Part shown: piece by piece, positions 1 through 64,000 of the stretch
Numbering within the stretch: position 1 is the stretch's first letter
Layout of the letters: every line of letters starts with the position of its first letter
Assembly (NCBI GenBank): GCA_001880285.1
Contig: CP016269.1
Span: forward strand, 2,862,501 to 2,926,500
Direction of reading: 5' to 3'
DNA from: Flavobacteriaceae bacterium UJ101
GTDB lineage: Bacteria > Bacteroidota > Bacteroidia > Flavobacteriales > UJ101
Length of the DNA: 64,000 nucleotides
Translations under genes and position numbers: made by a program
Notes under the pieces: generated by a model
What the model saw: the letters and a program-made list of their open reading frames with translations, nothing else
Database searches by the model: none
Told to the model about the DNA's origin: nothing

Positions 1-2
1 TA

Positions 3-3000
3 CCGGATCCTATTTTATCAGATCAGAATTATATATATGTAGAAGAACCCTTAGAGGCAACGGCAAGTATCACAACAGGGACCCAGAGGTTGCAGAGCAT
101 CCAATATTTTGATGGATTAGGAAGGCCGACGCAAAGTATTGGCATTCAGCAGAGTCCAGCGGGGAAAGATCTAGTGACCCCGATTGTGTATGATGAGTTT
201 GGAAGACCAACCCACGATTACTTACCGTATGAGAGTAGTCAGAATACAGGTGCCTATATAGAGAATACCACAGCAATAACAGGAGTTGAACGTTATTACA
301 GTACGCATTACGACAATGAAACCCATCCCTTTAGCCAGAAGGAATTAGAAGCTTCACCATTGAATCGAGTATTGAAACAGGCGGCACCAGGAAAAGCATG
401 GAATTTAGGGTCAGAACATGAGATTGAGTTTGGGTATGAGACGAACACCACAGATGAAGTGAGACGTTTTGATGCGAAGACGGATGCTAATTTTGTACCG
501 AGTTTAGAGAATAAAGGTTATTATGGAGCGGGTGAATTATACAAGACGGTAACCAGAGATGAGAATCATACCCAGGGCAAAGCGCATACGATAGAGGAGT
601 TTAAAGATAAAGAAGGACGAGTCGTATTAAAACGAACGTATGATGATACAGAGAGTGCATTGGATACGTATTATGTTTATGATATATACGGTAATCTAAG
701 TTATGTCTTACCTCCGAAGATGAAAGGGAGTAAAGAGAACTTATCGGAATTAGGCTATCAATACCAATATGATGGACGAAATCGTTTGGTGGAGAAGCAA
801 CTACCAGGGAAAGATCGGGAGTATATGGTATATGACAAGCAAGACCGATTGGTAGCAACACAAGATGGGAATTTAGGAAAAGATAAAATCTGGATTTTCA
901 CTAAATACGATCAATTTGGAAGGGTATTGTATACAGGGAAATTGACAGGAGGTAGTCGAACAGAAGTTCAAAGTGCCGTAAACGCAAAAGGAAGCAATAA
1001 TGAAGTTCGATCAAATACAGGATTTAAGGAAGATGATCAACTAACGATACCTTATACGAATACGGGAGCATATCCAGAGGCTAAAATTACAACAGAAGTA
1101 TTAATGGTGAATATCTACGATGATTATCCATCTGAGAGTTTAGGAGGAGCAAGTAGTATAGAAGGACAGCCGGTGATAACGGCAAGTAGTGTTCCAAGTA
1201 CGAAAGGATTACAAACGGCTAGTTATGTAAAAGTAGAAGGACAATCGAAATGGATGAAGAGTTATACGTATTACGATACGAAATCGAGACCTGTACGAGT
1301 GTATACAAAGAACTATTTAGGAGGTCATACAGTAGTGGATAGTAAACTAGACTTTAGAGGAAAAACAGAGTACACTAAAACGAGACATAAACGAACGAGT
1401 AGTACAACTACAGAACAAGAAACCAAGACTTGGTATGAATACGATCATGCCGAACGTTTGGTTGGTACAAGGCAACAAGATGCAGGAGGACAAGAAGTGA
1501 CCTTAGCACATAATGTGTATGATGGATTAGGACAATTGCAAGAGAAGCAAGTAGGGAATGGATTACAGAAGGTTGATTATAGGTATAATATACGAGGATG
1601 GCTGACGGATATTAATAATGCGACCACAAATGAGAACCCAGAGAATGATTTGTTTAGCTTTAAGATTCATTATGATAGTATAGAGACTAGTATAGGACAT
1701 GTAAAAGGTTTATATAACGGAAATATTAGTCAGACGCAGTGGAAAACGGCCAATGATAATAAGCTGAGAAGTTACGGATATGAATATGATGCACTAAACC
1801 GAATTAATGTGGCATTGTATGAAGCATCGGGAGTTACACCAAATTCCTATAATGTAAGTAATATAACGTATGATGAGAATGGTAACATTAAGAGTTTAAA
1901 TAGATGGATGCAAGAGGGTGTTTTAATGGATCAGTTGACGTATACATATGATTCAGGAAATCGTTTAATGAAGGTGTTAGATAAGGGTAACGGTAATGGA
2001 TTTAAAGATGATGCTGATATTTTAAATAATAATCAAGATTATTGGTATGATGTAAATGGAAACATGACCCAAGACAAGAACAAAGGGATTACCCATATAA
2101 AGTACAATCATTTAAACTTACCGATTGAAATTGTATTTGCAGGAGGAAATAAAATAGAATATCTTTACGATGCAGCAGGAATGAAGTTGCAGAAGAAGGT
2201 CATTGAAGAAGGAAAAGAGGATGTAGTTACCGACTATTTGGATGGTTATCAGTATGTAGATGGAGTATTAGAATTTTACCCACATGCAGAAGGTTATGTA
2301 AATATGAAGAGTGGTACGCCTGAATACGTATATAATTATACGGATCATTTAGGGAATGTACGAGTGAGTTATGTTAATGAAGATGGAAAAGCAAAGATTG
2401 TAGAGGAATCGAACTATTATCCGTTTGGTTTGAGACATAAGGGTTATAACAACCAATCTAACCCATTGACAGATAAATATAAGTACGGATATTTAGGACA
2501 AGAGAGACAAGATGAGTTAGGACTTAACTGGCATACATATCGTTATCGAAATGCTGATCCAGCATTAGGAAGATTCTTTGGAATTGATCCAGTATCGGAA
2601 GAATATATGTCCATTTCAACATATCAGTTTGCACATAACAATCCTGTTTGGAAGATTGAGATAGAAGGATTAGAAGGTCAAGAGACTAGTGGTAACGATG
2701 TTGTAAATAATGAACCTGTGGGGATAAAAGGAGAATTTGGGATTGGATTTGGAAAAAGAGTTGGGCTTTCAATTAATGTTTTAGGTATTGAATTATCAGG
2801 TGTTTACGATAGAGGAAGTGCTAGGTTTGAAGTGGAATTAGGAGTTAATGAAAATGGAGATATTATAGGTGATGCTAATGCTGTTTATACCGAAGGGTAT
2901 GAATTAAGTACTCCTTTTTATGGAGAAAAGCAAGAAACAAAAATAAAATATAAAGATTATTCATCAGAAAAAGAAGGTAGTTTAACAACAGTAGTTCCTG

Positions 3001-3788
3001 AACAAAATGTTAATGCCGAAAAAGAAAGTGTATCGGGTTATAATGTAGGTAATGTTAATATTGAAAATAAAGTTTCTGAACAAGGAAGCTTTAAAGTAGA
3101 AGAGTATAAATCTACTAGTTCTAAAAATGTAGTACATCATGTAAATACTTCTACAGGTTCATTCAAAGGAAGTGGAAATAAAACAAAATCTCAAAATGGT
3201 AGTATAACATTATTTGGTATAAGTGCAAATGCAGGAATAAGTGTAGATGCAGCAGTTAAAGTTGAAGGAGGGACTAATAACCCTAATCCTTATAGTCAAT
3301 CACCTGGTTATTATGGAAGCAGGTGTTTTATTGAAGGGACAGGTATATTGATGGAGAGTGGAGAACAAAAAGTAATTGAGCAAATAAAAGTTGGAGATGT
3401 TATAAAAACTTATAATTTTAATACAAAAATGATAGAAAATAAAAAGGTATTACATATTGATAATCCTATACATTATCATTTTGTTAAAATGTATTTTTCA
3501 AATAACGTAATAAATGTAAATACAGAAGATCATCCTTATTATGTTAAAGGAAAAGGTTGGGCATCATTTAATCCTCATTTAACTAAATCAAATTATAATT
3601 TAGATGTTAAAAAGATAGAGATTAATGATGATGTTTATTTTTATGATGATAAGGAAGGTAGTTTGATTAATATTAAATTGATTAAACTAGAAAAAATTAA
3701 TAAAAAGTTAAGAACATATAATTTATCTGAAGTGGAAGATAATCACAACTTTTTTGCAAATAAGATTTTGGTGCATAATAAATTTTAA
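3..3788 (+). CDS. RHS repeat protein with C-terminal Hint domain (5' partial)
   Basis: The reading frame is open from the first bases of the window, so the true start lies upstream; the TTG at 90 is only the first in-frame start-like codon. The visible N-terminal part (NYIYVEEP, then IQYFDGLGRP) resembles the conserved start region of Bacteroidota RHS proteins. The middle is filled with YD-type repeats (YDxxGR, YDENGN), and the RHS-associated core (TDHLGNVRVSY, YYPFGL) lies at about 2330-2450. The end, from the Cys codon at 3324 to the stop, looks like a Hint self-processing domain: CFIEGTGIL, a TEDHP block, and a terminal LVHN. RHS proteins are large surface or secreted shells that usually deliver a variable C-terminal toxin. 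Here only two residues follow VHN, so no toxin lies behind the Hint domain. The GC-richer, conserved body gives way to AT-rich DNA after about 2650, as is typical for exchanged tips. Confidence 0.9.
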   Translation, partial: PDPILSDQNYIYVEEPLEATASITTGTQRLQSIQYFDGLGRPTQSIGIQQSPAGKDLVTPIVYDEFGRPTHDYLPYESSQNTGAYIENTTAITGVERYYSTHYDNETHPFSQKELEASPLNRVLKQAAPGKAWNLGSEHEIEFGYETNTTDEVRRFDAKTDANFVPSLENKGYYGAGELYKTVTRDENHTQGKAHTIEEFKDKEGRVVLKRTYDDTESALDTYYVYDIYGNLSYVLPPKMKGSKENLSELGYQYQYDGRNRLVEKQLPGKDREYMVYDKQDRLVATQDGNLGKDKIWIFTKYDQFGRVLYTGKLTGGSRTEVQSAVNAKGSNNEVRSNTGFKEDDQLTIPYTNTGAYPEAKITTEVLMVNIYDDYPSESLGGASSIEGQPVITASSVPSTKGLQTASYVKVEGQSKWMKSYTYYDTKSRPVRVYTKNYLGGHTVVDSKLDFRGKTEYTKTRHKRTSSTTTEQETKTWYEYDHAERLVGTRQQDAGGQEVTLAHNVYDGLGQLQEKQVGNGLQKVDYRYNIRGWLTDINNATTNENPENDLFSFKIHYDSIETSIGHVKGLYNGNISQTQWKTANDNKLRSYGYEYDALNRINVALYEASGVTPNSYNVSNITYDENGNIKSLNRWMQEGVLMDQLTYTYDSGNRLMKVLDKGNGNGFKDDADILNNNQDYWYDVNGNMTQDKNKGITHIKYNHLNLPIEIVFAGGNKIEYLYDAAGMKLQKKVIEEGKEDVVTDYLDGYQYVDGVLEFYPHAEGYVNMKSGTPEYVYNYTDHLGNVRVSYVNEDGKAKIVEESNYYPFGLRHKGYNNQSNPLTDKYKYGYLGQERQDELGLNWHTYRYRNADPALGRFFGIDPVSEEYMSISTYQFAHNNPVWKIEIEGLEGQETSGNDVVNNEPVGIKGEFGIGFGKRVGLSINVLGIELSGVYDRGSARFEVELGVNENGDIIGDANAVYTEGYELSTPFYGEKQETKIKYKDYSSEKEGSLTTVVPEQNVNAEKESVSGYNVGNVNIENKVSEQGSFKVEEYKSTSSKNVVHHVNTSTGSFKGSGNKTKSQNGSITLFGISANAGISVDAAVKVEGGTNNPNPYSQSPGYYGSRCFIEGTGILMESGEQKVIEQIKVGDVIKTYNFNTKMIENKKVLHIDNPIHYHFVKMYFSNNVINVNTEDHPYYVKGKGWASFNPHLTKSNYNLDVKKIEINDDVYFYDDKEGSLINIKLIKLEKINKKLRTYNLSEVEDNHNFFANKILVHNKF
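2151..2452 (+). repeat. RHS core segment duplicated at 4273-4571
   Basis: This part of the main RHS gene (coding IEYLYDAAGMKLQKK through YYPFGL) is nearly identical at DNA level to 4273-4571; one codon is missing in the second copy. The similarity starts abruptly at AAAATAGAAT in both copies and fades after GGTTATAACAA. It marks the homology that allows RHS tips to be swapped by recombination. Confidence 0.9.
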
Positions 3789-3794
3789 TATAAT

Positions 3795-4157
3795 ATGAAT
3801 TTTAAAATTAAAAGAGGATTAAGTTTTGGTATTGATTTAATGATAATAGCCTTGTTGATAATAATTATAGAATTTATAATTGAATTTAATGATGACTATT
3901 TCTATTATATGATGTATGGCTGTTTATTTTTAAAAGATGTTTTATCAAAAAAAGGATCTTTAGGTAAATTAATATTGGGCTTAAAATTAGAAACGAATAA
4001 TAATCAGTATCGTTATTTTCGAATTATTTCAAGGAATTTCTCTCTAGTTTTGTGGCCAATAGAAGCTATTGTTTTTACTATTTATGGTAAAAGGATAGGA
4101 GATTATATATTTAAAACCGATGTGGTATTAGATAATAAAATAAATGATAGCATATAA
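3795..4157 (+). CDS. RDD family small membrane protein
   Basis: 120 residues. Features of the RDD family are visible: an N-terminal basic stretch followed by a hydrophobic segment (about 13-29), a second membrane stretch, the SLGKLILGLKL block in the middle, an R..RN pair, and the closing GKRIGDYIFKTDVV block. RDD proteins are small inner-membrane proteins; some have been proposed to act in transport, but most have no known role. The gene begins 6 bp after the RHS stop codon and is followed by an intrinsic terminator, so it is probably co-transcribed with the RHS gene. That position is where an immunity gene would be expected, but this role is inferred from context only. Base composition is as AT-rich as the RHS tip, which suggests it moves with the tip. 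Confidence 0.8.
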   Translation: MNFKIKRGLSFGIDLMIIALLIIIIEFIIEFNDDYFYYMMYGCLFLKDVLSKKGSLGKLILGLKLETNNNQYRYFRIISRNFSLVLWPIEAIVFTIYGKRIGDYIFKTDVVLDNKINDSI

Positions 4158-4174
4158 ATTGATATAGTTAAAGT

Positions 4175-4211
4175 AAAGCAGTCTATCCGTAAAAAGTTAG
4201 GCTGCTTTTTT
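4175..4211 (+). terminator. Intrinsic terminator after the RHS-RDD unit
   Basis: An 11-bp stem (4175-4185 with 4198-4208, one T-G wobble) has a 12-nt loop and ends in a run of T. It closes the RHS-RDD transcript and separates it from the orphan RHS cassette downstream. Confidence 0.75.
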
Positions 4212-4221
4212 AAATTTTAGT

Positions 4222-5511
4222 GTGATAGTTAAGTTTGGGATAGGGAAAGGCGATAGCCTCCCGTTTGTCAGAAAAATAGAATATCTTTACGATGCAGCGG
4301 GAATGAAGTTGCAGAAGAAGGTCATTGAAGGAAGTAAGACAACAGTAACGGATTATTTGGATGGTTATCAGTATGTAGATGGAGTATTAGAATTTTACCC
4401 ACATGCAGAAGGTTATGTAAATATGAAGAGTGGTAAACCTGAATATGTGTATAATTATACGGATCATTTAGGGAATGTTCGGGTGAGTTATGTAAATGAA
4501 GATGGAAAAGCAAAGATTGTTGAGGAATCAAATTATTATCCCTTTGGTTTAAAACATAATGGTTATAACAAAGTAGTATATCCAATAGCGGAGAAGTATA
4601 AGTATGGTTATAACGGTAAAGAACTTACGGATGAGCTAGGTTATAATATGCTAGAGATGGATATGCGCCAATTTGATCCAGCCATTGCAAGGTGGGTAGT
4701 TCAAGATCCAGTAGTGCATCATAGTATGAGTTCTTATACCGGTTTTGATAATAACCCAGTGTTTTGGGCAGATCCTAGTGGGGCGGATTCGGAAACCATG
4801 CGCTTACAAGGAACTGATGGTAAATGGCATACTTTAAAAGAAGGTGAAGATTATGAAACGGTTTATCAGGCTGAGGATAGTGGGGATAATGATGGCGATT
4901 ACTATGATCAAGATGGAAACTATTTATTTTCTGATGGAATAGATGATGGACGAGTGTATCAATTTAATAGTGATGTAAATGTTTTTAACTTAAATATATT
5001 TAATTATTTAGGTAAAGTGAATAAAGTAAAAATGACTTTTACTGGAAAAGCTAACCCTAAAAAACTGAAAGAAGCTATTGGAGTTTTAAATTTGATACAA
5101 GTATTAAGTAATGGTCAAGAATTTATTCGTATGAGTTTTGAAGCGGTAGGAGGTCCTTGGGGTAATGGATCGCCTGAAAATGGGAAATACTTAGTTCATA
5201 CGTTACTGGATAGAGGTCCGAAAGGATGGTACAATAAAGGGATGACTAAAAAAGGTATTGGCTTTAGTTTAAATGTTGATCCTTTATTTAAAACGGGAAG
5301 ATCTTTACTAAGAATTCATCCAGATGGAGGGAAATATTATGGTACACAAGGTTGTATTGGATTGACATGTGATGTAGGTGGATTAGTGAAATTTAGAGAT
5401 TATACACAAAATATTCTTGCATCTCAAAAAAATATCTCTCTTGAAATAAATATATTAAATAATCCTAATAATAATGGGTATGGAAAAAAAGTTAAGTCAA
5501 ATGGAGAATAG
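4222..5511 (+). CDS. Orphan RHS C-terminal cassette with L,D-transpeptidase-like tip
   Basis: The frame opens with a GTG at 4222, and the first 17 or so residues have no RHS similarity. From 4273 it repeats the RHS core of the upstream gene (YLYDAAGMKLQKK, TDHLGNVRVSY, YYPFGL) and continues with the usual end of the core (GYNGKELTDELG, DPAIARWVVQDPV, WADPSG). The tip of about 230 residues is unique. Near its end it has LLRIHPDGG...GTQGCIGLTCDV, an H...GC[IV]G arrangement like the catalytic His/Cys of L,D-transpeptidase-fold enzymes, including secreted Tlde1-type toxins that attack peptidoglycan precursors. The toxin call is inferred from that motif and from the RHS setting. No promoter was seen directly upstream, so it may be a silent reserve tip. 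Two lipoprotein genes follow with overlap or near-overlap. Confidence 0.75.
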   Translation: MIVKFGIGKGDSLPFVRKIEYLYDAAGMKLQKKVIEGSKTTVTDYLDGYQYVDGVLEFYPHAEGYVNMKSGKPEYVYNYTDHLGNVRVSYVNEDGKAKIVEESNYYPFGLKHNGYNKVVYPIAEKYKYGYNGKELTDELGYNMLEMDMRQFDPAIARWVVQDPVVHHSMSSYTGFDNNPVFWADPSGADSETMRLQGTDGKWHTLKEGEDYETVYQAEDSGDNDGDYYDQDGNYLFSDGIDDGRVYQFNSDVNVFNLNIFNYLGKVNKVKMTFTGKANPKKLKEAIGVLNLIQVLSNGQEFIRMSFEAVGGPWGNGSPENGKYLVHTLLDRGPKGWYNKGMTKKGIGFSLNVDPLFKTGRSLLRIHPDGGKYYGTQGCIGLTCDVGGLVKFRDYTQNILASQKNISLEINILNNPNNNGYGKKVKSNGE

Positions 5512-6103
5512 AATAATTATATTTTGTTTAGTATGTTTATTTGTATCATGTAAAGAGATTTATAAAATAAAAAATGATTTAATAGAAAGTAGATCTCAAA
5601 CAAAAGTTAAAAGAGAAATAACTTCTTTTAAACCTGATATGATAATTAATAATCAAATTACTTTTATGAAGTCTTGTGATTTTTTAGAAAATACAAAAAA
5701 GTATAATGGGAGAATATTTATAAAGAATAAAATGAATACTCAATGTTTGGTTTTAGGAACTAATTATGGAGGAGGGGAAAATGAATTTAAAGAAGCAGAG
5801 ATAGTATATTTTAAAGATTTAGATTTTAAAAAATATTCTGTTGATAAAAAATCTTTAGATTTTTATACTATGGATGTAAAAGAATTTATAACAGAATCTT
5901 TTATACAACTAGGAATGTCAAAACATGAAATTATTAAAAAGAAAGGATTAGATTATGAAGAAGTAAAGAATGGTATTTCTTATGTTTTAAAATATCCTAA
6001 TGCTAAGATTTTGAAAGAATATAATATGCCTTCCTATTGTGCAAATTTTTATTTCAAAGACGGTAAATTAATAGAATATTCTTTTGGATTTGAAACTCCA
6101 TAA
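5501..6103 (+). CDS. Lipoprotein, candidate immunity protein for the RHS tip
   Basis: I choose the ATG at 5501 (MENRIIIF) over one at 5474 because it gives a clean lipoprotein signal: a short start, a hydrophobic core and the lipobox FVSC, with the modified Cys near residue 18. The gene overlaps the end of the RHS cassette by 11 bp, which implies coupled translation. The mature part of about 180 residues is rich in Lys and has no family I recognise; FxDGKLIEYSFGFE near the end is reminiscent of small periplasmic beta-rich proteins. A periplasmic lipid-anchored partner is what would be expected if the upstream tip acts on the cell wall. The immunity role is inferred from position and localisation only. 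Confidence 0.65.
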   Translation: MENRIIIFCLVCLFVSCKEIYKIKNDLIESRSQTKVKREITSFKPDMIINNQITFMKSCDFLENTKKYNGRIFIKNKMNTQCLVLGTNYGGGENEFKEAEIVYFKDLDFKKYSVDKKSLDFYTMDVKEFITESFIQLGMSKHEIIKKKGLDYEEVKNGISYVLKYPNAKILKEYNMPSYCANFYFKDGKLIEYSFGFETP

Positions 6104-6104
6104 A

Positions 6105-6542
6105 ATGAAGTTATTACAATTGTTAACACTATTTATATTGTTAAATAGTTGTTCTAAACAAGGAAAAATAAAAAAAAATCAAGGTTCTTTAATAAAGAAT
6201 GATACTATTATATATTATGATCTTGAAGAAATTAGTTTAGAAGGTACTGAGGTAAAAGTTCTTTATTCTAACGATACTATTAATAAGGCAACTATTAATA
6301 TTTATGGAGAAACTGGTCAAAATGAAATTATTTATATTTTTAATAATGATATTATAAATGTAGAGGAGAAAGTTTACCAATATGAAGAACCGATAAATGT
6401 TTCTTCAGGAAATAAGCCACATTTGAAATCTTATCAAAAATATACTATGAATTATGAAGGAGAAATTGAAAATAATGATGATGAAGAAATAATAGATGTT
6501 TTTGATGTTTTCAGATCTAAAATACCTTTTTATTTAAAATAA
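6105..6542 (+). CDS. Second small lipoprotein behind the RHS cassette
   Basis: The ATG at 6105 begins one base after the previous stop codon and gives MKLLQLLTLFILLNSC, a textbook lipoprotein signal with lipobox LNSC. The earlier in-frame ATG at 6084 lies inside the upstream gene and would spoil the signal. The mature protein of about 125 residues is acidic, with Glu/Asp/Asn-rich stretches (NNDDEEIIDVFDVF). No family is recognised. It may be a second immunity or accessory protein of the cassette; this is inference from the tight spacing. Confidence 0.6.
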   Translation: MKLLQLLTLFILLNSCSKQGKIKKNQGSLIKNDTIIYYDLEEISLEGTEVKVLYSNDTINKATINIYGETGQNEIIYIFNNDIINVEEKVYQYEEPINVSSGNKPHLKSYQKYTMNYEGEIENNDDEEIIDVFDVFRSKIPFYLK

Positions 6543-6765
6543 TTAAGAAATATAATAAGTTTGATTTTTTAATTAGTATACAAAAGTAATGGTCTAAATT
6601 TTATAGGTCATTATTTTTTGTTTTAAAAATAATAGTTTATTTTTATTATGTTTTATTAAATTTTCTAAAAAATGTTATTTGAGATATTTAGGTCATCATT
6701 ATAACAAAGTTCAAAATAGAAAAGATATAATATGGGATTAGAATAACATTAGCTAACTTTAAATT

Positions 6766-7914
6766 ATGAAAATAAATATTATTAACCTTTTTATTTTTAC
6801 TGGAGTTATACAAGGATTTATTTTTGGAATATTTATTTTTACATCTCCTTTTTTTAAAAGTAAAATCAATAGATTTTTAGCTTTAACTATAATTACTTTA
6901 TCATTAAGTAATTTGAATTATTGGTTTATTGATACAGGGTTAGAAAAGAAATATAGTTTAATTGATATAGTTTATTTACCATGGAATTTGATTTTTCCTG
7001 TTTTTTTCTATTGTTATGTAAGTGAATATTATAAAAATTATATTACAAACAAGAAATTTATAATACTTTCTTTACCTTTTATTTTATCAAGTCTTTATCA
7101 TATTTTTATTAAAATTAATAGTTATGGATTAAATAAAACGGAATATTTTTCTAATGTATCATTATTTTATTCATTGGAAGAGTATTTTGCTATTGTGATT
7201 ACAATTATTTCTGGAATAAAAGCATACACTATAATAACTGAAAAAAAAACAGATTTATTAAATAGCCTTTCATGGTTAATAGATTTTTTAAAAGCGGGAT
7301 TAATATTAATTATCATCTGGATAACGGTTTATTCTGCATCATTAATTTTTAATTTCTATAAGTCATGGATTTTTTATCCTTTATGGATAGGATTATCTAT
7401 ATTATTTTATTGGATAGGATATAGAGGTGTTTTTCAATTCAAATTAATTAAGGAACGTTTTAAAATTAATGAATTGAGAGAAATATATAAACAATCGAAT
7501 ATAGAAAATAAAGAAGAAACTTCTGAAAAAATTAAAAATAAAAATAATTCTACTTTTATAGAAGAAAACCCATTATTTGTAAAGTTTGAAAATTTAATAC
7601 AAGAAAAACATTTATATAGAGACCCTTCATTAAGTTTAGAATCTGTTTCTGAAGAATTAAATATTAGTTCAGGTTATCTTTCTCAAATTGTGAATAAAAT
7701 AACCAAGAAAAATTTTTCAGATTATATCAATACCTATCGAATTGAAGAGATCAAAAAAATGTTAGTGGACCCTGAGTTTGAAAAATATAGTTTGCTAGCT
7801 ATTGGTTTGGAAGCAGGTTTTAATTCTAAAACCTCTTTTTACACAGTGTTTAAGAAACATGTTGGACTTACACCTAAGCAATATAAAGATAAAAATCATC
7901 CTATTTTAAAATGA
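6766..7914 (+). CDS. Membrane-anchored AraC-type transcription regulator
   Basis: 382 residues. The first 230 or so residues contain about seven hydrophobic segments; after a Lys/Glu-rich linker the last 100 form an AraC-type DNA-binding domain. Two helix-turn-helix units are visible: SLESVSEELNISSGYLSQIVNK and SLLAIGLEAGFNSKTSFYTVFKKHVGLTPKQY. This layout (membrane sensor with a cytoplasmic AraC domain) is common in Flavobacteriia; signal and targets are unknown. The 220 bp before it are AT-rich and show no clear promoter. It stands between the RHS cassette and the kptA cluster and might control either. Confidence 0.85.
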   Translation: MKINIINLFIFTGVIQGFIFGIFIFTSPFFKSKINRFLALTIITLSLSNLNYWFIDTGLEKKYSLIDIVYLPWNLIFPVFFYCYVSEYYKNYITNKKFIILSLPFILSSLYHIFIKINSYGLNKTEYFSNVSLFYSLEEYFAIVITIISGIKAYTIITEKKTDLLNSLSWLIDFLKAGLILIIIWITVYSASLIFNFYKSWIFYPLWIGLSILFYWIGYRGVFQFKLIKERFKINELREIYKQSNIENKEETSEKIKNKNNSTFIEENPLFVKFENLIQEKHLYRDPSLSLESVSEELNISSGYLSQIVNKITKKNFSDYINTYRIEEIKKMLVDPEFEKYSLLAIGLEAGFNSKTSFYTVFKKHVGLTPKQYKDKNHPILK

Positions 7915-7920
7915 AAAGAA

Positions 7921-8235
7921 TTGTTAGATGTTTATATTAAAAGTAATAATCAAGACAGTTTAATTAAGGCTTTTTATACCATTGGAGAAGAAAACTTAAC
8001 GGAATATATACCTTTGTTGTTAACAGAAACTCATGATGAAAGAATTTCACATAACGCACTGTTTAAAGGGATTTCAGTGTATCAAAGTAAAATGTTAGCT
8101 TTGGAAAAAATATCTAATTTAAAATCTCCATGTAAGTTAACTTATCAATATGATTCTATTATTGTGAATTTTTATACCAATTGGGCTTTTAATAAAGATA
8201 ATTTCAATAAATTAATAAAAAATGAATTTAACTAA
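7921..8235 (+). CDS. Uncharacterised protein upstream of kptA
   Basis: 104 residues if started at the TTG at 7921, the first usable codon after an in-frame TGA at 7912-7914. No ATG is available before residue 58 or so, so this may be a true TTG start, or the remnant of a longer gene that has lost its beginning. The sequence (LTEYIPLLLTETHDERISHNALFKG) is helical and matches nothing I recognise. Its stop overlaps the kptA start by 14 bp, which argues that it was, or is, translated with kptA. Confidence 0.45.
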   Translation: MLDVYIKSNNQDSLIKAFYTIGEENLTEYIPLLLTETHDERISHNALFKGISVYQSKMLALEKISNLKSPCKLTYQYDSIIVNFYTNWAFNKDNFNKLIKNEFN

Positions 8236-8782
8236 ATTAAGTAAAACCATATCACATGCTTTAAGACATAAACTTGAACTATACAATTTAAAACTTAATA
8301 AAGAAGGTTGGGTTGAGTTGGAACAATTAATTCAATCATTAAAAAAAGCGGATTATAAAGAATATAAAGTGTTGAGTATTGAAGATATAGAAGAAGTAAT
8401 AAAAACTTCTCAAAAGAAGCGATTTGAAATGAAAAATGGACAAATAAGAGCTTTTTATGGACATTCTATAGATCAAAAAATGGTAAAAGAAAGTACTTTA
8501 CCACCTGATATTTTATATCATGGAACGATTAAAGCAAATGAACCGTTGATTCTTGAAGGAGGTTTAAAACCAATGAATCGACAATACGTTCATTTGTCGG
8601 AACATATTGAAGAAGCAGAATTGGTTGCGAAACGTAGAAAAAATAAGGAGACCATAATCTTAACAATTAAAGCTGAAGAGGCCTTTTCAAATGGAATTGC
8701 ATTTTATAAAGAAGGGCAAGGAATATGGTTGGCTGATCAAATCCCAGCAGATTATATTAAAATTATTGACATAAAACAATGA
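8222..8782 (+). CDS. kptA: RNA 2'-phosphotransferase, Tpt1/KptA family
   Basis: 186 residues, normal length for the family. The N-terminal winged-helix part begins SKTISHALRHKLE, matching the conserved S..LS..LRH start. The C-terminal ADP-ribosyltransferase-like part shows LYHGT, then YVHLS, and ILTIKAEEAF and GIWLADQIPADYI near the end. Family members remove a splice-junction 2'-phosphate from RNA using NAD+ and produce ADP-ribose 1'',2''-cyclic phosphate. Bacteria have no such tRNA splicing pathway, so the substrate here is unknown; RNA repair or ADP-ribose capping has been suggested for the family. It overlaps its neighbours on both sides, consistent with a small operon at 7921-9147. Confidence 0.9.
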   Translation: MNLTKLSKTISHALRHKLELYNLKLNKEGWVELEQLIQSLKKADYKEYKVLSIEDIEEVIKTSQKKRFEMKNGQIRAFYGHSIDQKMVKESTLPPDILYHGTIKANEPLILEGGLKPMNRQYVHLSEHIEEAELVAKRRKNKETIILTIKAEEAFSNGIAFYKEGQGIWLADQIPADYIKIIDIKQ

Positions 8783-9147
8783 AAAAAATATTTGGAATAA
8801 AAACCCGATATGGAATTATAAAAGGAAGAGATGGTATTTATCTTGATTCCATTGTATCTCATGATGAAACTAAAATTACTTTTGAGGGTGAATTTAATAC
8901 AGATTTAGGATTTAAAAAGTATACACTAAAATTTTCAGGAATTGTTTATTTACAATCAATTGAATTAGATTTTTGTAATAAGATTTATATGGAAAGCTTT
9001 TGTGTTATTGAAGATTCTACATTAATCAAAAGATTTAAAAAATTAAATCATTCTAATAAATTAAATGAAAATCATAAACACTATTATTTTCAAACTTATG
9101 ATACTGTATTTGAGATAGTAGCTGATCATTATGATTTGACATATTAA
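8779..9147 (+). CDS. Uncharacterised 122-residue protein behind kptA
   Basis: Starts with ATGA overlapping the kptA stop, which indicates translational coupling. The sequence is a mix of short beta-like stretches (IVYLQSIELDF, YYFQTYDTVFEIV) without signal peptide or membrane segment; no family recognised. A function linked to kptA is possible from the overlap alone. Confidence 0.6.
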   Translation: MKKIFGIKTRYGIIKGRDGIYLDSIVSHDETKITFEGEFNTDLGFKKYTLKFSGIVYLQSIELDFCNKIYMESFCVIEDSTLIKRFKKLNHSNKLNENHKHYYFQTYDTVFEIVADHYDLTY

Positions 9148-9296
9148 ACAATATTAACATTTTTATTATTAATGTTTGAGTTTTTATACATATTATTTTT
9201 TAGATATTTTAATATGTTTTAGAAGATTTTTCTAACTGATTTGACTATAATAAAAAAATACTTATTAAATCTTAATTAATGTTAATTAATATTGTG

Positions 9297-9304
9297 TAAA
9301 TTTG
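9297..9304 (+). promoter_or_regulatory. Possible TAnnTTTG -7 element
   Basis: TAAATTTG fits the Bacteroidota -7 consensus and lies about 114 bp before the small lipoprotein gene at 9418. No matching TTG element was seen about 20 bp upstream. A second, imperfect candidate (TATCTTTA, near 9383) is closer to the gene. Confidence 0.35.
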
Positions 9305-9417
9305 GATAACTGCTTATGGTTATAATAGTTGTAAGTAGTATAGTTATTTGAAAACCTAAAATCACCATTACTGTAAATCCTGTATCTTTATATAATTAAT
9401 TTTAAAAATTTATAAAG

Positions 9418-9579
9418 ATGAAAAAAGTATTAACTTTAGCCGTATTAGTATGTTTAAATCTAGTAACATTTTCTTGTAGTGATGATGATTCTAACGAAAT
9501 GAAACAGAGCAATGCAGAACTACAAATTCAAGCAATCGAAAAAGGTGAAATTGAACCACCGGGAGATAGAAGAAAATAA
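9418..9579 (+). CDS. 53-residue lipoprotein
   Basis: A short gene: ATG at 9418, TAA at 9577-9579. It encodes MKKVLTLAVLVCLNLVTFSC followed by SDDDSNE: a signal peptide, lipobox TFSC with the Cys at residue 20, then an acidic run. Acidic residues right after the Cys resemble the lipoprotein export signal that sends Bacteroidota lipoproteins to the cell surface. The mature part is only about 33 residues. Its 3' end overlaps the beginning of the next membrane-protein frame. No function can be assigned. Confidence 0.65.
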   Translation: MKKVLTLAVLVCLNLVTFSCSDDDSNEMKQSNAELQIQAIEKGEIEPPGDRRK

Positions 9580-10114
9580 GTTTTTACTAATATCTATTCT
9601 TATAATAGGAGTTATTGTAGCATTTTTACCTTTTGTAAGTAATTTTATACCGAGAGGATTTATGCCTGATTTTGCGGGTTTTAAAGACTTTAGGCGTTTT
9701 GTTTATGCTATAAGTCAGCCCGTTTCTATGCTCTTTTTTTCCATTTTTGTTTTGGTTGTTTCGAGCTATTGTAATAGAGAAATTAAACGATTATTATCAT
9801 TATTTTCTCTGCCTTTTATTGCAACATCTGTTTTTAATATTATTTGGGTCTTTTATTACGATCCAGATTTACCAACTTGGGCATATTATACAATAATAGC
9901 AATCGCTTCGATTACAATAACAATTGCAATATGGTCTTTTTATAATTATAAAAAATCTATTGAATCAAAATTTGTTAAGACAATCAATTACATATTATAC
10001 AATCGAGTGGAAACGGTTTTACCTTTAGTTAAGGAAGAAGATCAAGCTAAACGAGCTGAAATAGCATTAGAAAATGAAGATAAGTTAAAAGAAACCTTGA
10101 ATGAAGTATTTTGA
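9512..10114 (+). CDS. Four-helix membrane protein of unknown function
   Basis: About four hydrophobic segments are visible (near residues 24-44, 70-88, 95-115 and 123-143), followed by a charged cytoplasmic tail of about 50 residues. The start is uncertain. The ATG at 9512 lies inside the small lipoprotein gene; GTG at 9545 and TTG at 9551 are alternatives that leave less overlap and begin just before the first membrane segment. The 3' end overlaps the next gene by 14 bp. No family recognised. Confidence 0.6.
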   Translation: MQNYKFKQSKKVKLNHREIEENKFLLISILIIGVIVAFLPFVSNFIPRGFMPDFAGFKDFRRFVYAISQPVSMLFFSIFVLVVSSYCNREIKRLLSLFSLPFIATSVFNIIWVFYYDPDLPTWAYYTIIAIASITITIAIWSFYNYKKSIESKFVKTINYILYNRVETVLPLVKEEDQAKRAEIALENEDKLKETLNEVF

Positions 10115-10433
10115 ATCAATTGTAAATTGGTTTAAAATACTTTTTAAACCAACAGAACCTAAAACGATTATACCTTTAAAAATCATCTTTTCAAATTTAA
10201 AAGAAGACGGTCGTTTTGATATGGATTTGTTGGATAAAAATGTACGTTGTACAAGAGAACACTTAATATTAATTAAGAATGAATCACTTGAGAAAGTAAA
10301 AAAACTTAAAACACAAAATCAAGAAGTTCGAGAAACATTAAATAAAGTTTTAGAAAGGCATGATGATCTAACCGAAGAAATGGTGGAGGAGATAGTGAAA
10401 GTGGTTAAAAATAGAGTTTTTAATGCTTTTTAA
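10101..10433 (+). CDS. Uncharacterised 110-residue helical protein
   Basis: Overlaps the upstream membrane-protein gene by 14 bp and so is probably made with it. The N-terminus (MKYFESIVNWFKILFKP) could be an amphipathic membrane-associated helix; residues 50-100 are heavily charged and look like a coiled coil (LEKVKKLKTQNQEVRETLNKVLERHDDL, split here only for reference). No family recognised. Confidence 0.55.
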   Translation: MKYFESIVNWFKILFKPTEPKTIIPLKIIFSNLKEDGRFDMDLLDKNVRCTREHLILIKNESLEKVKKLKTQNQEVRETLNKVLERHDDLTEEMVEEIVKVVKNRVFNAF

Positions 10434-10564
10434 GCATATCAAAAATATGAATGAATAGAATTGATTGCCAAGTAGAAAAATATGTGAATTTTTTCGAATG
10501 GAACTCTATTTTATGTAAAGTAGCATTAGTTGATAGTATCCTATCACTATATGAAAATTAAACT

Positions 10565-10756
10565 TTAAACCTTTATAACTTTAAGCATATGAAATAGTGT
10601 TGTAGAGGAATGAATAAAAAGTAAAATGAAGAGGAGAACTTCTTCAAATGGTATATCTCCTAAATATTGATATTCTGTTGGAATAGCATAAAGTAAAGCA
10701 AATATCAATGTTATCGATCCAATAAATTGTATAGTTTTTGTAAATAGTGTTTTCAT
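10565..10756 (-). CDS. Small two-helix membrane protein
   Basis: 63 residues with two clear hydrophobic segments (ITLIFALLYAI and EEVLLFILLFIHSSTTLF). A standard ATG start. It lies alone, convergent to the gene ending at 10433. No family recognised; a short ORF of this kind carries some risk of being spurious, but the even spread of hydrophobic and charged positions argues that it is real. Confidence 0.5.
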   Translation of the reverse strand: MKTLFTKTIQFIGSITLIFALLYAIPTEYQYLGDIPFEEVLLFILLFIHSSTTLFHMLKVIKV

Positions 10757-10855
10757 ACGGTAAACATACTATTATTGTGATCTATATAAGAGTATGTTTC
10801 GTTAAATTGAATGTTTTAATCTTTGAATAAAAACAATTTAATTGAAAAGCTAAAA

Positions 10856-11308
10856 TCAGGAAGATTTTGGCGTATTAATAATACCACCAAGTACTAATGC
10901 TGCTGAAATTATCATAAGGTTTTTAATAATGTATTGCCCTTCCATGGTAGGTAATAAATAATTTCCCGATTGAAAAGTAATTTCAGGAAGAAATACTAAT
11001 GGCATAAAAGTTCCAATCATTTGCATAAATAAAAGTGCGATAGCAAGACGGGTTGTTTTACTAAATAAAAAAAGAATACCAATTAATACTTCCCATAATC
11101 CAATAATAATTAACCAATTGTCAGGTGTGCCAAAGGGTAACCATTGCACGGTTTTTTTTAGTAATCCTTCAGCAGCAGATAAGTGAAATGGTTTGAGTAT
11201 GCCAAACCATATAAATATAACACCAAAAGAGAAACGAATAGCAGGAACACTCAAGTTACTCATTTTATTAGCAATGCTATTGTCTAATTTTTTTATGTGA
11301 TCAATCAT
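10856..11308 (-). CDS. DoxX/DUF417-like membrane protein
   Basis: 150 residues with four membrane segments. The pattern fits DoxX-type small membrane proteins: RFSFGVIFIWFGILKP in the first helix, WLIIIGLWEVLIGILFLF in the second, then a third, and YIIKNLMIISAALVLGG in the last. The closing YxxKN..iisA block is typical of the DUF417-like branch. Function in the family is poorly defined; links to respiratory or redox stress have been proposed. It precedes menE on the same strand with 174 bp between them, enough for a separate promoter. Confidence 0.75.
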   Translation of the reverse strand: MIDHIKKLDNSIANKMSNLSVPAIRFSFGVIFIWFGILKPFHLSAAEGLLKKTVQWLPFGTPDNWLIIIGLWEVLIGILFLFSKTTRLAIALLFMQMIGTFMPLVFLPEITFQSGNYLLPTMEGQYIIKNLMIISAALVLGGIINTPKSS

Positions 11309-11482
11309 AATTAAGATAATTTTTGGTTAAGATTGTATTAAATTTAGTTACTTATCTATGATTAGAACACAAATTTTGATAATCATTAATTATATATCGA
11401 TTGATTTTAATGATTTATGATTTTTGTCTCTTTTATGTTTAGTTATATGGTCTAGTTTTATAATATCTTAATATTGTATGTT

Positions 11483-12502
11483 TTAGGATATTTGAGATGA
11501 AAGAATATGATTCAAAGTTTCGTTTCTTTTTATTTTTCCAGTAGGTGTTTCGATGAATTTTTGAGTATAAAAAATATGTTTTGGAATTTCAAATTTTTCC
11601 AAATATGCAGTAAGAGTAGGAGTAGTATTGGTTTTTTCTTTTTCAATGATTAATACTACTTTTTCTCCTAATTTTTCATCAGGGATGGCCGTAATAAAAA
11701 AACGCTCAGAAAAAACAGAAGAAAGCTTTTTTTCTACTATTTCAGGATGAATTTTAACTCCTCCAGAATTAATAACATGATCGTAACGTCCTAAAAATTG
11801 AAATTGTTTTTCATTGATAAGTTCAACCATATCGTTTGTAATAACTTGGTCAGAGTTTAGATGAGGACAATCGATAACCAAACAACCTCGAAAATCTTTT
11901 GTGATAGTTATACCATTTAAAATAGTATAATATTCAGACTTTAAAACATGATTAAGTGGTTTGATTGCAATATGGGTAACGGTTTCAGTCATACCATATG
12001 TAGCAAAACAAAGTGTATTAACTTGTTGTAATTGTTTTTCTAATTGACTAGAAATAGGAGCACCTCCAATAATCAATTGTTTTATAAAAGATATTTTTGA
12101 TAATGATTGTTCAACTTGTAAAGGAACCATTGCGCAGAAATCAATAGTTGTTTTTATATGTTCTAAAGGATTTCCAGAAGGGGAAACACAAACTAGTTTT
12201 AACCCTAATTCAACTGCACGAACAAGCATCATTTTTCCGGCAATATAATGTATAGGTAAACATAACAAAGCAGTGTGTCCTTGCTGAAGGTTGAAGTAAT
12301 CACCTGTTATCAAGGCACTATTTTTCATGAATTTTTTTAAAATGTAAAGTGTCTTGGGTTTTCCAGTAGATCCAGAAGTAGTAACCTTTATTTTAGTGTT
12401 GTGTAAATATTCTTTTAAAAAATGAAGAATTTCTTGTTGCCAGGTTTCATTATATAACTCAACATCTATTGTAAAGGTATTTTTTGAGAAATCTAGCGTC
12501 AT
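11483..12502 (-). CDS. menE: o-Succinylbenzoate-CoA ligase-like AMP-binding enzyme
   Basis: 339 residues, about 100 shorter than well-studied MenE proteins, as seen in other Bacteroidota: the N-terminal part is compact. All core adenylation motifs are visible: the phosphate loop TSGSTGKPK (42-50), FATYGMTETVTHIA, GRYDHVINSGGVKIHPEIVE, and the C-terminal PTGKIKRN with the Lys that serves the adenylation step. The enzyme activates o-succinylbenzoate to its CoA ester in menaquinone synthesis. The assignment as MenE rather than another acyl-CoA ligase is supported by menC close by on the same strand, separated only by a short gene on the other strand. Confidence 0.85.
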   Translation of the reverse strand: MTLDFSKNTFTIDVELYNETWQQEILHFLKEYLHNTKIKVTTSGSTGKPKTLYILKKFMKNSALITGDYFNLQQGHTALLCLPIHYIAGKMMLVRAVELGLKLVCVSPSGNPLEHIKTTIDFCAMVPLQVEQSLSKISFIKQLIIGGAPISSQLEKQLQQVNTLCFATYGMTETVTHIAIKPLNHVLKSEYYTILNGITITKDFRGCLVIDCPHLNSDQVITNDMVELINEKQFQFLGRYDHVINSGGVKIHPEIVEKKLSSVFSERFFITAIPDEKLGEKVVLIIEKEKTNTTPTLTAYLEKFEIPKHIFYTQKFIETPTGKIKRNETLNHILSSQIS

Positions 12503-12638
12503 GTTTTAATTTTTTTTAAATGTACGAAATGTTTATCGAAAAGATTGAACACTTTAACTTTCAAATACAAAGTTTAATATAAAAAAGAATAATAAAATAA
12601 TAGTAATCAGGATTTTTGGAGTGAATGAAAGTGAAAAT

Positions 12639-12989
12639 ATGAAAAGAAGTTGGAAAAAATTAATAGGAATTGTTTCAGTGCTATTTTTTTCAGGAGGAGG
12701 AAAATCAGAAGGATATTCTGGTTGGACTAAAACGGAAAATGAAAAATCATTATCATATAGAGTAACGAAAGGAGCTTATAATGAATGGATAGACAAAACA
12801 ATTTGGTCTTTAAAAATTAAAAATAACAGTGCTAAAACATTTGAATTTGGATTAGTTACAAGATTTAATGTGGCATCTGATATAAAAATGCAAATTCATC
12901 CAAATCAAGAAAAAGAGATGAATTTTATGATTAATGGCCTTGAGGAGTTTGATTTTAAAATGACTCAAGTCTATGAAGTGGGGACGTAA
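12639..12989 (+). CDS. Small exported protein of unknown function
   Basis: The ATG at 12639 gives a signal-like start (KRSWKKLIGIVSVLFFSGGG); a GTG at 12621 in frame would add six polar residues. The mature part of about 95 residues has beta-like stretches (TIWSLKIKNNSAKTFEFGLVTRF) and could be a single beta-sandwich. There is no lipobox Cys. It sits alone between menE and menC, on the strand opposite to both, and ends in a hairpin shared with menC. Confidence 0.55.
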   Translation: MKRSWKKLIGIVSVLFFSGGGKSEGYSGWTKTENEKSLSYRVTKGAYNEWIDKTIWSLKIKNNSAKTFEFGLVTRFNVASDIKMQIHPNQEKEMNFMINGLEEFDFKMTQVYEVGT

Positions 12990-12994
12990 TGTTG

Positions 12995-13014
12995 AACCAG
13001 CCTTAGGGCTGGTT
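12995..13014. terminator. Terminator hairpin between convergent genes
   Basis: A perfect 8-bp stem AACCAGCC/GGCTGGTT with a TTAG loop lies between the stop of the + strand gene and that of menC. The tail is only moderately T-rich on both sides; it probably serves both directions. Confidence 0.65.
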
Positions 13015-13019
13015 TCGTC

Positions 13020-14018
13020 TTATTTATGAAATAATTTTTCTCCTTGAATTTCTAAATTAGAAGGTATATTGTTTGTGTATAGACCTCCTGTTCCAAGCCC
13101 CTGTGGCATTGAATTATTTAAAGTGTAGGTCCATTGTGCAATAGCATTTAGTCCAACATTACTTTCTAAAGCGGAAGTAATCCACCAGCCTATATTTTGT
13201 TCTTCTGCCAAATTAATCCATTCTTGTGATCTTTTAAAACCACCTACTAAGCTTGGTTTTAAAATAATGTATTGAGGTTTAATGAAATTTAATAAATCAA
13301 TTTTATCTTTTAAATCAAAAACTCCAATTAATTCTTCATCTAAAGCAATAGGTAAAGGTGTTATTTTGCATAAATCAGCCATTTTTTCCCATTGTTGAGG
13401 TTTAATAGGTTGTTCAATAGAATGTAAATTAAGTTTTGATAGTTGTTCCAGCTTTTTTAAAGCTTCATTGGGATGAAAAGCTCCATTGGCATCAACACGT
13501 AATTCTAGGTTAGGATAATCGTTTCGAAGTTGCTTTAATATTTGGTATTCATCTTCAAAATGAATAGCACCGATTTTCATTTTGACACATGAGAATCCTT
13601 GTTCTATTTTTTCATCAATTTGCTTTTTCATAGAGTCAATTGATCCCATCCAAATCAAACCGTTGATGATAATACCTTCTTGCCCTTTAGTAAAGTTAGA
13701 AGGAAATAATACATGATGAGTACTTTTAAGATCTAAAAAAGCTTGCTCTAAACCAAATTGAATCGAAGGGAATTCTCTTAATTTATCATATAAAACAGCT
13801 AACCCAAGATGAATGTTATCACAAGTCCATTTTAATTTTTCAACATAATCAGGACGATCATCAATACTTAAGGTCCTTAGAATACCACATTCACCAATTC
13901 CTTTGTTTACTCCGTCAGTTAAATGAATAAAAAAAGTTTCTTTTTCATTTAAAACACCTCTTGAAGTACCACTTGGTCTTTTAAATTGTAATACATACCG
14001 TTCAAACGTTGCTTTCAT
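13020..14018 (-). CDS. menC: o-Succinylbenzoate synthase
   Basis: 332 residues of the enolase superfamily. Visible family motifs are CVKMKIG (KxK catalytic lysine), LRVDANGAF (metal Asp), SIEQPI (metal Glu), IALDEEL (third metal ligand) and IILKPSLVGGF (second catalytic lysine). The enzyme dehydrates SHCHC to o-succinylbenzoate in menaquinone synthesis, the step just before MenE. It begins 9 bp after dnaB on the same strand, so it is probably transcribed with dnaB. Confidence 0.92.
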   Translation of the reverse strand: MKATFERYVLQFKRPSGTSRGVLNEKETFFIHLTDGVNKGIGECGILRTLSIDDRPDYVEKLKWTCDNIHLGLAVLYDKLREFPSIQFGLEQAFLDLKSTHHVLFPSNFTKGQEGIIINGLIWMGSIDSMKKQIDEKIEQGFSCVKMKIGAIHFEDEYQILKQLRNDYPNLELRVDANGAFHPNEALKKLEQLSKLNLHSIEQPIKPQQWEKMADLCKITPLPIALDEELIGVFDLKDKIDLLNFIKPQYIILKPSLVGGFKRSQEWINLAEEQNIGWWITSALESNVGLNAIAQWTYTLNNSMPQGLGTGGLYTNNIPSNLEIQGEKLFHK

Positions 14019-14027
14019 GAATCAAAT

Positions 14028-15581
14028 TTAGAAAGGAAAATCATCTTCTCCAGAATTCATACCACTTGAAAGTGTGTTTGGATCATTGTTTCCACCAAAA
14101 GCATCGGTAGGAGAAGGATTAGGAAGACCCTCAGTGTTCATACTGGATTCAAATGATTGAAGTCCAGGTGTCATAAAAGGATTCTCTTCTAAGTTATCAA
14201 ATTTAGCTTGAGCACCAATAAAACGTAAGCGAATATTATCCAAACCACCGTTACGGTGTTTTGCTACAATGAATTCACCTTGACCTACACAAGACGATAA
14301 TTCTTCATCATCCCATTCTGTTAACCCGTAATATTCAGGTCGATAGATAAAACATACAATATCTGCATCTTGTTCAATTGCTCCTGATTCACGTAAATCA
14401 GATAGTAATGGTCGTTTACTTCCGCCACGAGTTTCTACTGCACGAGATAACTGTGATAAAGCAATTACGGGTACATCTAATTCTTTTGCAATGGATTTTA
14501 GTGATCGTGAGATCATGGAAATTTCTTGTTCACGATTTCCTGAGTGACCACTTCCTGCTGTCATCAATTGTAAATAATCAATAATGATACATTCTACATT
14601 ATGTTGAGAAACCAGTCGGCGGCATTTTGCACGTAAATCAAAAATGGATAGTGCAGGGGTATCATCAATGAATAAAGGAGCATCTTCTAACTTTTTAACT
14701 TTAGAATAGAGTTGTTCCCACTCATGTTCGGCTAAGGTGGCTTTTCTTAATTTTTCAGAATCAATCCCCGTTTCACCAGATATTAAACGTGTAACTAACT
14801 GAACAGAAGACATTTCTAAAGAAAAAACAGCAACACCTTTTCCATATTGAATAGCCATGTTTTTTGCCATGGATAATACAAAAGCTGTTTTTCCCATACC
14901 AGGCCTGGCCGCTAAAATAACTAAATCAGAGCGTTGCCAACCTGCTGTAAGCTGATCAATTTTGGTAAAACCAGTTGGAACACCACTTAACCCTTCTTGT
15001 TCTGAAACTTGTTTAATTTTATCAATAGCTTGAGCTACTAATCGATCAGCTCTTTCAGAAGCTTTTTTTAAGTTACCATTTGTAATTTCAAATAGTTTGT
15101 TCTCAGCATCATCTAATAAATCAAAAACATCTGTAGTTTCATCATACGATTTGTCAATAATTTGTGAAGAAACTTGAATTAAACGTCGTTGAATATATTT
15201 TTGTTGAATGATTCTTGAATGATATTCAATGTGAGCGGCAGAAGATACTTTTTGAGTCAATTGGACTAAATAATAATCTCCTCCAACTTGATCTAATTTA
15301 CCATTTCGCTTTAAAGCATGTGAAACGGTAAGTAAATCAATAGGTTGAGAATCATTAAAAAGTGTTTTAATTGTTTTATAGATTTCCTGATGTTCTATTT
15401 TATAAAAAAAATCAGGTTCTAAAATATCAATTGCTTCATCTAATCCTTTTTTGTCAATCATTAAAGCTCCAAGTACAGCTTCTTCTAAATCAGTTGCTTG
15501 AGGAGGTATTTTACCTCGTTCAAGACCAATTACATTATTGGTTTTTCTATTTTGATTATATGATGGGTTTCCTTCTGCCAT
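14028..15581 (-). CDS. dnaB: Replicative DNA helicase DnaB
   Basis: 517 residues. The N-terminal primase-interacting domain starts with PPQATDLEEAVLGALMID (about 26-43). The RecA-like domain follows VPTGFTKIDQLTAGW, with Walker A ARPGMGKTA (225-233), FSLEMSS, Walker B IIIDYLQL (332-339), and LSQLSRAVE plus RPLLSDLRESGAIEQDAD further on. The C-terminal tail is Asn/Ser/Pro-rich and ends in acidic DDFPF, as in other Bacteroidota DnaB. The hexamer unwinds DNA at the replication fork. No intein is present. Confidence 0.98.
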   Translation of the reverse strand: MAEGNPSYNQNRKTNNVIGLERGKIPPQATDLEEAVLGALMIDKKGLDEAIDILEPDFFYKIEHQEIYKTIKTLFNDSQPIDLLTVSHALKRNGKLDQVGGDYYLVQLTQKVSSAAHIEYHSRIIQQKYIQRRLIQVSSQIIDKSYDETTDVFDLLDDAENKLFEITNGNLKKASERADRLVAQAIDKIKQVSEQEGLSGVPTGFTKIDQLTAGWQRSDLVILAARPGMGKTAFVLSMAKNMAIQYGKGVAVFSLEMSSVQLVTRLISGETGIDSEKLRKATLAEHEWEQLYSKVKKLEDAPLFIDDTPALSIFDLRAKCRRLVSQHNVECIIIDYLQLMTAGSGHSGNREQEISMISRSLKSIAKELDVPVIALSQLSRAVETRGGSKRPLLSDLRESGAIEQDADIVCFIYRPEYYGLTEWDDEELSSCVGQGEFIVAKHRNGGLDNIRLRFIGAQAKFDNLEENPFMTPGLQSFESSMNTEGLPNPSPTDAFGGNNDPNTLSSGMNSGEDDFPF

Positions 15582-15650
15582 AGAAAAACAAAATTAAGAA
15601 AAATAATGGTTTAAAAATCTTAAAATTTGTAAGAAATTCATATAAATCTA

Positions 15651-15682
15651 AAAGCCATATTCAAAAAGTAGAATATGGCTTT
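15651..15682 (-). terminator. Terminator of the 15703-16344 gene
   Basis: A perfect 12-bp stem AAAGCCATATTC/GAATATGGCTTT with an 8-nt loop lies just beyond the stop codon of the minus-strand surface-protein gene. T-rich DNA follows on the + side as well. Confidence 0.65.
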
Positions 15683-15702
15683 GTTTTTTTTATGTAGATG
15701 TT

Positions 15703-16344
15703 TTAATTTACATAAATTGATAATATTCTATGCCTTGCATTTAGTTCACCATTTCCTCCATCTCTAGTAATTCTTAAAATAGCGTTATGTGTTCCAGGCG
15801 CAAGTTGTCCAACCCATGAAATAACAGAGGAGTACCGGTATAAAAAATTCCCGTTATTTTGAGTAGAAAAGATATTGGTGTCTACAACAGTTCCATCAAG
15901 AAGGAGTTCCATTTTTCCCCATATACCTTTGTTTACTCCATTAGTCCAAGGCTGCGGAGAAAAATCGGTTAAGATCATAACATTTTGTTGACCAGCTAAA
16001 GTAAAGCTTTGAGCAAGCTCAACAGAAGGAGAAGCAACAGTGACATGAGTTGATCCAGTAACAGTATTTCGATAAATCTTAGAACAGGTCGATGTCCAAT
16101 GTGTTCCAGTATAAGAAAAAGGACAATTGTCGTCGGTGTTGTAAATCATAAGTCCTTGTGCAGGAGTACTAATAGCATTCATTTGTGTTGTGCTCATTCT
16201 AGGTAGTAGAACACCTTGTGATGTAGATTCAATGTCTAATATCGAGCTTCCATTAGGCTTGTCAGTTCCTATTCCTACTTGTCCGTTCATAATCATACTT
16301 ATTGAAGTGATGATTATGCATAGTTGTGTTTTTAAATACTTCAT
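15703..16344 (-). CDS. Surface protein of the QVGIGT family
   Basis: I choose the ATG at 16344 (MKYLKTQL) as it gives a standard signal peptide; an ATG at 16359 would add five residues. The signal peptide ends near MNGQ, and the mature protein begins QVGIGTDKP, followed by the LDIESTSQGVLLPRMSTTQM and GLMIYNTDDNCPFSYTGTHW blocks. These head motifs are very common in Flavobacteriia and are shared with six other genes in this window. The C-terminal 130 residues look like a beta-sandwich (FLYRYSSVISWVGQL, HNAILRI). Probably secreted or surface-attached; no enzyme motif seen. Confidence 0.75.
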   Translation of the reverse strand: MKYLKTQLCIIITSISMIMNGQVGIGTDKPNGSSILDIESTSQGVLLPRMSTTQMNAISTPAQGLMIYNTDDNCPFSYTGTHWTSTCSKIYRNTVTGSTHVTVASPSVELAQSFTLAGQQNVMILTDFSPQPWTNGVNKGIWGKMELLLDGTVVDTNIFSTQNNGNFLYRYSSVISWVGQLAPGTHNAILRITRDGGNGELNARHRILSIYVN

Positions 16345-16623
16345 AATTCTTTCTATCATTTATCATTCAATGTATTCAGAATGCAAAATACGTTAAAAAA
16401 GACTTAATAAAATAATTTTAAATGTTAATGTATCATAAAGTAAAATGTATTAAAAAATATTCTATTTTAGATTCTTGTATATTGATTTATAATTTGTTAG
16501 TATAGTTTTTTGTAAAAATTCTATATAGTTTATATTAATAATTTTTAAAATAAAATAATGAAAAACTATTATAAAATAACTACAATTTATTGTTTGTTTA
16601 ATGATTATAGTTTTTATTTATTG

Positions 16624-16631
16624 TAAATTTG
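16624..16631 (+). promoter_or_regulatory. -7 element (TAAATTTG) of the first catalase
   Basis: TAAATTTG matches the TAnnTTTG consensus and ends 22 bp before the catalase ATG. No good TTG lies about 20 bp upstream; a TTTG lies 27 bp upstream but without the distal TCAAA element seen elsewhere. The rest of 16360-16620 is AT-rich with no other signal. Confidence 0.55.
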
Positions 16632-16653
16632 ATGTAATAAAAAATTATATATT

Positions 16654-18141
16654 ATGAAAAATAAGAAATTGACTACAGCAGCAGGAGCTCCTGTTGTTGA
16701 CAATACAAACTCGATGACGGCTGGTCCCAGAGGACCATTATTGATGCAAGATGTATGGTTCTTAGAAAAATTAGCACATTTTGATCGAGAGGTGATTCCA
16801 GAAAGAAGGATGCATGCAAAAGGATCTGGGGCATTTGGTCAATTTACAGTGACTCATGATATTTCAAAGTATACAAAAGCTAATATTTTTTCAGAAGTTG
16901 GGAAAAAAACAGATCTTTTTCTACGATTTTCTACTGTAGCAGGAGAAAGAGGAGCAGCTGATGCGGAAAGAGATATTCGTGGTTTTGCAGTTAAATTTTA
17001 TACAGAAGAAGGAAATTGGGATTTAGTAGGAAACAATACTCCTGTATTCTTTTTAAGAGATCCATTACGTTTTCCTGATTTGAACAGAGCTGTAAAACGT
17101 GATCCTAAAACCAATATGAGAAGTGCGAATAATAATTGGGATTTTTGGACTTTAATACCTGAATCATTACATCAAATAACGATGACAATGAGTGATCGAG
17201 GGATTCCAAAAACCTATCGTCATATGAATGGATACGGTAGTCATACCTATAGTTTTATTAATGCAGCCAATGAACGTTTTTGGGTGAAATTTCACTTTAA
17301 AACAGCTCAAGGAATTGAATGTTTAACCGATGCTGAAGCAGAAGAAATTATTGGAAAAGATCGTGAAAGTCATCAAAAAGATTTATTTGATAGTATTGAA
17401 AATAAAGATTTTCCAAAATGGCATTTGAAAATACAAGTTATGCCAGAGGAAGAAGCTAAAACGTATCATATTAATCCATTTGATTTAACAAAAGTATGGC
17501 CACATGCTGATTATCCATTAATTGATGTTGGGGTTTTAGAATTAAATCGAAATCCAGAAAATTATTTTGTTGATGTTGAACAAGCTGCATTTAACCCTAC
17601 TAATATAGTACCAGGTATTGGTTTTTCCCCTGATAAAATGTTACAAGGACGTTTGTTCTCATATGGAGATACACAACGTTATCGTTTAGGTGTAAATCAT
17701 CATCAAATACCTGTTAATGCACCAAAATGTCCTTTTCATTCTTACCACCGTGACGGTACAATGAGAACTGATTCAAATGCAGGTAGTACAGTTGGATATC
17801 AACCAAATAGTTTTAGCGAATGGGAAGATAGTGTAGAATTAAAAGAACCAAAATTAGAACTTGATGGTGCTGCTTACCACTGGGATCATAGAGAAGATAC
17901 AGATTATTATTCTCAAGCAGGTAATTTGTTTAATATTATGACAGAAGATGAACAACAAAGGCTATTTGAAAATACAGCGAGACAAGTTGGAGGTGCTTAT
18001 AAATTTATTCAAATTCGCCATATTCAAAATTGTTTGAAAGCGGATCAAAAATATGGAGAAGGAATAGCCAAAGCTTTGAATATTACAATGGAAGAAGTAA
18101 AAAATCAGCCAGAGGATTATATGCCGCAAATGAATTCATAA
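16654..18141 (+). CDS. Heme catalase (first of two)
   Basis: 495 residues, the size of small-subunit monofunctional catalases. Catalytic His54 (RRMHAKGSG), catalytic Asn127 ([10 protein letters not shown]) and the heme-ligand Tyr in [15 protein letters not shown] are all in place, as is the [10 protein letters not shown] block. It breaks down hydrogen peroxide to water and oxygen in the cytoplasm; no signal peptide is present. It lies 110 bp upstream of a second catalase. The two differ throughout (for example VGEQ-free C-termini and different loops), so they are not a recent duplication. The symbol katA would be reasonable but cannot be assigned to one copy with certainty. Confidence 0.96.
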
Positions 18142-18196
18142 CCATGTTATATGATGATAGGTTAGTAGGAACTAATAATTTCTTGTATGATGTTAA

Positions 18197-18219
18197 ATAG
18201 TATACTATATTTTAGTATA
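18197..18219. promoter_or_regulatory. Palindromic site between the two catalases
   Basis: A perfect 12-bp palindrome ATAGTATACTAT (18197-18208) overlaps a 7-bp inverted repeat TATACTA...TAGTATA (18201-18219), 33-55 bp before the second catalase. It could be an operator for a peroxide regulator or an AT-rich hairpin. Confidence 0.35.
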
Positions 18220-18251
18220 TTCACAGTACCAATCGTAAAGATGAAAAGTGT

Positions 18252-19742
18252 ATGAAAAATCAAAAAAAAATTACAACAGAGGTTGGAACACCCGTGTATC
18301 ATTATGAAGATTCACAAACGGCAGGAGGAGCTAGAGGACCTGTTTTATTGCAGGATTATTTTCTTCAAGAAAAATTAGCACATTTTAATAGAGAAAGAAT
18401 ACCAGAAAGAGTTGTTCATGCCAAAGGAACAGGAGCGTATGGTAAATTTACAGTAACACATGATATTACACAGTATACGAGAGCAGATTTGTTTTCAGAA
18501 ATAGGAAAAGAAACAAAGGTTTTTTTACGTTTTTCAACTGTAGGTGGTGAAAAAGGTTCTGCAGATGCAGAACGTGATCCACGTGGTTTTGCTGTTAAAT
18601 TTTATACAGAAGATGGAAATTGGGATATGGTAGGGAATAATACACCTGTATTTTTTATAAAGGATGCTAAAAAATTTCCTGATTTTATTCACACACAGAA
18701 ACGCCATCCTAAAACCAATTGTAAATCAGCTACTATGATGTGGGATTTTTGGTCATTAAATCCTGAATCATTACACCAGGTTATGATTTTGATGTCTGAT
18801 AGAGGAACTCCTAAAACCTATCGTCATATGAATGGTTATGGTTCACACACATTTTCAATGGTTAATAAAGAAAATGAACGTGTTTATGTGAAGTTTCATT
18901 TTAAAACGGATCAAGGAATTCAGAATTTTACAGATGAAGAGGCAACTGAAATGAAAGGAAATGATCCTGATCATGCACAACGTGATTTGGTAGAAGCAAT
19001 TGAAAAAGGTGATTTTCCAAAATGGAATGTTAAAATTCAAGTGATGACAGAAGAACAAGCTAAGACATTTCGTTGGAATCCATTTGATGTAACCAAAGTA
19101 TGGCCTCATGCTGATTATCCATTAATTGATGCTGGAGTATTAGAGTTAAATGAAATCCCATCTAATTATTTTGCAGATGTAGAACAAGCTGCTTTTGCTC
19201 CAACTAATGTAGTAGATGGTATTGGTTTTTCACCTGATAAAATGTTGCAAGGGCGTATTTTTGCATATCCAGATGCACATCGTTATCGAATTGGAGCCAA
19301 CTATAATGCATTACCCGTAAATAAGTGTCCATTTGCGACCAATAATTATAATCGTGATGGAGCTATGGCTTTTGATGGAAATGGAGGCGATGTACCGAAT
19401 TACTTTCCTAATAGTTTTGATGATTTAGAATTAGATGAATCAAGAAAAGGTCAAAATTATAATTTAAAATCTGCAGAAGTGGGTTATTTTGATCGAAATG
19501 GAGAAGGTGATGATGATCATTTCACTCAAGCAGGAGATTTATTTGCTAAAGTAATGACACCGGAAGAAAAAATGCGAACCGTGAATAATATTATAGGTGC
19601 TATGAATGGAATTGAGGGACCTAAACGTGATGAGATTATTAACCGCCAATTATGTCATTTTTTTAGAGCTAATATTCAGTTAGGACTTGCTATTGCTCAA
19701 GGATTAGGAGTGGAAATTGAAGAAGGAATGATGAAGCATTAA
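18252..19742 (+). CDS. Heme catalase (second of two)
   Basis: 496 residues. Catalytic His56 (RVVHAKGTG), Asn ([10 protein letters not shown]) and heme-ligand Tyr (GRIFAYPDAHRYRIG) are present. The central parts align closely with the upstream catalase, but the C-terminal third differs: here it has the usual AGDLFAKVMTPEEKMRTVNNI and NRQLCHFFRANIQLGLAIAQGLG blocks of clade-3-like catalases. It may be transcribed with the upstream gene or from its own promoter at the palindrome before it. Confidence 0.96.
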   Translation: MKNQKKITTEVGTPVYHYEDSQTAGGARGPVLLQDYFLQEKLAHFNRERIPERVVHAKGTGAYGKFTVTHDITQYTRADLFSEIGKETKVFLRFSTVGGEKGSADAERDPRGFAVKFYTEDGNWDMVGNNTPVFFIKDAKKFPDFIHTQKRHPKTNCKSATMMWDFWSLNPESLHQVMILMSDRGTPKTYRHMNGYGSHTFSMVNKENERVYVKFHFKTDQGIQNFTDEEATEMKGNDPDHAQRDLVEAIEKGDFPKWNVKIQVMTEEQAKTFRWNPFDVTKVWPHADYPLIDAGVLELNEIPSNYFADVEQAAFAPTNVVDGIGFSPDKMLQGRIFAYPDAHRYRIGANYNALPVNKCPFATNNYNRDGAMAFDGNGGDVPNYFPNSFDDLELDESRKGQNYNLKSAEVGYFDRNGEGDDDHFTQAGDLFAKVMTPEEKMRTVNNIIGAMNGIEGPKRDEIINRQLCHFFRANIQLGLAIAQGLGVEIEEGMMKH

Positions 19743-19765
19743 AAAGTATAAAAAGATAATAATGA

Positions 19766-19798
19766 AAGACCGTCCTGAATTTGTTTTGGGACGGTCTT
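19766..19798. terminator. Terminator between catalase and hydrolase genes
   Basis: A perfect 10-bp stem AAGACCGTCC/GGACGGTCTT with a 13-nt loop lies between two convergent genes; it probably works for both. Confidence 0.8.
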
Positions 19799-19808
19799 AT
19801 TATATATA

Positions 19809-21749
19809 TTATGTAGTGATTCTTTTTTGAACAGTTTGTCCCTTTGTATCTGTGATTTTGATAATTAAAATTCCATTGGTATTTTTTAAATTAACTTGAA
19901 ATTCAGTTTGATTTATGTTTTGATTAGAAAATATAGGTTGCCCTAATAAATTATAAATTTCAATAGAGTGTAGTTTTTCTTTTGATTGAACAAAAACAGT
20001 ATTATGAGAAGAGTATAATTGAATATTTTCTTTCGAATTAATATTTTTTTCAATTCCTTTCACTTCAAATGCATATTCATCAAGCTCTTTGGTATGAATG
20101 ACAATGATGTTATTGAGTTGTAAGTCTTTGTTTTCAATATGAATGGAATTATTTTTTATAGAGAATGGGATGGATTGATCATTAACAGAAATATGAGAAA
20201 TCGTTTGATTAAGTCCTTTTATATCAATAAAAAGTTCATGATCTGTTTTTTTAATAATTTGATTTACATTTTCTAAGAAAATACGTTCTTTTTTGGCAAA
20301 AGGTTCATAAGCGATGCTTCCATCATCATATTGTTTTTTTAGCATATAAATACCAGGAGTTAAATGTTCTGTTGAAAAGCTCCCTTTTGAAGAACGATAT
20401 GAAGAAACTTTCTGAATATCTTTTTGATTGAAATCGATGATGTCAATAATTTGACCTTCATTTGATGGTGTTATAATTTTATTACTTCTAGAATAATTTG
20501 GAGCATTGAAAATATTATATATAAATCTTCTTAAAGAAAAATCAGCATTACTAGCAATTAGATAAGGAGTAGTGCTTACTACATGTCCTCCAAATAATGG
20601 AATAGCTTTAATTTTAAAACGATTCCAGAAATCAAACCATGGATAATAATCCTGTTGAGTTTTAACTGTTTTTATAGTGTTTTTATAAGGAACTACCTGA
20701 TCAATTACTGAATAGGCTAAAGTTGTTTCAGTTGTATTATTCCAATCGTAAACATTATTTTCTTCTAAACATTTAAACAAAGGTGTATTAGGTCTGGTTG
20801 AAATATTTAAATGAGGATCTAACCAATTTTCATTAAACATTTCTTTCCATTTGTTATTGAGTCCAGGGAAAGTAAGTCCATTAGCAAAACCTACAATTTC
20901 CTTGTTATATATTTCATTATATTGAGGTTTTAACATTTCACTACTATTGGTATAGAGAGGGTATCCAATAGCATCACAAGTATATAAAGTGGCTAATTGC
21001 ACAGGAGGAAAAGGAACAATTTCTTGATCAGATAAATAATGATTCCAATTAGAATCAGACATGTCGTAAGGACCTGATAAAAGATATGCATAATCAAAAG
21101 AATATTCTTGATTATAGTCTTCTTTTAAGGCTTTTAAAGTAGCCATTCCAGCATGAGCCCCTTGTGAATATCCTGCCAAAAAGTTTTGTCCGTTTAGTTT
21201 AGTATGAAGCTCTTTAAATAAAGCATCAGAAGCTCGGCGCATGTCGATCATAGCATTAGCTTCTGTTTCAGCATGTAAATAACGATGAATTCCTTCTCCG
21301 TCACCCATTCCAATATAATCTGGAGCAATAACGACAAAATCGTTAAGAGCATAACTAAGTGGTAAGACAAAATTGATAACAAGTGCATCTTTAAGGTTAG
21401 ATGGTACATTTTCTTTTTTATCAGTAGTTGGATGGCCATAGGTTACAATCGTTTTGTATTGATTGGTGTTAGGAATCATGACCAGGCCTGTTGCTTTTAA
21501 TAAAGTTTTATCGTAATCTTCTGTCCAATAAGTTAATTTATATGCCTTTAAATCTTTTTTATTAAATAGTAAGAAATTGAGAATAAAAGGATCTAAGGAT
21601 AAATCTTGATTGATATTTTTGTGAATCCAAGATTGTATACTTTCTTTAGATAGATCTAATACTAATTCTTGTGAAATTAATTCACCCCTTTTTTGAGCAT
21701 TAAAGAATAGAGAAGCTAATAGTAATATAGCTAGTACAAATTTTTTCAT
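19809..21749 (-). CDS. Secreted alpha/beta hydrolase with type IX sorting domain
   Basis: 646 residues. A signal peptide (MKKFVLAILLLASLFFNAQ) is followed by an alpha/beta-hydrolase domain: the region VIAPDYIGMGDGEG and the nucleophile elbow GYSQGAHAG are clear, with DQVVPY and FGGHVV as likely positions of the acid and His. This resembles lipase or esterase proteins that act on bulky substrates. The last 70 residues (NIQLYSSHNTVFVQS...IEIYNLLGQPIFS...ILIIKITDTKGQTVQKRI) fit the type A C-terminal domain recognised by the type IX secretion system, so the enzyme should be exported across the outer membrane. Substrate unknown. Confidence 0.85.
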   Translation of the reverse strand: MKKFVLAILLLASLFFNAQKRGELISQELVLDLSKESIQSWIHKNINQDLSLDPFILNFLLFNKKDLKAYKLTYWTEDYDKTLLKATGLVMIPNTNQYKTIVTYGHPTTDKKENVPSNLKDALVINFVLPLSYALNDFVVIAPDYIGMGDGEGIHRYLHAETEANAMIDMRRASDALFKELHTKLNGQNFLAGYSQGAHAGMATLKALKEDYNQEYSFDYAYLLSGPYDMSDSNWNHYLSDQEIVPFPPVQLATLYTCDAIGYPLYTNSSEMLKPQYNEIYNKEIVGFANGLTFPGLNNKWKEMFNENWLDPHLNISTRPNTPLFKCLEENNVYDWNNTTETTLAYSVIDQVVPYKNTIKTVKTQQDYYPWFDFWNRFKIKAIPLFGGHVVSTTPYLIASNADFSLRRFIYNIFNAPNYSRSNKIITPSNEGQIIDIIDFNQKDIQKVSSYRSSKGSFSTEHLTPGIYMLKKQYDDGSIAYEPFAKKERIFLENVNQIIKKTDHELFIDIKGLNQTISHISVNDQSIPFSIKNNSIHIENKDLQLNNIIVIHTKELDEYAFEVKGIEKNINSKENIQLYSSHNTVFVQSKEKLHSIEIYNLLGQPIFSNQNINQTEFQVNLKNTNGILIIKITDTKGQTVQKRITT

Positions 21750-21912
21750 GTAATTAATTTTTGTGCTAAAATACTATTCTGTACCTGTTTATAGGTACCA
21801 AAAATGGTTTATTTTTATTGAATTTTCATAATCTATCAAAAGATAATTTTTTAATGAATTTTGAATTATTTTTTTACGTATTACTAATTGAAATGTAGTT
21901 AAATATGAATAA

Positions 21913-21946
21913 AAAATTCCTTATAATTGAGGTTATAAGGAATTTT
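21913..21946 (-). terminator. Terminator of the surface-protein pair
   Basis: A perfect 14-bp stem AAAATTCCTTATAA/TTATAAGGAATTTT with a 6-nt loop lies just past the stop of the minus-strand gene at 21990, followed in that direction by TTTTTAT. Confidence 0.8.
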
Positions 21947-21989
21947 ATTGATAGAATAAATATTTTCAATAATTTTAATCGATATATAG

Positions 21990-22889
21990 TTAACGTAATT
22001 CTTTTCTTTCAACACTTAATGTCCAAGGTCCTGATGAACTCACTGTAATATTACTCCCAGCGGTTATAGTTACTGCTGAGTTAATAGTAGCTGTACTTGT
22101 ATTATTACCTGTTACTGCAAAACTGGCAGAACTTCCATCGCAAAAATTATCATTTTGTAAAATATCTACTCGAGCATTAGTTCCTGTTGTTACAATGGCT
22201 TCTAAGTAAAGGCAATCTCCATTTGCGTTACGATTAGAAATAATAGTAAAATAACTTGCTTGATTAGCTGTTGCTGATGAAACAGAAAAAGATTCGTTAG
22301 ATCCACTTGCCACACTTGTAATTGCTTCAGATTTTCCAACATTAACGAGGTCTAAAAGAGTATTAAAGTCTACCCAAGTAGCGTTTCCATTAGCATCAGA
22401 TACTAAAATGCGATTAGCTGATTGGTTGCCATCAACATATCTCATCGTTCCGTTTACTTGTAGATTAGCGTTGGGTGAAGTAGTCCCAATTCCTACGTTT
22501 CCAGTACTGGTTATTCTCATTCTTTCGTTAAAACCATCATCGTGACGAGTTCCAAAGGAAAGACCTGCGTATCCATTGGTTGTATTTCGATTAATTCCTG
22601 TAATAGAGGCTCCAGTTAAACCTGTACCAGATGTCGATGGAACAAAAGCTAAAGAAGCAAAACTACTATTACTATCATTTTCATTGTAGAGAATTAATTG
22701 TCTTGGAGTACCTTGACCACATGGTCCTCCACAATTATTAGTTCCGAACATGGCAATGTCCATTGTGTTTCCAGGACTAGGGTTTATAACATGAAGTCGG
22801 GCTGCTGGAGAGTTTGTGTTAATTCCTACTTGTGCATATATACATGCTCCAATTAAGAGCATGAAAATGCTTAATTTTCTTTTTTCCAT
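21990..22889 (-). CDS. Surface/tail-fibre-like protein of the QVGIGT family
   Basis: 299 residues. A signal peptide is followed by AQVGINTNSPAARLHV. A second fibre-like block VGIGTTSPNANLQVNGTMRY lies near residue 135, and ERMRITSTGNVGIG just before it is typical of trimeric fibre and adhesin stalks. The C-terminal half is Ser/Thr/Asn-rich beta-type sequence with a possible disulfide pair (GDCLYLE, NDNFCDGS). Ends SVERKELR. It lies 38 bp behind a paralogue and probably shares its transcript. Function unknown; likely surface-exposed. Confidence 0.75.
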   Translation of the reverse strand: MEKRKLSIFMLLIGACIYAQVGINTNSPAARLHVINPSPGNTMDIAMFGTNNCGGPCGQGTPRQLILYNENDSNSSFASLAFVPSTSGTGLTGASITGINRNTTNGYAGLSFGTRHDDGFNERMRITSTGNVGIGTTSPNANLQVNGTMRYVDGNQSANRILVSDANGNATWVDFNTLLDLVNVGKSEAITSVASGSNESFSVSSATANQASYFTIISNRNANGDCLYLEAIVTTGTNARVDILQNDNFCDGSSASFAVTGNNTSTATINSAVTITAGSNITVSSSGPWTLSVERKELR

Positions 22890-22927
22890 TATATATAGTT
22901 TTTAAATTGATTATAAATATTTACTAA

Positions 22928-23818
22928 TTATAATTGTGTAGTTGTTATAGTATAGTTTCTATTATTGGCATTGTTATTTGTTAAGGTTAATTGGGTTCCA
23001 GCACTATTTACCGTTAAAGTATAGTCCCAAACACCATCAGTGCCATCAGCACAGTTCCCAATACTTGCAGCTGTAATAACGTTACTCCTCCCTGAACTTT
23101 GGCGAGTGGAAACCTGTTGAGTAGATTGGACTTGTCCATTTAGAAATAATAATGCATCTCTTGCAACAGTAAATGTACTTATCATATCTCGACCACAAGC
23201 ATCTAATGATCTTACAATAACAATTGAACCACTGGTTGAATTTAATGTAGCTGTTCCTGATCCTCCTGGAGTTATTCCTGATAGAGACGTACTACCAGAT
23301 TTTGCTATAGATTTAATATTTCCATTAGTATCAGCCACCATAGTACTAAAGTTAGCAGTATTAGTTTCAGTTGGTAGTGATCGTATTCTCAAATCACCAT
23401 TGACATCTAGAGTAGTTGAAGGTTGACTAATTCCAATCCCCACATTTCCAGTGTTTTGAATAGTCATTCTATCGGTCATAGATGAAGATGCTGAAGAAGC
23501 TGTAGAAAAAACTAAATGTGCTCCGTCTACTTTTGAATTGGAGATAGGAGTTCTACTTGATATTTTTGCTCCGTCATTTCCTGATACTTGAAATTCTATT
23601 ATAGACATATCAGCAGTGGTATCGCCACGTCTTCCACTTATGATCATTTTAGCTTGTCCATTTACACCTACTACATCATTGGATTTAAGCCTTAGACTAG
23701 AATTTGACTGTACAATATCAAGTGTGTTTTCGGGTGTATTGGTTCCTATACCTACTTGTGCATATATCCACGCTCCAATTAAGAGTATAGGAATGCTTAA
23801 TCTTATTTTTCTCATCAC
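22928..23818 (-). CDS. Surface/tail-fibre-like protein, paralogue of the next gene
   Basis: 296 residues with the same layout as 21990-22889: signal peptide, AQVGIGTNTPENTLDI, RMTIQNTGNVGIGISQPSTTLDVNGDLRI in the middle, and a C-terminal domain with two Cys (SLDACGRDM, SIGNCADG). It is the first gene of the pair. The two probably arose by duplication and now differ in the C-terminal domains. Confidence 0.75.
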   Translation of the reverse strand: MMRKIRLSIPILLIGAWIYAQVGIGTNTPENTLDIVQSNSSLRLKSNDVVGVNGQAKMIISGRRGDTTADMSIIEFQVSGNDGAKISSRTPISNSKVDGAHLVFSTASSASSSMTDRMTIQNTGNVGIGISQPSTTLDVNGDLRIRSLPTETNTANFSTMVADTNGNIKSIAKSGSTSLSGITPGGSGTATLNSTSGSIVIVRSLDACGRDMISTFTVARDALLFLNGQVQSTQQVSTRQSSGRSNVITAASIGNCADGTDGVWDYTLTVNSAGTQLTLTNNNANNRNYTITTTQL

Positions 23819-24212
23819 TAAAAGCTTATTAAGTTGTTATTATAAAATAAATAGAATAGAGCAAAAATGTTTTAAAATTTGCTTAAAGCCCGTAAATAAT
23901 AGACGGAGTAAGTATTTTATTAGGTGATTGTTTTTTAATACACGATCAAACTCTTATGATAGAGTAGGCAAGTATATTTTTAAATAATAGATGATTGTAT
24001 TGTGAATGTAAAATCCACAAAATTTTGTTAAACTTTTTCATTTCCCCGTATTGTTTTTTTAATTTCTAATGATCAAATATTAAAAAAAAGGATAAATATG
24101 TGTATGGATATATGTTAAATTAAGGTTAAGTATAATTAAAATACATGATTATATTATTTAAATATATATTAATTTAATTATTTGTATTTAAAAATAAAGT
24201 TCTTATATGGTG
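23819..24212. other. 394-bp intergenic region
   Basis: AT-rich DNA between the surface-protein pair (which starts here, minus strand) and the end of aroB (also minus). It must hold the promoter of the surface-protein pair and the end of the aroB transcript, but I see no clear TAnnTTTG on the minus strand, no strong hairpin and no ORF. Confidence 0.5.
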
Positions 24213-25280
24213 TTAAAGATTGTAGAATTCGAAGGACTCTTTTATTAATTCCATGGTTGCTGGACAGTTGAATTCACATTCTCCTATTTTAGAAAGTAAA
24301 GAAAATTTAAATTCTCCTTCTATATTTTTCTTGTCATGTTCCATATAATTTAAAATAGAATCAAGATTGAAAATAGAAGAATCTACTTTAGGGAAAACTG
24401 CCAAAAGAGAAGATTTAATTTCTTTCATTTCTTTTTCTGGAAGATTGGTTGTTTTGAATGCAATATAAGCTTCACATATCATTCCTATGGCAATAGATTC
24501 TCCATGAAGTAATTGGTTTTCAGTGTTTAACAAGGAAGATTCAATTCCATGCCCAATGGTATGCCCAAAATTCAATATTTTACGTAATCCTTTTTCTTTT
24601 GGATCACTTTCTACTACGTTCTTTTTAATTGAAACAGAATCATAAATTAAGTTTTCTAATTGATCGTAATCTAGATCTTTATAAGCATAATTTAAGGTTT
24701 CCCAATGTGTTTTATCTTGAATCAAACCATGTTTTAACATTTCAGCTAATCCTGATTTAAGTTGACGTTGTTCTAATGTTTGTAAAAATTGCGTGTCAAT
24801 TAAAATCATTTCAGGATATGAAAAAACACCCACTTGATTTTTTAAATGACCTAAGTCAATTCCTGTCTTTCCTCCGACAGAAGCATCTACTTGAGAGAGC
24901 AAGGTAGTTGGAATATTGATATAACGAATTCCTCTTTTGAAAGTAGAAGCTACAAAGCCCCCCATATCTGTAATAACACCACCACCTAAGTTTATCATTA
25001 AACTATTACGATCAGCACCTAATTCAGACAATGTGTCCCACAAAAGAACACATGTTTCAATATTTTTATTGATTTCACCTTCTTCAATCTCAATGATTTC
25101 GACTTCTGATAAAACCGAATTAGCCATTAAAATTGGTAAACAATATTCATTGGTATTATTATCAGTTAATATGAAAACTTTGCTAATATTTGTTTGATTG
25201 GCAATTAAATAGTCGTTTAATTTAGAATATGATTCTAAACCAAAGTAAATACTATAATCTAAACAATTGATCTTTGTCAT
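24213..25280 (-). CDS. aroB: 3-Dehydroquinate synthase
   Basis: 355 residues. The NAD-binding and active-site blocks are visible: NLGGGVITDMGGFVASTFKRGI, IPTTLLSQVDASVGGKTGID, a zinc-ligand region around NFGHTIGHGIES, and HGESIAIGMICE. The enzyme converts DAHP to 3-dehydroquinate, the second step of the shikimate pathway. It is divergent from proline dehydrogenase with 72 bp between the starts. Confidence 0.96.
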   Translation of the reverse strand: MTKINCLDYSIYFGLESYSKLNDYLIANQTNISKVFILTDNNTNEYCLPILMANSVLSEVEIIEIEEGEINKNIETCVLLWDTLSELGADRNSLMINLGGGVITDMGGFVASTFKRGIRYINIPTTLLSQVDASVGGKTGIDLGHLKNQVGVFSYPEMILIDTQFLQTLEQRQLKSGLAEMLKHGLIQDKTHWETLNYAYKDLDYDQLENLIYDSVSIKKNVVESDPKEKGLRKILNFGHTIGHGIESSLLNTENQLLHGESIAIGMICEAYIAFKTTNLPEKEMKEIKSSLLAVFPKVDSSIFNLDSILNYMEHDKKNIEGEFKFSLLSKIGECEFNCPATMELIKESFEFYNL

Positions 25281-25352
25281 GTTTATCTAAGATTTCTTTA
25301 GAAATGATAAAAATAATAATTATTTTTAAGCAAAAGATTTAAAAGATAAAAA

Positions 25353-26516
25353 ATGTCAAAACGATTTGATAATACGGAGATTGCTTTCAAAGTGAAATCT
25401 AATTATGAATTAAAAAAAGCCTACTATTTGTTTAGTATGGTAGCCAGCGAAACCCTAACAACCGTAGGTTCTTTTATGTTAAACAAAACCATTGGAATTG
25501 GTTTGGTGAAAAATATGGTGAAGCAAACTGTGTTTAAACATTTTTGTGCAGGAGAAGATAAAGATGAAAGTCTAGAATTGATTAAAACGTTAAATGAGTA
25601 TAATGTTAAAAGTATTTTAGATTATTCAGTAGAAGGGAAGGATAGTGAAGCCGATTTTGATCGAACATTTCAAGAAATTTTATCGAATATTGATTTAGCT
25701 AAAAAAACAGATGGAGTTCCATTTGTAGTTTTTAAACCAACAGGATTTGGAAGTTTAGATTTGTATGAAAAGGTTCAGAATAATGAAAAACTTTCAGAAG
25801 AAGAACAGGCAGCATGGGAGCGAGTAAAAAAACGTTTTTATGATGTTTGTAAAAAAGCTTACGATTTACAAGTTCGTGTTATGATTGATGCAGAAGATTC
25901 ATGGGGGCAAACAGCTGTAGATGATCTAGTTGAAAACTTAATGCAAGAATTTAATAAAGAATACTGTATTGTAAGTAATACATTACAAATGTATCGTCAT
26001 GATCGTTTGGATTATTTGAAAGGAATTTATGATAGAGCTCAAAAAGAAGGGTATATATTAGGATTTAAAATTGTTCGAGGAGCTTATATGGAAAAAGAAC
26101 GTGAAAGAGCTGAAGAAAAAGGATATCCTTCTCCAATTAATCCAACAAAAGAGGCAACAGATCAATTGTATGATGATGCTTTAGCATTTATTTTAGATCG
26201 AATAGATGGTATCTTATTATTTGCAGGAACACATAATGAAAAAAGTTCTGAAATTGTATTATCAACGATTGAAAGTAAAGGGTTATCAACTCATCATGAT
26301 CATATTTGGTTAGGTCAGTTATATGGAATGAGTGATAATATTTCATTTAATGCAGCCAAAGAAGGATTTAATGTAGCAAAATATTTACCATATGGACCTG
26401 TTCAAGATGTAATGCCGTATTTAATTCGTAGAGCGGAAGAAAATACATCCATAGCAGGGCAAACTACACGTGAATTGGATTTGATTAAAGAAGAAATGAA
26501 ACGTAGAAGAGCATAA
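25353..26516 (+). CDS. Proline dehydrogenase
   Basis: 387 residues of the stand-alone type found in Bacteroidota (no fused aldehyde dehydrogenase). Visible motifs: KIVRGAYMEKERERA with the active-site Arg/Lys region, LFAGTHNEKSS, YLPYGPVQDVMPYLIRRAEENTS with the substrate-binding RR pair. It oxidises proline to pyrroline-5-carboxylate with FAD and passes electrons to the membrane quinone pool, here menaquinone. Followed by a clear terminator. Confidence 0.93.
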   Translation: MSKRFDNTEIAFKVKSNYELKKAYYLFSMVASETLTTVGSFMLNKTIGIGLVKNMVKQTVFKHFCAGEDKDESLELIKTLNEYNVKSILDYSVEGKDSEADFDRTFQEILSNIDLAKKTDGVPFVVFKPTGFGSLDLYEKVQNNEKLSEEEQAAWERVKKRFYDVCKKAYDLQVRVMIDAEDSWGQTAVDDLVENLMQEFNKEYCIVSNTLQMYRHDRLDYLKGIYDRAQKEGYILGFKIVRGAYMEKERERAEEKGYPSPINPTKEATDQLYDDALAFILDRIDGILLFAGTHNEKSSEIVLSTIESKGLSTHHDHIWLGQLYGMSDNISFNAAKEGFNVAKYLPYGPVQDVMPYLIRRAEENTSIAGQTTRELDLIKEEMKRRRA

Positions 26517-26528
26517 GCATAAAAAAAT

Positions 26529-26553
26529 AAAAGCACCTTTTAAGTGCTTTTTT
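26529..26553. terminator. Terminator between convergent genes
   Basis: Stem AAAAGCAC/GTGCTTTT (8 bp), loop 7 nt, followed by TTT on the + side and A-rich DNA on the other, so it can serve both strands. Confidence 0.85.
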
Positions 26554-26555
26554 GT

Positions 26556-28478
26556 TTAATTTTTTAACCATGCATTTCGTAAAATTAATCTTGGGTCATC
26601 TGTAGGTAGATCTAGAGGAGATAGAATGTCGCTTTGTACTTTTGCATCGATAATATTTCCAGATAAGGTGATTTCTTGCCCATCTCTTTTTATTAACAAA
26701 GTAACTGGGTCTCCTGTTTTCCATAATATAGATTTGTTGTAGAGTATATCATAAGAGTTTGAAGTTAGAAAATCTTCTCCATTTACTTGTAAAAGTATAT
26801 CATTGTGTTGAACACCTAAATTAATAAGTCCAGTGTTTAAAGGAACCTTAGGAGTGAAGAAAAATTCGTTTTGGTCATTAAGCCTCAAATTAAAACTATT
26901 GTATTTAGAATCGAAAAAGTAATAGGAATCAATGGTAGTGTTTTGATAATCGATTCCAACTTTTCTTAAATATTTTAAATAATCGTGAGGAGTTGTTCCA
27001 TCAATATATTGATTCAATATTTCTCCTACATTTGGAGAAGTTAAAGAGGTAATTTCACTTAATAAGTTATCATCTTTAAAAGGTTTTTCAGAACCGTATT
27101 TTTCAGCTAATTTTTTCATTAAATCTAATAATCCTTCTTCACCATTACTATCTTCTCTAAGTTGAATGTCAATGCATAAGGCAACGAGTGTAGCAGTAGA
27201 ATAAAAAATATAAACTTGTTCTTGATATTGTGGATTTAAAATATTTTTACTTCGGGAGGTTAATGATGTATCAAATCCATAATAATTAGTATATCTCATT
27301 TTATTAACAATTTGAGTGTCAATATATTTTTGCAATGAAAAAATATTTTGATTAACTCTGAAAAAACCTGAAAAATATTCCGTAACTCCTTCATACATCC
27401 AAAGGTGTTGAGACATATTAGGGAAATTATAGTCGAAATAATGAATTTCTTCGGAATGAATTGCTAAAGGTGTTATAATGTGAAAAAATTCATGAGAAAT
27501 AAAATGATTGATGAGTTCATTTTGTAAAGCTTCGAAGGTGCTATTTTCTGGGTAAACAACTGTAGTTGAAGTGTTGTGTTCTAAAGCTCCTACACCTTGA
27601 GCATCATCGTCTTGTTTTGTTGTTAAATAAACAAGGACATTATATTCTTTTGTGGTATTAAAATCTCCTAAAAAGTTTTTTTGAGCAGTCATCATTGCTT
27701 TTAAAGAAGGGATCAAACTCTTAGCAGTATGAGTATTATGGGGTGAGTAGACTGTAAGTGTTACAGTTAGATCATTAATCATAAAAGATTCAGAGTTCCC
27801 TTTTGTATAGACTACAGGATTGTCTACAACTTGAAAGTAATTTTCAGTTTGAAAAACATCAATTAATTCAGATGAAATAGATTCATAAAAATCAGGAATA
27901 TTTGAAGTCAAGTGTAAAGAAGAGGTTTCAATAAAGCTTTGGGGATGCTTAATTCCTATAATATAAGGGGTCTCTTTCATTTGACTAAAGTATCCTATAA
28001 AATTAGGTAGGTTTAAAAAATAGTTTTGGTTTTCTAAAATATTTGATCCAGCTGGAGAGAAAACATTATGAGTTTTTTCTGTATCAAAAGTATCATTGAC
28101 CCAATACGTAATTTTTTCTAATTGATCGGCATTAGAAATGGTCCATGAATTATTACTTGTTTTATTGATTTTTAATTCTTTACCAAGTTTATCAAAAGCT
28201 TTAAAATCATCAATAAATTGTCCGAAATTAAGTAAACTATAGGTGCCAGGAATAATAGAGGGGAGGTAATAAGTCGTTTCTGTAGTGTTCAATTGGGGGG
28301 GATGCAATTCTACCATAACTCGATCATCTTCTACAATAGTTAAATCAATTAAAGTTTGAATGGGTTCATTACTATTTATATCAGGCGGATTTGTGATGTT
28401 ATCATCATCATCTTGACAGGAATATATCGTACATACCAACAGTGTATATAGGATACTTTTTTGAATAATCTTTCTCAT
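26556..28478 (-). CDS. M61 family glycyl aminopeptidase-like lipoprotein
   Basis: 640 residues. The lipoprotein signal (TLLVCTIYSC) is followed by QDDDDN, an acidic stretch like the surface lipoprotein export signal. The catalytic zinc motif HEFFH lies mid-protein (ISHEFFHIITPL), with the downstream Glu likely in YEGVTEYFSG. A PDZ-like domain forms the C-terminus (NTGLINLGVQHNDILLQVNGEDF). M61 peptidases remove N-terminal Gly or Ala from peptides. Probably an outer-membrane, surface-exposed peptidase involved in nutrient scavenging. It stands alone in its operon. Confidence 0.88.
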   Translation of the reverse strand: MRKIIQKSILYTLLVCTIYSCQDDDDNITNPPDINSNEPIQTLIDLTIVEDDRVMVELHPPQLNTTETTYYLPSIIPGTYSLLNFGQFIDDFKAFDKLGKELKINKTSNNSWTISNADQLEKITYWVNDTFDTEKTHNVFSPAGSNILENQNYFLNLPNFIGYFSQMKETPYIIGIKHPQSFIETSSLHLTSNIPDFYESISSELIDVFQTENYFQVVDNPVVYTKGNSESFMINDLTVTLTVYSPHNTHTAKSLIPSLKAMMTAQKNFLGDFNTTKEYNVLVYLTTKQDDDAQGVGALEHNTSTTVVYPENSTFEALQNELINHFISHEFFHIITPLAIHSEEIHYFDYNFPNMSQHLWMYEGVTEYFSGFFRVNQNIFSLQKYIDTQIVNKMRYTNYYGFDTSLTSRSKNILNPQYQEQVYIFYSTATLVALCIDIQLREDSNGEEGLLDLMKKLAEKYGSEKPFKDDNLLSEITSLTSPNVGEILNQYIDGTTPHDYLKYLRKVGIDYQNTTIDSYYFFDSKYNSFNLRLNDQNEFFFTPKVPLNTGLINLGVQHNDILLQVNGEDFLTSNSYDILYNKSILWKTGDPVTLLIKRDGQEITLSGNIIDAKVQSDILSPLDLPTDDPRLILRNAWLKN

Positions 28479-28537
28479 ATCTTTTTTATATAAAAATATG
28501 TATAATTATTTATAAGTAAAAGATAAGTTTTTGAAAT

Positions 28538-29434
28538 TTAATGATATAAAGATAAATTTTTAGGTCCTTCTAGAATTTCTCTATCAATAAAAAGATGTCC
28601 ATTACCTGTAGTTGAGATATGCCATTTAATTAAAGTTATTTTTCCATTTTCAATTTCTAAACCTGTTATGCTTCTTGGATGCACACAACTTCCATCATTA
28701 AAGAGGGGTGTTTCGTTAGGTTTAGGAAATCGAGGGCGATGTGTATGTCCTATAATAGTGATAGGGTTGTGGTGTTGAAGCATCCACTTTTTAATACGAC
28801 GTTCTACTTTTAATAATTCACGATAATTTTTAGCTGGACTAGTGGGATCAAAGACACCAAAGAGTTGTAAAGGTTTCCAAAAATAATAAACCATAAAACG
28901 GTTAATTTTCCATCCAACTGAATTCATGAAATCAGCTTGGTGACCATGTAATAGAAAAAGTTCTTGTTGTGTGTTCTGATGTTTTAAAATGATACCTTCA
29001 TTAAATTTTAAATCATTTCCAAAAAGTTCTTTCTTTTGATCTGTAACATCATCAAAAAACTGGTTTAAATATTTTTGAACATAGTGAGGGTTTGCATATG
29101 CCATATCATGGTTTCCATAGATCAAGTGTAATCTGTTGTTTCGATGGAATTTAACCATCAATCGGTAGATGTTTTTATGTGCTTCAAAAATATTTTTAAA
29201 TTTTCTATTTTCCCATAATTCATCACCATCACCAAGTTCGATATATGTAAAATTGTTTTTAAAGTAATATTTTAAAGCGTGTTCATAAATATTTCGGTTA
29301 TGAGCAAAATTATCTGCGACACTATTGTCCCCTCGATGACAATCACTCATTAAGATAAATTTGGAAGAGTCGTCAAAAGAAATGCACTTTGCATTTTCAT
29401 AGGCTTTTTGAATTCTTTTTTGAGCAGATAACAT
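28538..29434 (-). CDS. Metallophosphoesterase family protein
   Basis: The ATG at 29434 (MLSAQKRIQKAY) is preferred over the TTG at 29449. 298 residues. Metal-binding motifs of calcineurin-type phosphatases appear in order: LMSDCHRGD, GDGDELWE (D..GD), YGNHD, and HGHQAD, GHTHRPRF. The family includes UDP-2,3-diacylglucosamine pyrophosphatase (LpxH), but the ORDER and extra C-terminal region suggest a relative of unknown substrate. No signal peptide; cytoplasmic. Confidence 0.82.
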   Translation of the reverse strand: MLSAQKRIQKAYENAKCISFDDSSKFILMSDCHRGDNSVADNFAHNRNIYEHALKYYFKNNFTYIELGDGDELWENRKFKNIFEAHKNIYRLMVKFHRNNRLHLIYGNHDMAYANPHYVQKYLNQFFDDVTDQKKELFGNDLKFNEGIILKHQNTQQELFLLHGHQADFMNSVGWKINRFMVYYFWKPLQLFGVFDPTSPAKNYRELLKVERRIKKWMLQHHNPITIIGHTHRPRFPKPNETPLFNDGSCVHPRSITGLEIENGKITLIKWHISTTGNGHLFIDREILEGPKNLSLYH

Positions 29435-29531
29435 AGGGTGAAAATACAAAAAGCTATTGAAAAAGTAGCTTTTTATGATGATTTCTTTTTATATGATAGA
29501 CTGTATTTATTGATAAAGAAATGGTAAATAT

Positions 29532-29558
29532 AAAATCCCGAATTTAATTCGGGATTTT
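29532..29558 (-). terminator. Terminator of the M1 peptidase gene
   Basis: Stem AAAATCCCGAAT/ATTCGGGATTTT (12 bp) with a 3-nt loop, just beyond the M1 peptidase stop; T-rich flank in both directions. Confidence 0.85.
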
Positions 29559-29565
29559 ATATTTT

Positions 29566-32058
29566 TTATTTGATACCTTTTAGTTTTTCAATTGTTTGTT
29601 GAAGATAATCAATTTGTTCTAAAAGTGAATCTGATTTTGTTTGATTATGCAATGTTTGCTTGGTTTGGATTGCTTGCTCAACCATAGGGATTAAACGTTT
29701 TGCCAAATCATATTTTTTAAAAGTTATTGCGGTATCTACAAAGGCGTCACCTAAGTTTTGTGTGGCTTTTAAATTATCTGATTGAACAACCCAATCATAA
29801 CCTTCTTTAAAAATATCAGAATCTTCTTTTATTTGTAAGAAAGGATACATATTGACAAATTTGGCTATATTTTCTAGTTGAGATTCATCTTTTCCTTCAA
29901 TATAAATTTTAGCTAGAATAAAAGAAAAATCATCTAGTTCTTTAATTTCCATTGGATTTTTCTTCACATATTCGATCGCAAAAGAAGGATCAACCTCGTA
30001 CATTCCTGATAAAGAAGCTAATGAAATAGCAGCTGAATTTACTTTTAAACCTTCTTGAAATAATGGTAAATAGGATTTATCTTCCAAAGAACTTAAAATT
30101 TCAATAGCACGTGCACGAACTAAGTTCTTAGAATCATTTTTAGCCATTTTTTCAATAATAGGAAGCATTTCTTTTTTCACTTTAACATCTTCCATATTAA
30201 GGTTAAATAAAGCAATTAATCGGATACCATAGTAAGGGTCATTTAAAGCTTTTTTGTACATTTTTAAAACATCAGAATTAGTTGAGATGAGGTCTTTTGT
30301 TTTTTCTAAAGCTTCTTTTCGATCTTTATAGTTTTTAACATGATTATATTGAAAAACATAATTTTCAGTGGTCTTATTTTCAGTACGATCAATTAATAAT
30401 ACTTTTTCATCATCTACATTAATTAAATCTGGTTTACCATTGGTTTTAAATTTAAAGGTTTCCTTTTTTTCATTCAACCATACTTCTTCAACTTGATGAT
30501 TCCCATTATGGTATATTCCTATTTTTATTGGAATTTCAAATAAATCTTTTTGTGTTTGTTCAATAACGATAACTGTTTCATGGGTTTGATCATTGTATCC
30601 ATAATTAATATTCAATTTTGGATGACCACTTCCAAAATACCATTGATTAAAGAACCAGTTTAAATCTTTTCCACTTACTTCTTCAAAGGCTAATCGTAAT
30701 TGATGTGCTTCACCTGTTCCAAATTTATTATCTTTTAAATAAAGATTCATTCCAGCTTTAAAAGCTTCAAAACCAATATAGTCACGCAACATATGTAAAA
30801 TGGCACCTCCTTTATTATAGGTTACGGCATCAAACATATCTTCTTTATCCTCATAACCAAATCGAACCAGTTTTTTATGTTCATTTGATCCCGCTTTGTA
30901 ACCTTTTGTATCTTCATCCAAATGTGCGTCGGCATCATCACGACCATATTTATACTCTTTCCATAAATATTCTGAGTAATTCGCAAATGATTCGTTTACT
31001 GTCAAGTTTGCCCAACTTTCACAGGTAACATAATCACCAAACCAATGATGAAAAGCTTCATGAGCAATAACAGATTCCCAACGATTTTCATCTGCTAGTT
31101 CTTTATCAGTTTGATTAACTGCATGTTGATGCAGTACAGCCGTTGTATTTTCCATAGCGCCACTAACATAATCTCGTGCTGAAATTTGGTCGTATTTAGG
31201 CCATGGATATTCAATTCCAGTGATATCAGAAAAGAAAGTAAGCATTTCAGGGGTAACACCATACATTTCCTTAGCATAATCGGCATATTCTTTTTCTACA
31301 TAATAATTAACCGGTTTTCCTTTCCACGTATCTTTGATGATTTCATAGTCTCCAACACCAACGAAAAATAAATACGGAGCATGAGGCATATCCATTTTCC
31401 AATAGTCTGTTCGTGTACCATCACTATTTTGAGTTTGTGATTGTAATAAACCATTAGATAATGTTACATATTGATTGGGTACAATCAATTCAATTTCTTG
31501 TGTTGTTTTTTGATTTGGAGCATCGATAGTAGGGAACCAGCAACTACTGGCTTCTGTTTCTCCTTGAGTCCAAATTTGGGTAGGTTTGTCTTTTTCAGAA
31601 CCGTCTGGATTAATAAAATACAATCCTTTCGCATCATTGATGGCAGCACTTCCTTGTTGTTTAACTTCTTCGGGTTTTGCTGTATAGTTTATATAAACAG
31701 TGTAAGATTGATCTTTTGTATAAACTTTGTTTAGCTTAATATTTAATTTTAATCCATCATAATCAAATTGTAATGGTTTACCATTTAATGAAACTTGATG
31801 AATATCCATAGCTTTTGCATCTAAAACTAAAGTATTTTGATCATAAAAATAAGGTCTAACGGTTACCCATTCTTCACCTATAACATGTTTTTTAGCGTAA
31901 TCAAAGCGAAGTTTTAATTTTGTGTGAATTAATTCACTTTCCTTTTCAGGTGCTGCATTATATTTTTCTTTCCAACTTAATTCACGGTCTGGATGAATTT
32001 GAGCTTGGCTAAAAATCATTCCTAAAAATAAGGATAAGCCAATGAAATTTTTTATCAT
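29566..32058 (-). CDS. M1 family aminopeptidase
   Basis: 830 residues with signal peptide (MIKNFIGLSLFLGMIFSQAQ). The exopeptidase motif GAMEN (SGAMENTTA) and the zinc motif HEAFHHWFGD followed 18 residues later by NESFA (third ligand Glu) are present. After the catalytic domain comes a region of about 250 residues of helical repeats, typical of M1 enzymes. It hydrolyses N-terminal residues from peptides in the periplasm or at the surface. No C-terminal sorting domain is seen. Confidence 0.95.
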   Translation of the reverse strand: MIKNFIGLSLFLGMIFSQAQIHPDRELSWKEKYNAAPEKESELIHTKLKLRFDYAKKHVIGEEWVTVRPYFYDQNTLVLDAKAMDIHQVSLNGKPLQFDYDGLKLNIKLNKVYTKDQSYTVYINYTAKPEEVKQQGSAAINDAKGLYFINPDGSEKDKPTQIWTQGETEASSCWFPTIDAPNQKTTQEIELIVPNQYVTLSNGLLQSQTQNSDGTRTDYWKMDMPHAPYLFFVGVGDYEIIKDTWKGKPVNYYVEKEYADYAKEMYGVTPEMLTFFSDITGIEYPWPKYDQISARDYVSGAMENTTAVLHQHAVNQTDKELADENRWESVIAHEAFHHWFGDYVTCESWANLTVNESFANYSEYLWKEYKYGRDDADAHLDEDTKGYKAGSNEHKKLVRFGYEDKEDMFDAVTYNKGGAILHMLRDYIGFEAFKAGMNLYLKDNKFGTGEAHQLRLAFEEVSGKDLNWFFNQWYFGSGHPKLNINYGYNDQTHETVIVIEQTQKDLFEIPIKIGIYHNGNHQVEEVWLNEKKETFKFKTNGKPDLINVDDEKVLLIDRTENKTTENYVFQYNHVKNYKDRKEALEKTKDLISTNSDVLKMYKKALNDPYYGIRLIALFNLNMEDVKVKKEMLPIIEKMAKNDSKNLVRARAIEILSSLEDKSYLPLFQEGLKVNSAAISLASLSGMYEVDPSFAIEYVKKNPMEIKELDDFSFILAKIYIEGKDESQLENIAKFVNMYPFLQIKEDSDIFKEGYDWVVQSDNLKATQNLGDAFVDTAITFKKYDLAKRLIPMVEQAIQTKQTLHNQTKSDSLLEQIDYLQQTIEKLKGIK

Positions 32059-32150
32059 GAAATCTAATTTATTGAATTTGCAAAATACTTCTTTTTTTAA
32101 AAAGATATAGATTTAAAACGATAATTTGTTTGGTTTCATTGTTCATAAAA

Positions 32151-32181
32151 TTGTTTTTATAAAATTTTATATATATATTTG
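32151..32181 (+). promoter_or_regulatory. Promoter of the SPFH gene
   Basis: TTG at 32151-32153, 20 bp, then TATATTTG at 32174-32181: a full match to the Bacteroidota -33/-7 promoter, with about 27 nt of leader before the ATG at 32216. Confidence 0.7.
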
Positions 32182-32215
32182 ATATCATTATGATATTAAT
32201 TTAAAATATAGAACA

Positions 32216-33088
32216 ATGTCGAAAGAGAAAAATGCTATAGCTTTTAACGGGTATGTAATGCTGTTTTTAGCTTTAATGATGATAATTTTTGTAATCTATT
32301 CCATAGTAGTAAATCAAGATTCCTCATTATTTCCAATTTATATAATAGGAGGAATAATTTGTACTTTAATTGTAGTAAAAGGACTGGTTTTAGTGAATCC
32401 TAATTCCTCAAAAGTTTTACTTTTTTTTGGAAAATATGTGGGAACCATAAAAAAGAATGGTTTGTATTGGACGAATCCTTTCTATACACGTAGGACCATT
32501 TCATTACGTGCTAGTAATTTTGACAGTGAACGTGTTAAAGTAAATGACAAACTAGGAAATCCGATTATGATATCAACCATTTTAGTATGGCGTGTAAAAG
32601 AAACTTATAAGGCAGCTTTTGAAGTTGATAATTATGTTGACTTTGTACATGTACAAACCGATGCTGCTGTTCGTAAATTAGCTAGTATGTATCCTTATGA
32701 TAACTTTGAAGATGATGATCATGACGAAGAAATTACATTACGTTCAAGTGTAAATGAAGTAAGTGAAGCATTAGAAAAAGAATTAGAAGATCGATTGGCT
32801 ATTGCAGGAATAGAAGTGTTAGAAGCACGAATAGGGTATTTAGCTTATGCACAAGAAATTGCAAATGCGATGTTAAAACGTCAACAAGCAACAGCTGTTA
32901 TTGCAGCTCGACATAAAATTGTAAAAGGAGCAGTAAGTATGGTTGAAATGGCAATTGATGAATTGAGTAAAAATGAAGTAGTAGAGTTAGACGAAGAACG
33001 AAAAGCAAATATGGTAAGCAATTTAATGGTAGTACTTTGTTCGGATAAGGAAACAAATCCTGTCATCAACGCAGGTACATTAACATAA
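32216..33088 (+). CDS. SPFH/Band 7 domain protein
   Basis: 290 residues. Two N-terminal membrane segments (about 10-28 and 36-54) are followed by an SPFH domain (VLVNPNSSKVLLFFGKYVGTIKKNGLYW, split here by reading; then NPIMISTILVWRVKET and a helical arm from EALEKELEDRL to AVIAARHKIVKGAV). Such flotillin-like proteins form large membrane assemblies; the exact role is unknown. It is followed by a small Arc-like gene, an arrangement I have seen described as common in Bacteroidota. Confidence 0.88.
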   Translation: MSKEKNAIAFNGYVMLFLALMMIIFVIYSIVVNQDSSLFPIYIIGGIICTLIVVKGLVLVNPNSSKVLLFFGKYVGTIKKNGLYWTNPFYTRRTISLRASNFDSERVKVNDKLGNPIMISTILVWRVKETYKAAFEVDNYVDFVHVQTDAAVRKLASMYPYDNFEDDDHDEEITLRSSVNEVSEALEKELEDRLAIAGIEVLEARIGYLAYAQEIANAMLKRQQATAVIAARHKIVKGAVSMVEMAIDELSKNEVVELDEERKANMVSNLMVVLCSDKETNPVINAGTLT

Positions 33089-33130
33089 AATAATAACGTA
33101 GAATTATTAAAAAGCAGTAAATTTGCCCTT

Positions 33131-33304
33131 ATGTCAAAGAAAAAAGCATTTGCATTACGAATTAATGATGAAATGTTCAAAGAAATTGAACGTTGGGGTG
33201 CGGATGAATTTCGTAGCACCAATGGGCAAATTGAATGGATGTTAAATGAAATGCTGAAAAAAAATAATCGATTACCTAAAAAGAAAACTTCAAAAGAAGA
33301 ATAA
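33131..33304 (+). CDS. Arc-like ribbon-helix-helix protein
   Basis: 57 residues: ATG at 33131, TAA at 33302. The sequence runs MSKKKAFALRINDEMF, then IERWGADEFRSTNGQIEWML, then a Lys-rich tail. This fits the Arc-type DNA-binding fold: an N-terminal strand (FALRI) and two helices with the STNGQIEW turn. It begins 42 bp after the SPFH gene and is probably in its operon. It may repress that operon or have a role linked to the SPFH protein; neither is shown by the sequence. Confidence 0.75.
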   Translation: MSKKKAFALRINDEMFKEIERWGADEFRSTNGQIEWMLNEMLKKNNRLPKKKTSKEE

Positions 33305-33402
33305 TTTGTTTTGAAATTATTTGTATAAAAAATTATAATTCGTGTTTTTTGGCATTAATATTGAAAAAATATAAGTAATTTCAATCTAAAATTAAGAATA
33401 TC

Positions 33403-34224
33403 ATGTCATCAGGTATATTAGGAAGTAAAGGAAAAATAACCATCAAAAAACTTCAAAAGCTTAAAAATGAAGGAGAAAAGATCAGTATGTTAACAGCATA
33501 TGATTTTACAACAGCACAAATTTTAGATCGAGCGGGTATTGATGTTATTTTAGTAGGTGATTCTGCTTCCAATGTTTTTGCAGGAAATGAGTCAACACTA
33601 CCTATTACACTAGATGAAATGATTTATCATGCAAAAGCTGTAACCCGAGCGGTTCATACTGCATTTGTTGTGGTAGATATTCCTTTTGGCTATTACCAAT
33701 CTTCTCCTGAGAAAGCATTAGAATCGGCTATTCGAATTATGAAGGAAACGACTGCTAATGCTGTGAAATTGGAAGGTGGTAGAGAAATTGAAGAATCCAT
33801 TGTAAAAATTCTAAATGCAGGAATTCCTGTTATGGGACATTTAGGTTTGACACCTCAATCTTTTAATCAATTTGGAGGCTATTCAGTACAAGCAAAAACT
33901 ACAGATGAAGCGCAATTATTAACAGAAAATGCTGAATTTTTACAAAAAATAGGATGTTTTAGTGTGGTTTTAGAAAAAATACCTTCAACTTTAGCAACTC
34001 AGGTTTCTCAAAAATTAAGTATTCCAACAATAGGAATCGGAGCTGGAAATGGAACAGATGGTCAAGTCTTAGTAGTCAATGATATGTTAGGTCTGACAGA
34101 TGGTTTCAATCCTAAATTTTTAAGAAAGTATTTAAATCTCCATGAAGAAATTACAGGAGCTGTACAAGATTATATTCAAGATGTAAAAAGTACTGATTTT
34201 CCGAATGAAACGGAACAATATTGA
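33403..34224 (+). CDS. panB: 3-Methyl-2-oxobutanoate hydroxymethyltransferase
   Basis: 273 residues, normal length. Family motifs: [31 protein letters not shown] (metal-binding Asp), [26 protein letters not shown] (catalytic Glu) and [15 protein letters not shown]. It makes ketopantoate for pantothenate and coenzyme A. It starts 98 bp after the Arc-like gene; the GNAT pseudogene begins 2 bp after its stop codon. Confidence 0.96.
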
Positions 34225-34225
34225 T

Positions 34226-34636
34226 ATGGATTTAATCATTTCAACTGATAAAAAGAAGATTAATTTAGAAGTTGTTTTACGTTTTCTTAAAGAAGAATCA
34301 TATTGAGCTCAAAATAGATCTAGAGAAATTACTGAAAAAGCCATTCAAAATTCATTATGTTTTAGCTTATATAATCAAAACGAAATGATTGGTTTTGCAC
34401 GTGTAGTTACAGATAAAGTGACATTTTTTTATTTGTGAGATGTATTTATTATTCCCGATTATCAATATAAAGGAGTAGGGCAATTTTTCATGAAATCAAT
34501 TGTTAACCATCCTGAATTAAAGTATTGTAGAGGTTTTCTGACTACACAAACAGCTCACACATTTTATGAGAAATTTGGTTTTACACAAAACCATGAAATC
34601 ATAGGAAAAAGATTAATGATAAAACCTGAAAAGTAA
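34226..34636 (+). pseudogene. GNAT acetyltransferase pseudogene (two in-frame TGA)
   Basis: A frame of 136 codons (ATG 34226, TAA 34634) reads as a small GNAT acetyltransferase apart from TGA codons at 34304-34306 and 34436-34438. The family features are clear: ESY-stop-AQNRSREI where relatives have Trp, MIGFARVVTD, FFYL-stop-DVFIIPDYQYKGVGQFFMK with the acetyl-CoA loop, and FYEKFGFTQ. There is no frameshift. TGA acts as a normal stop in other genes of this window, so the gene is most likely recently inactivated. It begins 2 bp after panB and would share its transcript. Confidence 0.85.
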
Positions 34637-34779
34637 AAAAGAAAGGGGCTATTATAAGGCAGTGTTACCTTTTCAAAAGTAAACACGAATGAGAACTTTC
34701 TTGGCAGAAAAGCAATTAACCTTAAGTGCCCCTATAAACTTCAAAATGTGTTTTCATACAGAATATTAACACTGTATGG
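34637..34779 (-). ncRNA. Candidate structured small RNA on the minus strand
   Basis: Read on the minus strand, a TATATTTG element (34785-34792) is followed by a hairpin (CATACAG/CTGTATG, 34755-34778) and then a three-way junction. Its closing stems are AGGGGC/GCCCCT (34644-34649 with 34728-34733) and CCTTA/TAAGG (34655-34659 with 34720-34724). Inside are two small hairpins at 34696-34712 and 34662-34686. The GCCCCT arm runs straight into TTCTTTTTT, so the closing stem may double as the terminator. There is no ORF, and the segment is clearly more GC-rich than its surroundings. It lies convergent to the GNAT pseudogene and divergent from the gene at 34846. Identity unknown; a 6S-like RNA is one option among several. 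Confidence 0.5.
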
Positions 34780-34784
34780 AAATG

Positions 34785-34792
34785 CAAATATA
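34785..34792 (-). promoter_or_regulatory. -7 element of the candidate small RNA
   Basis: The + strand reads CAAATATA, that is TATATTTG on the minus strand, a perfect TAnnTTTG. Transcription would begin near 34779, just before the first hairpin of the candidate RNA. Confidence 0.5.
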
Positions 34793-34845
34793 TATTTTTT
34801 TATAAAAAAAATATTATTTTTGACATAAATTTAAATAAAAATAAT

Positions 34846-35136
34846 ATGTTTTTACTATCATGGTTATTTTTTGGTGTTATTGCAGGAGCAATCGCTAAAG
34901 CACTTTTACCAGGAAATCAAAACCTAGGATGTTGGATGACATCTCTAGTTGGAATTGCAGGAGCTTTTGTTGGAGGTTTTTTAGGAAACTTGTTATTTGG
35001 AGGAGGAATTGATATGGATGCTCTTCTGAGTTTTGAACAAATGGATGAAAAATTAAGTCTTGGATTTTGGAACTTTATATATGCAATTATAGGTTCTGTA
35101 ATTGTATTAATGGGACTGAGGTATTTAAAAAAATAA
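34846..35136 (+). CDS. GlsB/YeaQ/YmgE-type small membrane protein
   Basis: 96 residues with three hydrophobic segments. The Gly-rich start (FFGVIAGAIAKALLPGNQNLGCWMTSLVGIAGAFVGG, read in parts) and the last helix (NFIYAIIGSVIVLMGLRYL) are typical of the transglycosylase-associated / GlsB family of stress-linked membrane proteins. An insert of about 20 residues (GGIDMDALLSFEQMDEKLS) lies before the last helix. Its precise role is unknown; relatives respond to envelope or alkaline stress. Confidence 0.85.
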   Translation: MFLLSWLFFGVIAGAIAKALLPGNQNLGCWMTSLVGIAGAFVGGFLGNLLFGGGIDMDALLSFEQMDEKLSLGFWNFIYAIIGSVIVLMGLRYLKK

Positions 35137-35152
35137 TAAAATTATATGTTGA

Positions 35153-35177
35153 TAACTTTTTTTCAATAAAAAAGTTA
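35153..35177 (+). terminator. AT-rich terminator hairpin
   Basis: Stem TAACTTTTTT/AAAAAAGTTA (10 bp) with a 5-nt loop lies 17 bp past the stop codon. No T run follows the stem, so it may instead be a symmetrical protein site. Confidence 0.45.
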
Positions 35178-35192
35178 CAGAAAAATATATAG

Positions 35193-35200
35193 TATATTTG
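35193..35200 (+). promoter_or_regulatory. -7 element of the repeat/OmpA gene
   Basis: TATATTTG fits TAnnTTTG and lies 26 bp before the ATG at 35227. No TTG element at the usual distance. Confidence 0.55.
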
Positions 35201-35226
35201 TAATCAATAACATAAACTTTAATTAA

Positions 35227-37335
35227 ATGGCATTTAACTTATTAGAAACAGTACAAGGTTACTTAACTGATGAACTTGTAAATCAAGCAGGTTCTTTTTT
35301 AGGAGAAAGTAACGAAGGGGTAACAAAAGCTTTATCAGGAATTGTTCCTTTAGTTATAGGAAAATTTACAGAAGAAGCTTCTACCGAAAGTGGAGCACAA
35401 CAATTATTAGATATTGCAAAGAGTGATGAAGCTACAGGAATATTAGGAAATTTAGGAAACTTTTTTGGAGATGACAATAAAGACTTAATGTCTAAAGGAG
35501 GAGAGTTAGTTTCAGGATTATTCGGAGACCAAGCAAATGGAATGGTAGAGCAAATTGCTTCTTTTGCAGGAATTAAAGGAGATTCAGTTTCTTCATTATT
35601 GAGTATGGCTGCTCCTACAGTTTTAGGTGCAATAGGAAAAGGTGCAAATGATAATAATATAGATGCAGCTGGATTGGTGAATATGATTGATAGCCAATCA
35701 AGTGGTTTATTAGGATTTATTCCAGAATCATTACAAGGTTTAATAGGAGCCTTAGGTTTAGGAAAATTAGGTTCTCTGTTAACGGGTGCTGTTGGATCTG
35801 TTGGATCTGGTGTTTCAGCTGCAACAGGAGCTGTTGCTGATGGAGCAGGAAAAGTAGTAGATGGAGCTTCTGATTTAGCTGGAGGAGCAGTAGATGCAGG
35901 AAAAGCAGCTGTTGAAAAAACAGGAGAAGTAGTTGGAGATGCTGCTGGAGCTGTTGCTGATGGAGCAGGAAAAGTAGTAGATGGAGCTTCTGATTTAGCT
36001 GGAGGAGCAGTAGATGCAGGAAAAGCAGCTGTTGAAAAAACAGGAGAAGTAGTTGGAGATGCTGCTGGCGCTGTTGCTGATGGAGCAGGAAAAGTAGTAG
36101 ATGGAGCTTCTGATTTAGCTGGAGGAGCAGTAGATGCAGGAAAAGCAGCTGTTGAAAAAACAGGAGAAGTAGTTGGAGATGCTGCTGGCGCTGTTGCTGT
36201 TGGAGCAGGAAAAGTGGTTGACGGAGCTTCTAATTTGGCTGGAAATGTAGTAGATGCAGGAAAAGCGGCTGTTGAAAAAACAGGAGAAGTAATTGGAGAT
36301 GCTGCTGGTGCTGTTGCCGCTGGAGCAGGAAAGGTGGTTGACGGAGCTTCTGAATTAGCTGGAGATGCAGTAGATGCAGGAAAAGCGGCTGTTGAAAAAA
36401 CAGGAGAAGTAGTTGGAGATGCTGCTGGAGCTGTTGCTGATGGAGCAGGAAAGGTGGTTGACGGAGCTTCTGAATTAGCTGGAGATGCAGTAGATGCAGG
36501 AAAAGCGGCTGTTGAAAAAACAGGAGAGGTAATAGGAGACGCTGCTGAAGCTGTTGCTGATGGAGCAGAGGTAGCAGTTAAGAAGACAACATCTTTCATC
36601 AAATGGTTATTACCTTTAGTTCTTTTATTAGGAATTGTATTTTTACTTTGGAAATGTTTATCAGAACCTGCTAAAGATGCTGTAAATACGATTAGTGATG
36701 GTGTTGAAAATGTAGCTGATGGAGCAGTAGACGCAGGAAAAGCTGCAGTTAATGCAACAGGAGATGTTGTTGAAGGTGCAGCAAATGCTGTGGTAGATGG
36801 TGCTGAAACAGTTGCAAAAGGTGTTGCTGGAACTTTAGATGCCGCAGGAAATTTTATTTATGATTTAGGAAATGAAACAGAAATTAATTTACCTGAGGGT
36901 GTTACTTTAAAAGTAGGTGATAATTCTACTGAAGCAAAATTATTAGCTGAGTTAAAAAATAGAAAACCTGTAAGTCCTGATAATACAAAAGGATGGATTA
37001 CATGTGACCGTTTATATTTCCAACATGGAAGTTCTAATTTAACTGTTGCTTCTGATGAGCAATTGAATAATTTAGCTGCAATTTTAAAAGCTTTCCCAGC
37101 TGCTAAAATTAAAATTGGAGGATATACAGATAATACAGGATCTTTAGAAGCTAATAAAGCAATTTCACAAAAAAGAGCTGATATGGCAAAAGAAAAACTA
37201 GTTGGTTTAGGTGTAAATGCAGATCAAATTTCTGCTGAAGGATACGGTCCTGAGCACCCAGTTTGCGCAGCAAATGATACGGATGAGTGTAAAGCTCAAA
37301 ATAGAAGAATTGATTTAAGAGTTACAGCAAAATAA
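35227..37335 (+). CDS. DUF937-like protein with tandem repeats, one membrane helix and OmpA domain
   Basis: 702 residues. Residues 1 to about 190 look like a DUF937-type helical domain (LLETVQGYLTDELVNQAGSFLG, LLSMAAPTVLGAIGKGAND). Next come six 40-residue repeats (GAVADGAGKVVDGAS...AAVEKTGEVVGDAA), Ala/Gly/Val-rich and likely helical. A single membrane helix (IKWLLPLVLLLGIVFLLW) follows, then diverged copies of the repeat. The end is an OmpA-like peptidoglycan-binding domain (LYFQHGSSNLT, KIKIGGYTDNTG, KRADMAKEKLVGLGV, NRRIDLRV). No N-terminal signal peptide is present. A sensible reading is a cytoplasmic N-terminal part anchored in the inner membrane, with the OmpA domain in the periplasm. 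Function unknown. Confidence 0.88.
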   Translation: MAFNLLETVQGYLTDELVNQAGSFLGESNEGVTKALSGIVPLVIGKFTEEASTESGAQQLLDIAKSDEATGILGNLGNFFGDDNKDLMSKGGELVSGLFGDQANGMVEQIASFAGIKGDSVSSLLSMAAPTVLGAIGKGANDNNIDAAGLVNMIDSQSSGLLGFIPESLQGLIGALGLGKLGSLLTGAVGSVGSGVSAATGAVADGAGKVVDGASDLAGGAVDAGKAAVEKTGEVVGDAAGAVADGAGKVVDGASDLAGGAVDAGKAAVEKTGEVVGDAAGAVADGAGKVVDGASDLAGGAVDAGKAAVEKTGEVVGDAAGAVAVGAGKVVDGASNLAGNVVDAGKAAVEKTGEVIGDAAGAVAAGAGKVVDGASELAGDAVDAGKAAVEKTGEVVGDAAGAVADGAGKVVDGASELAGDAVDAGKAAVEKTGEVIGDAAEAVADGAEVAVKKTTSFIKWLLPLVLLLGIVFLLWKCLSEPAKDAVNTISDGVENVADGAVDAGKAAVNATGDVVEGAANAVVDGAETVAKGVAGTLDAAGNFIYDLGNETEINLPEGVTLKVGDNSTEAKLLAELKNRKPVSPDNTKGWITCDRLYFQHGSSNLTVASDEQLNNLAAILKAFPAAKIKIGGYTDNTGSLEANKAISQKRADMAKEKLVGLGVNADQISAEGYGPEHPVCAANDTDECKAQNRRIDLRVTAK
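35821..36540 (+). repeat. Six 120-bp tandem repeats inside the OmpA-domain gene
   Basis: Six exact-length units of 120 bp (40 codons) start at 35821, 35941, 36061, 36181, 36301 and 36421; a partial unit follows to about 36570. Units 2 and 3 differ by a single base over most of their length, while units 4 to 6 use different codons (GTGGTTGACGG in place of GTAGTAGATGG). The first group therefore expanded recently. Confidence 0.95.
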
Positions 37336-37364
37336 AAAGTGTAATTTTTTAATAGATTAATAAA

Positions 37365-37397
37365 AAGTCATTGAATAAGTTCAATGGCTTTTTTTGT
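37365..37397 (+). terminator. Terminator of the OmpA-domain gene
   Basis: An 11-bp stem AAGTCATTGAA/TTCAATGGCTT (one wobble) with loop TAAG, followed by seven T. Confidence 0.9.
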
Positions 37398-37486
37398 TAG
37401 ATAAAAGGTGAATATTTTAATTTTAACAGGTTGAGCAACAATAAAGTATACTTTTGGTATTTCGATAAGATGTAAGTTTGTATCGT

Positions 37487-37676
37487 TAAAAGGAGTAAGA
37501 CCTATTCTTTTTGAGAATAATAATGAAAATATAAGTGTATTGTTAAGTGAGATGATAATACAGTATAACCATGAAAAAGTTGTTGGGTTGTTTAAGTTAG
37601 TGTGTGATAACTAACGAACCATGAAACTTCCTTACTTTATAATAAAAGCTATTCAAGTGAATGGCTTTTTTTTATG
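37487..37676 (+). ncRNA. Candidate structured small RNA before the cysteine desulfurase
   Basis: This 190-bp stretch has no ORF but ends in a strong terminator: stem AAAAGCTATTC/GAATGGCTTTT (37644-37654 with 37659-37669), loop AAGT, then T run. It begins after two TAnnTTTG matches (37449-37456 and 37473-37480). Inside, GGAGTAAG (37492-37499) can close with CTTACTTT (37631-37638), enclosing hairpins at 37503-37519, 37537-37561 (9-bp stem with wobbles) and 37596-37615 (GTTAGT/ACTAAC). A terminator of this quality with no gene in front of it is the main argument for a small RNA. The class is unknown. Confidence 0.45.
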
Positions 37677-37751
37677 CTATAAGATAAAATTTCTAATTTA
37701 AACATAAAGAATCATCTATTCAAAGATTCTATTATTAATAAATTAGTTCTG

Positions 37752-37759
37752 TATCTTTG
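37752..37759 (+). promoter_or_regulatory. -7 element of the cysteine desulfurase gene
   Basis: TATCTTTG matches TAnnTTTG and ends 16 bp before the ATG at 37776, giving a very short leader. Confidence 0.55.
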
Positions 37760-37775
37760 TTAAATAAAGTATACA

Positions 37776-38906
37776 ATGGAAAAAATATATCTAGACAACG
37801 CTGCTTCGACTCCAATTCATAAAGAAGTGATTGAAACCATGGCACAGGTTATGCAATCGAATTATGGAAATCCATCTTCAACCCATTCTTTTGGAAGAGA
37901 AACCAAATCTATTGTTGAAAATGCACGAAAGCTTATTAGTAAAGAATTAAACTGTTTACCTAATGAAATTATTTTTACTTCAGGAGGTACAGAAGCGAAT
38001 AATTTAATTTTACGATCAGCTGTTCAAGATTTAGAAGTTAAAAGAATTATCACGCAGCCTGTTGAACATAAATGTGTGCTTGAAACGGTTTTAGACTTAG
38101 CAAAAAGATACCATGTTATAGTGGAAATACTTCCCGTTGATCATAAAGGAAGGATTGATTTGGAAGACTTAGAACAACGATTGAAAAGTTCTGATGTTAA
38201 AACCTTAGTATCCTTAATTCATGGAAATAATGAAATAGCTAATATCATCAATTTGGAAGCTATCACCACTTTATGTTATGAAAATAATGCATTGTTTCAT
38301 TCCGATACAGTTCAAACTATCGGGCATTATACTTTTGACTTAGAAAAATCACCCATTGATTTTTTAACTTGTTCAGCTCATAAAATACACGGACCAAAAG
38401 GCATAGGTTTTGTCTTTGCTCGAAAATCATTAGGAATACGTTCAATGATTACAGGAGGGAAACAAGAGCGTATGATGCGTGCTGGTACTGAAAATATTTA
38501 CGGTATTGCAGGTTTAGCCAAAGCTTTTGAAATGGCTTATCAAGATTTAGATACAAACAAAAAATATATTGAGGAATTAAAAAAGTATGCCATAGAACAA
38601 TTTACAGCACATTTTCCAGATTGTATTTTTGCAGGGGGGAGTGCCAATATCGATGATAGTTTGTATACCATTCTCAATGTTGCTTTAAAAAATCAACCGG
38701 ATTTGATTGCTTTTGAACTGGACCTAAAAGGAATTGCTATTTCTCAAGGAAGTGCCTGTGAGTCAGGTTCTACACAAAAGTCTCATGTGATACAATCTAT
38801 TTTAACAAAAGAAGAACAAGAAATGTACAGCAATCTTCGCATTTCCTTTTCAATTTATAATACAAAAGAAGAAATTGATACTTTAATAGAAAGTTTGAAA
38901 ACCTGA
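37776..38906 (+). CDS. Cysteine desulfurase, NifS/IscS-like
   Basis: 376 residues. The PLP-binding Lys is K203 (SAHKIHGPKG) and the catalytic Cys is C328 (SQGSACESGS). Other motifs: YLDNAASTP at the start, FTSGGTEANN, VEHKCVLE, HSDTVQTIG, and RAGTENIYGIAG. The short loop around the Cys, and Cys in SACxSGS, fit the NifS/IscS group. It removes sulfur from cysteine for iron-sulfur or thiolation pathways. No iscU or other cluster gene is next to it. The gene 5 bp downstream is a regulator. Confidence 0.93.
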   Translation: MEKIYLDNAASTPIHKEVIETMAQVMQSNYGNPSSTHSFGRETKSIVENARKLISKELNCLPNEIIFTSGGTEANNLILRSAVQDLEVKRIITQPVEHKCVLETVLDLAKRYHVIVEILPVDHKGRIDLEDLEQRLKSSDVKTLVSLIHGNNEIANIINLEAITTLCYENNALFHSDTVQTIGHYTFDLEKSPIDFLTCSAHKIHGPKGIGFVFARKSLGIRSMITGGKQERMMRAGTENIYGIAGLAKAFEMAYQDLDTNKKYIEELKKYAIEQFTAHFPDCIFAGGSANIDDSLYTILNVALKNQPDLIAFELDLKGIAISQGSACESGSTQKSHVIQSILTKEEQEMYSNLRISFSIYNTKEEIDTLIESLKT

Positions 38907-38911
38907 CGTGT

Positions 38912-40621
38912 ATGAGGTTCTATTGTACTTTACTTTTCCTTTTGATCACAACTTTTTCAACTTACGCTTCAGGTCAGGAAGTAGATACTTTGCAAAATAA
39001 AACACTCGAAGAATTAAGTGTATTATATAAAAAACATATAAGTGTAAGAGATTCTATAGCCATAGAATATGCGAAAGCTTTAGTGAAAAAAGCTAAAGAA
39101 GAAAATAATCCTTTTTATTTATTTAGAGCATATTATAATTCAGCTTATTCTATAAAGAAAATAACAAAAAAATATGATATAAGCTTGAAATATGTTGATA
39201 GTGCTATAATGGTATTCAAAGAAGGCTTTTGCGAAGAATATAGTAAGTTAAATATAAATCTTGCTGATGCTTATCATAGTAAAGGTTCAACACTTTTAAC
39301 TATTTATAATGAACCTAAAGAAGCTTTAGAGTTATTTTTAAAAGGTCAAGAATATTTGAAAAAATGTTCAGATAAAGTATCAGAAAAACTTATTGAAAGT
39401 GCAATATCTTTTATTTATACTGAAATGGGGGAGTATGAAAAAGCTTTAAAAATAGATCGAAAACGATTTTTTGAAATAAAAAAGAAATCAGTTGCAAGTA
39501 TTTGGGATAAAGAAACTTATTTAATTACATTAGAACATTTGGTAATTTCTTATATGAATATAAATCAATATTATAAGGCTTTAGAACTAATAAAGAAGGG
39601 TATTAAAAAGTCACAAGAATTTAAAATTGAAAGGCCTCGACTATATCAATTAGAATCCGAATGTTATTATAGATTAGAAGAATATAGAAGGGCACTAAGT
39701 TCAATAGATTCAGCATGGTATTATTATAAGAGTAATAATAAAATGGGTTATGAAATATACCATATGAACGGTTTAATATATGATCAATTAAAGATTTCTA
39801 AAAAAAGTATTTATTCTTTACGAAAAGCAGATTCTCTGATTTTTAAACAAGAAAATTTTACTTTAGAACAAGCAGAAGGTTATAAAGTATTGTTGACCCA
39901 TTATAAAAAAACAAAACAATATGATAGTCAATTGTATTATACCAATCGATATTTATATATAGACAGTGTGTTAGATGAACGGTATAAATCATTTTCCAAT
40001 CAAATAAAAGAGCGGTATGAAATTCCTAACTTGATTGAAGAACGTGAAATTTTGATAGAAAAATTAGAAGAACGTCATCAACGTAAGCAATATTATATTT
40101 ATGGATTGGTTTTATTAGGAAGCTTGGTAGGTTTTATAGGGTTATACTATTATCAAAAACAAAAAAAGTACAAAAAGGCTTTTCAAAAACTTCAATCAGG
40201 TAATGTTGAAGAGAAACCACAATCTTTTAAAGAAACTTCTGAAACTAAAAGTTTAACCCTTTCCAAGGAGGTAGTAGAGGATTTAAGTAAAAAATTAGAA
40301 GTTTTTGAACAAGAGAAACAGTTTTTATCATCTAAAATGAATTTACAAAGAATGGCTAGATTGTTTAAAAGTAATTCGTTGTATATTTCTAAAGTAATTA
40401 ATTGTACAAAGCAGAAGAATTTTTCCACCTATATTAATGATTTGCGTATAGATGAAAGTATTAAAATACTACAAGAAAAGACAACTTTTCAAAATTATAC
40501 CGTTAAAGCACTTGCTGAAGAATTTGGATTTAGTTCTACACAGGCTTTCTCAAAAGCTTTTTATAAACGAACCGAAATGTATCCTTCCTATTTCATTAAG
40601 CAGTTGAAGAAAGAAAAGTGA
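38912..40621 (+). CDS. TPR sensor protein with membrane helix and AraC-type HTH
   Basis: 569 residues. A signal peptide (LLFLLITTFSTYASG) is followed by about 330 residues of TPR-like helical repeats, expected in the periplasm. A membrane helix lies near residue 393-413 (YIYGLVLLGSLVGFIGLYYY), then a linker and a C-terminal AraC-type domain with two HTH units (NLQRMARLFKSNSLYISKV; VKALAEEFGFSSTQAFSKAF). This is a known Flavobacteriia layout for one-component membrane regulators. It starts 5 bp after the cysteine desulfurase gene and is likely co-transcribed. Signal and targets unknown. Confidence 0.87.
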   Translation: MRFYCTLLFLLITTFSTYASGQEVDTLQNKTLEELSVLYKKHISVRDSIAIEYAKALVKKAKEENNPFYLFRAYYNSAYSIKKITKKYDISLKYVDSAIMVFKEGFCEEYSKLNINLADAYHSKGSTLLTIYNEPKEALELFLKGQEYLKKCSDKVSEKLIESAISFIYTEMGEYEKALKIDRKRFFEIKKKSVASIWDKETYLITLEHLVISYMNINQYYKALELIKKGIKKSQEFKIERPRLYQLESECYYRLEEYRRALSSIDSAWYYYKSNNKMGYEIYHMNGLIYDQLKISKKSIYSLRKADSLIFKQENFTLEQAEGYKVLLTHYKKTKQYDSQLYYTNRYLYIDSVLDERYKSFSNQIKERYEIPNLIEEREILIEKLEERHQRKQYYIYGLVLLGSLVGFIGLYYYQKQKKYKKAFQKLQSGNVEEKPQSFKETSETKSLTLSKEVVEDLSKKLEVFEQEKQFLSSKMNLQRMARLFKSNSLYISKVINCTKQKNFSTYINDLRIDESIKILQEKTTFQNYTVKALAEEFGFSSTQAFSKAFYKRTEMYPSYFIKQLKKEK

Positions 40622-40623
40622 TT

Positions 40624-40709
40624 TGTCATCTTGAATTTGTTCTAGGATCTAAAATACAAATTATAAATAAGAAGATCTAGTTAGATTCCGAAATAAGTTT
40701 GAAGTGACA
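40624..40709. repeat. Degenerate intergenic inverted-repeat element
   Basis: The segment begins TGTCATCTTGAATTTGTTCT and ends with a diverged inverted copy finishing in AAGTGACA; arms of about 30 bp match imperfectly (TGTCA, CTT, GGATCT shared). It resembles the palindromic intergenic repeats with TGTCAT ends scattered in many Bacteroidota genomes. It lies between convergent genes and may also help end transcription. Confidence 0.5.
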
Positions 40710-40756
40710 GAAAAAAGTTAGAATATGGTTTGATTTAGAATGATATGAATTTAAAC

Positions 40757-42109
40757 CTAATTCTTCTCTATTAAATCTTGAGTTAACTTATTATAACGAT
40801 AGAGTAGTGCTAAAGCAGAAATCGTGAGTCCTGTACCTAGTCCAATCCAAACACCAAAAGCCCCCATTTCAAAGTGAATAGCACAAATATAACTAAGAGG
40901 AATGGTAATAATCCAATAGGCAACAAAAGTAATAATCATGGGTATATTAACATCTTGAATTCCACGAAGCGCACCGAGAGTAACCAATTGTACACCGTCT
41001 CCTAATTGAAATAAAGCGGCAATAATTAATAAATTAGAAGCCAAAGCTGCTGCATTTTCACTTTGTGTAAACCCCCAAGGAAGTTGTTCACGAAAGAGAA
41101 TAAACAAAATACCACAAAAAAACATAAAAATACCCGTCATTTTGATATTAGAATAACCTACTTCACGGAGCATTTTAAAATCACGTATTCCTTTTTGGTT
41201 TCCAATACGTACAGTTGCTGCAACAGCTAATCCTGTACATAATAAAAAGGATATAGAAGCAAGTTGTATAGCAACTTGGTGGGCTGCTAAATCAGTTTTA
41301 CTAGCTAATCCTGCAATAAAAGCAGCAGCAGTAAAGGCACTTACTTCAAAAAACATTTGAAAACTAGTTGGTATTCCCAATTGAATCATCTTCTTAAATA
41401 AAGGATAAGACCAACGTTTAAATGAAACATGTTGTAAATAGGTTTTGAATTTTTTCCATTGAAGCACGATAACAAAAATACATATGGTAGAAAAGAATCG
41501 TGCAATTAAACTTCCTAATGCTGCACCTTGAACACCCATTGCTGGAAAACCAAAATTTCCTTCAATAAAACAATAGTTTAAAAATATATTGAGAATAATA
41601 GCAATCCATGTTGCAATAGTAGCAGGTAAGGTTAAAGATAATCCTTCTCCAAATTGACGAAAAGTTTGGAAAACCATAATAGGAATTAAAGAAAAAGCAG
41701 AAATATTAAGATAAGGAATAGCCTCTTTCACTACTTCTTCAGGTTGTCCTAAATAATACATAAAATCAGAAAAGAAGACGGTTATAATTCCTAGTATGAT
41801 ACTAAAAAGTATATTAATGACTAAACCATGAGAAAAAATATCAGCTCCTGCTTTATAATTTTGATCCACATCTTTTTCAGCTGCTAAAGGAGACATAATA
41901 ATGCTAATTCCTAAAGCAGAAACTAATAGTAAAATAAAAACAGAGTTTCCTAACGAAACAGCTCCTAAGTTAATTTCTGATTGATGAGGATCGTCAACTT
42001 TTCCTACCATTACAGTGTCGGCAACATTTAAAGCAATTTGCCCAACTTGGCTTAACATTACTGGAAAAGCTAACCACATATTTTTCTTTATATGTTCGTA
42101 AAAAGTCAT
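40757..42109 (-). CDS. MATE family efflux transporter
   Basis: 450 residues with about 12 membrane segments in two halves. The start (AFPVMLSQVGQIALNVADTVMVGKV) and the second half (LGIPTSFQMFFEVSAFTAAAFIAG) match NorM-type MATE exporters, which use Na+ or H+ gradients to expel drugs and cationic compounds. Single gene in its operon. Confidence 0.93.
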   Translation of the reverse strand: MTFYEHIKKNMWLAFPVMLSQVGQIALNVADTVMVGKVDDPHQSEINLGAVSLGNSVFILLLVSALGISIIMSPLAAEKDVDQNYKAGADIFSHGLVINILFSIILGIITVFFSDFMYYLGQPEEVVKEAIPYLNISAFSLIPIMVFQTFRQFGEGLSLTLPATIATWIAIILNIFLNYCFIEGNFGFPAMGVQGAALGSLIARFFSTICIFVIVLQWKKFKTYLQHVSFKRWSYPLFKKMIQLGIPTSFQMFFEVSAFTAAAFIAGLASKTDLAAHQVAIQLASISFLLCTGLAVAATVRIGNQKGIRDFKMLREVGYSNIKMTGIFMFFCGILFILFREQLPWGFTQSENAAALASNLLIIAALFQLGDGVQLVTLGALRGIQDVNIPMIITFVAYWIITIPLSYICAIHFEMGAFGVWIGLGTGLTISALALLYRYNKLTQDLIEKN

Positions 42110-42218
42110 AGTACAAAGATGAGAATTTTAATAGTAGTAGCGTTATTTATTCTTCATAAAAAAGCAAGAAATAGATAATTCAATAATTTCTACGATAAAT
42201 ATGGCACATAGGGTTTAA

Positions 42219-42301
42219 TCAAATGTTAACAAAAAAGTTATTTCAAAGACGAAAAATTGTTTTTTGAGCACAGCCTAAAAAGAGTAGTATCTATAAATTT
42301 G
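42219..42301 (+). promoter_or_regulatory. Composite promoter module A (TCAAA - TTTGA - 27 bp - TAnnTTTG)
   Basis: TCAAATGTTAAC at 42219-42230, TTTGA at 42263-42267, then 27 bp between TTTG and TAAATTTG at 42294-42301. The same spacing recurs at five other places in the window. The nearest gene on this strand, the first crp-like gene, starts 342 bp further on, after a structured stretch. Confidence 0.65.
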
Positions 42302-42307
42302 TGGTAT

Positions 42308-42463
42308 TGAAAGTTGATTAAAAATTGTTAGTTGACTTTTAAGGTTAAACGAGAGGTACCCCTTATCCCTCTCTTTAATTTCCCTACTTGTACATGTAAA
42401 AATGTATAAAAGTAAATTTTTTTTCTAATCAAAAGGAGCGGAAGATATTTTTTCCGCTCCTTT
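42308..42463 (+). ncRNA. Structured leader or small RNA ahead of the first crp-like gene
   Basis: Behind promoter module A lies a stretch with a pairing GAAAGTTG/TTGACTTTT region (about 42308-42342), a hairpin GAGAGG/CCTCTC (42351-42356 with 42368-42373), TACAT/ATGTA (around 42390-42406), and a perfect 12-bp stem AAAGGAGCGGAA/TTCCGCTCCTTT (42432-42443 with 42452-42463). The last could end a small RNA or attenuate the crp-like gene, but only a short T stretch follows. The rest of 42464-42642 shows no ORF. Confidence 0.35.
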
Positions 42464-42642
42464 AGTTAAAAGATTATAAGTGTTAAAGAAATATGAAAAA
42501 GGCTTCAGTTATTTTAATTGTTTGTATTTAAGTAAGATAGTTGTCTGAGAGTCTTATTGTATTTTCGGGGTTCGTGTAATATGTTCTTACATGGAAAATT
42601 AATAAGAGTTTTATATCTAAATAAAGACCTAAGCGTAAGTAC

Positions 42643-43254
42643 ATGAAGTTAAGTTTTGATGAGTTTAATATTGATTTCTCTGAAATCTCTAAGATGCTGT
42701 TTACAATTAGTCCAACATTGGGTGTTGATTTTTTTTTAGAATTTTTAAATAAAGGAAAAATTGTAAAATTAAAAAAAGATAGTATAATATATGAAGAAGG
42801 AAGTAATGATAAAAAGCTGTATTTAATATTGAATGGATATGTTAGATTATTTAAATCTGACAATGATGGAGAAGATAAAACCATATTTATTTTTGAAAAA
42901 TACCAAATAGTACTTTGTATACATTCTAATATTCTAAACCAACCTTCAATTGATGGTACAGAATGTCTCACAGATTGTATTCTTTTTCAAATTGATTATG
43001 CTGATATTGAAAAAAAAATGATATCATCTCCTAAGACATCTAAAATTTTTATAGATAACATTTTTAAATTTATGCTAAATGCTTTTGATCATATCAATCA
43101 ACTTACATTATTGACATACGAAGAAAGATTCAATTGGCTGGTAGAAACTAAAAAAAACTTTTTAAAAGATTTACCAAGTAAACATATAGCTGCTTTTTTG
43201 GGAATTTCACCTGCATCACTTGGTAGAATTAAAAGGAAATATTACAAAAAATAA
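42643..43254 (+). CDS. Crp/Fnr-like regulator 1 of 5
   Basis: 203 residues. An N-terminal cyclic-nucleotide-binding-like beta-barrel (IVKLKKDSIIYEEGSNDKKLYLILNGYVRLF) is followed by a long dimer helix and a C-terminal HTH (DLPSKHIAAFLGISPASLGRIKRKYY). The phosphate-binding cassette of true CRP (GE....RxA) is missing; the matching region reads NQPSIDGTECLTDC. Cyclic AMP binding is thus unlikely, as in many Bacteroidota relatives. First of five paralogues in 6.5 kb; the leader from its promoter is unusually long. Confidence 0.85.
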   Translation: MKLSFDEFNIDFSEISKMLFTISPTLGVDFFLEFLNKGKIVKLKKDSIIYEEGSNDKKLYLILNGYVRLFKSDNDGEDKTIFIFEKYQIVLCIHSNILNQPSIDGTECLTDCILFQIDYADIEKKMISSPKTSKIFIDNIFKFMLNAFDHINQLTLLTYEERFNWLVETKKNFLKDLPSKHIAAFLGISPASLGRIKRKYYKK

Positions 43255-43306
43255 TGATGTTTTAATACACCTCCAATATAATATTTCTAATTATAAGCAT
43301 GATCAA

Positions 43307-43389
43307 TCAAAGGATAAGTTCTATCGTATATTTTATGTGAAAAATTGTTTTTTGATGATAAGGAATTAATAGGTATACCTCTAATTTTA
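43307..43389 (+). promoter_or_regulatory. Composite promoter module B
   Basis: TCAAAGGATAAG at 43307, TTTGA at 43351, 27 bp, then TAATTTTA at 43382-43389 (one base off TAnnTTTG). It shares the exact 17-mer GAAAAATTGTTTTTTGA with module A (42251-42267 and 43339-43355). The remaining 43390-43672 is a leader of about 280 bp with a palindrome GGTATAAATACC at 43428-43439 and no ORF; AGGTATACCT lies at 43371-43380 within the spacer. Confidence 0.65.
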
Positions 43390-43672
43390 CTTTAATAAAT
43401 GTATTGAAAACAACTCAGACAAATAACGGTATAAATACCATAAAATATATTGTTTATTTATAAAAAGGAAAATAATATAAACTGCTATAACTTACGATTT
43501 AAATAATAGAGAGATCTTAAAGGGTTTTATAAAACATTTTATAGATCAAAAATATTATAAAACAATGTTTTAAGATATAGTATATAATAATATAGTTAAG
43601 ATTTGAACATTTAAAATTTTATCAAATTAGTGGGGTTGTTTTTAATAAATTGTAATTGATGCGAATGCGAAT

Positions 43673-44263
43673 ATGAAAAATTTTGATTTTATTGAAATAG
43701 CTAATGTGATTTTAGAGATAAGCCCTACAATTAGTTTTGATTTTTTTTATGAAGTTTTTAATGAAGGTAAAATTGTAAAATGTAAAAAACATACTATTCT
43801 TTACGAAGAAGATAGTTTTAATGATGATTTTTACGTTATTTTGAGAGGATATGTTAGGTCATTTAAAAATTATAATAAGGGAAAAAGAACGACCTATATT
43901 TTTCAAAAAAAACAAATAGTACTTAATGTTTATTCTGTTATTCTTGACCAACCCTCAGCAGTAGGAATGGAATGTATTACAGATTGTATTTTATTTAAAA
44001 TAGATTATAAAAAATTAGAAAAGAAAATATTAGCATCAACCGAAGCTCCCAAAATTGTAATTGATTACATCTTTAAATATACGTTAGATTTATTTGATCA
44101 TCTAGATCAACTCACATTACTAACCAATGAAAATCGTTATGAATGGTTAGAAAATAATCGAAAAGACTTTTTAAGAGATTTACCTGATAAATATGTTGCT
44201 GCCTTTTTAGGTATTTCTACTGCTTCATTTAGTCGGATTAAGAAAAAATACGATAAAAGTTGA
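43673..44263 (+). CDS. Crp/Fnr-like regulator 2 of 5
   Basis: 196 residues, same layout as the other copies: effector barrel (KIVKCKKHTILYEEDSFNDDFYVIL), dimer helix, HTH (DLPDKYVAAFLGISTASFSRIKKKYD). The HTH recognition helix has Phe where the others have Leu. The cAMP-binding Arg/Glu are again absent. It precedes a large surface-protein gene with 321 bp between. Confidence 0.85.
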   Translation: MKNFDFIEIANVILEISPTISFDFFYEVFNEGKIVKCKKHTILYEEDSFNDDFYVILRGYVRSFKNYNKGKRTTYIFQKKQIVLNVYSVILDQPSAVGMECITDCILFKIDYKKLEKKILASTEAPKIVIDYIFKYTLDLFDHLDQLTLLTNENRYEWLENNRKDFLRDLPDKYVAAFLGISTASFSRIKKKYDKS

Positions 44264-44501
44264 ACATTACTTTTGTAATAATACTTCTGTAAATTAAAAG
44301 ACTCTATCAAAAGCCAATTAAAATAATATTTTTCAAATATTAGTTAATTTTTGATAGATAAGACTTACTATTTATCATTTTAGTTTTGCCAAGGGATTAA
44401 GGAAGAGGTATTTAATTGAGATAACAAATTTATTCTTGTTTTTTGATTAGATATTTTTCCCCAAATAAATATCCCCATTACTTTCTGCTCAGAAGGTAAA
44501 A

Positions 44502-44545
44502 TACATATATGCTTAGAGTGATTTTTTCACTCTAACATATATGTA
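44502..44545. other. Long hairpin upstream of the surface-protein gene
   Basis: A 19-bp stem with a single bulged base (44502-44521 with 44527-44545) and a loop of five T lies 40 bp before the ATG at 44585. No T run follows, so it is not an ordinary terminator; a control element in the leader or an operator is possible. The rest of 44264-44501 holds no ORF. Confidence 0.6.
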
Positions 44546-44584
44546 ATAAAATAAAAACTTAAATGTAAATAAATAAGTTATAGT

Positions 44585-46375
44585 ATGAAAAAAAAGGTTA
44601 TTTTGTTGTGTAAACCCAAACAATTAGGATATTTGATATCGTGGAGCTGGGTTTTTTGCATGGTGTTTTTTAACTCAATCAATGCACAAGTGGGTATTCA
44701 AACTAATTCCCCACATTCATCAACTTCATTACATGTAAAATCAGAACATGATGAAGTAGATACGACGGCAACACCAACAGGTGTTTTATTTGTTCCTATG
44801 AGTGCTACTGATAGAGATAAAATTGTAGATCCAATTGATGGTTTATTGATATATAATACAGATGAAAATTGTTTTAATTATTATATATCAAATGAATGGA
44901 GAAGTTTATGTGGTGCAGAACCTCCTGCTGACATAGAAATTTCCACAGAACAATGTGGAAACGCACAAGTATTAGGGACGTACAGAGAAGGAACGCCCAC
45001 AACTTCTTCAAATTATATTTTATTACCTATTACAGTTACAAAAGAAGGAAGTTTAGATGTAGTAATGAGTTCAGATAATGGATACTCTTTTTCTTACTCT
45101 ACTGCATCAATAGGAGTTGGAACACACACAATTCAGTTAGATGCTACAGGTACACCAGCTGCATCTCAAACAGATACAGTAACATGTAAGGCAAATGGTA
45201 AAACTTTTACATGTACAGTAGATATAGAAGTATTAATTGCAGATCCAAAAGAATTTACAGTTGATTGTAGTTCTGCTACGGTTAATGGAGATTATGTAAA
45301 AGGAGTTCCAATGACCGCTTCAAATACAATTTCAGTGTCTATACAAAATACAGGAACTGAAGCTGTAGAATATAGTTTATATACAGATGCAGTCAATGAT
45401 GTATCTTTTAATGGAACAGGTACTGTTGCAGCAGGTAGCACTGTTATAGCTAATCTAGTAGGAAGTGGAACACCTAGTTTAACAGGAAACTATACATACA
45501 CTATTCAATCAAATAGTACACTTGAAGTAACTTCATGTACAGTGAATGTAGAATATGTAGATGTATTTAGACCTCTAAGAATATTAGGTTTAGGTTCTGG
45601 AATTTATCAACCAGCATCAGCATCAGCATCTTTTGCATCTAGAGCTATTATTGAAGATAAAGATAATTTTGGAGATATTACAGCAGGAGATAATCCAATA
45701 TCGTCAGAATATATTGAAGGAGTACAATTTATTAATGGAGGTAGTTCTACAACAAGTTCAACACTTCAAGATTTAATTAATACAAATGATCCGGATATTA
45801 TTGTAATTGGATTTAATTATGATGTAAGTGAGAACGAAGCTCAAGTATTTTTAAACTTTATGGAGCAAAATAAAGGAGTTGTATTGTATTTCAATCAAAC
45901 ACCACTTTCAGGTACAGGAGACGATCTTTTCAATGCGCTATATGGTACAACAGTTACTGTAGGAGCAGGAGGAGGAGCAGGAAGCACCTATGCTTTAGCC
46001 AATGTTGATGATGGAGTTTTAAATGGATCATTTGGAGATATTAGAGGTAAATATATAGGAGAAGATGCTTCAAATACAAAATATTTAGATATAACGAGTA
46101 TTGATGCCTCTAAAATTATACCTTATGCTTATGATGAGCCGAATGAAGTAGTAGCCTTTAGAGATGCTTCAAGAGGATTTATTTTTGCAGGAGATGGTGG
46201 TTTCTTAGCAGGAGATAGTTCGAATTCTAGCTCATCTATTTACCCTTCAGCAATAAATGCGGATGGTACACCAGCTGTCAAAACACAATATTCTAATGGA
46301 GGTTCATATAATGCATTTTTCTATGCAAATGCAATTGAATGGGCAATTAAGCAAGTTAAAATTAATAAGCCTTAA
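44585..46375 (+). CDS. Large surface protein of the QVGIGT family
   Basis: 596 residues. A long signal peptide is followed by AQVGIQTNSPHSSTSLHVKSE and by a LIYNTDENCFNYYISNEWRSLCG block. Two Ig-like beta domains follow, each with a Cys pair (STEQCGNAQVLGTY, FTVDCSSATVNGDYVKG). The C-terminal 260 residues form an alpha/beta-type domain (LRILGLGSGIYQ, DPDIIVIGFNYDVSENEAQVFLNFM, GVVLYFNQTPL) that looks like the GATase- or ThuA-like fold often found in surface proteins. No type IX sorting domain seen. It lies in the middle of the crp-like array. Confidence 0.75.
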   Translation: MKKKVILLCKPKQLGYLISWSWVFCMVFFNSINAQVGIQTNSPHSSTSLHVKSEHDEVDTTATPTGVLFVPMSATDRDKIVDPIDGLLIYNTDENCFNYYISNEWRSLCGAEPPADIEISTEQCGNAQVLGTYREGTPTTSSNYILLPITVTKEGSLDVVMSSDNGYSFSYSTASIGVGTHTIQLDATGTPAASQTDTVTCKANGKTFTCTVDIEVLIADPKEFTVDCSSATVNGDYVKGVPMTASNTISVSIQNTGTEAVEYSLYTDAVNDVSFNGTGTVAAGSTVIANLVGSGTPSLTGNYTYTIQSNSTLEVTSCTVNVEYVDVFRPLRILGLGSGIYQPASASASFASRAIIEDKDNFGDITAGDNPISSEYIEGVQFINGGSSTTSSTLQDLINTNDPDIIVIGFNYDVSENEAQVFLNFMEQNKGVVLYFNQTPLSGTGDDLFNALYGTTVTVGAGGGAGSTYALANVDDGVLNGSFGDIRGKYIGEDASNTKYLDITSIDASKIIPYAYDEPNEVVAFRDASRGFIFAGDGGFLAGDSSNSSSSIYPSAINADGTPAVKTQYSNGGSYNAFFYANAIEWAIKQVKINKP

Positions 46376-46407
46376 TAATTAATTTCATTAATAATATAAA
46401 TTATTTT

Positions 46408-46444
46408 AAGAGGAACTTTTAAATCTAAAAGTTCCTCTTTTTTT
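46408..46444 (+). terminator. Terminator of the large surface-protein gene
   Basis: A perfect 14-bp stem AAGAGGAACTTTTA/TAAAAGTTCCTCTT with loop AATC, followed by a run of T. Confidence 0.92.
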
Positions 46445-46508
46445 ATGATGGAAAATCATAATTAATGATTAAATGTTTCGTAATACAATAAATAGTATAA
46501 TTAATTAT

Positions 46509-46592
46509 TGTCAAATGAGTAAAAATAAACAATATATAAAAAAAAAATTATCATTTGACATAGCCTATCAAATCAGTTGTTTAATAGTTTAG
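46509..46592 (+). promoter_or_regulatory. Composite promoter module C with perfect inverted repeat
   Basis: TGTCAAATGA (46509-46518) and its exact inverse TCATTTGACA (46551-46560) flank an A-rich core; from the TTTG of the second arm, 27 bp lead to TAGTTTAG (46585-46592). The spacing matches the other modules within one base. The first arm includes the TCAAA element at 46511. The following 46593-46745 has no ORF. Confidence 0.55.
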
Positions 46593-46745
46593 CAAATATA
46601 TTTAAGTATGGAAAGAGAGGATGAAACGGTTATGTTTTTTGGGCGTATTTAACTTCAAGATTAAGAAGATAAAGATATTTTTATTCAATTAAAAAGAATA
46701 ATTCTTTTCATATTGAAAAAGAGGAATATTGTATAAAAACCGAAT

Positions 46746-47345
46746 ATGAATAATTTTAAATTTGATTTTTCTGATTTAGCTAAAACAGTCCTTGCTGTGA
46801 GTCCTTCTTTAAGTTTTGATTTTTTCTATGAAATTATTGAAAAGGGAAAAATAATGCATTTGAAAAAAAATACAGTTATTTATGAAGAAGGAAGCGATGA
46901 TACTAACTTTTATTTGATTTTAAAAGGATATGTAAAAACATATAGAGATTATAATGAAGGAGATATTAAAACCACTTATATTTTTGAAAAGAATCAGATC
47001 ATTGTAAATATATATACAACAATATTAAATACACCTTCATTAGTTGGGGCAGAATGTATTACAGATTGTGTTCTTTTTAAAATGAATTATGATGATTTAG
47101 AAAAAAAGATGTTGTCTTCATCGAAAACATCTAAAGTGTTGATTGATTATATTTTAAAGTATATGGTACATGTCTTTGAACATTTAGATCAGTTAACGCT
47201 TTTGACTAAAGAAGAACGGTACAAATGGTTAGAAAGTAATAGAAGAGAAATATTAAGAGATTTACCTGATAAACATATAGCCGCCTTTTTAGGAATTTCA
47301 ACAGCATCGCTTAGTCGAATTAAAAAGAAGTATTATAAAAAATAA
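46746..47345 (+). CDS. Crp/Fnr-like regulator 3 of 5
   Basis: 199 residues; barrel (KIMHLKKNTVIYEEGSDDTNFYLILKG), then KTSKVLIDYILKYMVHVFEHLDQLTLLTKEERYKWLE (dimer helix region, read in parts), then HTH DLPDKHIAAFLGISTASLSRIKKKYYKK. Closest by eye to copies 4 and 5. No cAMP-binding cassette. Confidence 0.85.
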   Translation: MNNFKFDFSDLAKTVLAVSPSLSFDFFYEIIEKGKIMHLKKNTVIYEEGSDDTNFYLILKGYVKTYRDYNEGDIKTTYIFEKNQIIVNIYTTILNTPSLVGAECITDCVLFKMNYDDLEKKMLSSSKTSKVLIDYILKYMVHVFEHLDQLTLLTKEERYKWLESNRREILRDLPDKHIAAFLGISTASLSRIKKKYYKK

Positions 47346-47418
47346 TGGTCTAGTTTGTTGAAGACTATCTTTTGAATTTTTATTAAGAGGTTATGAATAT
47401 TGAACAGGTATATTGGGG

Positions 47419-47481
47419 TTTCATATAACGTGTAATATTGGTTGTTTAACAGTTATGAGGTGTAAATAAAAGATTTTATCA
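47419..47481 (+). repeat. Shared leader element upstream of crp-like gene 4
   Basis: This 63-bp stretch (TTTCATATAACGTGTAA..., TTTAACAG..., AAAAGATTTTATCA) is repeated with few changes at 48279-48340, before crp-like gene 5. Both lie about 110-240 bp before the start codon. The repeat shows that genes 4 and 5 were duplicated together with their control regions, and it is not the module found before genes 1 to 3. Confidence 0.8.
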
Positions 47482-47586
47482 AATAGATGAATAATTAGTA
47501 TATAATTTTATGAGATTAAGTTTTGGGAACTAGATAGAAACTTTATCAAAGGGATATATCATTAATATTTGCTAAGGGATAAAATA

Positions 47587-48198
47587 ATGAGGTTAGATAG
47601 GAAAGACATTGGATTTAATTTTTCAGAGCTAATGATGATGTTTGCTGAATTAAGCCCTGTATTAGATTCAAAGTTTTTATATGAATTTTTTAAAAAAGGA
47701 AACGTAATTCGTTTGAAAAAGAATGATATTATTTATGAAGAAGGAAGTAGTGATAAATATGTTCATTTAATTTTAAAAGGATATGTTAGAACTTTTAAAG
47801 ATTATAACAAGGGAGATACTAAAACCATCTATATTTTTGAAAAGAATCAGATTATTTTAAATATTAAAGCTACAATTTTGAATCAAACATCAATTTTTGG
47901 AGTTCAATGTATTACAGATTGTATTGTCTTTAGAATGAATTATGATGACTTTGAAGAAAAGATGTTGTCTTCTCCCAAAACATCAAAAGTATTAGTTGAT
48001 TATATTTTGAAATATTTACTTTATGTGTTTCAACATACAGATCAAATTACATTGTTAACTAAAGAAGAACGATATAAATGGTTAGAAAATAATAGAAGAG
48101 AGATATTAAGAGATTTACCTGATAAACATATAGCTGCTTTTTTGGGGATTTCAATGGCATCACTTAGTCGAATAAAGAAGAAGTATTGTGAAAAATAA
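47587..48198 (+). CDS. Crp/Fnr-like regulator 4 of 5
   Basis: The ATG at 47587 (MRLDRKDIGFNFSEL) is chosen because copy 5 begins the same way (MKLDMQGIGFDLSEL); a TTG at 47569 would add six residues. 203 residues: barrel (NVIRLKKNDIIYEEGSSDKYVHLILKG), dimer helix, HTH DLPDKHIAAFLGISMASLSRIKKKYCEK. No cAMP-binding cassette; the region reads NQTSIFGVQCITDC. Confidence 0.85.
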   Translation: MRLDRKDIGFNFSELMMMFAELSPVLDSKFLYEFFKKGNVIRLKKNDIIYEEGSSDKYVHLILKGYVRTFKDYNKGDTKTIYIFEKNQIILNIKATILNQTSIFGVQCITDCIVFRMNYDDFEEKMLSSPKTSKVLVDYILKYLLYVFQHTDQITLLTKEERYKWLENNRREILRDLPDKHIAAFLGISMASLSRIKKKYCEK

Positions 48199-48278
48199 AA
48201 AATGAAGTCTAGTTCATTGATGACTGTTCTTTAAGCTTTTCATTAAATGATCAGAATATTAAACTGGTATATTTAATG

Positions 48279-48340
48279 TTTCATATAACGTGTAAGAATG
48301 GTTATTTAACAGTCATGAAGTGTAAGTAAAAGATTTTATC
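48279..48340 (+). repeat. Shared leader element upstream of crp-like gene 5
   Basis: Second copy of the element at 47419-47481. The rest of 48199-48522 contains only a doubtful 38-codon frame at 48394-48510 and no terminator. Confidence 0.8.
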
Positions 48341-48522
48341 ATGCAATATCTTCAATTTAGATATACATTTATTAAAATTAGATAAGGGGAAAAATGAGTA
48401 GAGGAAAATTATTTAAAAATGATATTGAAACAGTGTGCGTGTATGTATACGCATTACTTTTCTTAAAGAAGAAAGATGGAATAACTTTTTACTTCTCGAT
48501 AACTTTTTAAACCATAGAATAT

Positions 48523-49134
48523 ATGAAGTTAGATATGCAAGGTATTGGTTTTGATCTTTCAGAATTGGCAAAAGTATTTGTTGATGTAAGTCCTGCGCTA
48601 AATTTTAAGTTTTTTTATGAATTTTTAAAAAAAGGAAAAATTATACGTTTGAAAAAGAATGATATACTTTATGAAGAAGAGAGTACAGAAAAATATTTTT
48701 ACTTGATTTTAAAAGGATATATTAGAGCATATAAAGATTATAATGAAGGAGATTTTAAAACTACTTATATCTTTGAAAAACATCAAATTATTGTTAACAT
48801 ATATACTACTGTATTAAATGTTCCTTCAGTAGTAGGAATGGAATGTATTACAGATTGCGTTGTTTTTAAAATGAATTATGCAGATCTAGAGAATCGATTG
48901 TTGTCAACACCAAAAACATCGAAGGTTTTAGTCGATTATATATTAAAGTACATGCTACGTGTATTTGAACATACAGATCAGCTTACTTTATCAACTAAAG
49001 AAGAACGTTATGCTTGGATGGAAGAAAATAGACAAGATATGTTGAGAGATTTACCAGATAAGCATATAGCCAACTATTTAGGAGTGTCAAGAGCGTCCCT
49101 TAGTAGGATTAAGAAAAAATATTATAAAGGTTGA
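48523..49134 (+). CDS. Crp/Fnr-like regulator 5 of 5
   Basis: 203 residues: barrel (KIIRLKKNDILYEEESTEKYFYLILKG), dimer helix, HTH DLPDKHIANYLGVSRASLSRIKKKYYKG. The HTH differs most from the others (ANYLGVSRAS in place of AAFLGISTAS), which suggests a changed DNA target. It ends the array and is followed by a terminator shared with the convergent phosphoglucomutase gene. Confidence 0.85.
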   Translation: MKLDMQGIGFDLSELAKVFVDVSPALNFKFFYEFLKKGKIIRLKKNDILYEEESTEKYFYLILKGYIRAYKDYNEGDFKTTYIFEKHQIIVNIYTTVLNVPSVVGMECITDCVVFKMNYADLENRLLSTPKTSKVLVDYILKYMLRVFEHTDQLTLSTKEERYAWMEENRQDMLRDLPDKHIANYLGVSRASLSRIKKKYYKG

Positions 49135-49137
49135 TAA

Positions 49138-49171
49138 AAAAAAGTTCCTATTGAATGATAGGAACTTTTTT
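49138..49171. terminator. Terminator between crp-like gene 5 and phosphoglucomutase
   Basis: A 13-bp stem AAAAAGTTCCTAT/ATAGGAACTTTTT with loop TGAATG, flanked by A and T runs on opposite sides so that it can act in both directions. Confidence 0.9.
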
Positions 49172-49180
49172 GTTTTGAAA

Positions 49181-50899
49181 TTAATCTAATTTCATTTCTA
49201 TAATAATTTTATCAATTTTCTTTTGTAATTCTTGCTGAACTTTAGGAAAATCGTTTGCTTGTTTTAAATCTCCTTTTACACTAAAGTAGAATTTAATTTT
49301 AGGTTCAGTTCCTGATGGTCTTGCTGCAATTTTAGTACCATCTTCAGTATAATAAATTAATACATTTGATTTAGGAATGGTGATAGTACTTTCTGTTTCA
49401 GTCACTCTATTCTTACTTATACTAGATTGATAATCATCAATTCGAACTACTTTAGATCCTGCTATTTCGGTTAAAGGATTTTCACGTAATTGAATCATGA
49501 TATTTTTAATTTGTTCAGCACCATCTAATCCTTTTTTTACTAAGGCAATCAAATGTTCTTGATAACATCCTACTTGTGTATAAATTTTAGCTAATTCGTT
49601 ATAAAAAGAACTTCCATTAGCTTTAGCTACTGCCGCAATTTCACAGGCTAATAGAGTAGAGGTAACAGAATCTTTATCACGAACAAAGTCTCCAACCATA
49701 AAACCAAAACTTTCTTCACCACCTCCAATAAAGTCTTCTTTACCTTCAGCATCGTGAATCATTTTACCAATCCATTTAAAACCGGTTAAACCAGCTTTAC
49801 ATGTAACATCAAATTGTTTTGCTAAGTCGAAGAAAACATCTGAAGTAACAATTGTTGAGCCAATAAATTGATTCCCATTAATTTTCCCTTCTTTTTGCCA
49901 TTTTTGTAATAAATAATGAGTTAAAACAACATTAGTTTGATTACCATTTAATAATGTCATTTTTCCATTAAAATCACGAACAGCAATACCCAATCGATCA
50001 GCATCAGGATCTGTACCTATCACAATATCAGCTCCTATTTTATCAGCTAGATCAGTAGCCATTTTTAAAGCTTCTGGTTCTTCTGGGTTTGGTGATTTTA
50101 CAGTTGAGAAATAAGGATCAGGGTTTGCCTGTTCTTGAACAACATGTATATCAGTAAATCCTGCTTTTTCTAAAGCTAAAGGAGTTGTTTTAATAGCTGT
50201 ACCATGGATCGATGTGAAAACAATTTTAACATCGTCACGCCCTGTTTTTTCTTGTGAAATATTGGAAACAGAAGCTTTGATGAAAGCTTGATCTAATTCA
50301 TCTCCTACATATTCAATCAAATCATTATTTCCATTAAATAAAATATCTTTTACAGTAGTATTATTCACTTCATTAATAATGCCATGATCATGAGGAGGAA
50401 CAATTTGAGCACCATCATTCCAATATACTTTATAGCCATTATATTCAGGAGGATTGTGAGATGCAGTTAAAACAATCCCTGCATCACAATTATAGTGACG
50501 AACAGCAAAAGATAGGATAGGTGTTGCTCTGAACCCATCTGTTAAATAGACTTTAATACCATTTGCAGATAAAATATCAGCTACAATTTTAGCAAACTCA
50601 GTACTATTATTTCGTACATCATGTGTAATAGCAACTTTAAGTTGTTTGCCTGTAATTTGCTTTTTAAGATAGTTGGCTAACCCTTGTGTTGCCATTCCTA
50701 AAGTATATTGGTTTAATCGATTGGTTCCTACACCCATGATACCTCGCATTCCACCTGTTCCAAATTCTAAATTTTTATAAAAGGCTTCTTCTAAGGTTTT
50801 AGGGTCATTATCAATTAAATTTTGTACTTCTTGTTGAGTTTTAGCATCAAATTCATCATTTAGCCAAATTTTTGCTTTTTCTAAAATAGCATTGTCCAT
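49181..50899 (-). CDS. Phosphoglucomutase/phosphomannomutase
   Basis: 572 residues of the alpha-D-phosphohexomutase family. The phosphoserine loop TASHNPPEYNGYKVYW, the metal loop GTDPDADRLG, the sugar-binding loop GGEESFGF and the phosphate-binding loop RPSGTEPKIKFY are all intact. It interconverts hexose 1- and 6-phosphates for glycogen and cell-surface sugar synthesis. The length fits the PGM2/PgcA-like group. Cytoplasmic. Confidence 0.94.
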   Translation of the reverse strand: MDNAILEKAKIWLNDEFDAKTQQEVQNLIDNDPKTLEEAFYKNLEFGTGGMRGIMGVGTNRLNQYTLGMATQGLANYLKKQITGKQLKVAITHDVRNNSTEFAKIVADILSANGIKVYLTDGFRATPILSFAVRHYNCDAGIVLTASHNPPEYNGYKVYWNDGAQIVPPHDHGIINEVNNTTVKDILFNGNNDLIEYVGDELDQAFIKASVSNISQEKTGRDDVKIVFTSIHGTAIKTTPLALEKAGFTDIHVVQEQANPDPYFSTVKSPNPEEPEALKMATDLADKIGADIVIGTDPDADRLGIAVRDFNGKMTLLNGNQTNVVLTHYLLQKWQKEGKINGNQFIGSTIVTSDVFFDLAKQFDVTCKAGLTGFKWIGKMIHDAEGKEDFIGGGEESFGFMVGDFVRDKDSVTSTLLACEIAAVAKANGSSFYNELAKIYTQVGCYQEHLIALVKKGLDGAEQIKNIMIQLRENPLTEIAGSKVVRIDDYQSSISKNRVTETESTITIPKSNVLIYYTEDGTKIAARPSGTEPKIKFYFSVKGDLKQANDFPKVQQELQKKIDKIIIEMKLD

Positions 50900-50928
50900 T
50901 TTAAATATTTTATATAATAATTTTATAG

Positions 50929-51711
50929 TTATTGAGTGGTTATAATATCTTCTGATTCTATTGATTCTCCTTCGGAGTCAATAACATCTTTTTCAAAACC
51001 TTCTTTGATTGCAATGACTTCTGCTTGATCTTTGGTTCTAAAATCACGTGTGAAATTACCTTCTCTATATTCAACAGTAGCGTTGTCTTTTGCAGAACCA
51101 CTTAATTCTTTTGTAGCAAAAAGTTTTAATTCAGATGTTCCAGAAACCTCCATGTCAACCTCTTTTGCTTCAAAATTAAAGGCATTAATTTCTACCTTAT
51201 CTTCTGCATTGATATCAAAAGTATGTGTTTCACCATATAACACAACTTCAGATTGATTAAAAGCTTTTAATGTAAAATCTTTAGCATCAAAAGAGGCATT
51301 TACGATAGAACCTTGATTGGCTTTTAAGACAATTTCATCTGTTTTAAAAGGTTCATTAGTTAATAAAGTAGGATTATGTTCTAATTCTATTTCCTCTAAC
51401 GTAGGAGTTGAGATATAAATGTTATAAAGTGATTTTTTTGAAACATCGTTTATTTCTTCTATTGTTAGTAATTTTGATGAAATGTTGAAATCAATATTTT
51501 CAATTAAATTCTCATCCATTTCAAATTTAATTTGAGGAACTTCACTTTGTTGTAGTGTAATTTTAAAATCTCCTTTTATATGAATTTGATTGAAGTTATT
51601 GACATCATGATTTTTTTCAATCACATTTCCATTTCCTTCAATAGCTTTATTACATCCAACACATAGTGTTAGAGTAGCAAATGTTAAAAAAATATGTTTC
51701 GTAAAATTCAT
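50929..51711 (-). CDS. DUF2807 (head GIN domain) lipoprotein
   Basis: 260 residues with lipoprotein signal (TLTLCVGC, Cys near 20). The GNGNVIEKNHDVNNFNQIHIKGDFKITLQQ opening (read in parts) and repeated beta strands are typical of the DUF2807 beta-helix domain of Bacteroidota envelope proteins. Function unknown. Acidic C-terminal tail. It lies between phosphoglucomutase and a glycosyltransferase on the same strand. Confidence 0.87.
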   Translation of the reverse strand: MNFTKHIFLTFATLTLCVGCNKAIEGNGNVIEKNHDVNNFNQIHIKGDFKITLQQSEVPQIKFEMDENLIENIDFNISSKLLTIEEINDVSKKSLYNIYISTPTLEEIELEHNPTLLTNEPFKTDEIVLKANQGSIVNASFDAKDFTLKAFNQSEVVLYGETHTFDINAEDKVEINAFNFEAKEVDMEVSGTSELKLFATKELSGSAKDNATVEYREGNFTRDFRTKDQAEVIAIKEGFEKDVIDSEGESIESEDIITTQ

Positions 51712-51766
51712 AGAAATTATTGTATTATTATCTACAAATTTAAGGTATAAATTATTTTTTTTACAG

Positions 51767-52729
51767 TTAATTGAGGTTTAATTTTTCTTCAATTTGATAA
51801 AAATCTTGATTTTTTCGATTTTGCTGAATGATGATTTCTCCTAAAAAGCCTGCTAGAAAGAGCTGTGTACCCAATATCATAACCGTTAAAGCAATATAAA
51901 ACCAAGGGTTATCTGTTATGAGTTTGTATTCTAAACCAGCATACATTTTATACAATTTAGAAATACCAATGAATAGTGAACTAAAGAATCCGATAATAAA
52001 CATTAAGGTTCCCAGTGCTCCAAAAAGATGCATAGGGCGACGCCCAAAACGTCCGATAAACCATAAAGAAATTAAATCAAGAAAACCATTGATGAAACGT
52101 TCTGCTCCAAATTTTGATTCTCCATGTTTTCTTGCCTGGTGTTGAACTACTTTCTCTGTAATTTTATCAAACCCAGCATTTTTTGCTAAAACAGGAATGT
52201 AGCGGTGCATTTCACCATAAACATCAATCGTTTTAATTACTTTAGTATTATAGGATTTTAATCCACAATTAAAATCATGTAAAGCAATACCAGATGTTTT
52301 GCATGCAGCCCAATTAAATAGTTTTGAAGGTAAGTTTTTAGTGAGTTTGTTATCATAGCGTTTTTGTTTCCATCCAGAAACAATATCGTATCCATCATTC
52401 TTTATTAAGGAATACAGCTCGGGGATTTCTTCTGGACTGTCTTGTAAGTCTGCATCCATAGTAATGATAACATCACCTTTTGTAATTTTAAAAGCAGCAT
52501 TTAAAGCTTGTGACTTTCCAAAATTTCGTTGAAATTTGATACCTTTAACCTGATCATTTTCTAATTGTAATTGTTTAATTATTTTCCATGAATGATCCTT
52601 TGAACCATCATCAATAAAGATGACTTCATATGAAAAACCATGTTCTTTCATAACACGTTGAATCCAATTGTGTAGTTCTGGTAGTGATTCAGCTTCGTTT
52701 AATAAAGGAATTACAATAGATATATCCAT
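51767..52729 (-). CDS. Family 2 glycosyltransferase with C-terminal membrane helices
   Basis: 320 residues. The GT-A domain shows SIVIPLLNEAESLPEL, VIFIDDGSKDHSW, GIKFQRNFGKSQALNAAF and the metal-binding MDADLQDSPEEIP (DxD). Two C-terminal membrane helices (about 232-256 and 272-297) follow, as in dolichyl/undecaprenyl-phosphate sugar transferases of the GtrB/DPM1 type. It likely makes a polyprenyl-linked sugar. It starts 3 bp after the DUF4199 gene stop, and both are probably co-transcribed. Confidence 0.92.
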   Translation of the reverse strand: MDISIVIPLLNEAESLPELHNWIQRVMKEHGFSYEVIFIDDGSKDHSWKIIKQLQLENDQVKGIKFQRNFGKSQALNAAFKITKGDVIITMDADLQDSPEEIPELYSLIKNDGYDIVSGWKQKRYDNKLTKNLPSKLFNWAACKTSGIALHDFNCGLKSYNTKVIKTIDVYGEMHRYIPVLAKNAGFDKITEKVVQHQARKHGESKFGAERFINGFLDLISLWFIGRFGRRPMHLFGALGTLMFIIGFFSSLFIGISKLYKMYAGLEYKLITDNPWFYIALTVMILGTQLFLAGFLGEIIIQQNRKNQDFYQIEEKLNLN

Positions 52730-52732
52730 ATT

Positions 52733-53236
52733 TTATCTGTTTCTAAAAAATAAAGCCATCATTAAAGAAGTTAAACCATAAAAAGGTAACATAATGGGGC
52801 ATAAAAATACTAAAAATAAGAATTGTGCTGATAGTAAATAATCACTTTTATAAGAATCGATAAGAAATTGTGTGTCTTCGGTAGGTTTTTCAGTGTGTTC
52901 TAAATTTTCCAATAAACCATTTCGAATTATTTCAATACTCTCTGGATTAATCCAATTAAAGAATAAATAAAGAAAAAACATAAAAAAAGCTCCTGCAACC
53001 ATTTGTGTAATATAGGCAGCACTAAAAGCTTTTCTAAAACTTATTTCTTTTGTAGTTCGGCTAAATTTCCATGTAGAGATAGCAGCAACAATTACAAATA
53101 AAGTAGGGAATAATGTGATGTTTACTATAGCAGAGGTAAACAGAAAGTCATCATAAAAGCCAAAACGAACAATTAAAAAAATTATAATGCATAAAACTCC
53201 TAAAATGAGTCCGTTACGTATAAAAATAGATTTCAT
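52733..53236 (-). CDS. DUF4199 family membrane protein
   Basis: 167 residues with four membrane segments; ISFRKAFSAAYITQMVAGAFFMFFLYLFFNWI in the middle (read in parts) is typical of the DUF4199 family that often sits next to this kind of glycosyltransferase in Bacteroidota. Function unknown. Its start lies 46 bp from the SRP RNA promoter on the other strand. Confidence 0.82.
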   Translation of the reverse strand: MKSIFIRNGLILGVLCIIIFLIVRFGFYDDFLFTSAIVNITLFPTLFVIVAAISTWKFSRTTKEISFRKAFSAAYITQMVAGAFFMFFLYLFFNWINPESIEIIRNGLLENLEHTEKPTEDTQFLIDSYKSDYLLSAQFLFLVFLCPIMLPFYGLTSLMMALFFRNR

Positions 53237-53281
53237 TTAAAAAAATTATAAGAAACAAAGATAGAAATTTATTTTTTGTTT

Positions 53282-53289
53282 TATATTTG
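53282..53289 (+). promoter_or_regulatory. -7 element of the SRP RNA gene
   Basis: TATATTTG, a perfect TAnnTTTG, ends about 5 bp before the mapped 5' end of the RNA. Confidence 0.75.
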
Positions 53290-53291
53290 CC

Positions 53292-53390
53292 TCGGCAAGT
53301 CCTGTACAACCAGCTCCCTTTGAATCCCCCAGGGTGGGAACACAGCAAGGGTAAAAGGTTGTAGCGGTGTGATACAGGTCGCTTGCCACT
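53292..53390 (+). ncRNA. ffs: Signal recognition particle RNA (4.5S type)
   Basis: About 99 nt. The ends pair (GGCAAG 53294-53299 with CTTGCC 53382-53387), and CCTGTA with TACAGG continues the stem. The apical part has the conserved SRP loops: GGTGGGAACACAGCAAGGGTA contains the GGAA-like and AGCA internal loops that bind Ffh. Small Bacteroidota SRP RNAs look like this. The RNA helps target membrane and exported proteins to the translocon. A strong terminator follows. Confidence 0.9.
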
Positions 53391-53393
53391 TTT

Positions 53394-53436
53394 AATACCT
53401 CAAATTAATAATGATACGATATTAATTTGAGGTATT
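53394..53436 (+). terminator. Terminator of the SRP RNA
   Basis: A perfect 17-bp stem (53394-53410 with 53420-53436) with a 9-nt loop and a T-rich end directly after the RNA. Confidence 0.9.
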
Positions 53437-53468
53437 TTTATATAAATAAACTCCATTTATCGAAAAAA

Positions 53469-53511
53469 GATAGTAATAATTTTATAATTGATAGTAATAC
53501 TATTATATTTG
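53469..53511 (+). promoter_or_regulatory. Promoter and likely operator of the tetR export operon
   Basis: TATATTTG (53504-53511) is the -7 element, 16 bp before the ATG at 53528. Two exact copies of GATAGTAATA (53469-53478 and 53490-53499), 21 bp apart or two helical turns, precede it; the second overlaps the palindrome ATAGTA-A-TACTAT (53491-53503). This is a likely binding site for the TetR-type protein encoded directly downstream. Confidence 0.6.
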
Positions 53512-53527
53512 CGAAAAATGGTTTTAA

Positions 53528-54199
53528 ATGAAAGATTTATTATCGAATATAAAAATTATTATTAACAGTAATATTTATATTAAAGATCCTGAATCATCTG
53601 ATTTAGGAAGAAGAATAGTAGGGAATAGCATCATTTTAATTGATGAAGTAGGATTTGAAGATTTTACATTTAAAAAATTAGGGAAAAAAATAGGGTCCAA
53701 TGAAAGTTCAATTTATCGTTATTTTGAAAGTAAACATAAATTATTGATTTATCTAACATCATGGTATTGGGCATGGGTAGAATATCAAATGGTATTTGAA
53801 ACCAATAACATCTTAGATAAAAAAGAGAAGCTGAGAAAGTCAATAGAAATTATAACAAGAACGACTACTGAGGATTCTAAATACTTGCACATTGATGAAG
53901 TAAGGTTAAATAGAATTATGATTAATGAAAATTCAAAGTCATTTTTAACCAAAGAAGTAGATCAGGAAAATAAAGAAGGATATTTTATGATTTATAAGCG
54001 ATTAGTTAATCGTATACAGCTTATAATTTCAGAGGCTAATCCTCATTATATTTTTGCTGGAAGTTTGGCAAGTTCTATCGTAGAAGGCGCATTACATCAA
54101 CATTTTTTAAAAGATCATTTCCCATCTCTAACAGACTGTAAAGAAGGAAAAACACCTACAGATTTTTTTATGGATATGGTTTTTAAAGTAACACAATAA
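53528..54199 (+). CDS. TetR/AcrR family transcription regulator
   Basis: 223 residues. The N-terminal HTH (IILIDEVGFEDFTFKKLGKKIGSNESSIYRYFESKHKLLIYL, read in parts) fits TetR regulators: TFKKLGKKIGSNESSIYRYF is the recognition region. The C-terminal ligand domain is variable and not assignable. First gene of a four-gene operon; expected to repress it until an unknown ligand binds. Confidence 0.9.
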   Translation: MKDLLSNIKIIINSNIYIKDPESSDLGRRIVGNSIILIDEVGFEDFTFKKLGKKIGSNESSIYRYFESKHKLLIYLTSWYWAWVEYQMVFETNNILDKKEKLRKSIEIITRTTTEDSKYLHIDEVRLNRIMINENSKSFLTKEVDQENKEGYFMIYKRLVNRIQLIISEANPHYIFAGSLASSIVEGALHQHFLKDHFPSLTDCKEGKTPTDFFMDMVFKVTQ

Positions 54200-54205
54200 A
54201 TATTT

Positions 54206-55870
54206 ATGGCATCAAATACAATGTCGCCATGGCGACGCTTTTTGAGTTTATTAAAACTTGAAAGAAAAGATATATTTCAAGTTTTTTACTACTCTATTTT
54301 TCAAGGGCTTGTGACCTTATCATTACCATTAGGAATACAAGCTATTATAGGGTTTGTACAAGGAGCACAAGTTTCAACATCATGGATTGTTTTGGTAATA
54401 ATAGTAACTGTAGGGGTTATTTTTTCAGGTATTCTACAGTTGATGCAATTAAAAGTTATTGAAAAAATTCAACAGCGAATTTTTACACGAGCATCATTTG
54501 AATTGAGCTATCGATTTCCTAAAATTAAAATGGATGAATTAAGAAATTATTATCCTCCTGAATTAGCCAATCGATTCTTTGATACTTTAACAATTCAAAA
54601 AGGATTATCTAAAATTTTGATTGATATTCCTTCAGCATTGATTCAAATTCTTTTTGCATTGATATTGCTATCCTTTTATCATTCATTTTTTATCATTTTT
54701 GGTGTTCTTCTATTGCTTTTAATCTTTGTTGTTTTCAGATCTACGGCTAAAAGAGGACTGGTAACCAGCTTAGAAGAGTCAAAGAAAAAATATAAGGTAG
54801 CACACTGGATTCAAGAAATAGCTCGGGCAATTAAAAGTTTTAAACTTTCAGGTAATTCAAGTTTAGCATTGAGTAAAAATGATGTATTGGTTTTAGAATA
54901 TCTTAAAGCAAGAAATCAGCATTTTAACGTTTTAGTGCTCCAATTTATTCAAATGATTAGTTTTAAAGTTGTAGTTACAGCAGGGTTATTGTCTATAGGA
55001 GGAGTTTTAGTTTTACAGCAACAGATGAACATAGGTCAGTTTGTTGCAGCTGAAATTATTATTTTATTGATTATAAATTCAGTTGAAAAGTTAATTTTAA
55101 GTTTAGAATCATTTTATGATGTTTTAACTTCAATTGAAAAACTGGGACAAGTAATTGATAAAAAATTAGAACCTCAGGTAAAAGAAACGGCTGATTTTCA
55201 TAGGTCTATGAATATTGAGTTAGAAAGTGTTTCATATGAAGTTCCTGAAAAGGAGAAGGCAATATTACATAATATTTCCATGAATATTAATGAGCAAAGC
55301 CGTATTTTAATTGAAGGAGAAAGTGCCTCAGGGAAATCAAGTTTACTTCGTCTTATTTCAGGAATTGTAGAACCTACAAAAGGAAGGATTTATATAAATG
55401 ATTTACCATTATCAAGTTTATGTTTGAATCATTACCGTTCCTATTTGGGAATGTCACTTTCAGAAGAGAGTCCATTTGAAGGTACTATAAAAGAAAATTT
55501 AACATTTGGAGATCCTAGTATTACAGATGATGAAATTTTTTCAGTTTTAAACCAAGTAGGATTAAAACCATTTATTAAAGAACAACCTAAGGGTTTGCAA
55601 ACGGTTCTTTACCCAGAAGGAAGACGAATGTCTTTCACGGTAGCTAAAAAGATTATTCTAGCAAGAGCTATTTTAAAGAAACCTAAAGTAATGCTATTAG
55701 AAGATCCTTTAGATCAGTTTAATAAAGAAGAAATGGATACGATTATTGAATCACTTACTCATAAAGATAACAAATGGGCTTTGATTGTTATTAGTAGTAA
55801 CGATTTATGGAAAAAATATTGTACAGAAACGATACGATTAGAAGAAGGGACTATAAAATCAAAAAATTAG
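54206..55870 (+). CDS. ABC exporter, fused membrane and ATPase domains with altered motifs
   Basis: 554 residues: about six membrane helices (roughly 25-320), then an ATPase domain. Walker A is normal (GESASGKS, 371-378). Other motifs are not: the signature LSGGQ position reads MSFTV (475-479), the Walker B Asp and catalytic Glu are swapped to Glu499-Asp500 (VMLLEDPLD), and the switch His position is Ser (IVISSND, about 530). The domain otherwise aligns with HlyB/LapB-type exporters but lacks the N-terminal C39 peptidase domain. With HlyD and TolC partners it should form a type I-like export channel. The altered motifs mean that ATP hydrolysis may be weak or work differently. Confidence 0.88.
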   Translation: MASNTMSPWRRFLSLLKLERKDIFQVFYYSIFQGLVTLSLPLGIQAIIGFVQGAQVSTSWIVLVIIVTVGVIFSGILQLMQLKVIEKIQQRIFTRASFELSYRFPKIKMDELRNYYPPELANRFFDTLTIQKGLSKILIDIPSALIQILFALILLSFYHSFFIIFGVLLLLLIFVVFRSTAKRGLVTSLEESKKKYKVAHWIQEIARAIKSFKLSGNSSLALSKNDVLVLEYLKARNQHFNVLVLQFIQMISFKVVVTAGLLSIGGVLVLQQQMNIGQFVAAEIIILLIINSVEKLILSLESFYDVLTSIEKLGQVIDKKLEPQVKETADFHRSMNIELESVSYEVPEKEKAILHNISMNINEQSRILIEGESASGKSSLLRLISGIVEPTKGRIYINDLPLSSLCLNHYRSYLGMSLSEESPFEGTIKENLTFGDPSITDDEIFSVLNQVGLKPFIKEQPKGLQTVLYPEGRRMSFTVAKKIILARAILKKPKVMLLEDPLDQFNKEEMDTIIESLTHKDNKWALIVISSNDLWKKYCTETIRLEEGTIKSKN

Positions 55871-55880
55871 AAGAAATACT

Positions 55881-57230
55881 ATGTTACCAATATCTCATAA
55901 TAAAGTTGATTCAAAAAGTGCAATGCAGGGGTATCAATCTGTAAAACAAGTTTTTGAAAAAAAATATTATAAAAAATTCAATAGGTTATTAGTTGTATTT
56001 GCCTTCATTATGATCATTATTATGTTTTTACCTTGGACTCAAAATGTGAAGGGGAAAGGAAATGTTACAACATTAAAACCTGACCAAAGACCTCAATCGA
56101 TACAATCTCAGATTCCAGGTAGGATAGAAGCATGGTATGTTAGAGAAGGAGATTATGTAAGTAAAGGCGATACAATATTACGTGTTTCTGAAATTAAAAG
56201 TGATTATTTTGATCAGAATTTAGTGGAACGAACTGGTAATCAGATTGAAGCAAAAGAAGAGTCGGTTAATGCTTACGGGAATAAAGTAAGAGCCTTAGAT
56301 CGAAGAATAAATGCTTTAGAAAATGAACAAAGATTAAAATTACAGCAAACTGAAAATAAATTACGTCAAGCTTCATTAAAAGTTAAAAGTGATAGTATAG
56401 AATTAGAAGCAGTTAGGTTAAATTTAAATATAGCACAAAGGCAATATGATCGAGCAAAAGTTCTTCAAAGTGAAGGATTAAAAGCGATTAAATATTTAGA
56501 AGAAAAACGTATAAAATTACAAGAGCTTCAGGCAAAATCAGTTGCTCAAGAGAATAAATTTTTAGCGAGTAAAAATAATTTGATTAATGCACAAATGGAA
56601 CTTTCTGTTATAGGTTCTTCATATGCTGATAAAATATCAAAAGCACAAAGTGATAAATTTACTGCACAATCGAGTCAGTTTGATACAAAAGCTCAAGTAT
56701 CAAAACTTAAGAATAACTATTCAAATTATAAAAAAAGAAATGAATTGTTGTATATAACAGCTCCTCAAGATGGATATATAACAAAGGCACTTAAAGGCGG
56801 TATAGGGGAAGCTTTTAAAGAAGGAGAAAAATTAATTAGCATTATGCCCGCTGTATATGATTTAGCAGTAGAAACTTATGTAGAGCCTTTAGATTTACCT
56901 TTAATTCATATAGGTGAAAAAGTACGTATACGGTTTGATGGATGGCCTGCTATTGTTTTTAGTGGCTGGCCCAATGTTTCATATGGTACTTATAGTGGAG
57001 AAATTGTAGCAATTGATCGTTTTATTAGTGAAAATGGGAAGTATAGAGTATTATTAGCTCCTGATCGTAATGAAGAACCTTGGCCTGAAAAGATTCGAGT
57101 AGGATCTGGAACGTATTCTATAGCATTGCTAGAAGATGTTCCTATTTGGTATGAGCTGTGGAGACAATTAAATGGTTTTCCACCTAATTTTTATAAACCG
57201 AAAAATAAACAAGTAACGAAAAATAAATAG
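55881..57230 (+). CDS. HlyD family periplasmic adaptor
   Basis: 449 residues. One N-terminal membrane helix (LLVVFAFIMIIIMFLPW) is followed by a lipoyl-type half (PGRIEAWYVREGDYVSKGDTILRVSE), about 180 residues of coiled-coil hairpin, the second half (ITAPQDGYITKALKGGIGEAFKEGEKLISIMP) and a beta-barrel domain. It links the inner-membrane exporter to the outer-membrane TolC-like protein. The gene begins 10 bp after the ABC gene. Confidence 0.93.
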   Translation: MLPISHNKVDSKSAMQGYQSVKQVFEKKYYKKFNRLLVVFAFIMIIIMFLPWTQNVKGKGNVTTLKPDQRPQSIQSQIPGRIEAWYVREGDYVSKGDTILRVSEIKSDYFDQNLVERTGNQIEAKEESVNAYGNKVRALDRRINALENEQRLKLQQTENKLRQASLKVKSDSIELEAVRLNLNIAQRQYDRAKVLQSEGLKAIKYLEEKRIKLQELQAKSVAQENKFLASKNNLINAQMELSVIGSSYADKISKAQSDKFTAQSSQFDTKAQVSKLKNNYSNYKKRNELLYITAPQDGYITKALKGGIGEAFKEGEKLISIMPAVYDLAVETYVEPLDLPLIHIGEKVRIRFDGWPAIVFSGWPNVSYGTYSGEIVAIDRFISENGKYRVLLAPDRNEEPWPEKIRVGSGTYSIALLEDVPIWYELWRQLNGFPPNFYKPKNKQVTKNK

Positions 57231-57231
57231 A

Positions 57232-58626
57232 ATGAAACATTGTGTAAAATTTATTTTATTCTTTTTAGGAAGCATTCTTTTTGCTCAAAATTCACTATCC
57301 GAAGTATTAAGTTTGTCAGAGTATTTAAGTTATGTGAAGTCAAATCATCCTGTTGTAAAACAAGCAGGGCTTGTGATAACGGAATCAGAAGTAAAATTGC
57401 AAAAGGCAAGAGGTGCTTTTGATCCAAAATTTGAATTAGATTACGATCGAAAAAAATTTAAAGAGACAACCTATTATGATAAGCTGAACGCTATGTTTAA
57501 GATACCAGTTTGGTATGGAATTGATTTTAAAGCAAAATATGAAAGAAATGATGGTGAATATTTAAATCCAGAATCGACACTTCCAGAAGATGGATTATAC
57601 AATGTTGGAGTTTCTATTTCTTTAGCTAAAGGTTTTTTAATCAATGAGAGAATGGCCTCTATAAAGCAAGCAAAAATTTATCAAGAACAAGCAGAGGCAG
57701 AACGATTGTTAATGGTGAATACTATTTTATATGATGCTTCATTAGCCTATTTTAAATGGTTAAAGACGTATCAAGAAAAGAAAATGTACACCAATTTTTT
57801 GAAAAATAGTCATATACGCTTTAAAGGAGTGAAAAGAAGTTATGAAATGGGCGATAAGCCAGCAGTAGATACATTAGAGTCTTATATTGTCGTGACCAAT
57901 CGAAAATTGAATTTTAAAGAATCAGAAATAAAATACATAAAAGCATCATTAGAATTATCAAATTATTTATGGTTGAATGATGTTCCTGTTGAAATTCAGA
58001 ATACCATAATTCCAGATGAAAATACATTTGAGAAAAAGGAAGATTATTTCAGTTCAATTTCTGATGTTGAATCGTATACAATAGAAGATCATCCTAAATT
58101 AAGAATGTTGGAATCTAAATACAAAGGATTACAAATTGAGAAGAAATTAAATTTAAATCAACTATTACCTAAAGTAGATGTACATTATAATTTTTTATCA
58201 GAATCATTAGGTGATATGGATCTGTACACTTTTTCAAATTATAAAAGTGGAATTACCTTAAGTATACCGTTGTTTTTGAGAAAAGAAAGAGCGAATTTAA
58301 AATTAACTAAATTGAAGTTACAAGATCTTGAATGGAGTATGAATACAACAAAAACAACTTTAGGTAATAAAATGGAATCTATTTCAAGAGAAATGGAGAA
58401 TATATTGGAACAAGAACGTTATGCTACTTCAATGGTAGCAGATTATGCAACTCTATTAAAGGCAGAAGAACGTATGTTTGAATTAGGTGAAAGCTCAATA
58501 TTTTTGATGAATTCAAGAGAATCTAAGTTGATTAATTCGGAATTAAAATTAATTACATTACAAAACAAATATTTAGAATCTAGAGCGCATCTTGAAAGTT
58601 TTTTGATGCTGGAGTACGAAGAATAG
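57232..58626 (+). CDS. TolC family outer-membrane efflux protein
   Basis: 464 residues with signal peptide (FILFFLGSILFAQ). Long helical repeats (SEYLSYVKSNHPVVKQAGLVI at the start, NLNQLLPKVDVHYNFLSES mid-way) fit TolC-type channels. It starts one base after the adaptor's stop, completing the operon TetR-ABC-HlyD-TolC. Its 3' end overlaps the convergent serine hydrolase gene by 47 bp. Confidence 0.9.
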   Translation: MKHCVKFILFFLGSILFAQNSLSEVLSLSEYLSYVKSNHPVVKQAGLVITESEVKLQKARGAFDPKFELDYDRKKFKETTYYDKLNAMFKIPVWYGIDFKAKYERNDGEYLNPESTLPEDGLYNVGVSISLAKGFLINERMASIKQAKIYQEQAEAERLLMVNTILYDASLAYFKWLKTYQEKKMYTNFLKNSHIRFKGVKRSYEMGDKPAVDTLESYIVVTNRKLNFKESEIKYIKASLELSNYLWLNDVPVEIQNTIIPDENTFEKKEDYFSSISDVESYTIEDHPKLRMLESKYKGLQIEKKLNLNQLLPKVDVHYNFLSESLGDMDLYTFSNYKSGITLSIPLFLRKERANLKLTKLKLQDLEWSMNTTKTTLGNKMESISREMENILEQERYATSMVADYATLLKAEERMFELGESSIFLMNSRESKLINSELKLITLQNKYLESRAHLESFLMLEYEE

Positions 58627-60016
58627 AGTCTTGATTTAATTTTTGAAGAACAGGTAAAGTATCGATTATGTTCTTTTTTAAAGAATCTGAAATTAGTTTT
58701 TTTGAAGTAGAAATAGAATCTTCTACACGGAACGATACCTTACTTTTTTTAATAGAATCTTTTTTTATTAAAGTAGGCTGGGGAATAGAGTCATTAGCTA
58801 TGGAATCATAATGTTTCAATTCTTCATTAATACCACCTAATGGGTAGTCACCAAAATAACCTGCAAGGTTCATAGCAGAATAGATCCTACGCGTGTATTT
58901 GTTTCCTAGTGCTATAATCGTAGTAGAATCTTGAGCTAAATGTAAGTATACTGTATTATTCCCATGCCACCAACCGTTATGGTATAGTAGTTTTTGTCCA
59001 GTGTCCCATTCCATTAAACGAATACCTAGACCATAATTTTTAATTCCTTTTCTTTCATAACTATATCCCTTGTAAATCTGCTTTTTTAAAGAATCATTTA
59101 AAAAGTTAGGGTTATACGTTGCTAAATCAAATTTCAAAAGATCTTCAGGAGTTGAATAAATATTTTTATCACCATAAATATCATCTAGATAATTAAATTT
59201 ATAACGAACATTACGCCAAGTATAAGATTGACTTGCTGTAGCAGTATCTTTTTTGTAATCAAATACATAAGTGTTATTCATTTGTAAAGGATCAAAAACC
59301 ATTTTTTTCATAGCCTCACGATAGTTTAAACCAGTAATATGTTCTAGAACTAAAGCTAAGATGGCATAATTCGTATTGCAGTATGTAAAACGCGTATCAG
59401 GTTTAAATTGTAAAGGAAATTGATGCTGATTCATCAAATTTAAAATATCTTGATTAGATAGGATTTCATGGTTATCCCAAATTTTTTCATCTGAAGTAAA
59501 ATAAGCATAATTGAGAAGACCCGATCGATGATTTAAAAGCATTTTAATTGTGATGTCTTGGTAAGGGAAAAGAGGCAATATGGTAGTGACTTTTTGGTTT
59601 AATTCTAATTTTCCTAAATCGATTAATTTTAAAATAGCAGTTGCAGTAAGAACTTTTGAAATAGAAGCAATGTGAATTGGAGTATTAGAATTTAATAAAA
59701 TAGAATCTTCTCGGTTTGAAAAACCTTGATAATGTTCATATATGATTTTACCATTTTTTGCAACTAAAAAACCACCGCTTAGTCTGGGGTTATCTTTCCA
59801 AATAGAATTAAGGTAAAGATCTAATTCCTTCTTTTTTTCTTTTAGGAAAGGAAGAGGTGTTTTTGAAAATGTACCGTTGAAAGGTACCAGTTTTGGAAAA
59901 CTATCGACTGTTTCCTCTTTTTGAATAACTTCTAAGGAAGATGTTTTAGCATCTTTTTTACAAGAAAGAAATAAAAGAAAAATAAGACACCCTAAAATAG
60001 ATTTTAAGTATACCAT
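58580..60016 (-). CDS. Serine hydrolase (class C beta-lactamase-like) lipoprotein
   Basis: 478 residues. The lipoprotein signal ends LLFLSC. The active-site SxxK is SISK (ASISKVLTA), the second motif is YCN (FTYCNTNYAIL), and HNGWWHG stands at the KTG-like position. The family includes esterases, D-aminopeptidases and penicillin-binding relatives; true beta-lactamase activity is not implied. The C-terminal 100 residues are a Ser/Lys/Asp-rich linker (DSIANDSIPQPTLIKKDSIKK) outside the catalytic domain. Its end overlaps the tolC-like gene on the other strand. Confidence 0.88.
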   Translation of the reverse strand: MVYLKSILGCLIFLLFLSCKKDAKTSSLEVIQKEETVDSFPKLVPFNGTFSKTPLPFLKEKKKELDLYLNSIWKDNPRLSGGFLVAKNGKIIYEHYQGFSNREDSILLNSNTPIHIASISKVLTATAILKLIDLGKLELNQKVTTILPLFPYQDITIKMLLNHRSGLLNYAYFTSDEKIWDNHEILSNQDILNLMNQHQFPLQFKPDTRFTYCNTNYAILALVLEHITGLNYREAMKKMVFDPLQMNNTYVFDYKKDTATASQSYTWRNVRYKFNYLDDIYGDKNIYSTPEDLLKFDLATYNPNFLNDSLKKQIYKGYSYERKGIKNYGLGIRLMEWDTGQKLLYHNGWWHGNNTVYLHLAQDSTTIIALGNKYTRRIYSAMNLAGYFGDYPLGGINEELKHYDSIANDSIPQPTLIKKDSIKKSKVSFRVEDSISTSKKLISDSLKKNIIDTLPVLQKLNQDSILRTPASKNFQDAL

Positions 60017-60058
60017 TTAAAAAGAATAATTAGTCGAAAGTAATAAAAATAAATTTAA

Positions 60059-60463
60059 TTACAGATTGGAGAGCCCTATTTTTTTCTTAATTTCTGGGTG
60101 TTTGTAAAGATATGAAACTACTCGTATTGGATCGTTTTTAAAAAGATAAAGGCCTTTAATAGTGAGAGGAATAAATATAAGATTCTCTATATCATATACA
60201 CCAAATTTTTTTGATTTATCTTCCCATAAAATTACACCTCGTCGTTTGCGATTGTTTAAAGTGTATATAACAATATCCAATTCATAAATTTCTTGATCAT
60301 TTATATCTTTAAAAGTAGTAAATTCATCAATTTCACTATATTTTGGTTTTCCTTGTTTCCACCATAAAGGTTTTCCTTGAAATTTAAAACCATGCGGAGT
60401 CTTATTAGCAAAGCCAATAACCTCAGTATTAAGTCTAAGACGGTATTTTTTAATTTTTTGCAT
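60059..60463 (-). CDS. YopX-like domain protein
   Basis: 134 residues. The block FTTFKDINDQEIYELDIVIY matches the phage-type YopX pattern (TGLKDKNGKEIYEGDIV), followed by RRGVILWEDKSKKFGVYD. YopX proteins are best known from prophages and have no known activity. It stands alone here with no other phage gene near it. Adjacent to the upstream end of the serine hydrolase gene (42 bp). Confidence 0.7.
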   Translation of the reverse strand: MQKIKKYRLRLNTEVIGFANKTPHGFKFQGKPLWWKQGKPKYSEIDEFTTFKDINDQEIYELDIVIYTLNNRKRRGVILWEDKSKKFGVYDIENLIFIPLTIKGLYLFKNDPIRVVSYLYKHPEIKKKIGLSNL

Positions 60464-60599
60464 GGTATAATTTGAATTATGATATTAAAACACTTTATAC
60501 ATTGCCTTAATATAAGCAATTTTTTTAAATAATAATAATTATTATTGTGTAAATAGTGATATTATTAAAACATTATATATATAATAGTATTTTATTGTC

Positions 60600-60682
60600 T
60601 CATATGATAACTAACATCGTTAAAATACGTTAAATTTTATTTATTTGATTAACTTTTTTTTTAGAAACCTCATTTAATTTTG
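60600..60682 (+). promoter_or_regulatory. Composite promoter module D
   Basis: TCATATGATAAC at 60600-60611 (two changes from TCAAATGTTAAC), TTTGATT at 60644-60650, 27 bp, then TAATTTTG at 60675-60682. The distances equal those of the other modules (75 bp from first element to -7). The gene starts 31 bp further on. Confidence 0.65.
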
Positions 60683-60713
60683 CCCTGTAAGAAATATAAA
60701 AAATATTAAATTG

Positions 60714-61937
60714 ATGGGGAAAAATTATTTTAAATACGTTGTTTACGTATTAGTACAGTTGAGCTTTTTATATGGTTTAAAAGCCCAAGTAGGAATCGGA
60801 ACGGATAGTCCGAATAGTGAAGCAATATTAGATGTAGTGGCAACAGACAAAGGGATTTTAGTTCCTCGCGTTACTTTAACTTCTTCTACAGTGGACTTAG
60901 ACGGGGACAGTACTCAACCTGAAGGATTGATGGTATATAACAATGGGGGAAGCTTAGCAAAAGGTTTCTATTTTTGGAATGGAACAGAGTGGAGAACAAT
61001 TGATAATTCAACTTCTACACCAGCTGAGTTAACTGATATTAATTGCGCTAGTGCAGTTTTGTCTCCTACTACTTATCCAGACACAGCTATAACGGATTAT
61101 ATACTTAAAGTACCATATTCAGGTGGTAATGGAGGACAATACAATGGTGGATATACTATTGGGCCAAGTGCTGCAACAAACAATTTAACAGCTGTATTAC
61201 AAGGAGGAAAATTAGAAGTAGGAGCAGGAGAACTTACTTTTATTGTAAGTGGAACTCCAACATCAGCTTCTCCTACTACAGCAACTTTTAACGTTACGGC
61301 AGCTGGTTTAGCAGGTGTTGGTATTGGGTTAGGTACTGGTAGTAGTTTTACAAATTGTGATGTAGTAGTGGGAGCTTCATCAAGTAATGCAGATATTAAG
61401 AAGGTAGCCGTATTAGGTTCTTTAGAACTTACAACTGATAATGGAAGACAAGGATATAGTATAGATATTGATTCTCCTGATGGTAAATTCTCTGTACGTT
61501 GTTTTGTACCTACAGGTACTGCTTTTGCAAGTTCCAATCTTCAAATTCGTAATAATTCATCTTCCACAGTGGATATTATTCAAAATGTTCATTATGTATA
61601 TGGAGGAATGGGAGGATCTATGGCCAATCAAGTAAGATTACCTGCGAATCAATGGGCAGGGCATAATGGAAATGCAACAGGATTGGTTACCGCAACAGGG
61701 CAAACTGCTGGAAACTTTCCTAGTTGGGGTGATCCAGGAGTGTATGCTGGAGGATTACCAGAACAACGAATATATGCTTTTACAGCAACCGACAGTAGTG
61801 ATAAAACCTTTTATAATATACGATTTATGATGGGATCATCAACACCTGGTTCTGCAGCAAATACAACCAATTGTCCAGCTGGAAGTTGTAGTACAACTAA
61901 AGTATTCATTACTTTAGAAGAAATTAAGGTTCCTTAA
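60714..61937 (+). CDS. Surface protein of the QVGIGT family, tandem copy 1
   Basis: The ATG at 60714 (MGKNYFKYV) is used, as the two paralogues start the same way. 407 residues: signal peptide, [56 protein letters not shown], then beta-rich repeats with Cys pairs and Gly/Thr/Asn-rich sequence ([21 protein letters not shown]). The C-terminal 140 residues carry a short Cys cluster ([13 protein letters not shown]). No sorting domain seen; likely surface-attached. Confidence 0.8.
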
Positions 61938-61958
61938 AGAAAATTATAGTACGATAAA

Positions 61959-61997
61959 AAAACACTTCAAATGGTTTAATACTATTTGAAGTGTTTT
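61959..61997 (+). terminator. Terminator of tandem copy 1
   Basis: A 14-bp stem AAAACACTTCAAAT/ATTTGAAGTGTTTT with an 11-nt loop. Confidence 0.85.
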
Positions 61998-62028
61998 CCG
62001 TTAAAATAATAATGAGATTTTGACTGTG

Positions 62029-62111
62029 TCAAAGGTTAACAAATGGTAGTTATGTATCATAAAAAGGAATTATTTGATCACCAATTGTTTTCTAAACTCC
62101 ATTTAATTTTG
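62029..62111 (+). promoter_or_regulatory. Composite promoter module E
   Basis: TCAAAGGTTAAC at 62029-62040 (the TCAAA is also the right arm of the palindrome TTTGAC-TGT-GTCAAA, 62019-62033), TTTGATCA at 62073, 27 bp, TAATTTTG at 62104-62111; the gene starts 26 bp further on. Confidence 0.7.
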
Positions 62112-62137
62112 TCATATAAAACAATAATATATTAATA

Positions 62138-63241
62138 ATGGGGAAAAATTATTTTAAACACGTTCTTAGCATGTTAATGCAATTGGGGTTTATAGCTAGT
62201 ATAAGTGCCCAAGTAGGAGTAGGGACTAATTCACCTAATAGTTCAGCTATTTTAGATGTAGATGTAAGCTCATTACCAGCTAATGGTAAGAAAGGTTTTT
62301 TAGGGCCAAGAGTGGCATTGTCATCGAATACAGATCAAAGTACGATACCATCACCTGCAACAGGATTGTTGGTTTACAACTTAGGAACAGGAGGCTTGAG
62401 TACAGAAGGTTATTTGTATTGGAATGGATCGGAATGGAGAAAGCTTAATAATGGGACAACGGTAGATCCTTCAATTACCAGTTTAGAATGTGGAGAGGCT
62501 CAAATGAGTCCAGCAGCATTTACAGCAGGAGAAGCTTATAATGGAGTAATGACGGTACCCTATACAGGAGGTAATGGAGGATCGTATTCTTCAGGAACGG
62601 GTATAGCATCGACAGGAAACACAGGTTTAACAGCGACATTACAAGCAGGTGATTTAAGTTTTGGAAATGGGGAGTTGGTATATACGTTAACGGGGACACC
62701 AGCGCAATCATCACCTAATGCGGCAAATTTTGCATTAAGTTTTTTAACGGAGAGTTGTTCAGCAGCAGTAAGTGGAGATGTATTAGGAATAGGAGAGACG
62801 GTAACAAAAGTAGTGACGATGCCAAATTCGGCGGCAGCGGGGACTTTATTATCTTCTTTATATTCTGATTTACCAGTAATTGATGGTTTACGAATGGATT
62901 TAGCTATGGTGAATAATTCATTTTATGATCCGAGAATTTACAATGTAAGTGATTCGGAGCAACAGGTAAGTTATCAGACGTTTGCGACTCAGGTAAATGA
63001 GAATGAGACGAATTTAAATGTAACGTTAACGACTTCGACGACACCTGCGACAACTTTTGTACAGGTTGATGCGAATAATATTACATTTTGGACTACGAGT
63101 CAAGCAGAGGTATTAACGACGAATTTACAGGTAAAGGTAACGGATGGAGTATGGAGATGGTATGAGTTTAAATGGTGGGCGATGGAAATTACGGGTAGTA
63201 ATGAGAAGACTATATTTATGTCAGTAGTGAGAAAAGCCTAG
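62138..63241 (+). CDS. Surface protein of the QVGIGT family, tandem copy 2
   Basis: 367 residues: MGKNYFKHVLSMLMQLGF signal region, AQVGVGTNSPNSSAILDVDVSS, GLLVYNLGTGGLSTEGYLYWNGSEWR, then beta repeats with Cys (LECGEAQMSPAAF) and Thr/Ser-rich stretches. The C-terminal domain differs from that of copy 1. The second half (about 62470-63240) is visibly GC-richer and codon-different (tcg, acg, gcg common) from its neighbours, hinting at a separate origin. Confidence 0.8.
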   Translation: MGKNYFKHVLSMLMQLGFIASISAQVGVGTNSPNSSAILDVDVSSLPANGKKGFLGPRVALSSNTDQSTIPSPATGLLVYNLGTGGLSTEGYLYWNGSEWRKLNNGTTVDPSITSLECGEAQMSPAAFTAGEAYNGVMTVPYTGGNGGSYSSGTGIASTGNTGLTATLQAGDLSFGNGELVYTLTGTPAQSSPNAANFALSFLTESCSAAVSGDVLGIGETVTKVVTMPNSAAAGTLLSSLYSDLPVIDGLRMDLAMVNNSFYDPRIYNVSDSEQQVSYQTFATQVNENETNLNVTLTTSTTPATTFVQVDANNITFWTTSQAEVLTTNLQVKVTDGVWRWYEFKWWAMEITGSNEKTIFMSVVRKA

Positions 63242-63265
63242 AATTTAAATTTTAATAAAATATAC

Positions 63266-63302
63266 AAATGGTATTATAAGCTAACTTATAATACCATTTT
63301 TT
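63266..63302 (+). terminator. Terminator of tandem copy 2
   Basis: A perfect 15-bp stem AAATGGTATTATAAG/CTTATAATACCATTT with loop CTAA and a T run. Confidence 0.92.
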
Positions 63303-63348
63303 GTAAGCAACTGTTAATCAAAGGTATATTATTAAAAATAATACTATA

Positions 63349-63431
63349 TCAAATGTTAATTTTTTTACTGTATATAAGTTAGGTAGTGTTTATTTGATTG
63401 ATCATACTTTTACAGACTCCATTTAATTTTG
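63349..63431 (+). promoter_or_regulatory. Composite promoter module F
   Basis: TCAAATGTTAAT at 63349-63360, TTTGATT at 63393, 27 bp, TAATTTTG at 63424-63431; the gene starts 45 bp further on. Confidence 0.7.
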
Positions 63432-63476
63432 CTTGTTAGTTATTGAAAATTAGTAAACTATAAATTAAAATTAATT

Positions 63477-64000
63477 ATGGGGAAAAATTATTTTAAGTAC
63501 ACTGCTTGTGTACTTATACAATTAGGTTTTTTATGGAACATCAATGCCCAAGTAGGTATTGGTACGAATAGTCCAAGAGGAGCTTTGGATATTAATACTA
63601 CTACGACCAATACACATGGGTTAGTATTACCAATCAATTCAGATCCGGAAACAATGACAAACCCTCAAGATGGAGGTAAACCTATTCCAGGTACTATAAT
63701 GTATGATAGTACAAAAGGATGTATTAAACTTTACAAGCCAACAAACGAATGGTCAGGATGCTTATTAGAAGAAACTGTATTAGGAGAATCATCAGGATCC
63801 TTAGGGGGTGAAGGGAGTACTTGTTCACCTATAATAGTAAATGGATCCTATACAGTTGATAAGGCTTTATCAACTATTAATACGGTAGAGGTTCAGGTAA
63901 ATGTTACGACTCCAGGGACTTATACTATTACAACAAATGAAGTAAATGGTTATAGTTTTAGTGGAGAAGGTACTTTTGGTAGTATAGGAACTCATACTGT
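63477..64000 (+). CDS. Surface protein of the QVGIGT family, tandem copy 3 (3' partial)
   Basis: ATG at 63477; the frame runs off the window end. The visible 174 residues show [38 protein letters not shown], a GTIMYDSTKGCIKLYKPTNEW block and the beginning of an Ig-like domain (TCSPIIVNGSYTVDKAL, VNVTTPGTYTIT) resembling the Cys-containing domains of the 44585 protein. It is clearly the third member of this tandem set. Confidence 0.8.
   Translation, partial: MGKNYFKYTACVLIQLGFLWNINAQVGIGTNSPRGALDINTTTTNTHGLVLPINSDPETMTNPQDGGKPIPGTIMYDSTKGCIKLYKPTNEWSGCLLEETVLGESSGSLGGEGSTCSPIIVNGSYTVDKALSTINTVEVQVNVTTPGTYTITTNEVNGYSFSGEGTFGSIGTHT

What the first reader, a model, noticed from the sequence alone, without database searches (positions are those of the whole stretch)
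4222..6542. Displaced RHS tip with L,D-transpeptidase-like toxin and two lipoprotein partners
The orphan cassette repeats about 300 bp of the upstream RHS core and then carries a unique tip with HPDG...GTQGCIGL, a likely His/Cys active site. Two lipoprotein genes follow in tight coupling. Lipoproteins would protect the periplasm, the place where a cell-wall-active tip works. This looks like an older toxin-immunity tip displaced by the present Hint/RDD tip.
Basis: partly seen in the sequence, partly recalled or inferred. Interest (0 to 1): 0.7.

Follow-up and report, generated by a model that had tools for sequence, protein, structure and literature searches.

The report
Displaced cell-wall toxin with lipoprotein antidote
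Behind a large toxin-delivery gene this bacterium keeps a spare toxin tip that probably attacks the cell wall, next to the lipoprotein gene that probably protects against it; the arrangement is of a known kind, but the tip and its partner belong to families that carry no annotation so far.

Summary
Behind an RHS gene (Bacteroidota) lies a displaced cassette: 300-350 bp of RHS core, a separate tip with RIHPDG...GTQGCIGL, and two tightly coupled lipoprotein genes. Eleven RHS-tip loci carry this tip; His, Asp and GTxGC are invariant, and lipoprotein 1 homologues overlap or abut the tip in all eleven. The tip is fused to full-length RHS in some genomes and displaced in others (one pair identical in 172/172 residues). 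The window tip matches no Pfam model, but relatives match Tlde1_dom, YkuD and DUF5675 weakly and concordantly, and the domain also sits in phage baseplate proteins, once beside a lysozyme. Best reading: an L,D-transpeptidase-like, peptidoglycan-directed Rhs-CT with a lipoprotein immunity protein. Correction: lipoprotein 2 is not a conserved partner; it is absent from the other tip loci, and in one genome its homologue follows an RHS with an M15/VanY peptidase tip, so it is probably a stray immunity gene. The PDB fold search was negative, so the fold claim rests on weak, converging evidence. New member of a known kind.

The parts
90..3788 (+). 3' part of the main RHS gene (DUF6443 + RHS repeats + associated core), ending in a Hint-like domain; the delivery-type gene next to which the cassette sits
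   Evidence: Pfam DUF6443 3.3e-43, RHS_repeat 8.4e-8; TIGR01443 intein C-terminal 0.0041; the frame begins upstream of the window
3795..4157 (+). RDD-like small membrane protein, presumed partner of the current Hint tip
   Evidence: weak RDD match 0.19; position
4175..4211 (+). terminator-like hairpin separating the main RHS operon from the displaced cassette
   Evidence: RNA fold z = -3.6 over 4165-4222; similar element at the 3' end of the orphan array at 2.138 Mb, L025:12329-12370
4234..4276 (+). cassette-junction element repeated at the end of another RHS orphan array
   Evidence: 86-90% identical to L025:12274-12315
4273..4785 (+). RHS-associated core remnant of the orphan (repeat of 2151-2503; 3' half like the 985-kb RHS)
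4786..5508 (+). unique tip: variable linker, then L,D-transpeptidase/Tlde1-like catalytic domain (about 5005-5508)
   Evidence: family of 11 RHS tips, one divergent RHS tip and phage domains; invariant H, D, GTxGC
5317..5355 (+). predicted active site: His 5317-5319, Asp 5323-5325, Cys 5353-5355 (HPDG..GTQGC)
   Evidence: H, D and G-T-x-G-C invariant in all 15 aligned sequences
5501..6103 (+). lipoprotein 1, probable cognate immunity protein (lipobox Cys 5549-5551)
   Evidence: overlaps the tip's stop; homologue adjacent in 11/11 RHS-tip loci; Cys invariant
6105..6542 (+). lipoprotein 2, probable stray immunity gene for another wall-active tip (M15/VanY type)
   Evidence: homologue in G128 directly after an RHS with a Peptidase_M15_4 tip

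Best explanation
This is a displaced Rhs-CT/immunity module. The tip is a peptidoglycan-directed cysteine enzyme of the L,D-transpeptidase (YkuD/Tlde1/DUF5675-like) kind that, when carried on a full-length RHS protein, would reach a competitor's periplasm and cut or alter peptide stems with its His/Cys site. The overlapping lipoprotein gene 1 encodes the cognate immunity protein, tethered in the envelope where the toxin acts. Here the module lacks the delivery body and sits behind a terminator-like hairpin, so the toxin is probably silent while lipoprotein 1 may still protect. Recombination through the shared core could reload the tip onto an RHS gene. Lipoprotein 2 is a separate immunity gene, probably left from, or collected against, an M15/VanY-type wall-peptidase tip. 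Shown: module anatomy, family, invariant residues, fused and displaced states, lipoprotein 1 linkage. Inferred: enzyme activity, immunity, silence, target of lipoprotein 2.
For: Repeat and core. Tip fused in G004 (1185-aa frame), G414 (1199), G002 (1652) and L023 (1262), orphan in G000, G114, G128 (two), G149/L022 and G502. G114 orphan and G414 fused tip identical in 172/172 aa with 4 nucleotide differences; tip dN/dS 0.09-0.30 in other pairs. Invariant HxD...GTxGC. Pfam on relatives: Tlde1_dom 4 of 15 members (best 3.6e-5), YkuD 2 (3e-4), DUF5675 3 (0.035). Profile-profile scores against a set of Bacteroidota YkuD domains (25.2) and DUF5675 (28.7) exceed all of 100 column-shuffled decoys, with His on His and Cys on Cys. 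BFVD fold search: the six top hits, probability >=0.98 over most of the domain, include a DUF5675 protein, an endolysin and a tail-lysozyme protein. Phage baseplate OB proteins carry the domain; another copy is fused to Phage_lysozyme, 2.4e-45. Lipoprotein 1 family adjacent in 11/11. M15-tip linkage of lipoprotein 2.
Against: The window tip itself hits no Pfam, NCBIfam (beyond RHS core), PHROG or PDB sequence. Foldseek against the PDB found no L,D-transpeptidase for a model of pLDDT 80, pTM 0.80. Two of three YkuD subsets gave no signal above decoys. Lipoprotein 1 family also occurs without a nearby tip in G378, G283 and G041. The M15 linkage of lipoprotein 2 is a single case. No biochemical evidence; the delivery route was not tested.
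Confidence: 0.75

Rival explanations
1. Both lipoproteins are partners of this tip: a two-component immunity, or a chaperone/adaptor plus immunity.
For: The two genes are 1 bp apart and in the same direction; both have lipoprotein signals.
Against: None of the other tip loci has a lipoprotein 2 homologue next to the tip; in G128, which has two copies of the tip kind, the homologue sits instead after an M15-tip RHS, about 2 kb from the nearer copy with another cassette between.
Confidence: 0.12
2. The tip is a peptidoglycan-binding or structural domain without catalysis, its conserved His/Cys serving metal binding or folding.
For: PDB fold search negative; the motif LRIHPDG..GTxGC departs from the classical YkuD motif; a phage baseplate context also allows binding.
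Against: H, D and C invariant across RHS tips and phages; Tlde1_dom/YkuD matches in relatives; a mere binder would hardly need an always-adjacent lipoprotein.
Confidence: 0.12
3. Dead remnant: the cassette is decaying DNA after displacement, with no role.
For: No convincing promoter or start signals upstream; terminator-like hairpin before it.
Against: Open frame, intact motif, low dN/dS in the tip family (window vs L022 0.185), intact overlapping lipoprotein; published orphan CDI modules are functional and their immunity genes expressed (PMC3150448).
Confidence: 0.1

Closest known systems
Orphan rhs-CT/rhsI and cdiA-CT/cdiI modules (PMC3150448; PMC3967940)
   Same: Core fragment + toxin tip + immunity gene behind a full-length delivery gene, mostly lacking initiation signals; same tips fused to full-length genes elsewhere.
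   Different: Bacteroidota DUF6443-type RHS; lipoprotein partner; no experiment here.
L,D-peptidase toxin domains of RHS polymorphic toxins (Zhang et al. 2012, PMC3482391)
   Same: RHS-borne L,D-peptidase-type tip with linked immunity gene.
   Different: The window tip is not recognised by YkuD or any other Pfam model; whether it falls within their set could not be checked.
Tlde1 T6SS effectors (PMC9638812)
   Same: His ... Cys motif, predicted cell-wall target; relatives of the tip hit Tlde1_dom.
   Different: GTxGC rather than (S/T)HGC; LRIHPDG around the His; carried by RHS rather than stand-alone; the lipoprotein 1 family matched no known family in the searches made here.
Vibrio immunity-gene arrays formed by effector displacement (PMC5361080)
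   Same: Immunity genes retained side by side after toxin replacement, as proposed for lipoprotein 2.
   Different: Only two genes here; RHS locus rather than T6SS auxiliary cluster.

Membership tests
Orphan Rhs-CT/immunity module | Truncated RHS core followed by a variable tip, downstream of a full-length RHS gene | tested here: met
Orphan Rhs-CT/immunity module | Same tip fused to full-length RHS elsewhere | tested here: met
   G004, G414, G002, L023
Orphan Rhs-CT/immunity module | Adjacent gene neutralises the tip | not testable with these tools
   linkage only: 11/11 loci
L,D-transpeptidase / YkuD / Tlde1 | Catalytic His and Cys in ordered motif | tested here: met
   invariant H105, D107, G113-T114-x-G116-C117 of A5
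L,D-transpeptidase / YkuD / Tlde1 | Match to YkuD or Tlde1_dom above the curated cut-off | tested here: not met
   window tip no hit; relatives below cut-off (21.7 and 22.2 vs 30.1; 20.1 vs 23.4 bits)
L,D-transpeptidase / YkuD / Tlde1 | L,D-transpeptidase fold | tested here: inconclusive
   PDB search empty; viral library gives DUF5675/endolysin/tail-lysozyme proteins; order His strand - Cys loop - helix - strand agrees
L,D-transpeptidase / YkuD / Tlde1 | L,D-carboxypeptidase or transpeptidase activity on peptidoglycan | not testable with these tools
   none
Lipoprotein immunity to a periplasmic toxin | Signal sequence with lipobox Cys | tested here: met
   Cys after a short hydrophobic signal in all 14 members; 24 low-confidence residues (a tether) before the fold
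Lipoprotein immunity to a periplasmic toxin | Specific protection against the cognate toxin | not testable with these tools
   none

The most novel reading that the evidence does not exclude
The tip founds a distinct branch of the L,D-transpeptidase superfamily (LRIHPDG..GTxGCIG) shared by RHS toxins of Bacteroidota and phage baseplate proteins, with its own lipoprotein immunity family; RHS arrays of these bacteria collect lipoprotein immunity genes against tips with different wall chemistries.
Probability: 0.4. Interest if true: 0.55.

Novelty: new member of a known kind. Interest (0 to 1): 0.4.

Why it matters
It gives an unannotated tip family and an unannotated lipoprotein family a testable function in the poorly understood RHS systems of Bacteroidota. 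It supplies a fused/displaced pair with identical tips for studying tip exchange, and it links a bacterial toxin tip to a domain of phage baseplates. It also shows that gene adjacency alone would assign the second lipoprotein wrongly.

Tried and rejected
PDB sequence searches gave only designed beta-trefoils (Symfoil) matching the short stretch LRIxPDGxxxGT, a chance match of a repeated 15-residue motif. PDB Foldseek gave no significant hit for tip or lipoprotein 1 (a 0.035 hit of lipoprotein 1 to an antifungal effector structure is not trusted). Ntox23, DUF2141, PP1_inhibitor and similar Pfam hits of single members are weak and not shared consistently. Plasmid search for the tip: none. Bacteroidota promoter pattern: no more than chance. 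A homologue of the G128 M15 tip in the own genome: none found. PADLOC: none. Two YkuD subsets gave no profile signal.

Full report
What is there. The window's 5' end holds the 3' part of a long RHS gene (DUF6443, RHS repeats, associated core) ending in a Hint-like domain, followed by a small RDD-like gene. After a terminator-like hairpin (4175-4211; fold z = -3.6) comes a 429-codon ORF. Its first 190 or so codons are RHS-associated core (TIGR03696, 1.1e-13), repeating 2151-2503 at 84-94% in DNA. The rest is unique in the genome. The likely lipoprotein starts are ATG 5501, overlapping the tip's stop, and ATG 6105, 1 bp after the first lipoprotein's stop; both begin with short lipoprotein signals.

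The genome and its RHS genes. The genome (3.07 Mb, one contig) falls in the same order as a contig whose public record is an Owenweeksia MAG (G149:C148 and L022 have the same length and sequence), that is Flavobacteriales. It has six places with this core: long genes at 0.985, 2.133 and 2.864 Mb and orphans at 2.135, 2.137 and 2.867 Mb. The orphan core of the window is 88% identical to that of the 0.985-Mb gene, with nearly the same last 60 residues before the tip, and only 70% to the gene just upstream. So the module was not necessarily displaced in place. The junction sequence before it (4175-4276) recurs, with its two parts in swapped order, at the end of the 2.137-Mb orphan array, and a similar hairpin precedes the orphan at 2.135 Mb. 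This suggests repeated growth of such arrays by recombination (inference).

The tip family. Searches of 398 genomes of the order, 175 of one genus, 396 of the phylum and the GTDB contigs gave eleven distinct RHS-tip loci with the catalytic part, plus a divergent RHS tip elsewhere in the phylum (G756, L038) with a different downstream gene. The tip ends full-length or long RHS frames in G004, G414, G002, L023 and L021 (the last truncated, next to a transposase), and short orphan frames in G000, G114, G128 (two), G149/L022 and G502. The G114 orphan and the G414 fused tip are identical over 172 residues, with four nucleotide differences, and the tip is under purifying selection (dN/dS 0.09-0.30 in other pairs, NG86, with dS near saturation in the distant ones). 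So the tip is an exchangeable module whose protein sequence is maintained. This is what was described for orphan rhs-CT/rhsI modules (PMC3150448).

What the tip is. Neither Pfam, NCBIfam, PHROGs nor PDB sequences recognise the window tip. Relatives are recognised weakly but concordantly: Tlde1_dom in 4 of 15 (best 3.6e-5), YkuD in 2 (3e-4), DUF5675 in 3 (0.035); full-protein scans gave the same, below curated cut-offs. Profile-profile alignment to one set of Bacteroidota YkuD domains and to DUF5675 places a TPxG-like turn, the His and the Cys in register and exceeds all of 100 shuffled decoys; two other YkuD subsets gave nothing. The AlphaFold model (pLDDT 80, pTM 0.80) has the order His strand, Cys loop, helix, last strand, as in L,D-transpeptidases (comparison from general knowledge of that fold). 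Foldseek finds no PDB match. In the viral library the first six hits are full-domain matches at probability 0.98 or more, including a DUF5675 protein, an endolysin and a phage tail lysozyme protein (TM 0.44-0.53). Independently, sequence search found the domain in phage proteins with the baseplate OB domain (Phage_base_V 1.3e-5) and once beside a phage lysozyme (2.4e-45). A wall-directed enzyme is therefore the best reading; the exact reaction is unknown. Tlde1a, the nearest characterised enzyme type, is an L,D-carboxypeptidase and a D-amino-acid-exchanging transpeptidase (PMC9638812).

The partners. Lipoprotein 1 homologues overlap or abut the end of the tip in all eleven RHS-tip loci and diverge faster than the tip (window vs L022: 29% against 70% identity), as expected for immunity proteins. 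In the 398-genome sample the family has ten clear loci, seven beside a tip and three (G378, G283, G041) without one in the fetched flank, compatible with orphan immunity genes. Lipoprotein 2 behaves differently. Only two close homologues were found: one alone in G123, and one in G128 that overlaps the end of a full-length RHS gene whose tip is Peptidase_M15_4/VanY (9.9e-14, 1.7e-10), although G128 also carries two copies of the window's tip kind 2-4 kb away. No copy of that M15 tip was detected in the own genome. The simplest account is an immunity gene for another wall-active tip, retained or collected here, like the Vibrio immunity arrays (PMC5361080). It rests on one linkage.

Function. Shown: anatomy, family, invariance, module exchange, linkage of lipoprotein 1. 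Inferred: peptidoglycan cleavage or exchange in the periplasm of competitors, protection by lipoprotein 1, silence of the displaced toxin (no convincing start or promoter), and reloading by recombination. The secretion route of these DUF6443 RHS proteins was not tested.

Verdict. An ordinary kind of locus (orphan Rhs toxin/immunity module; L,D-peptidase tips on RHS were proposed in PMC3482391) with an unannotated tip and immunity family, a phage link, and a corrected role for the second lipoprotein.

Noticed in passing
L039:3410-4516, L040:2873-4966, L041:1461-3464: Uncultivated phage contigs carry the same LRIHPDG..GTxGC domain, in two cases with a baseplate/VgrG OB domain (Phage_base_V) and in one fused to a phage lysozyme.
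   Followed up: partly
L029:13824-17671 (G128): Full-length RHS with an M15/VanY peptidase tip, overlapping a lipoprotein homologous to the window's second lipoprotein.
   Followed up: partly
L022:186-5195: Array of displaced tips: one with a weak murein endopeptidase M74 match (0.0012), one with an SSEGCLNV motif that may be another transpeptidase-like tip, and the window's tip kind; each with its own following gene.
   Followed up: partly
L038:712-2365: Divergent tip of the same kind (YkuD 0.0011) elsewhere in the phylum, followed by a different gene that seems to bear a signal peptide: a possible second immunity family.
   Followed up: no
window 3330-3788: The main RHS ends in a Hint-like domain at its extreme C-terminus with no toxin domain after it, followed by an RDD-like membrane protein gene.
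   Followed up: no
L025:8980-12028 (own genome 2.135-2.138 Mb): Second RHS locus with two displaced tips and their presumed partners, and cassette-junction hairpins like the one at 4175-4211.
   Followed up: partly
L021:1-6122: Contig labelled Candidatus Rokubacteria carries a tip 59% identical to this Flavobacteriales family and a matching lipoprotein; probably a mis-binned contig rather than transfer between phyla.
   Followed up: no
window 8222-8782: Looks from the sequence like an RNA 2'-phosphotransferase (KptA/Tpt1 type); not tested.
   Followed up: no
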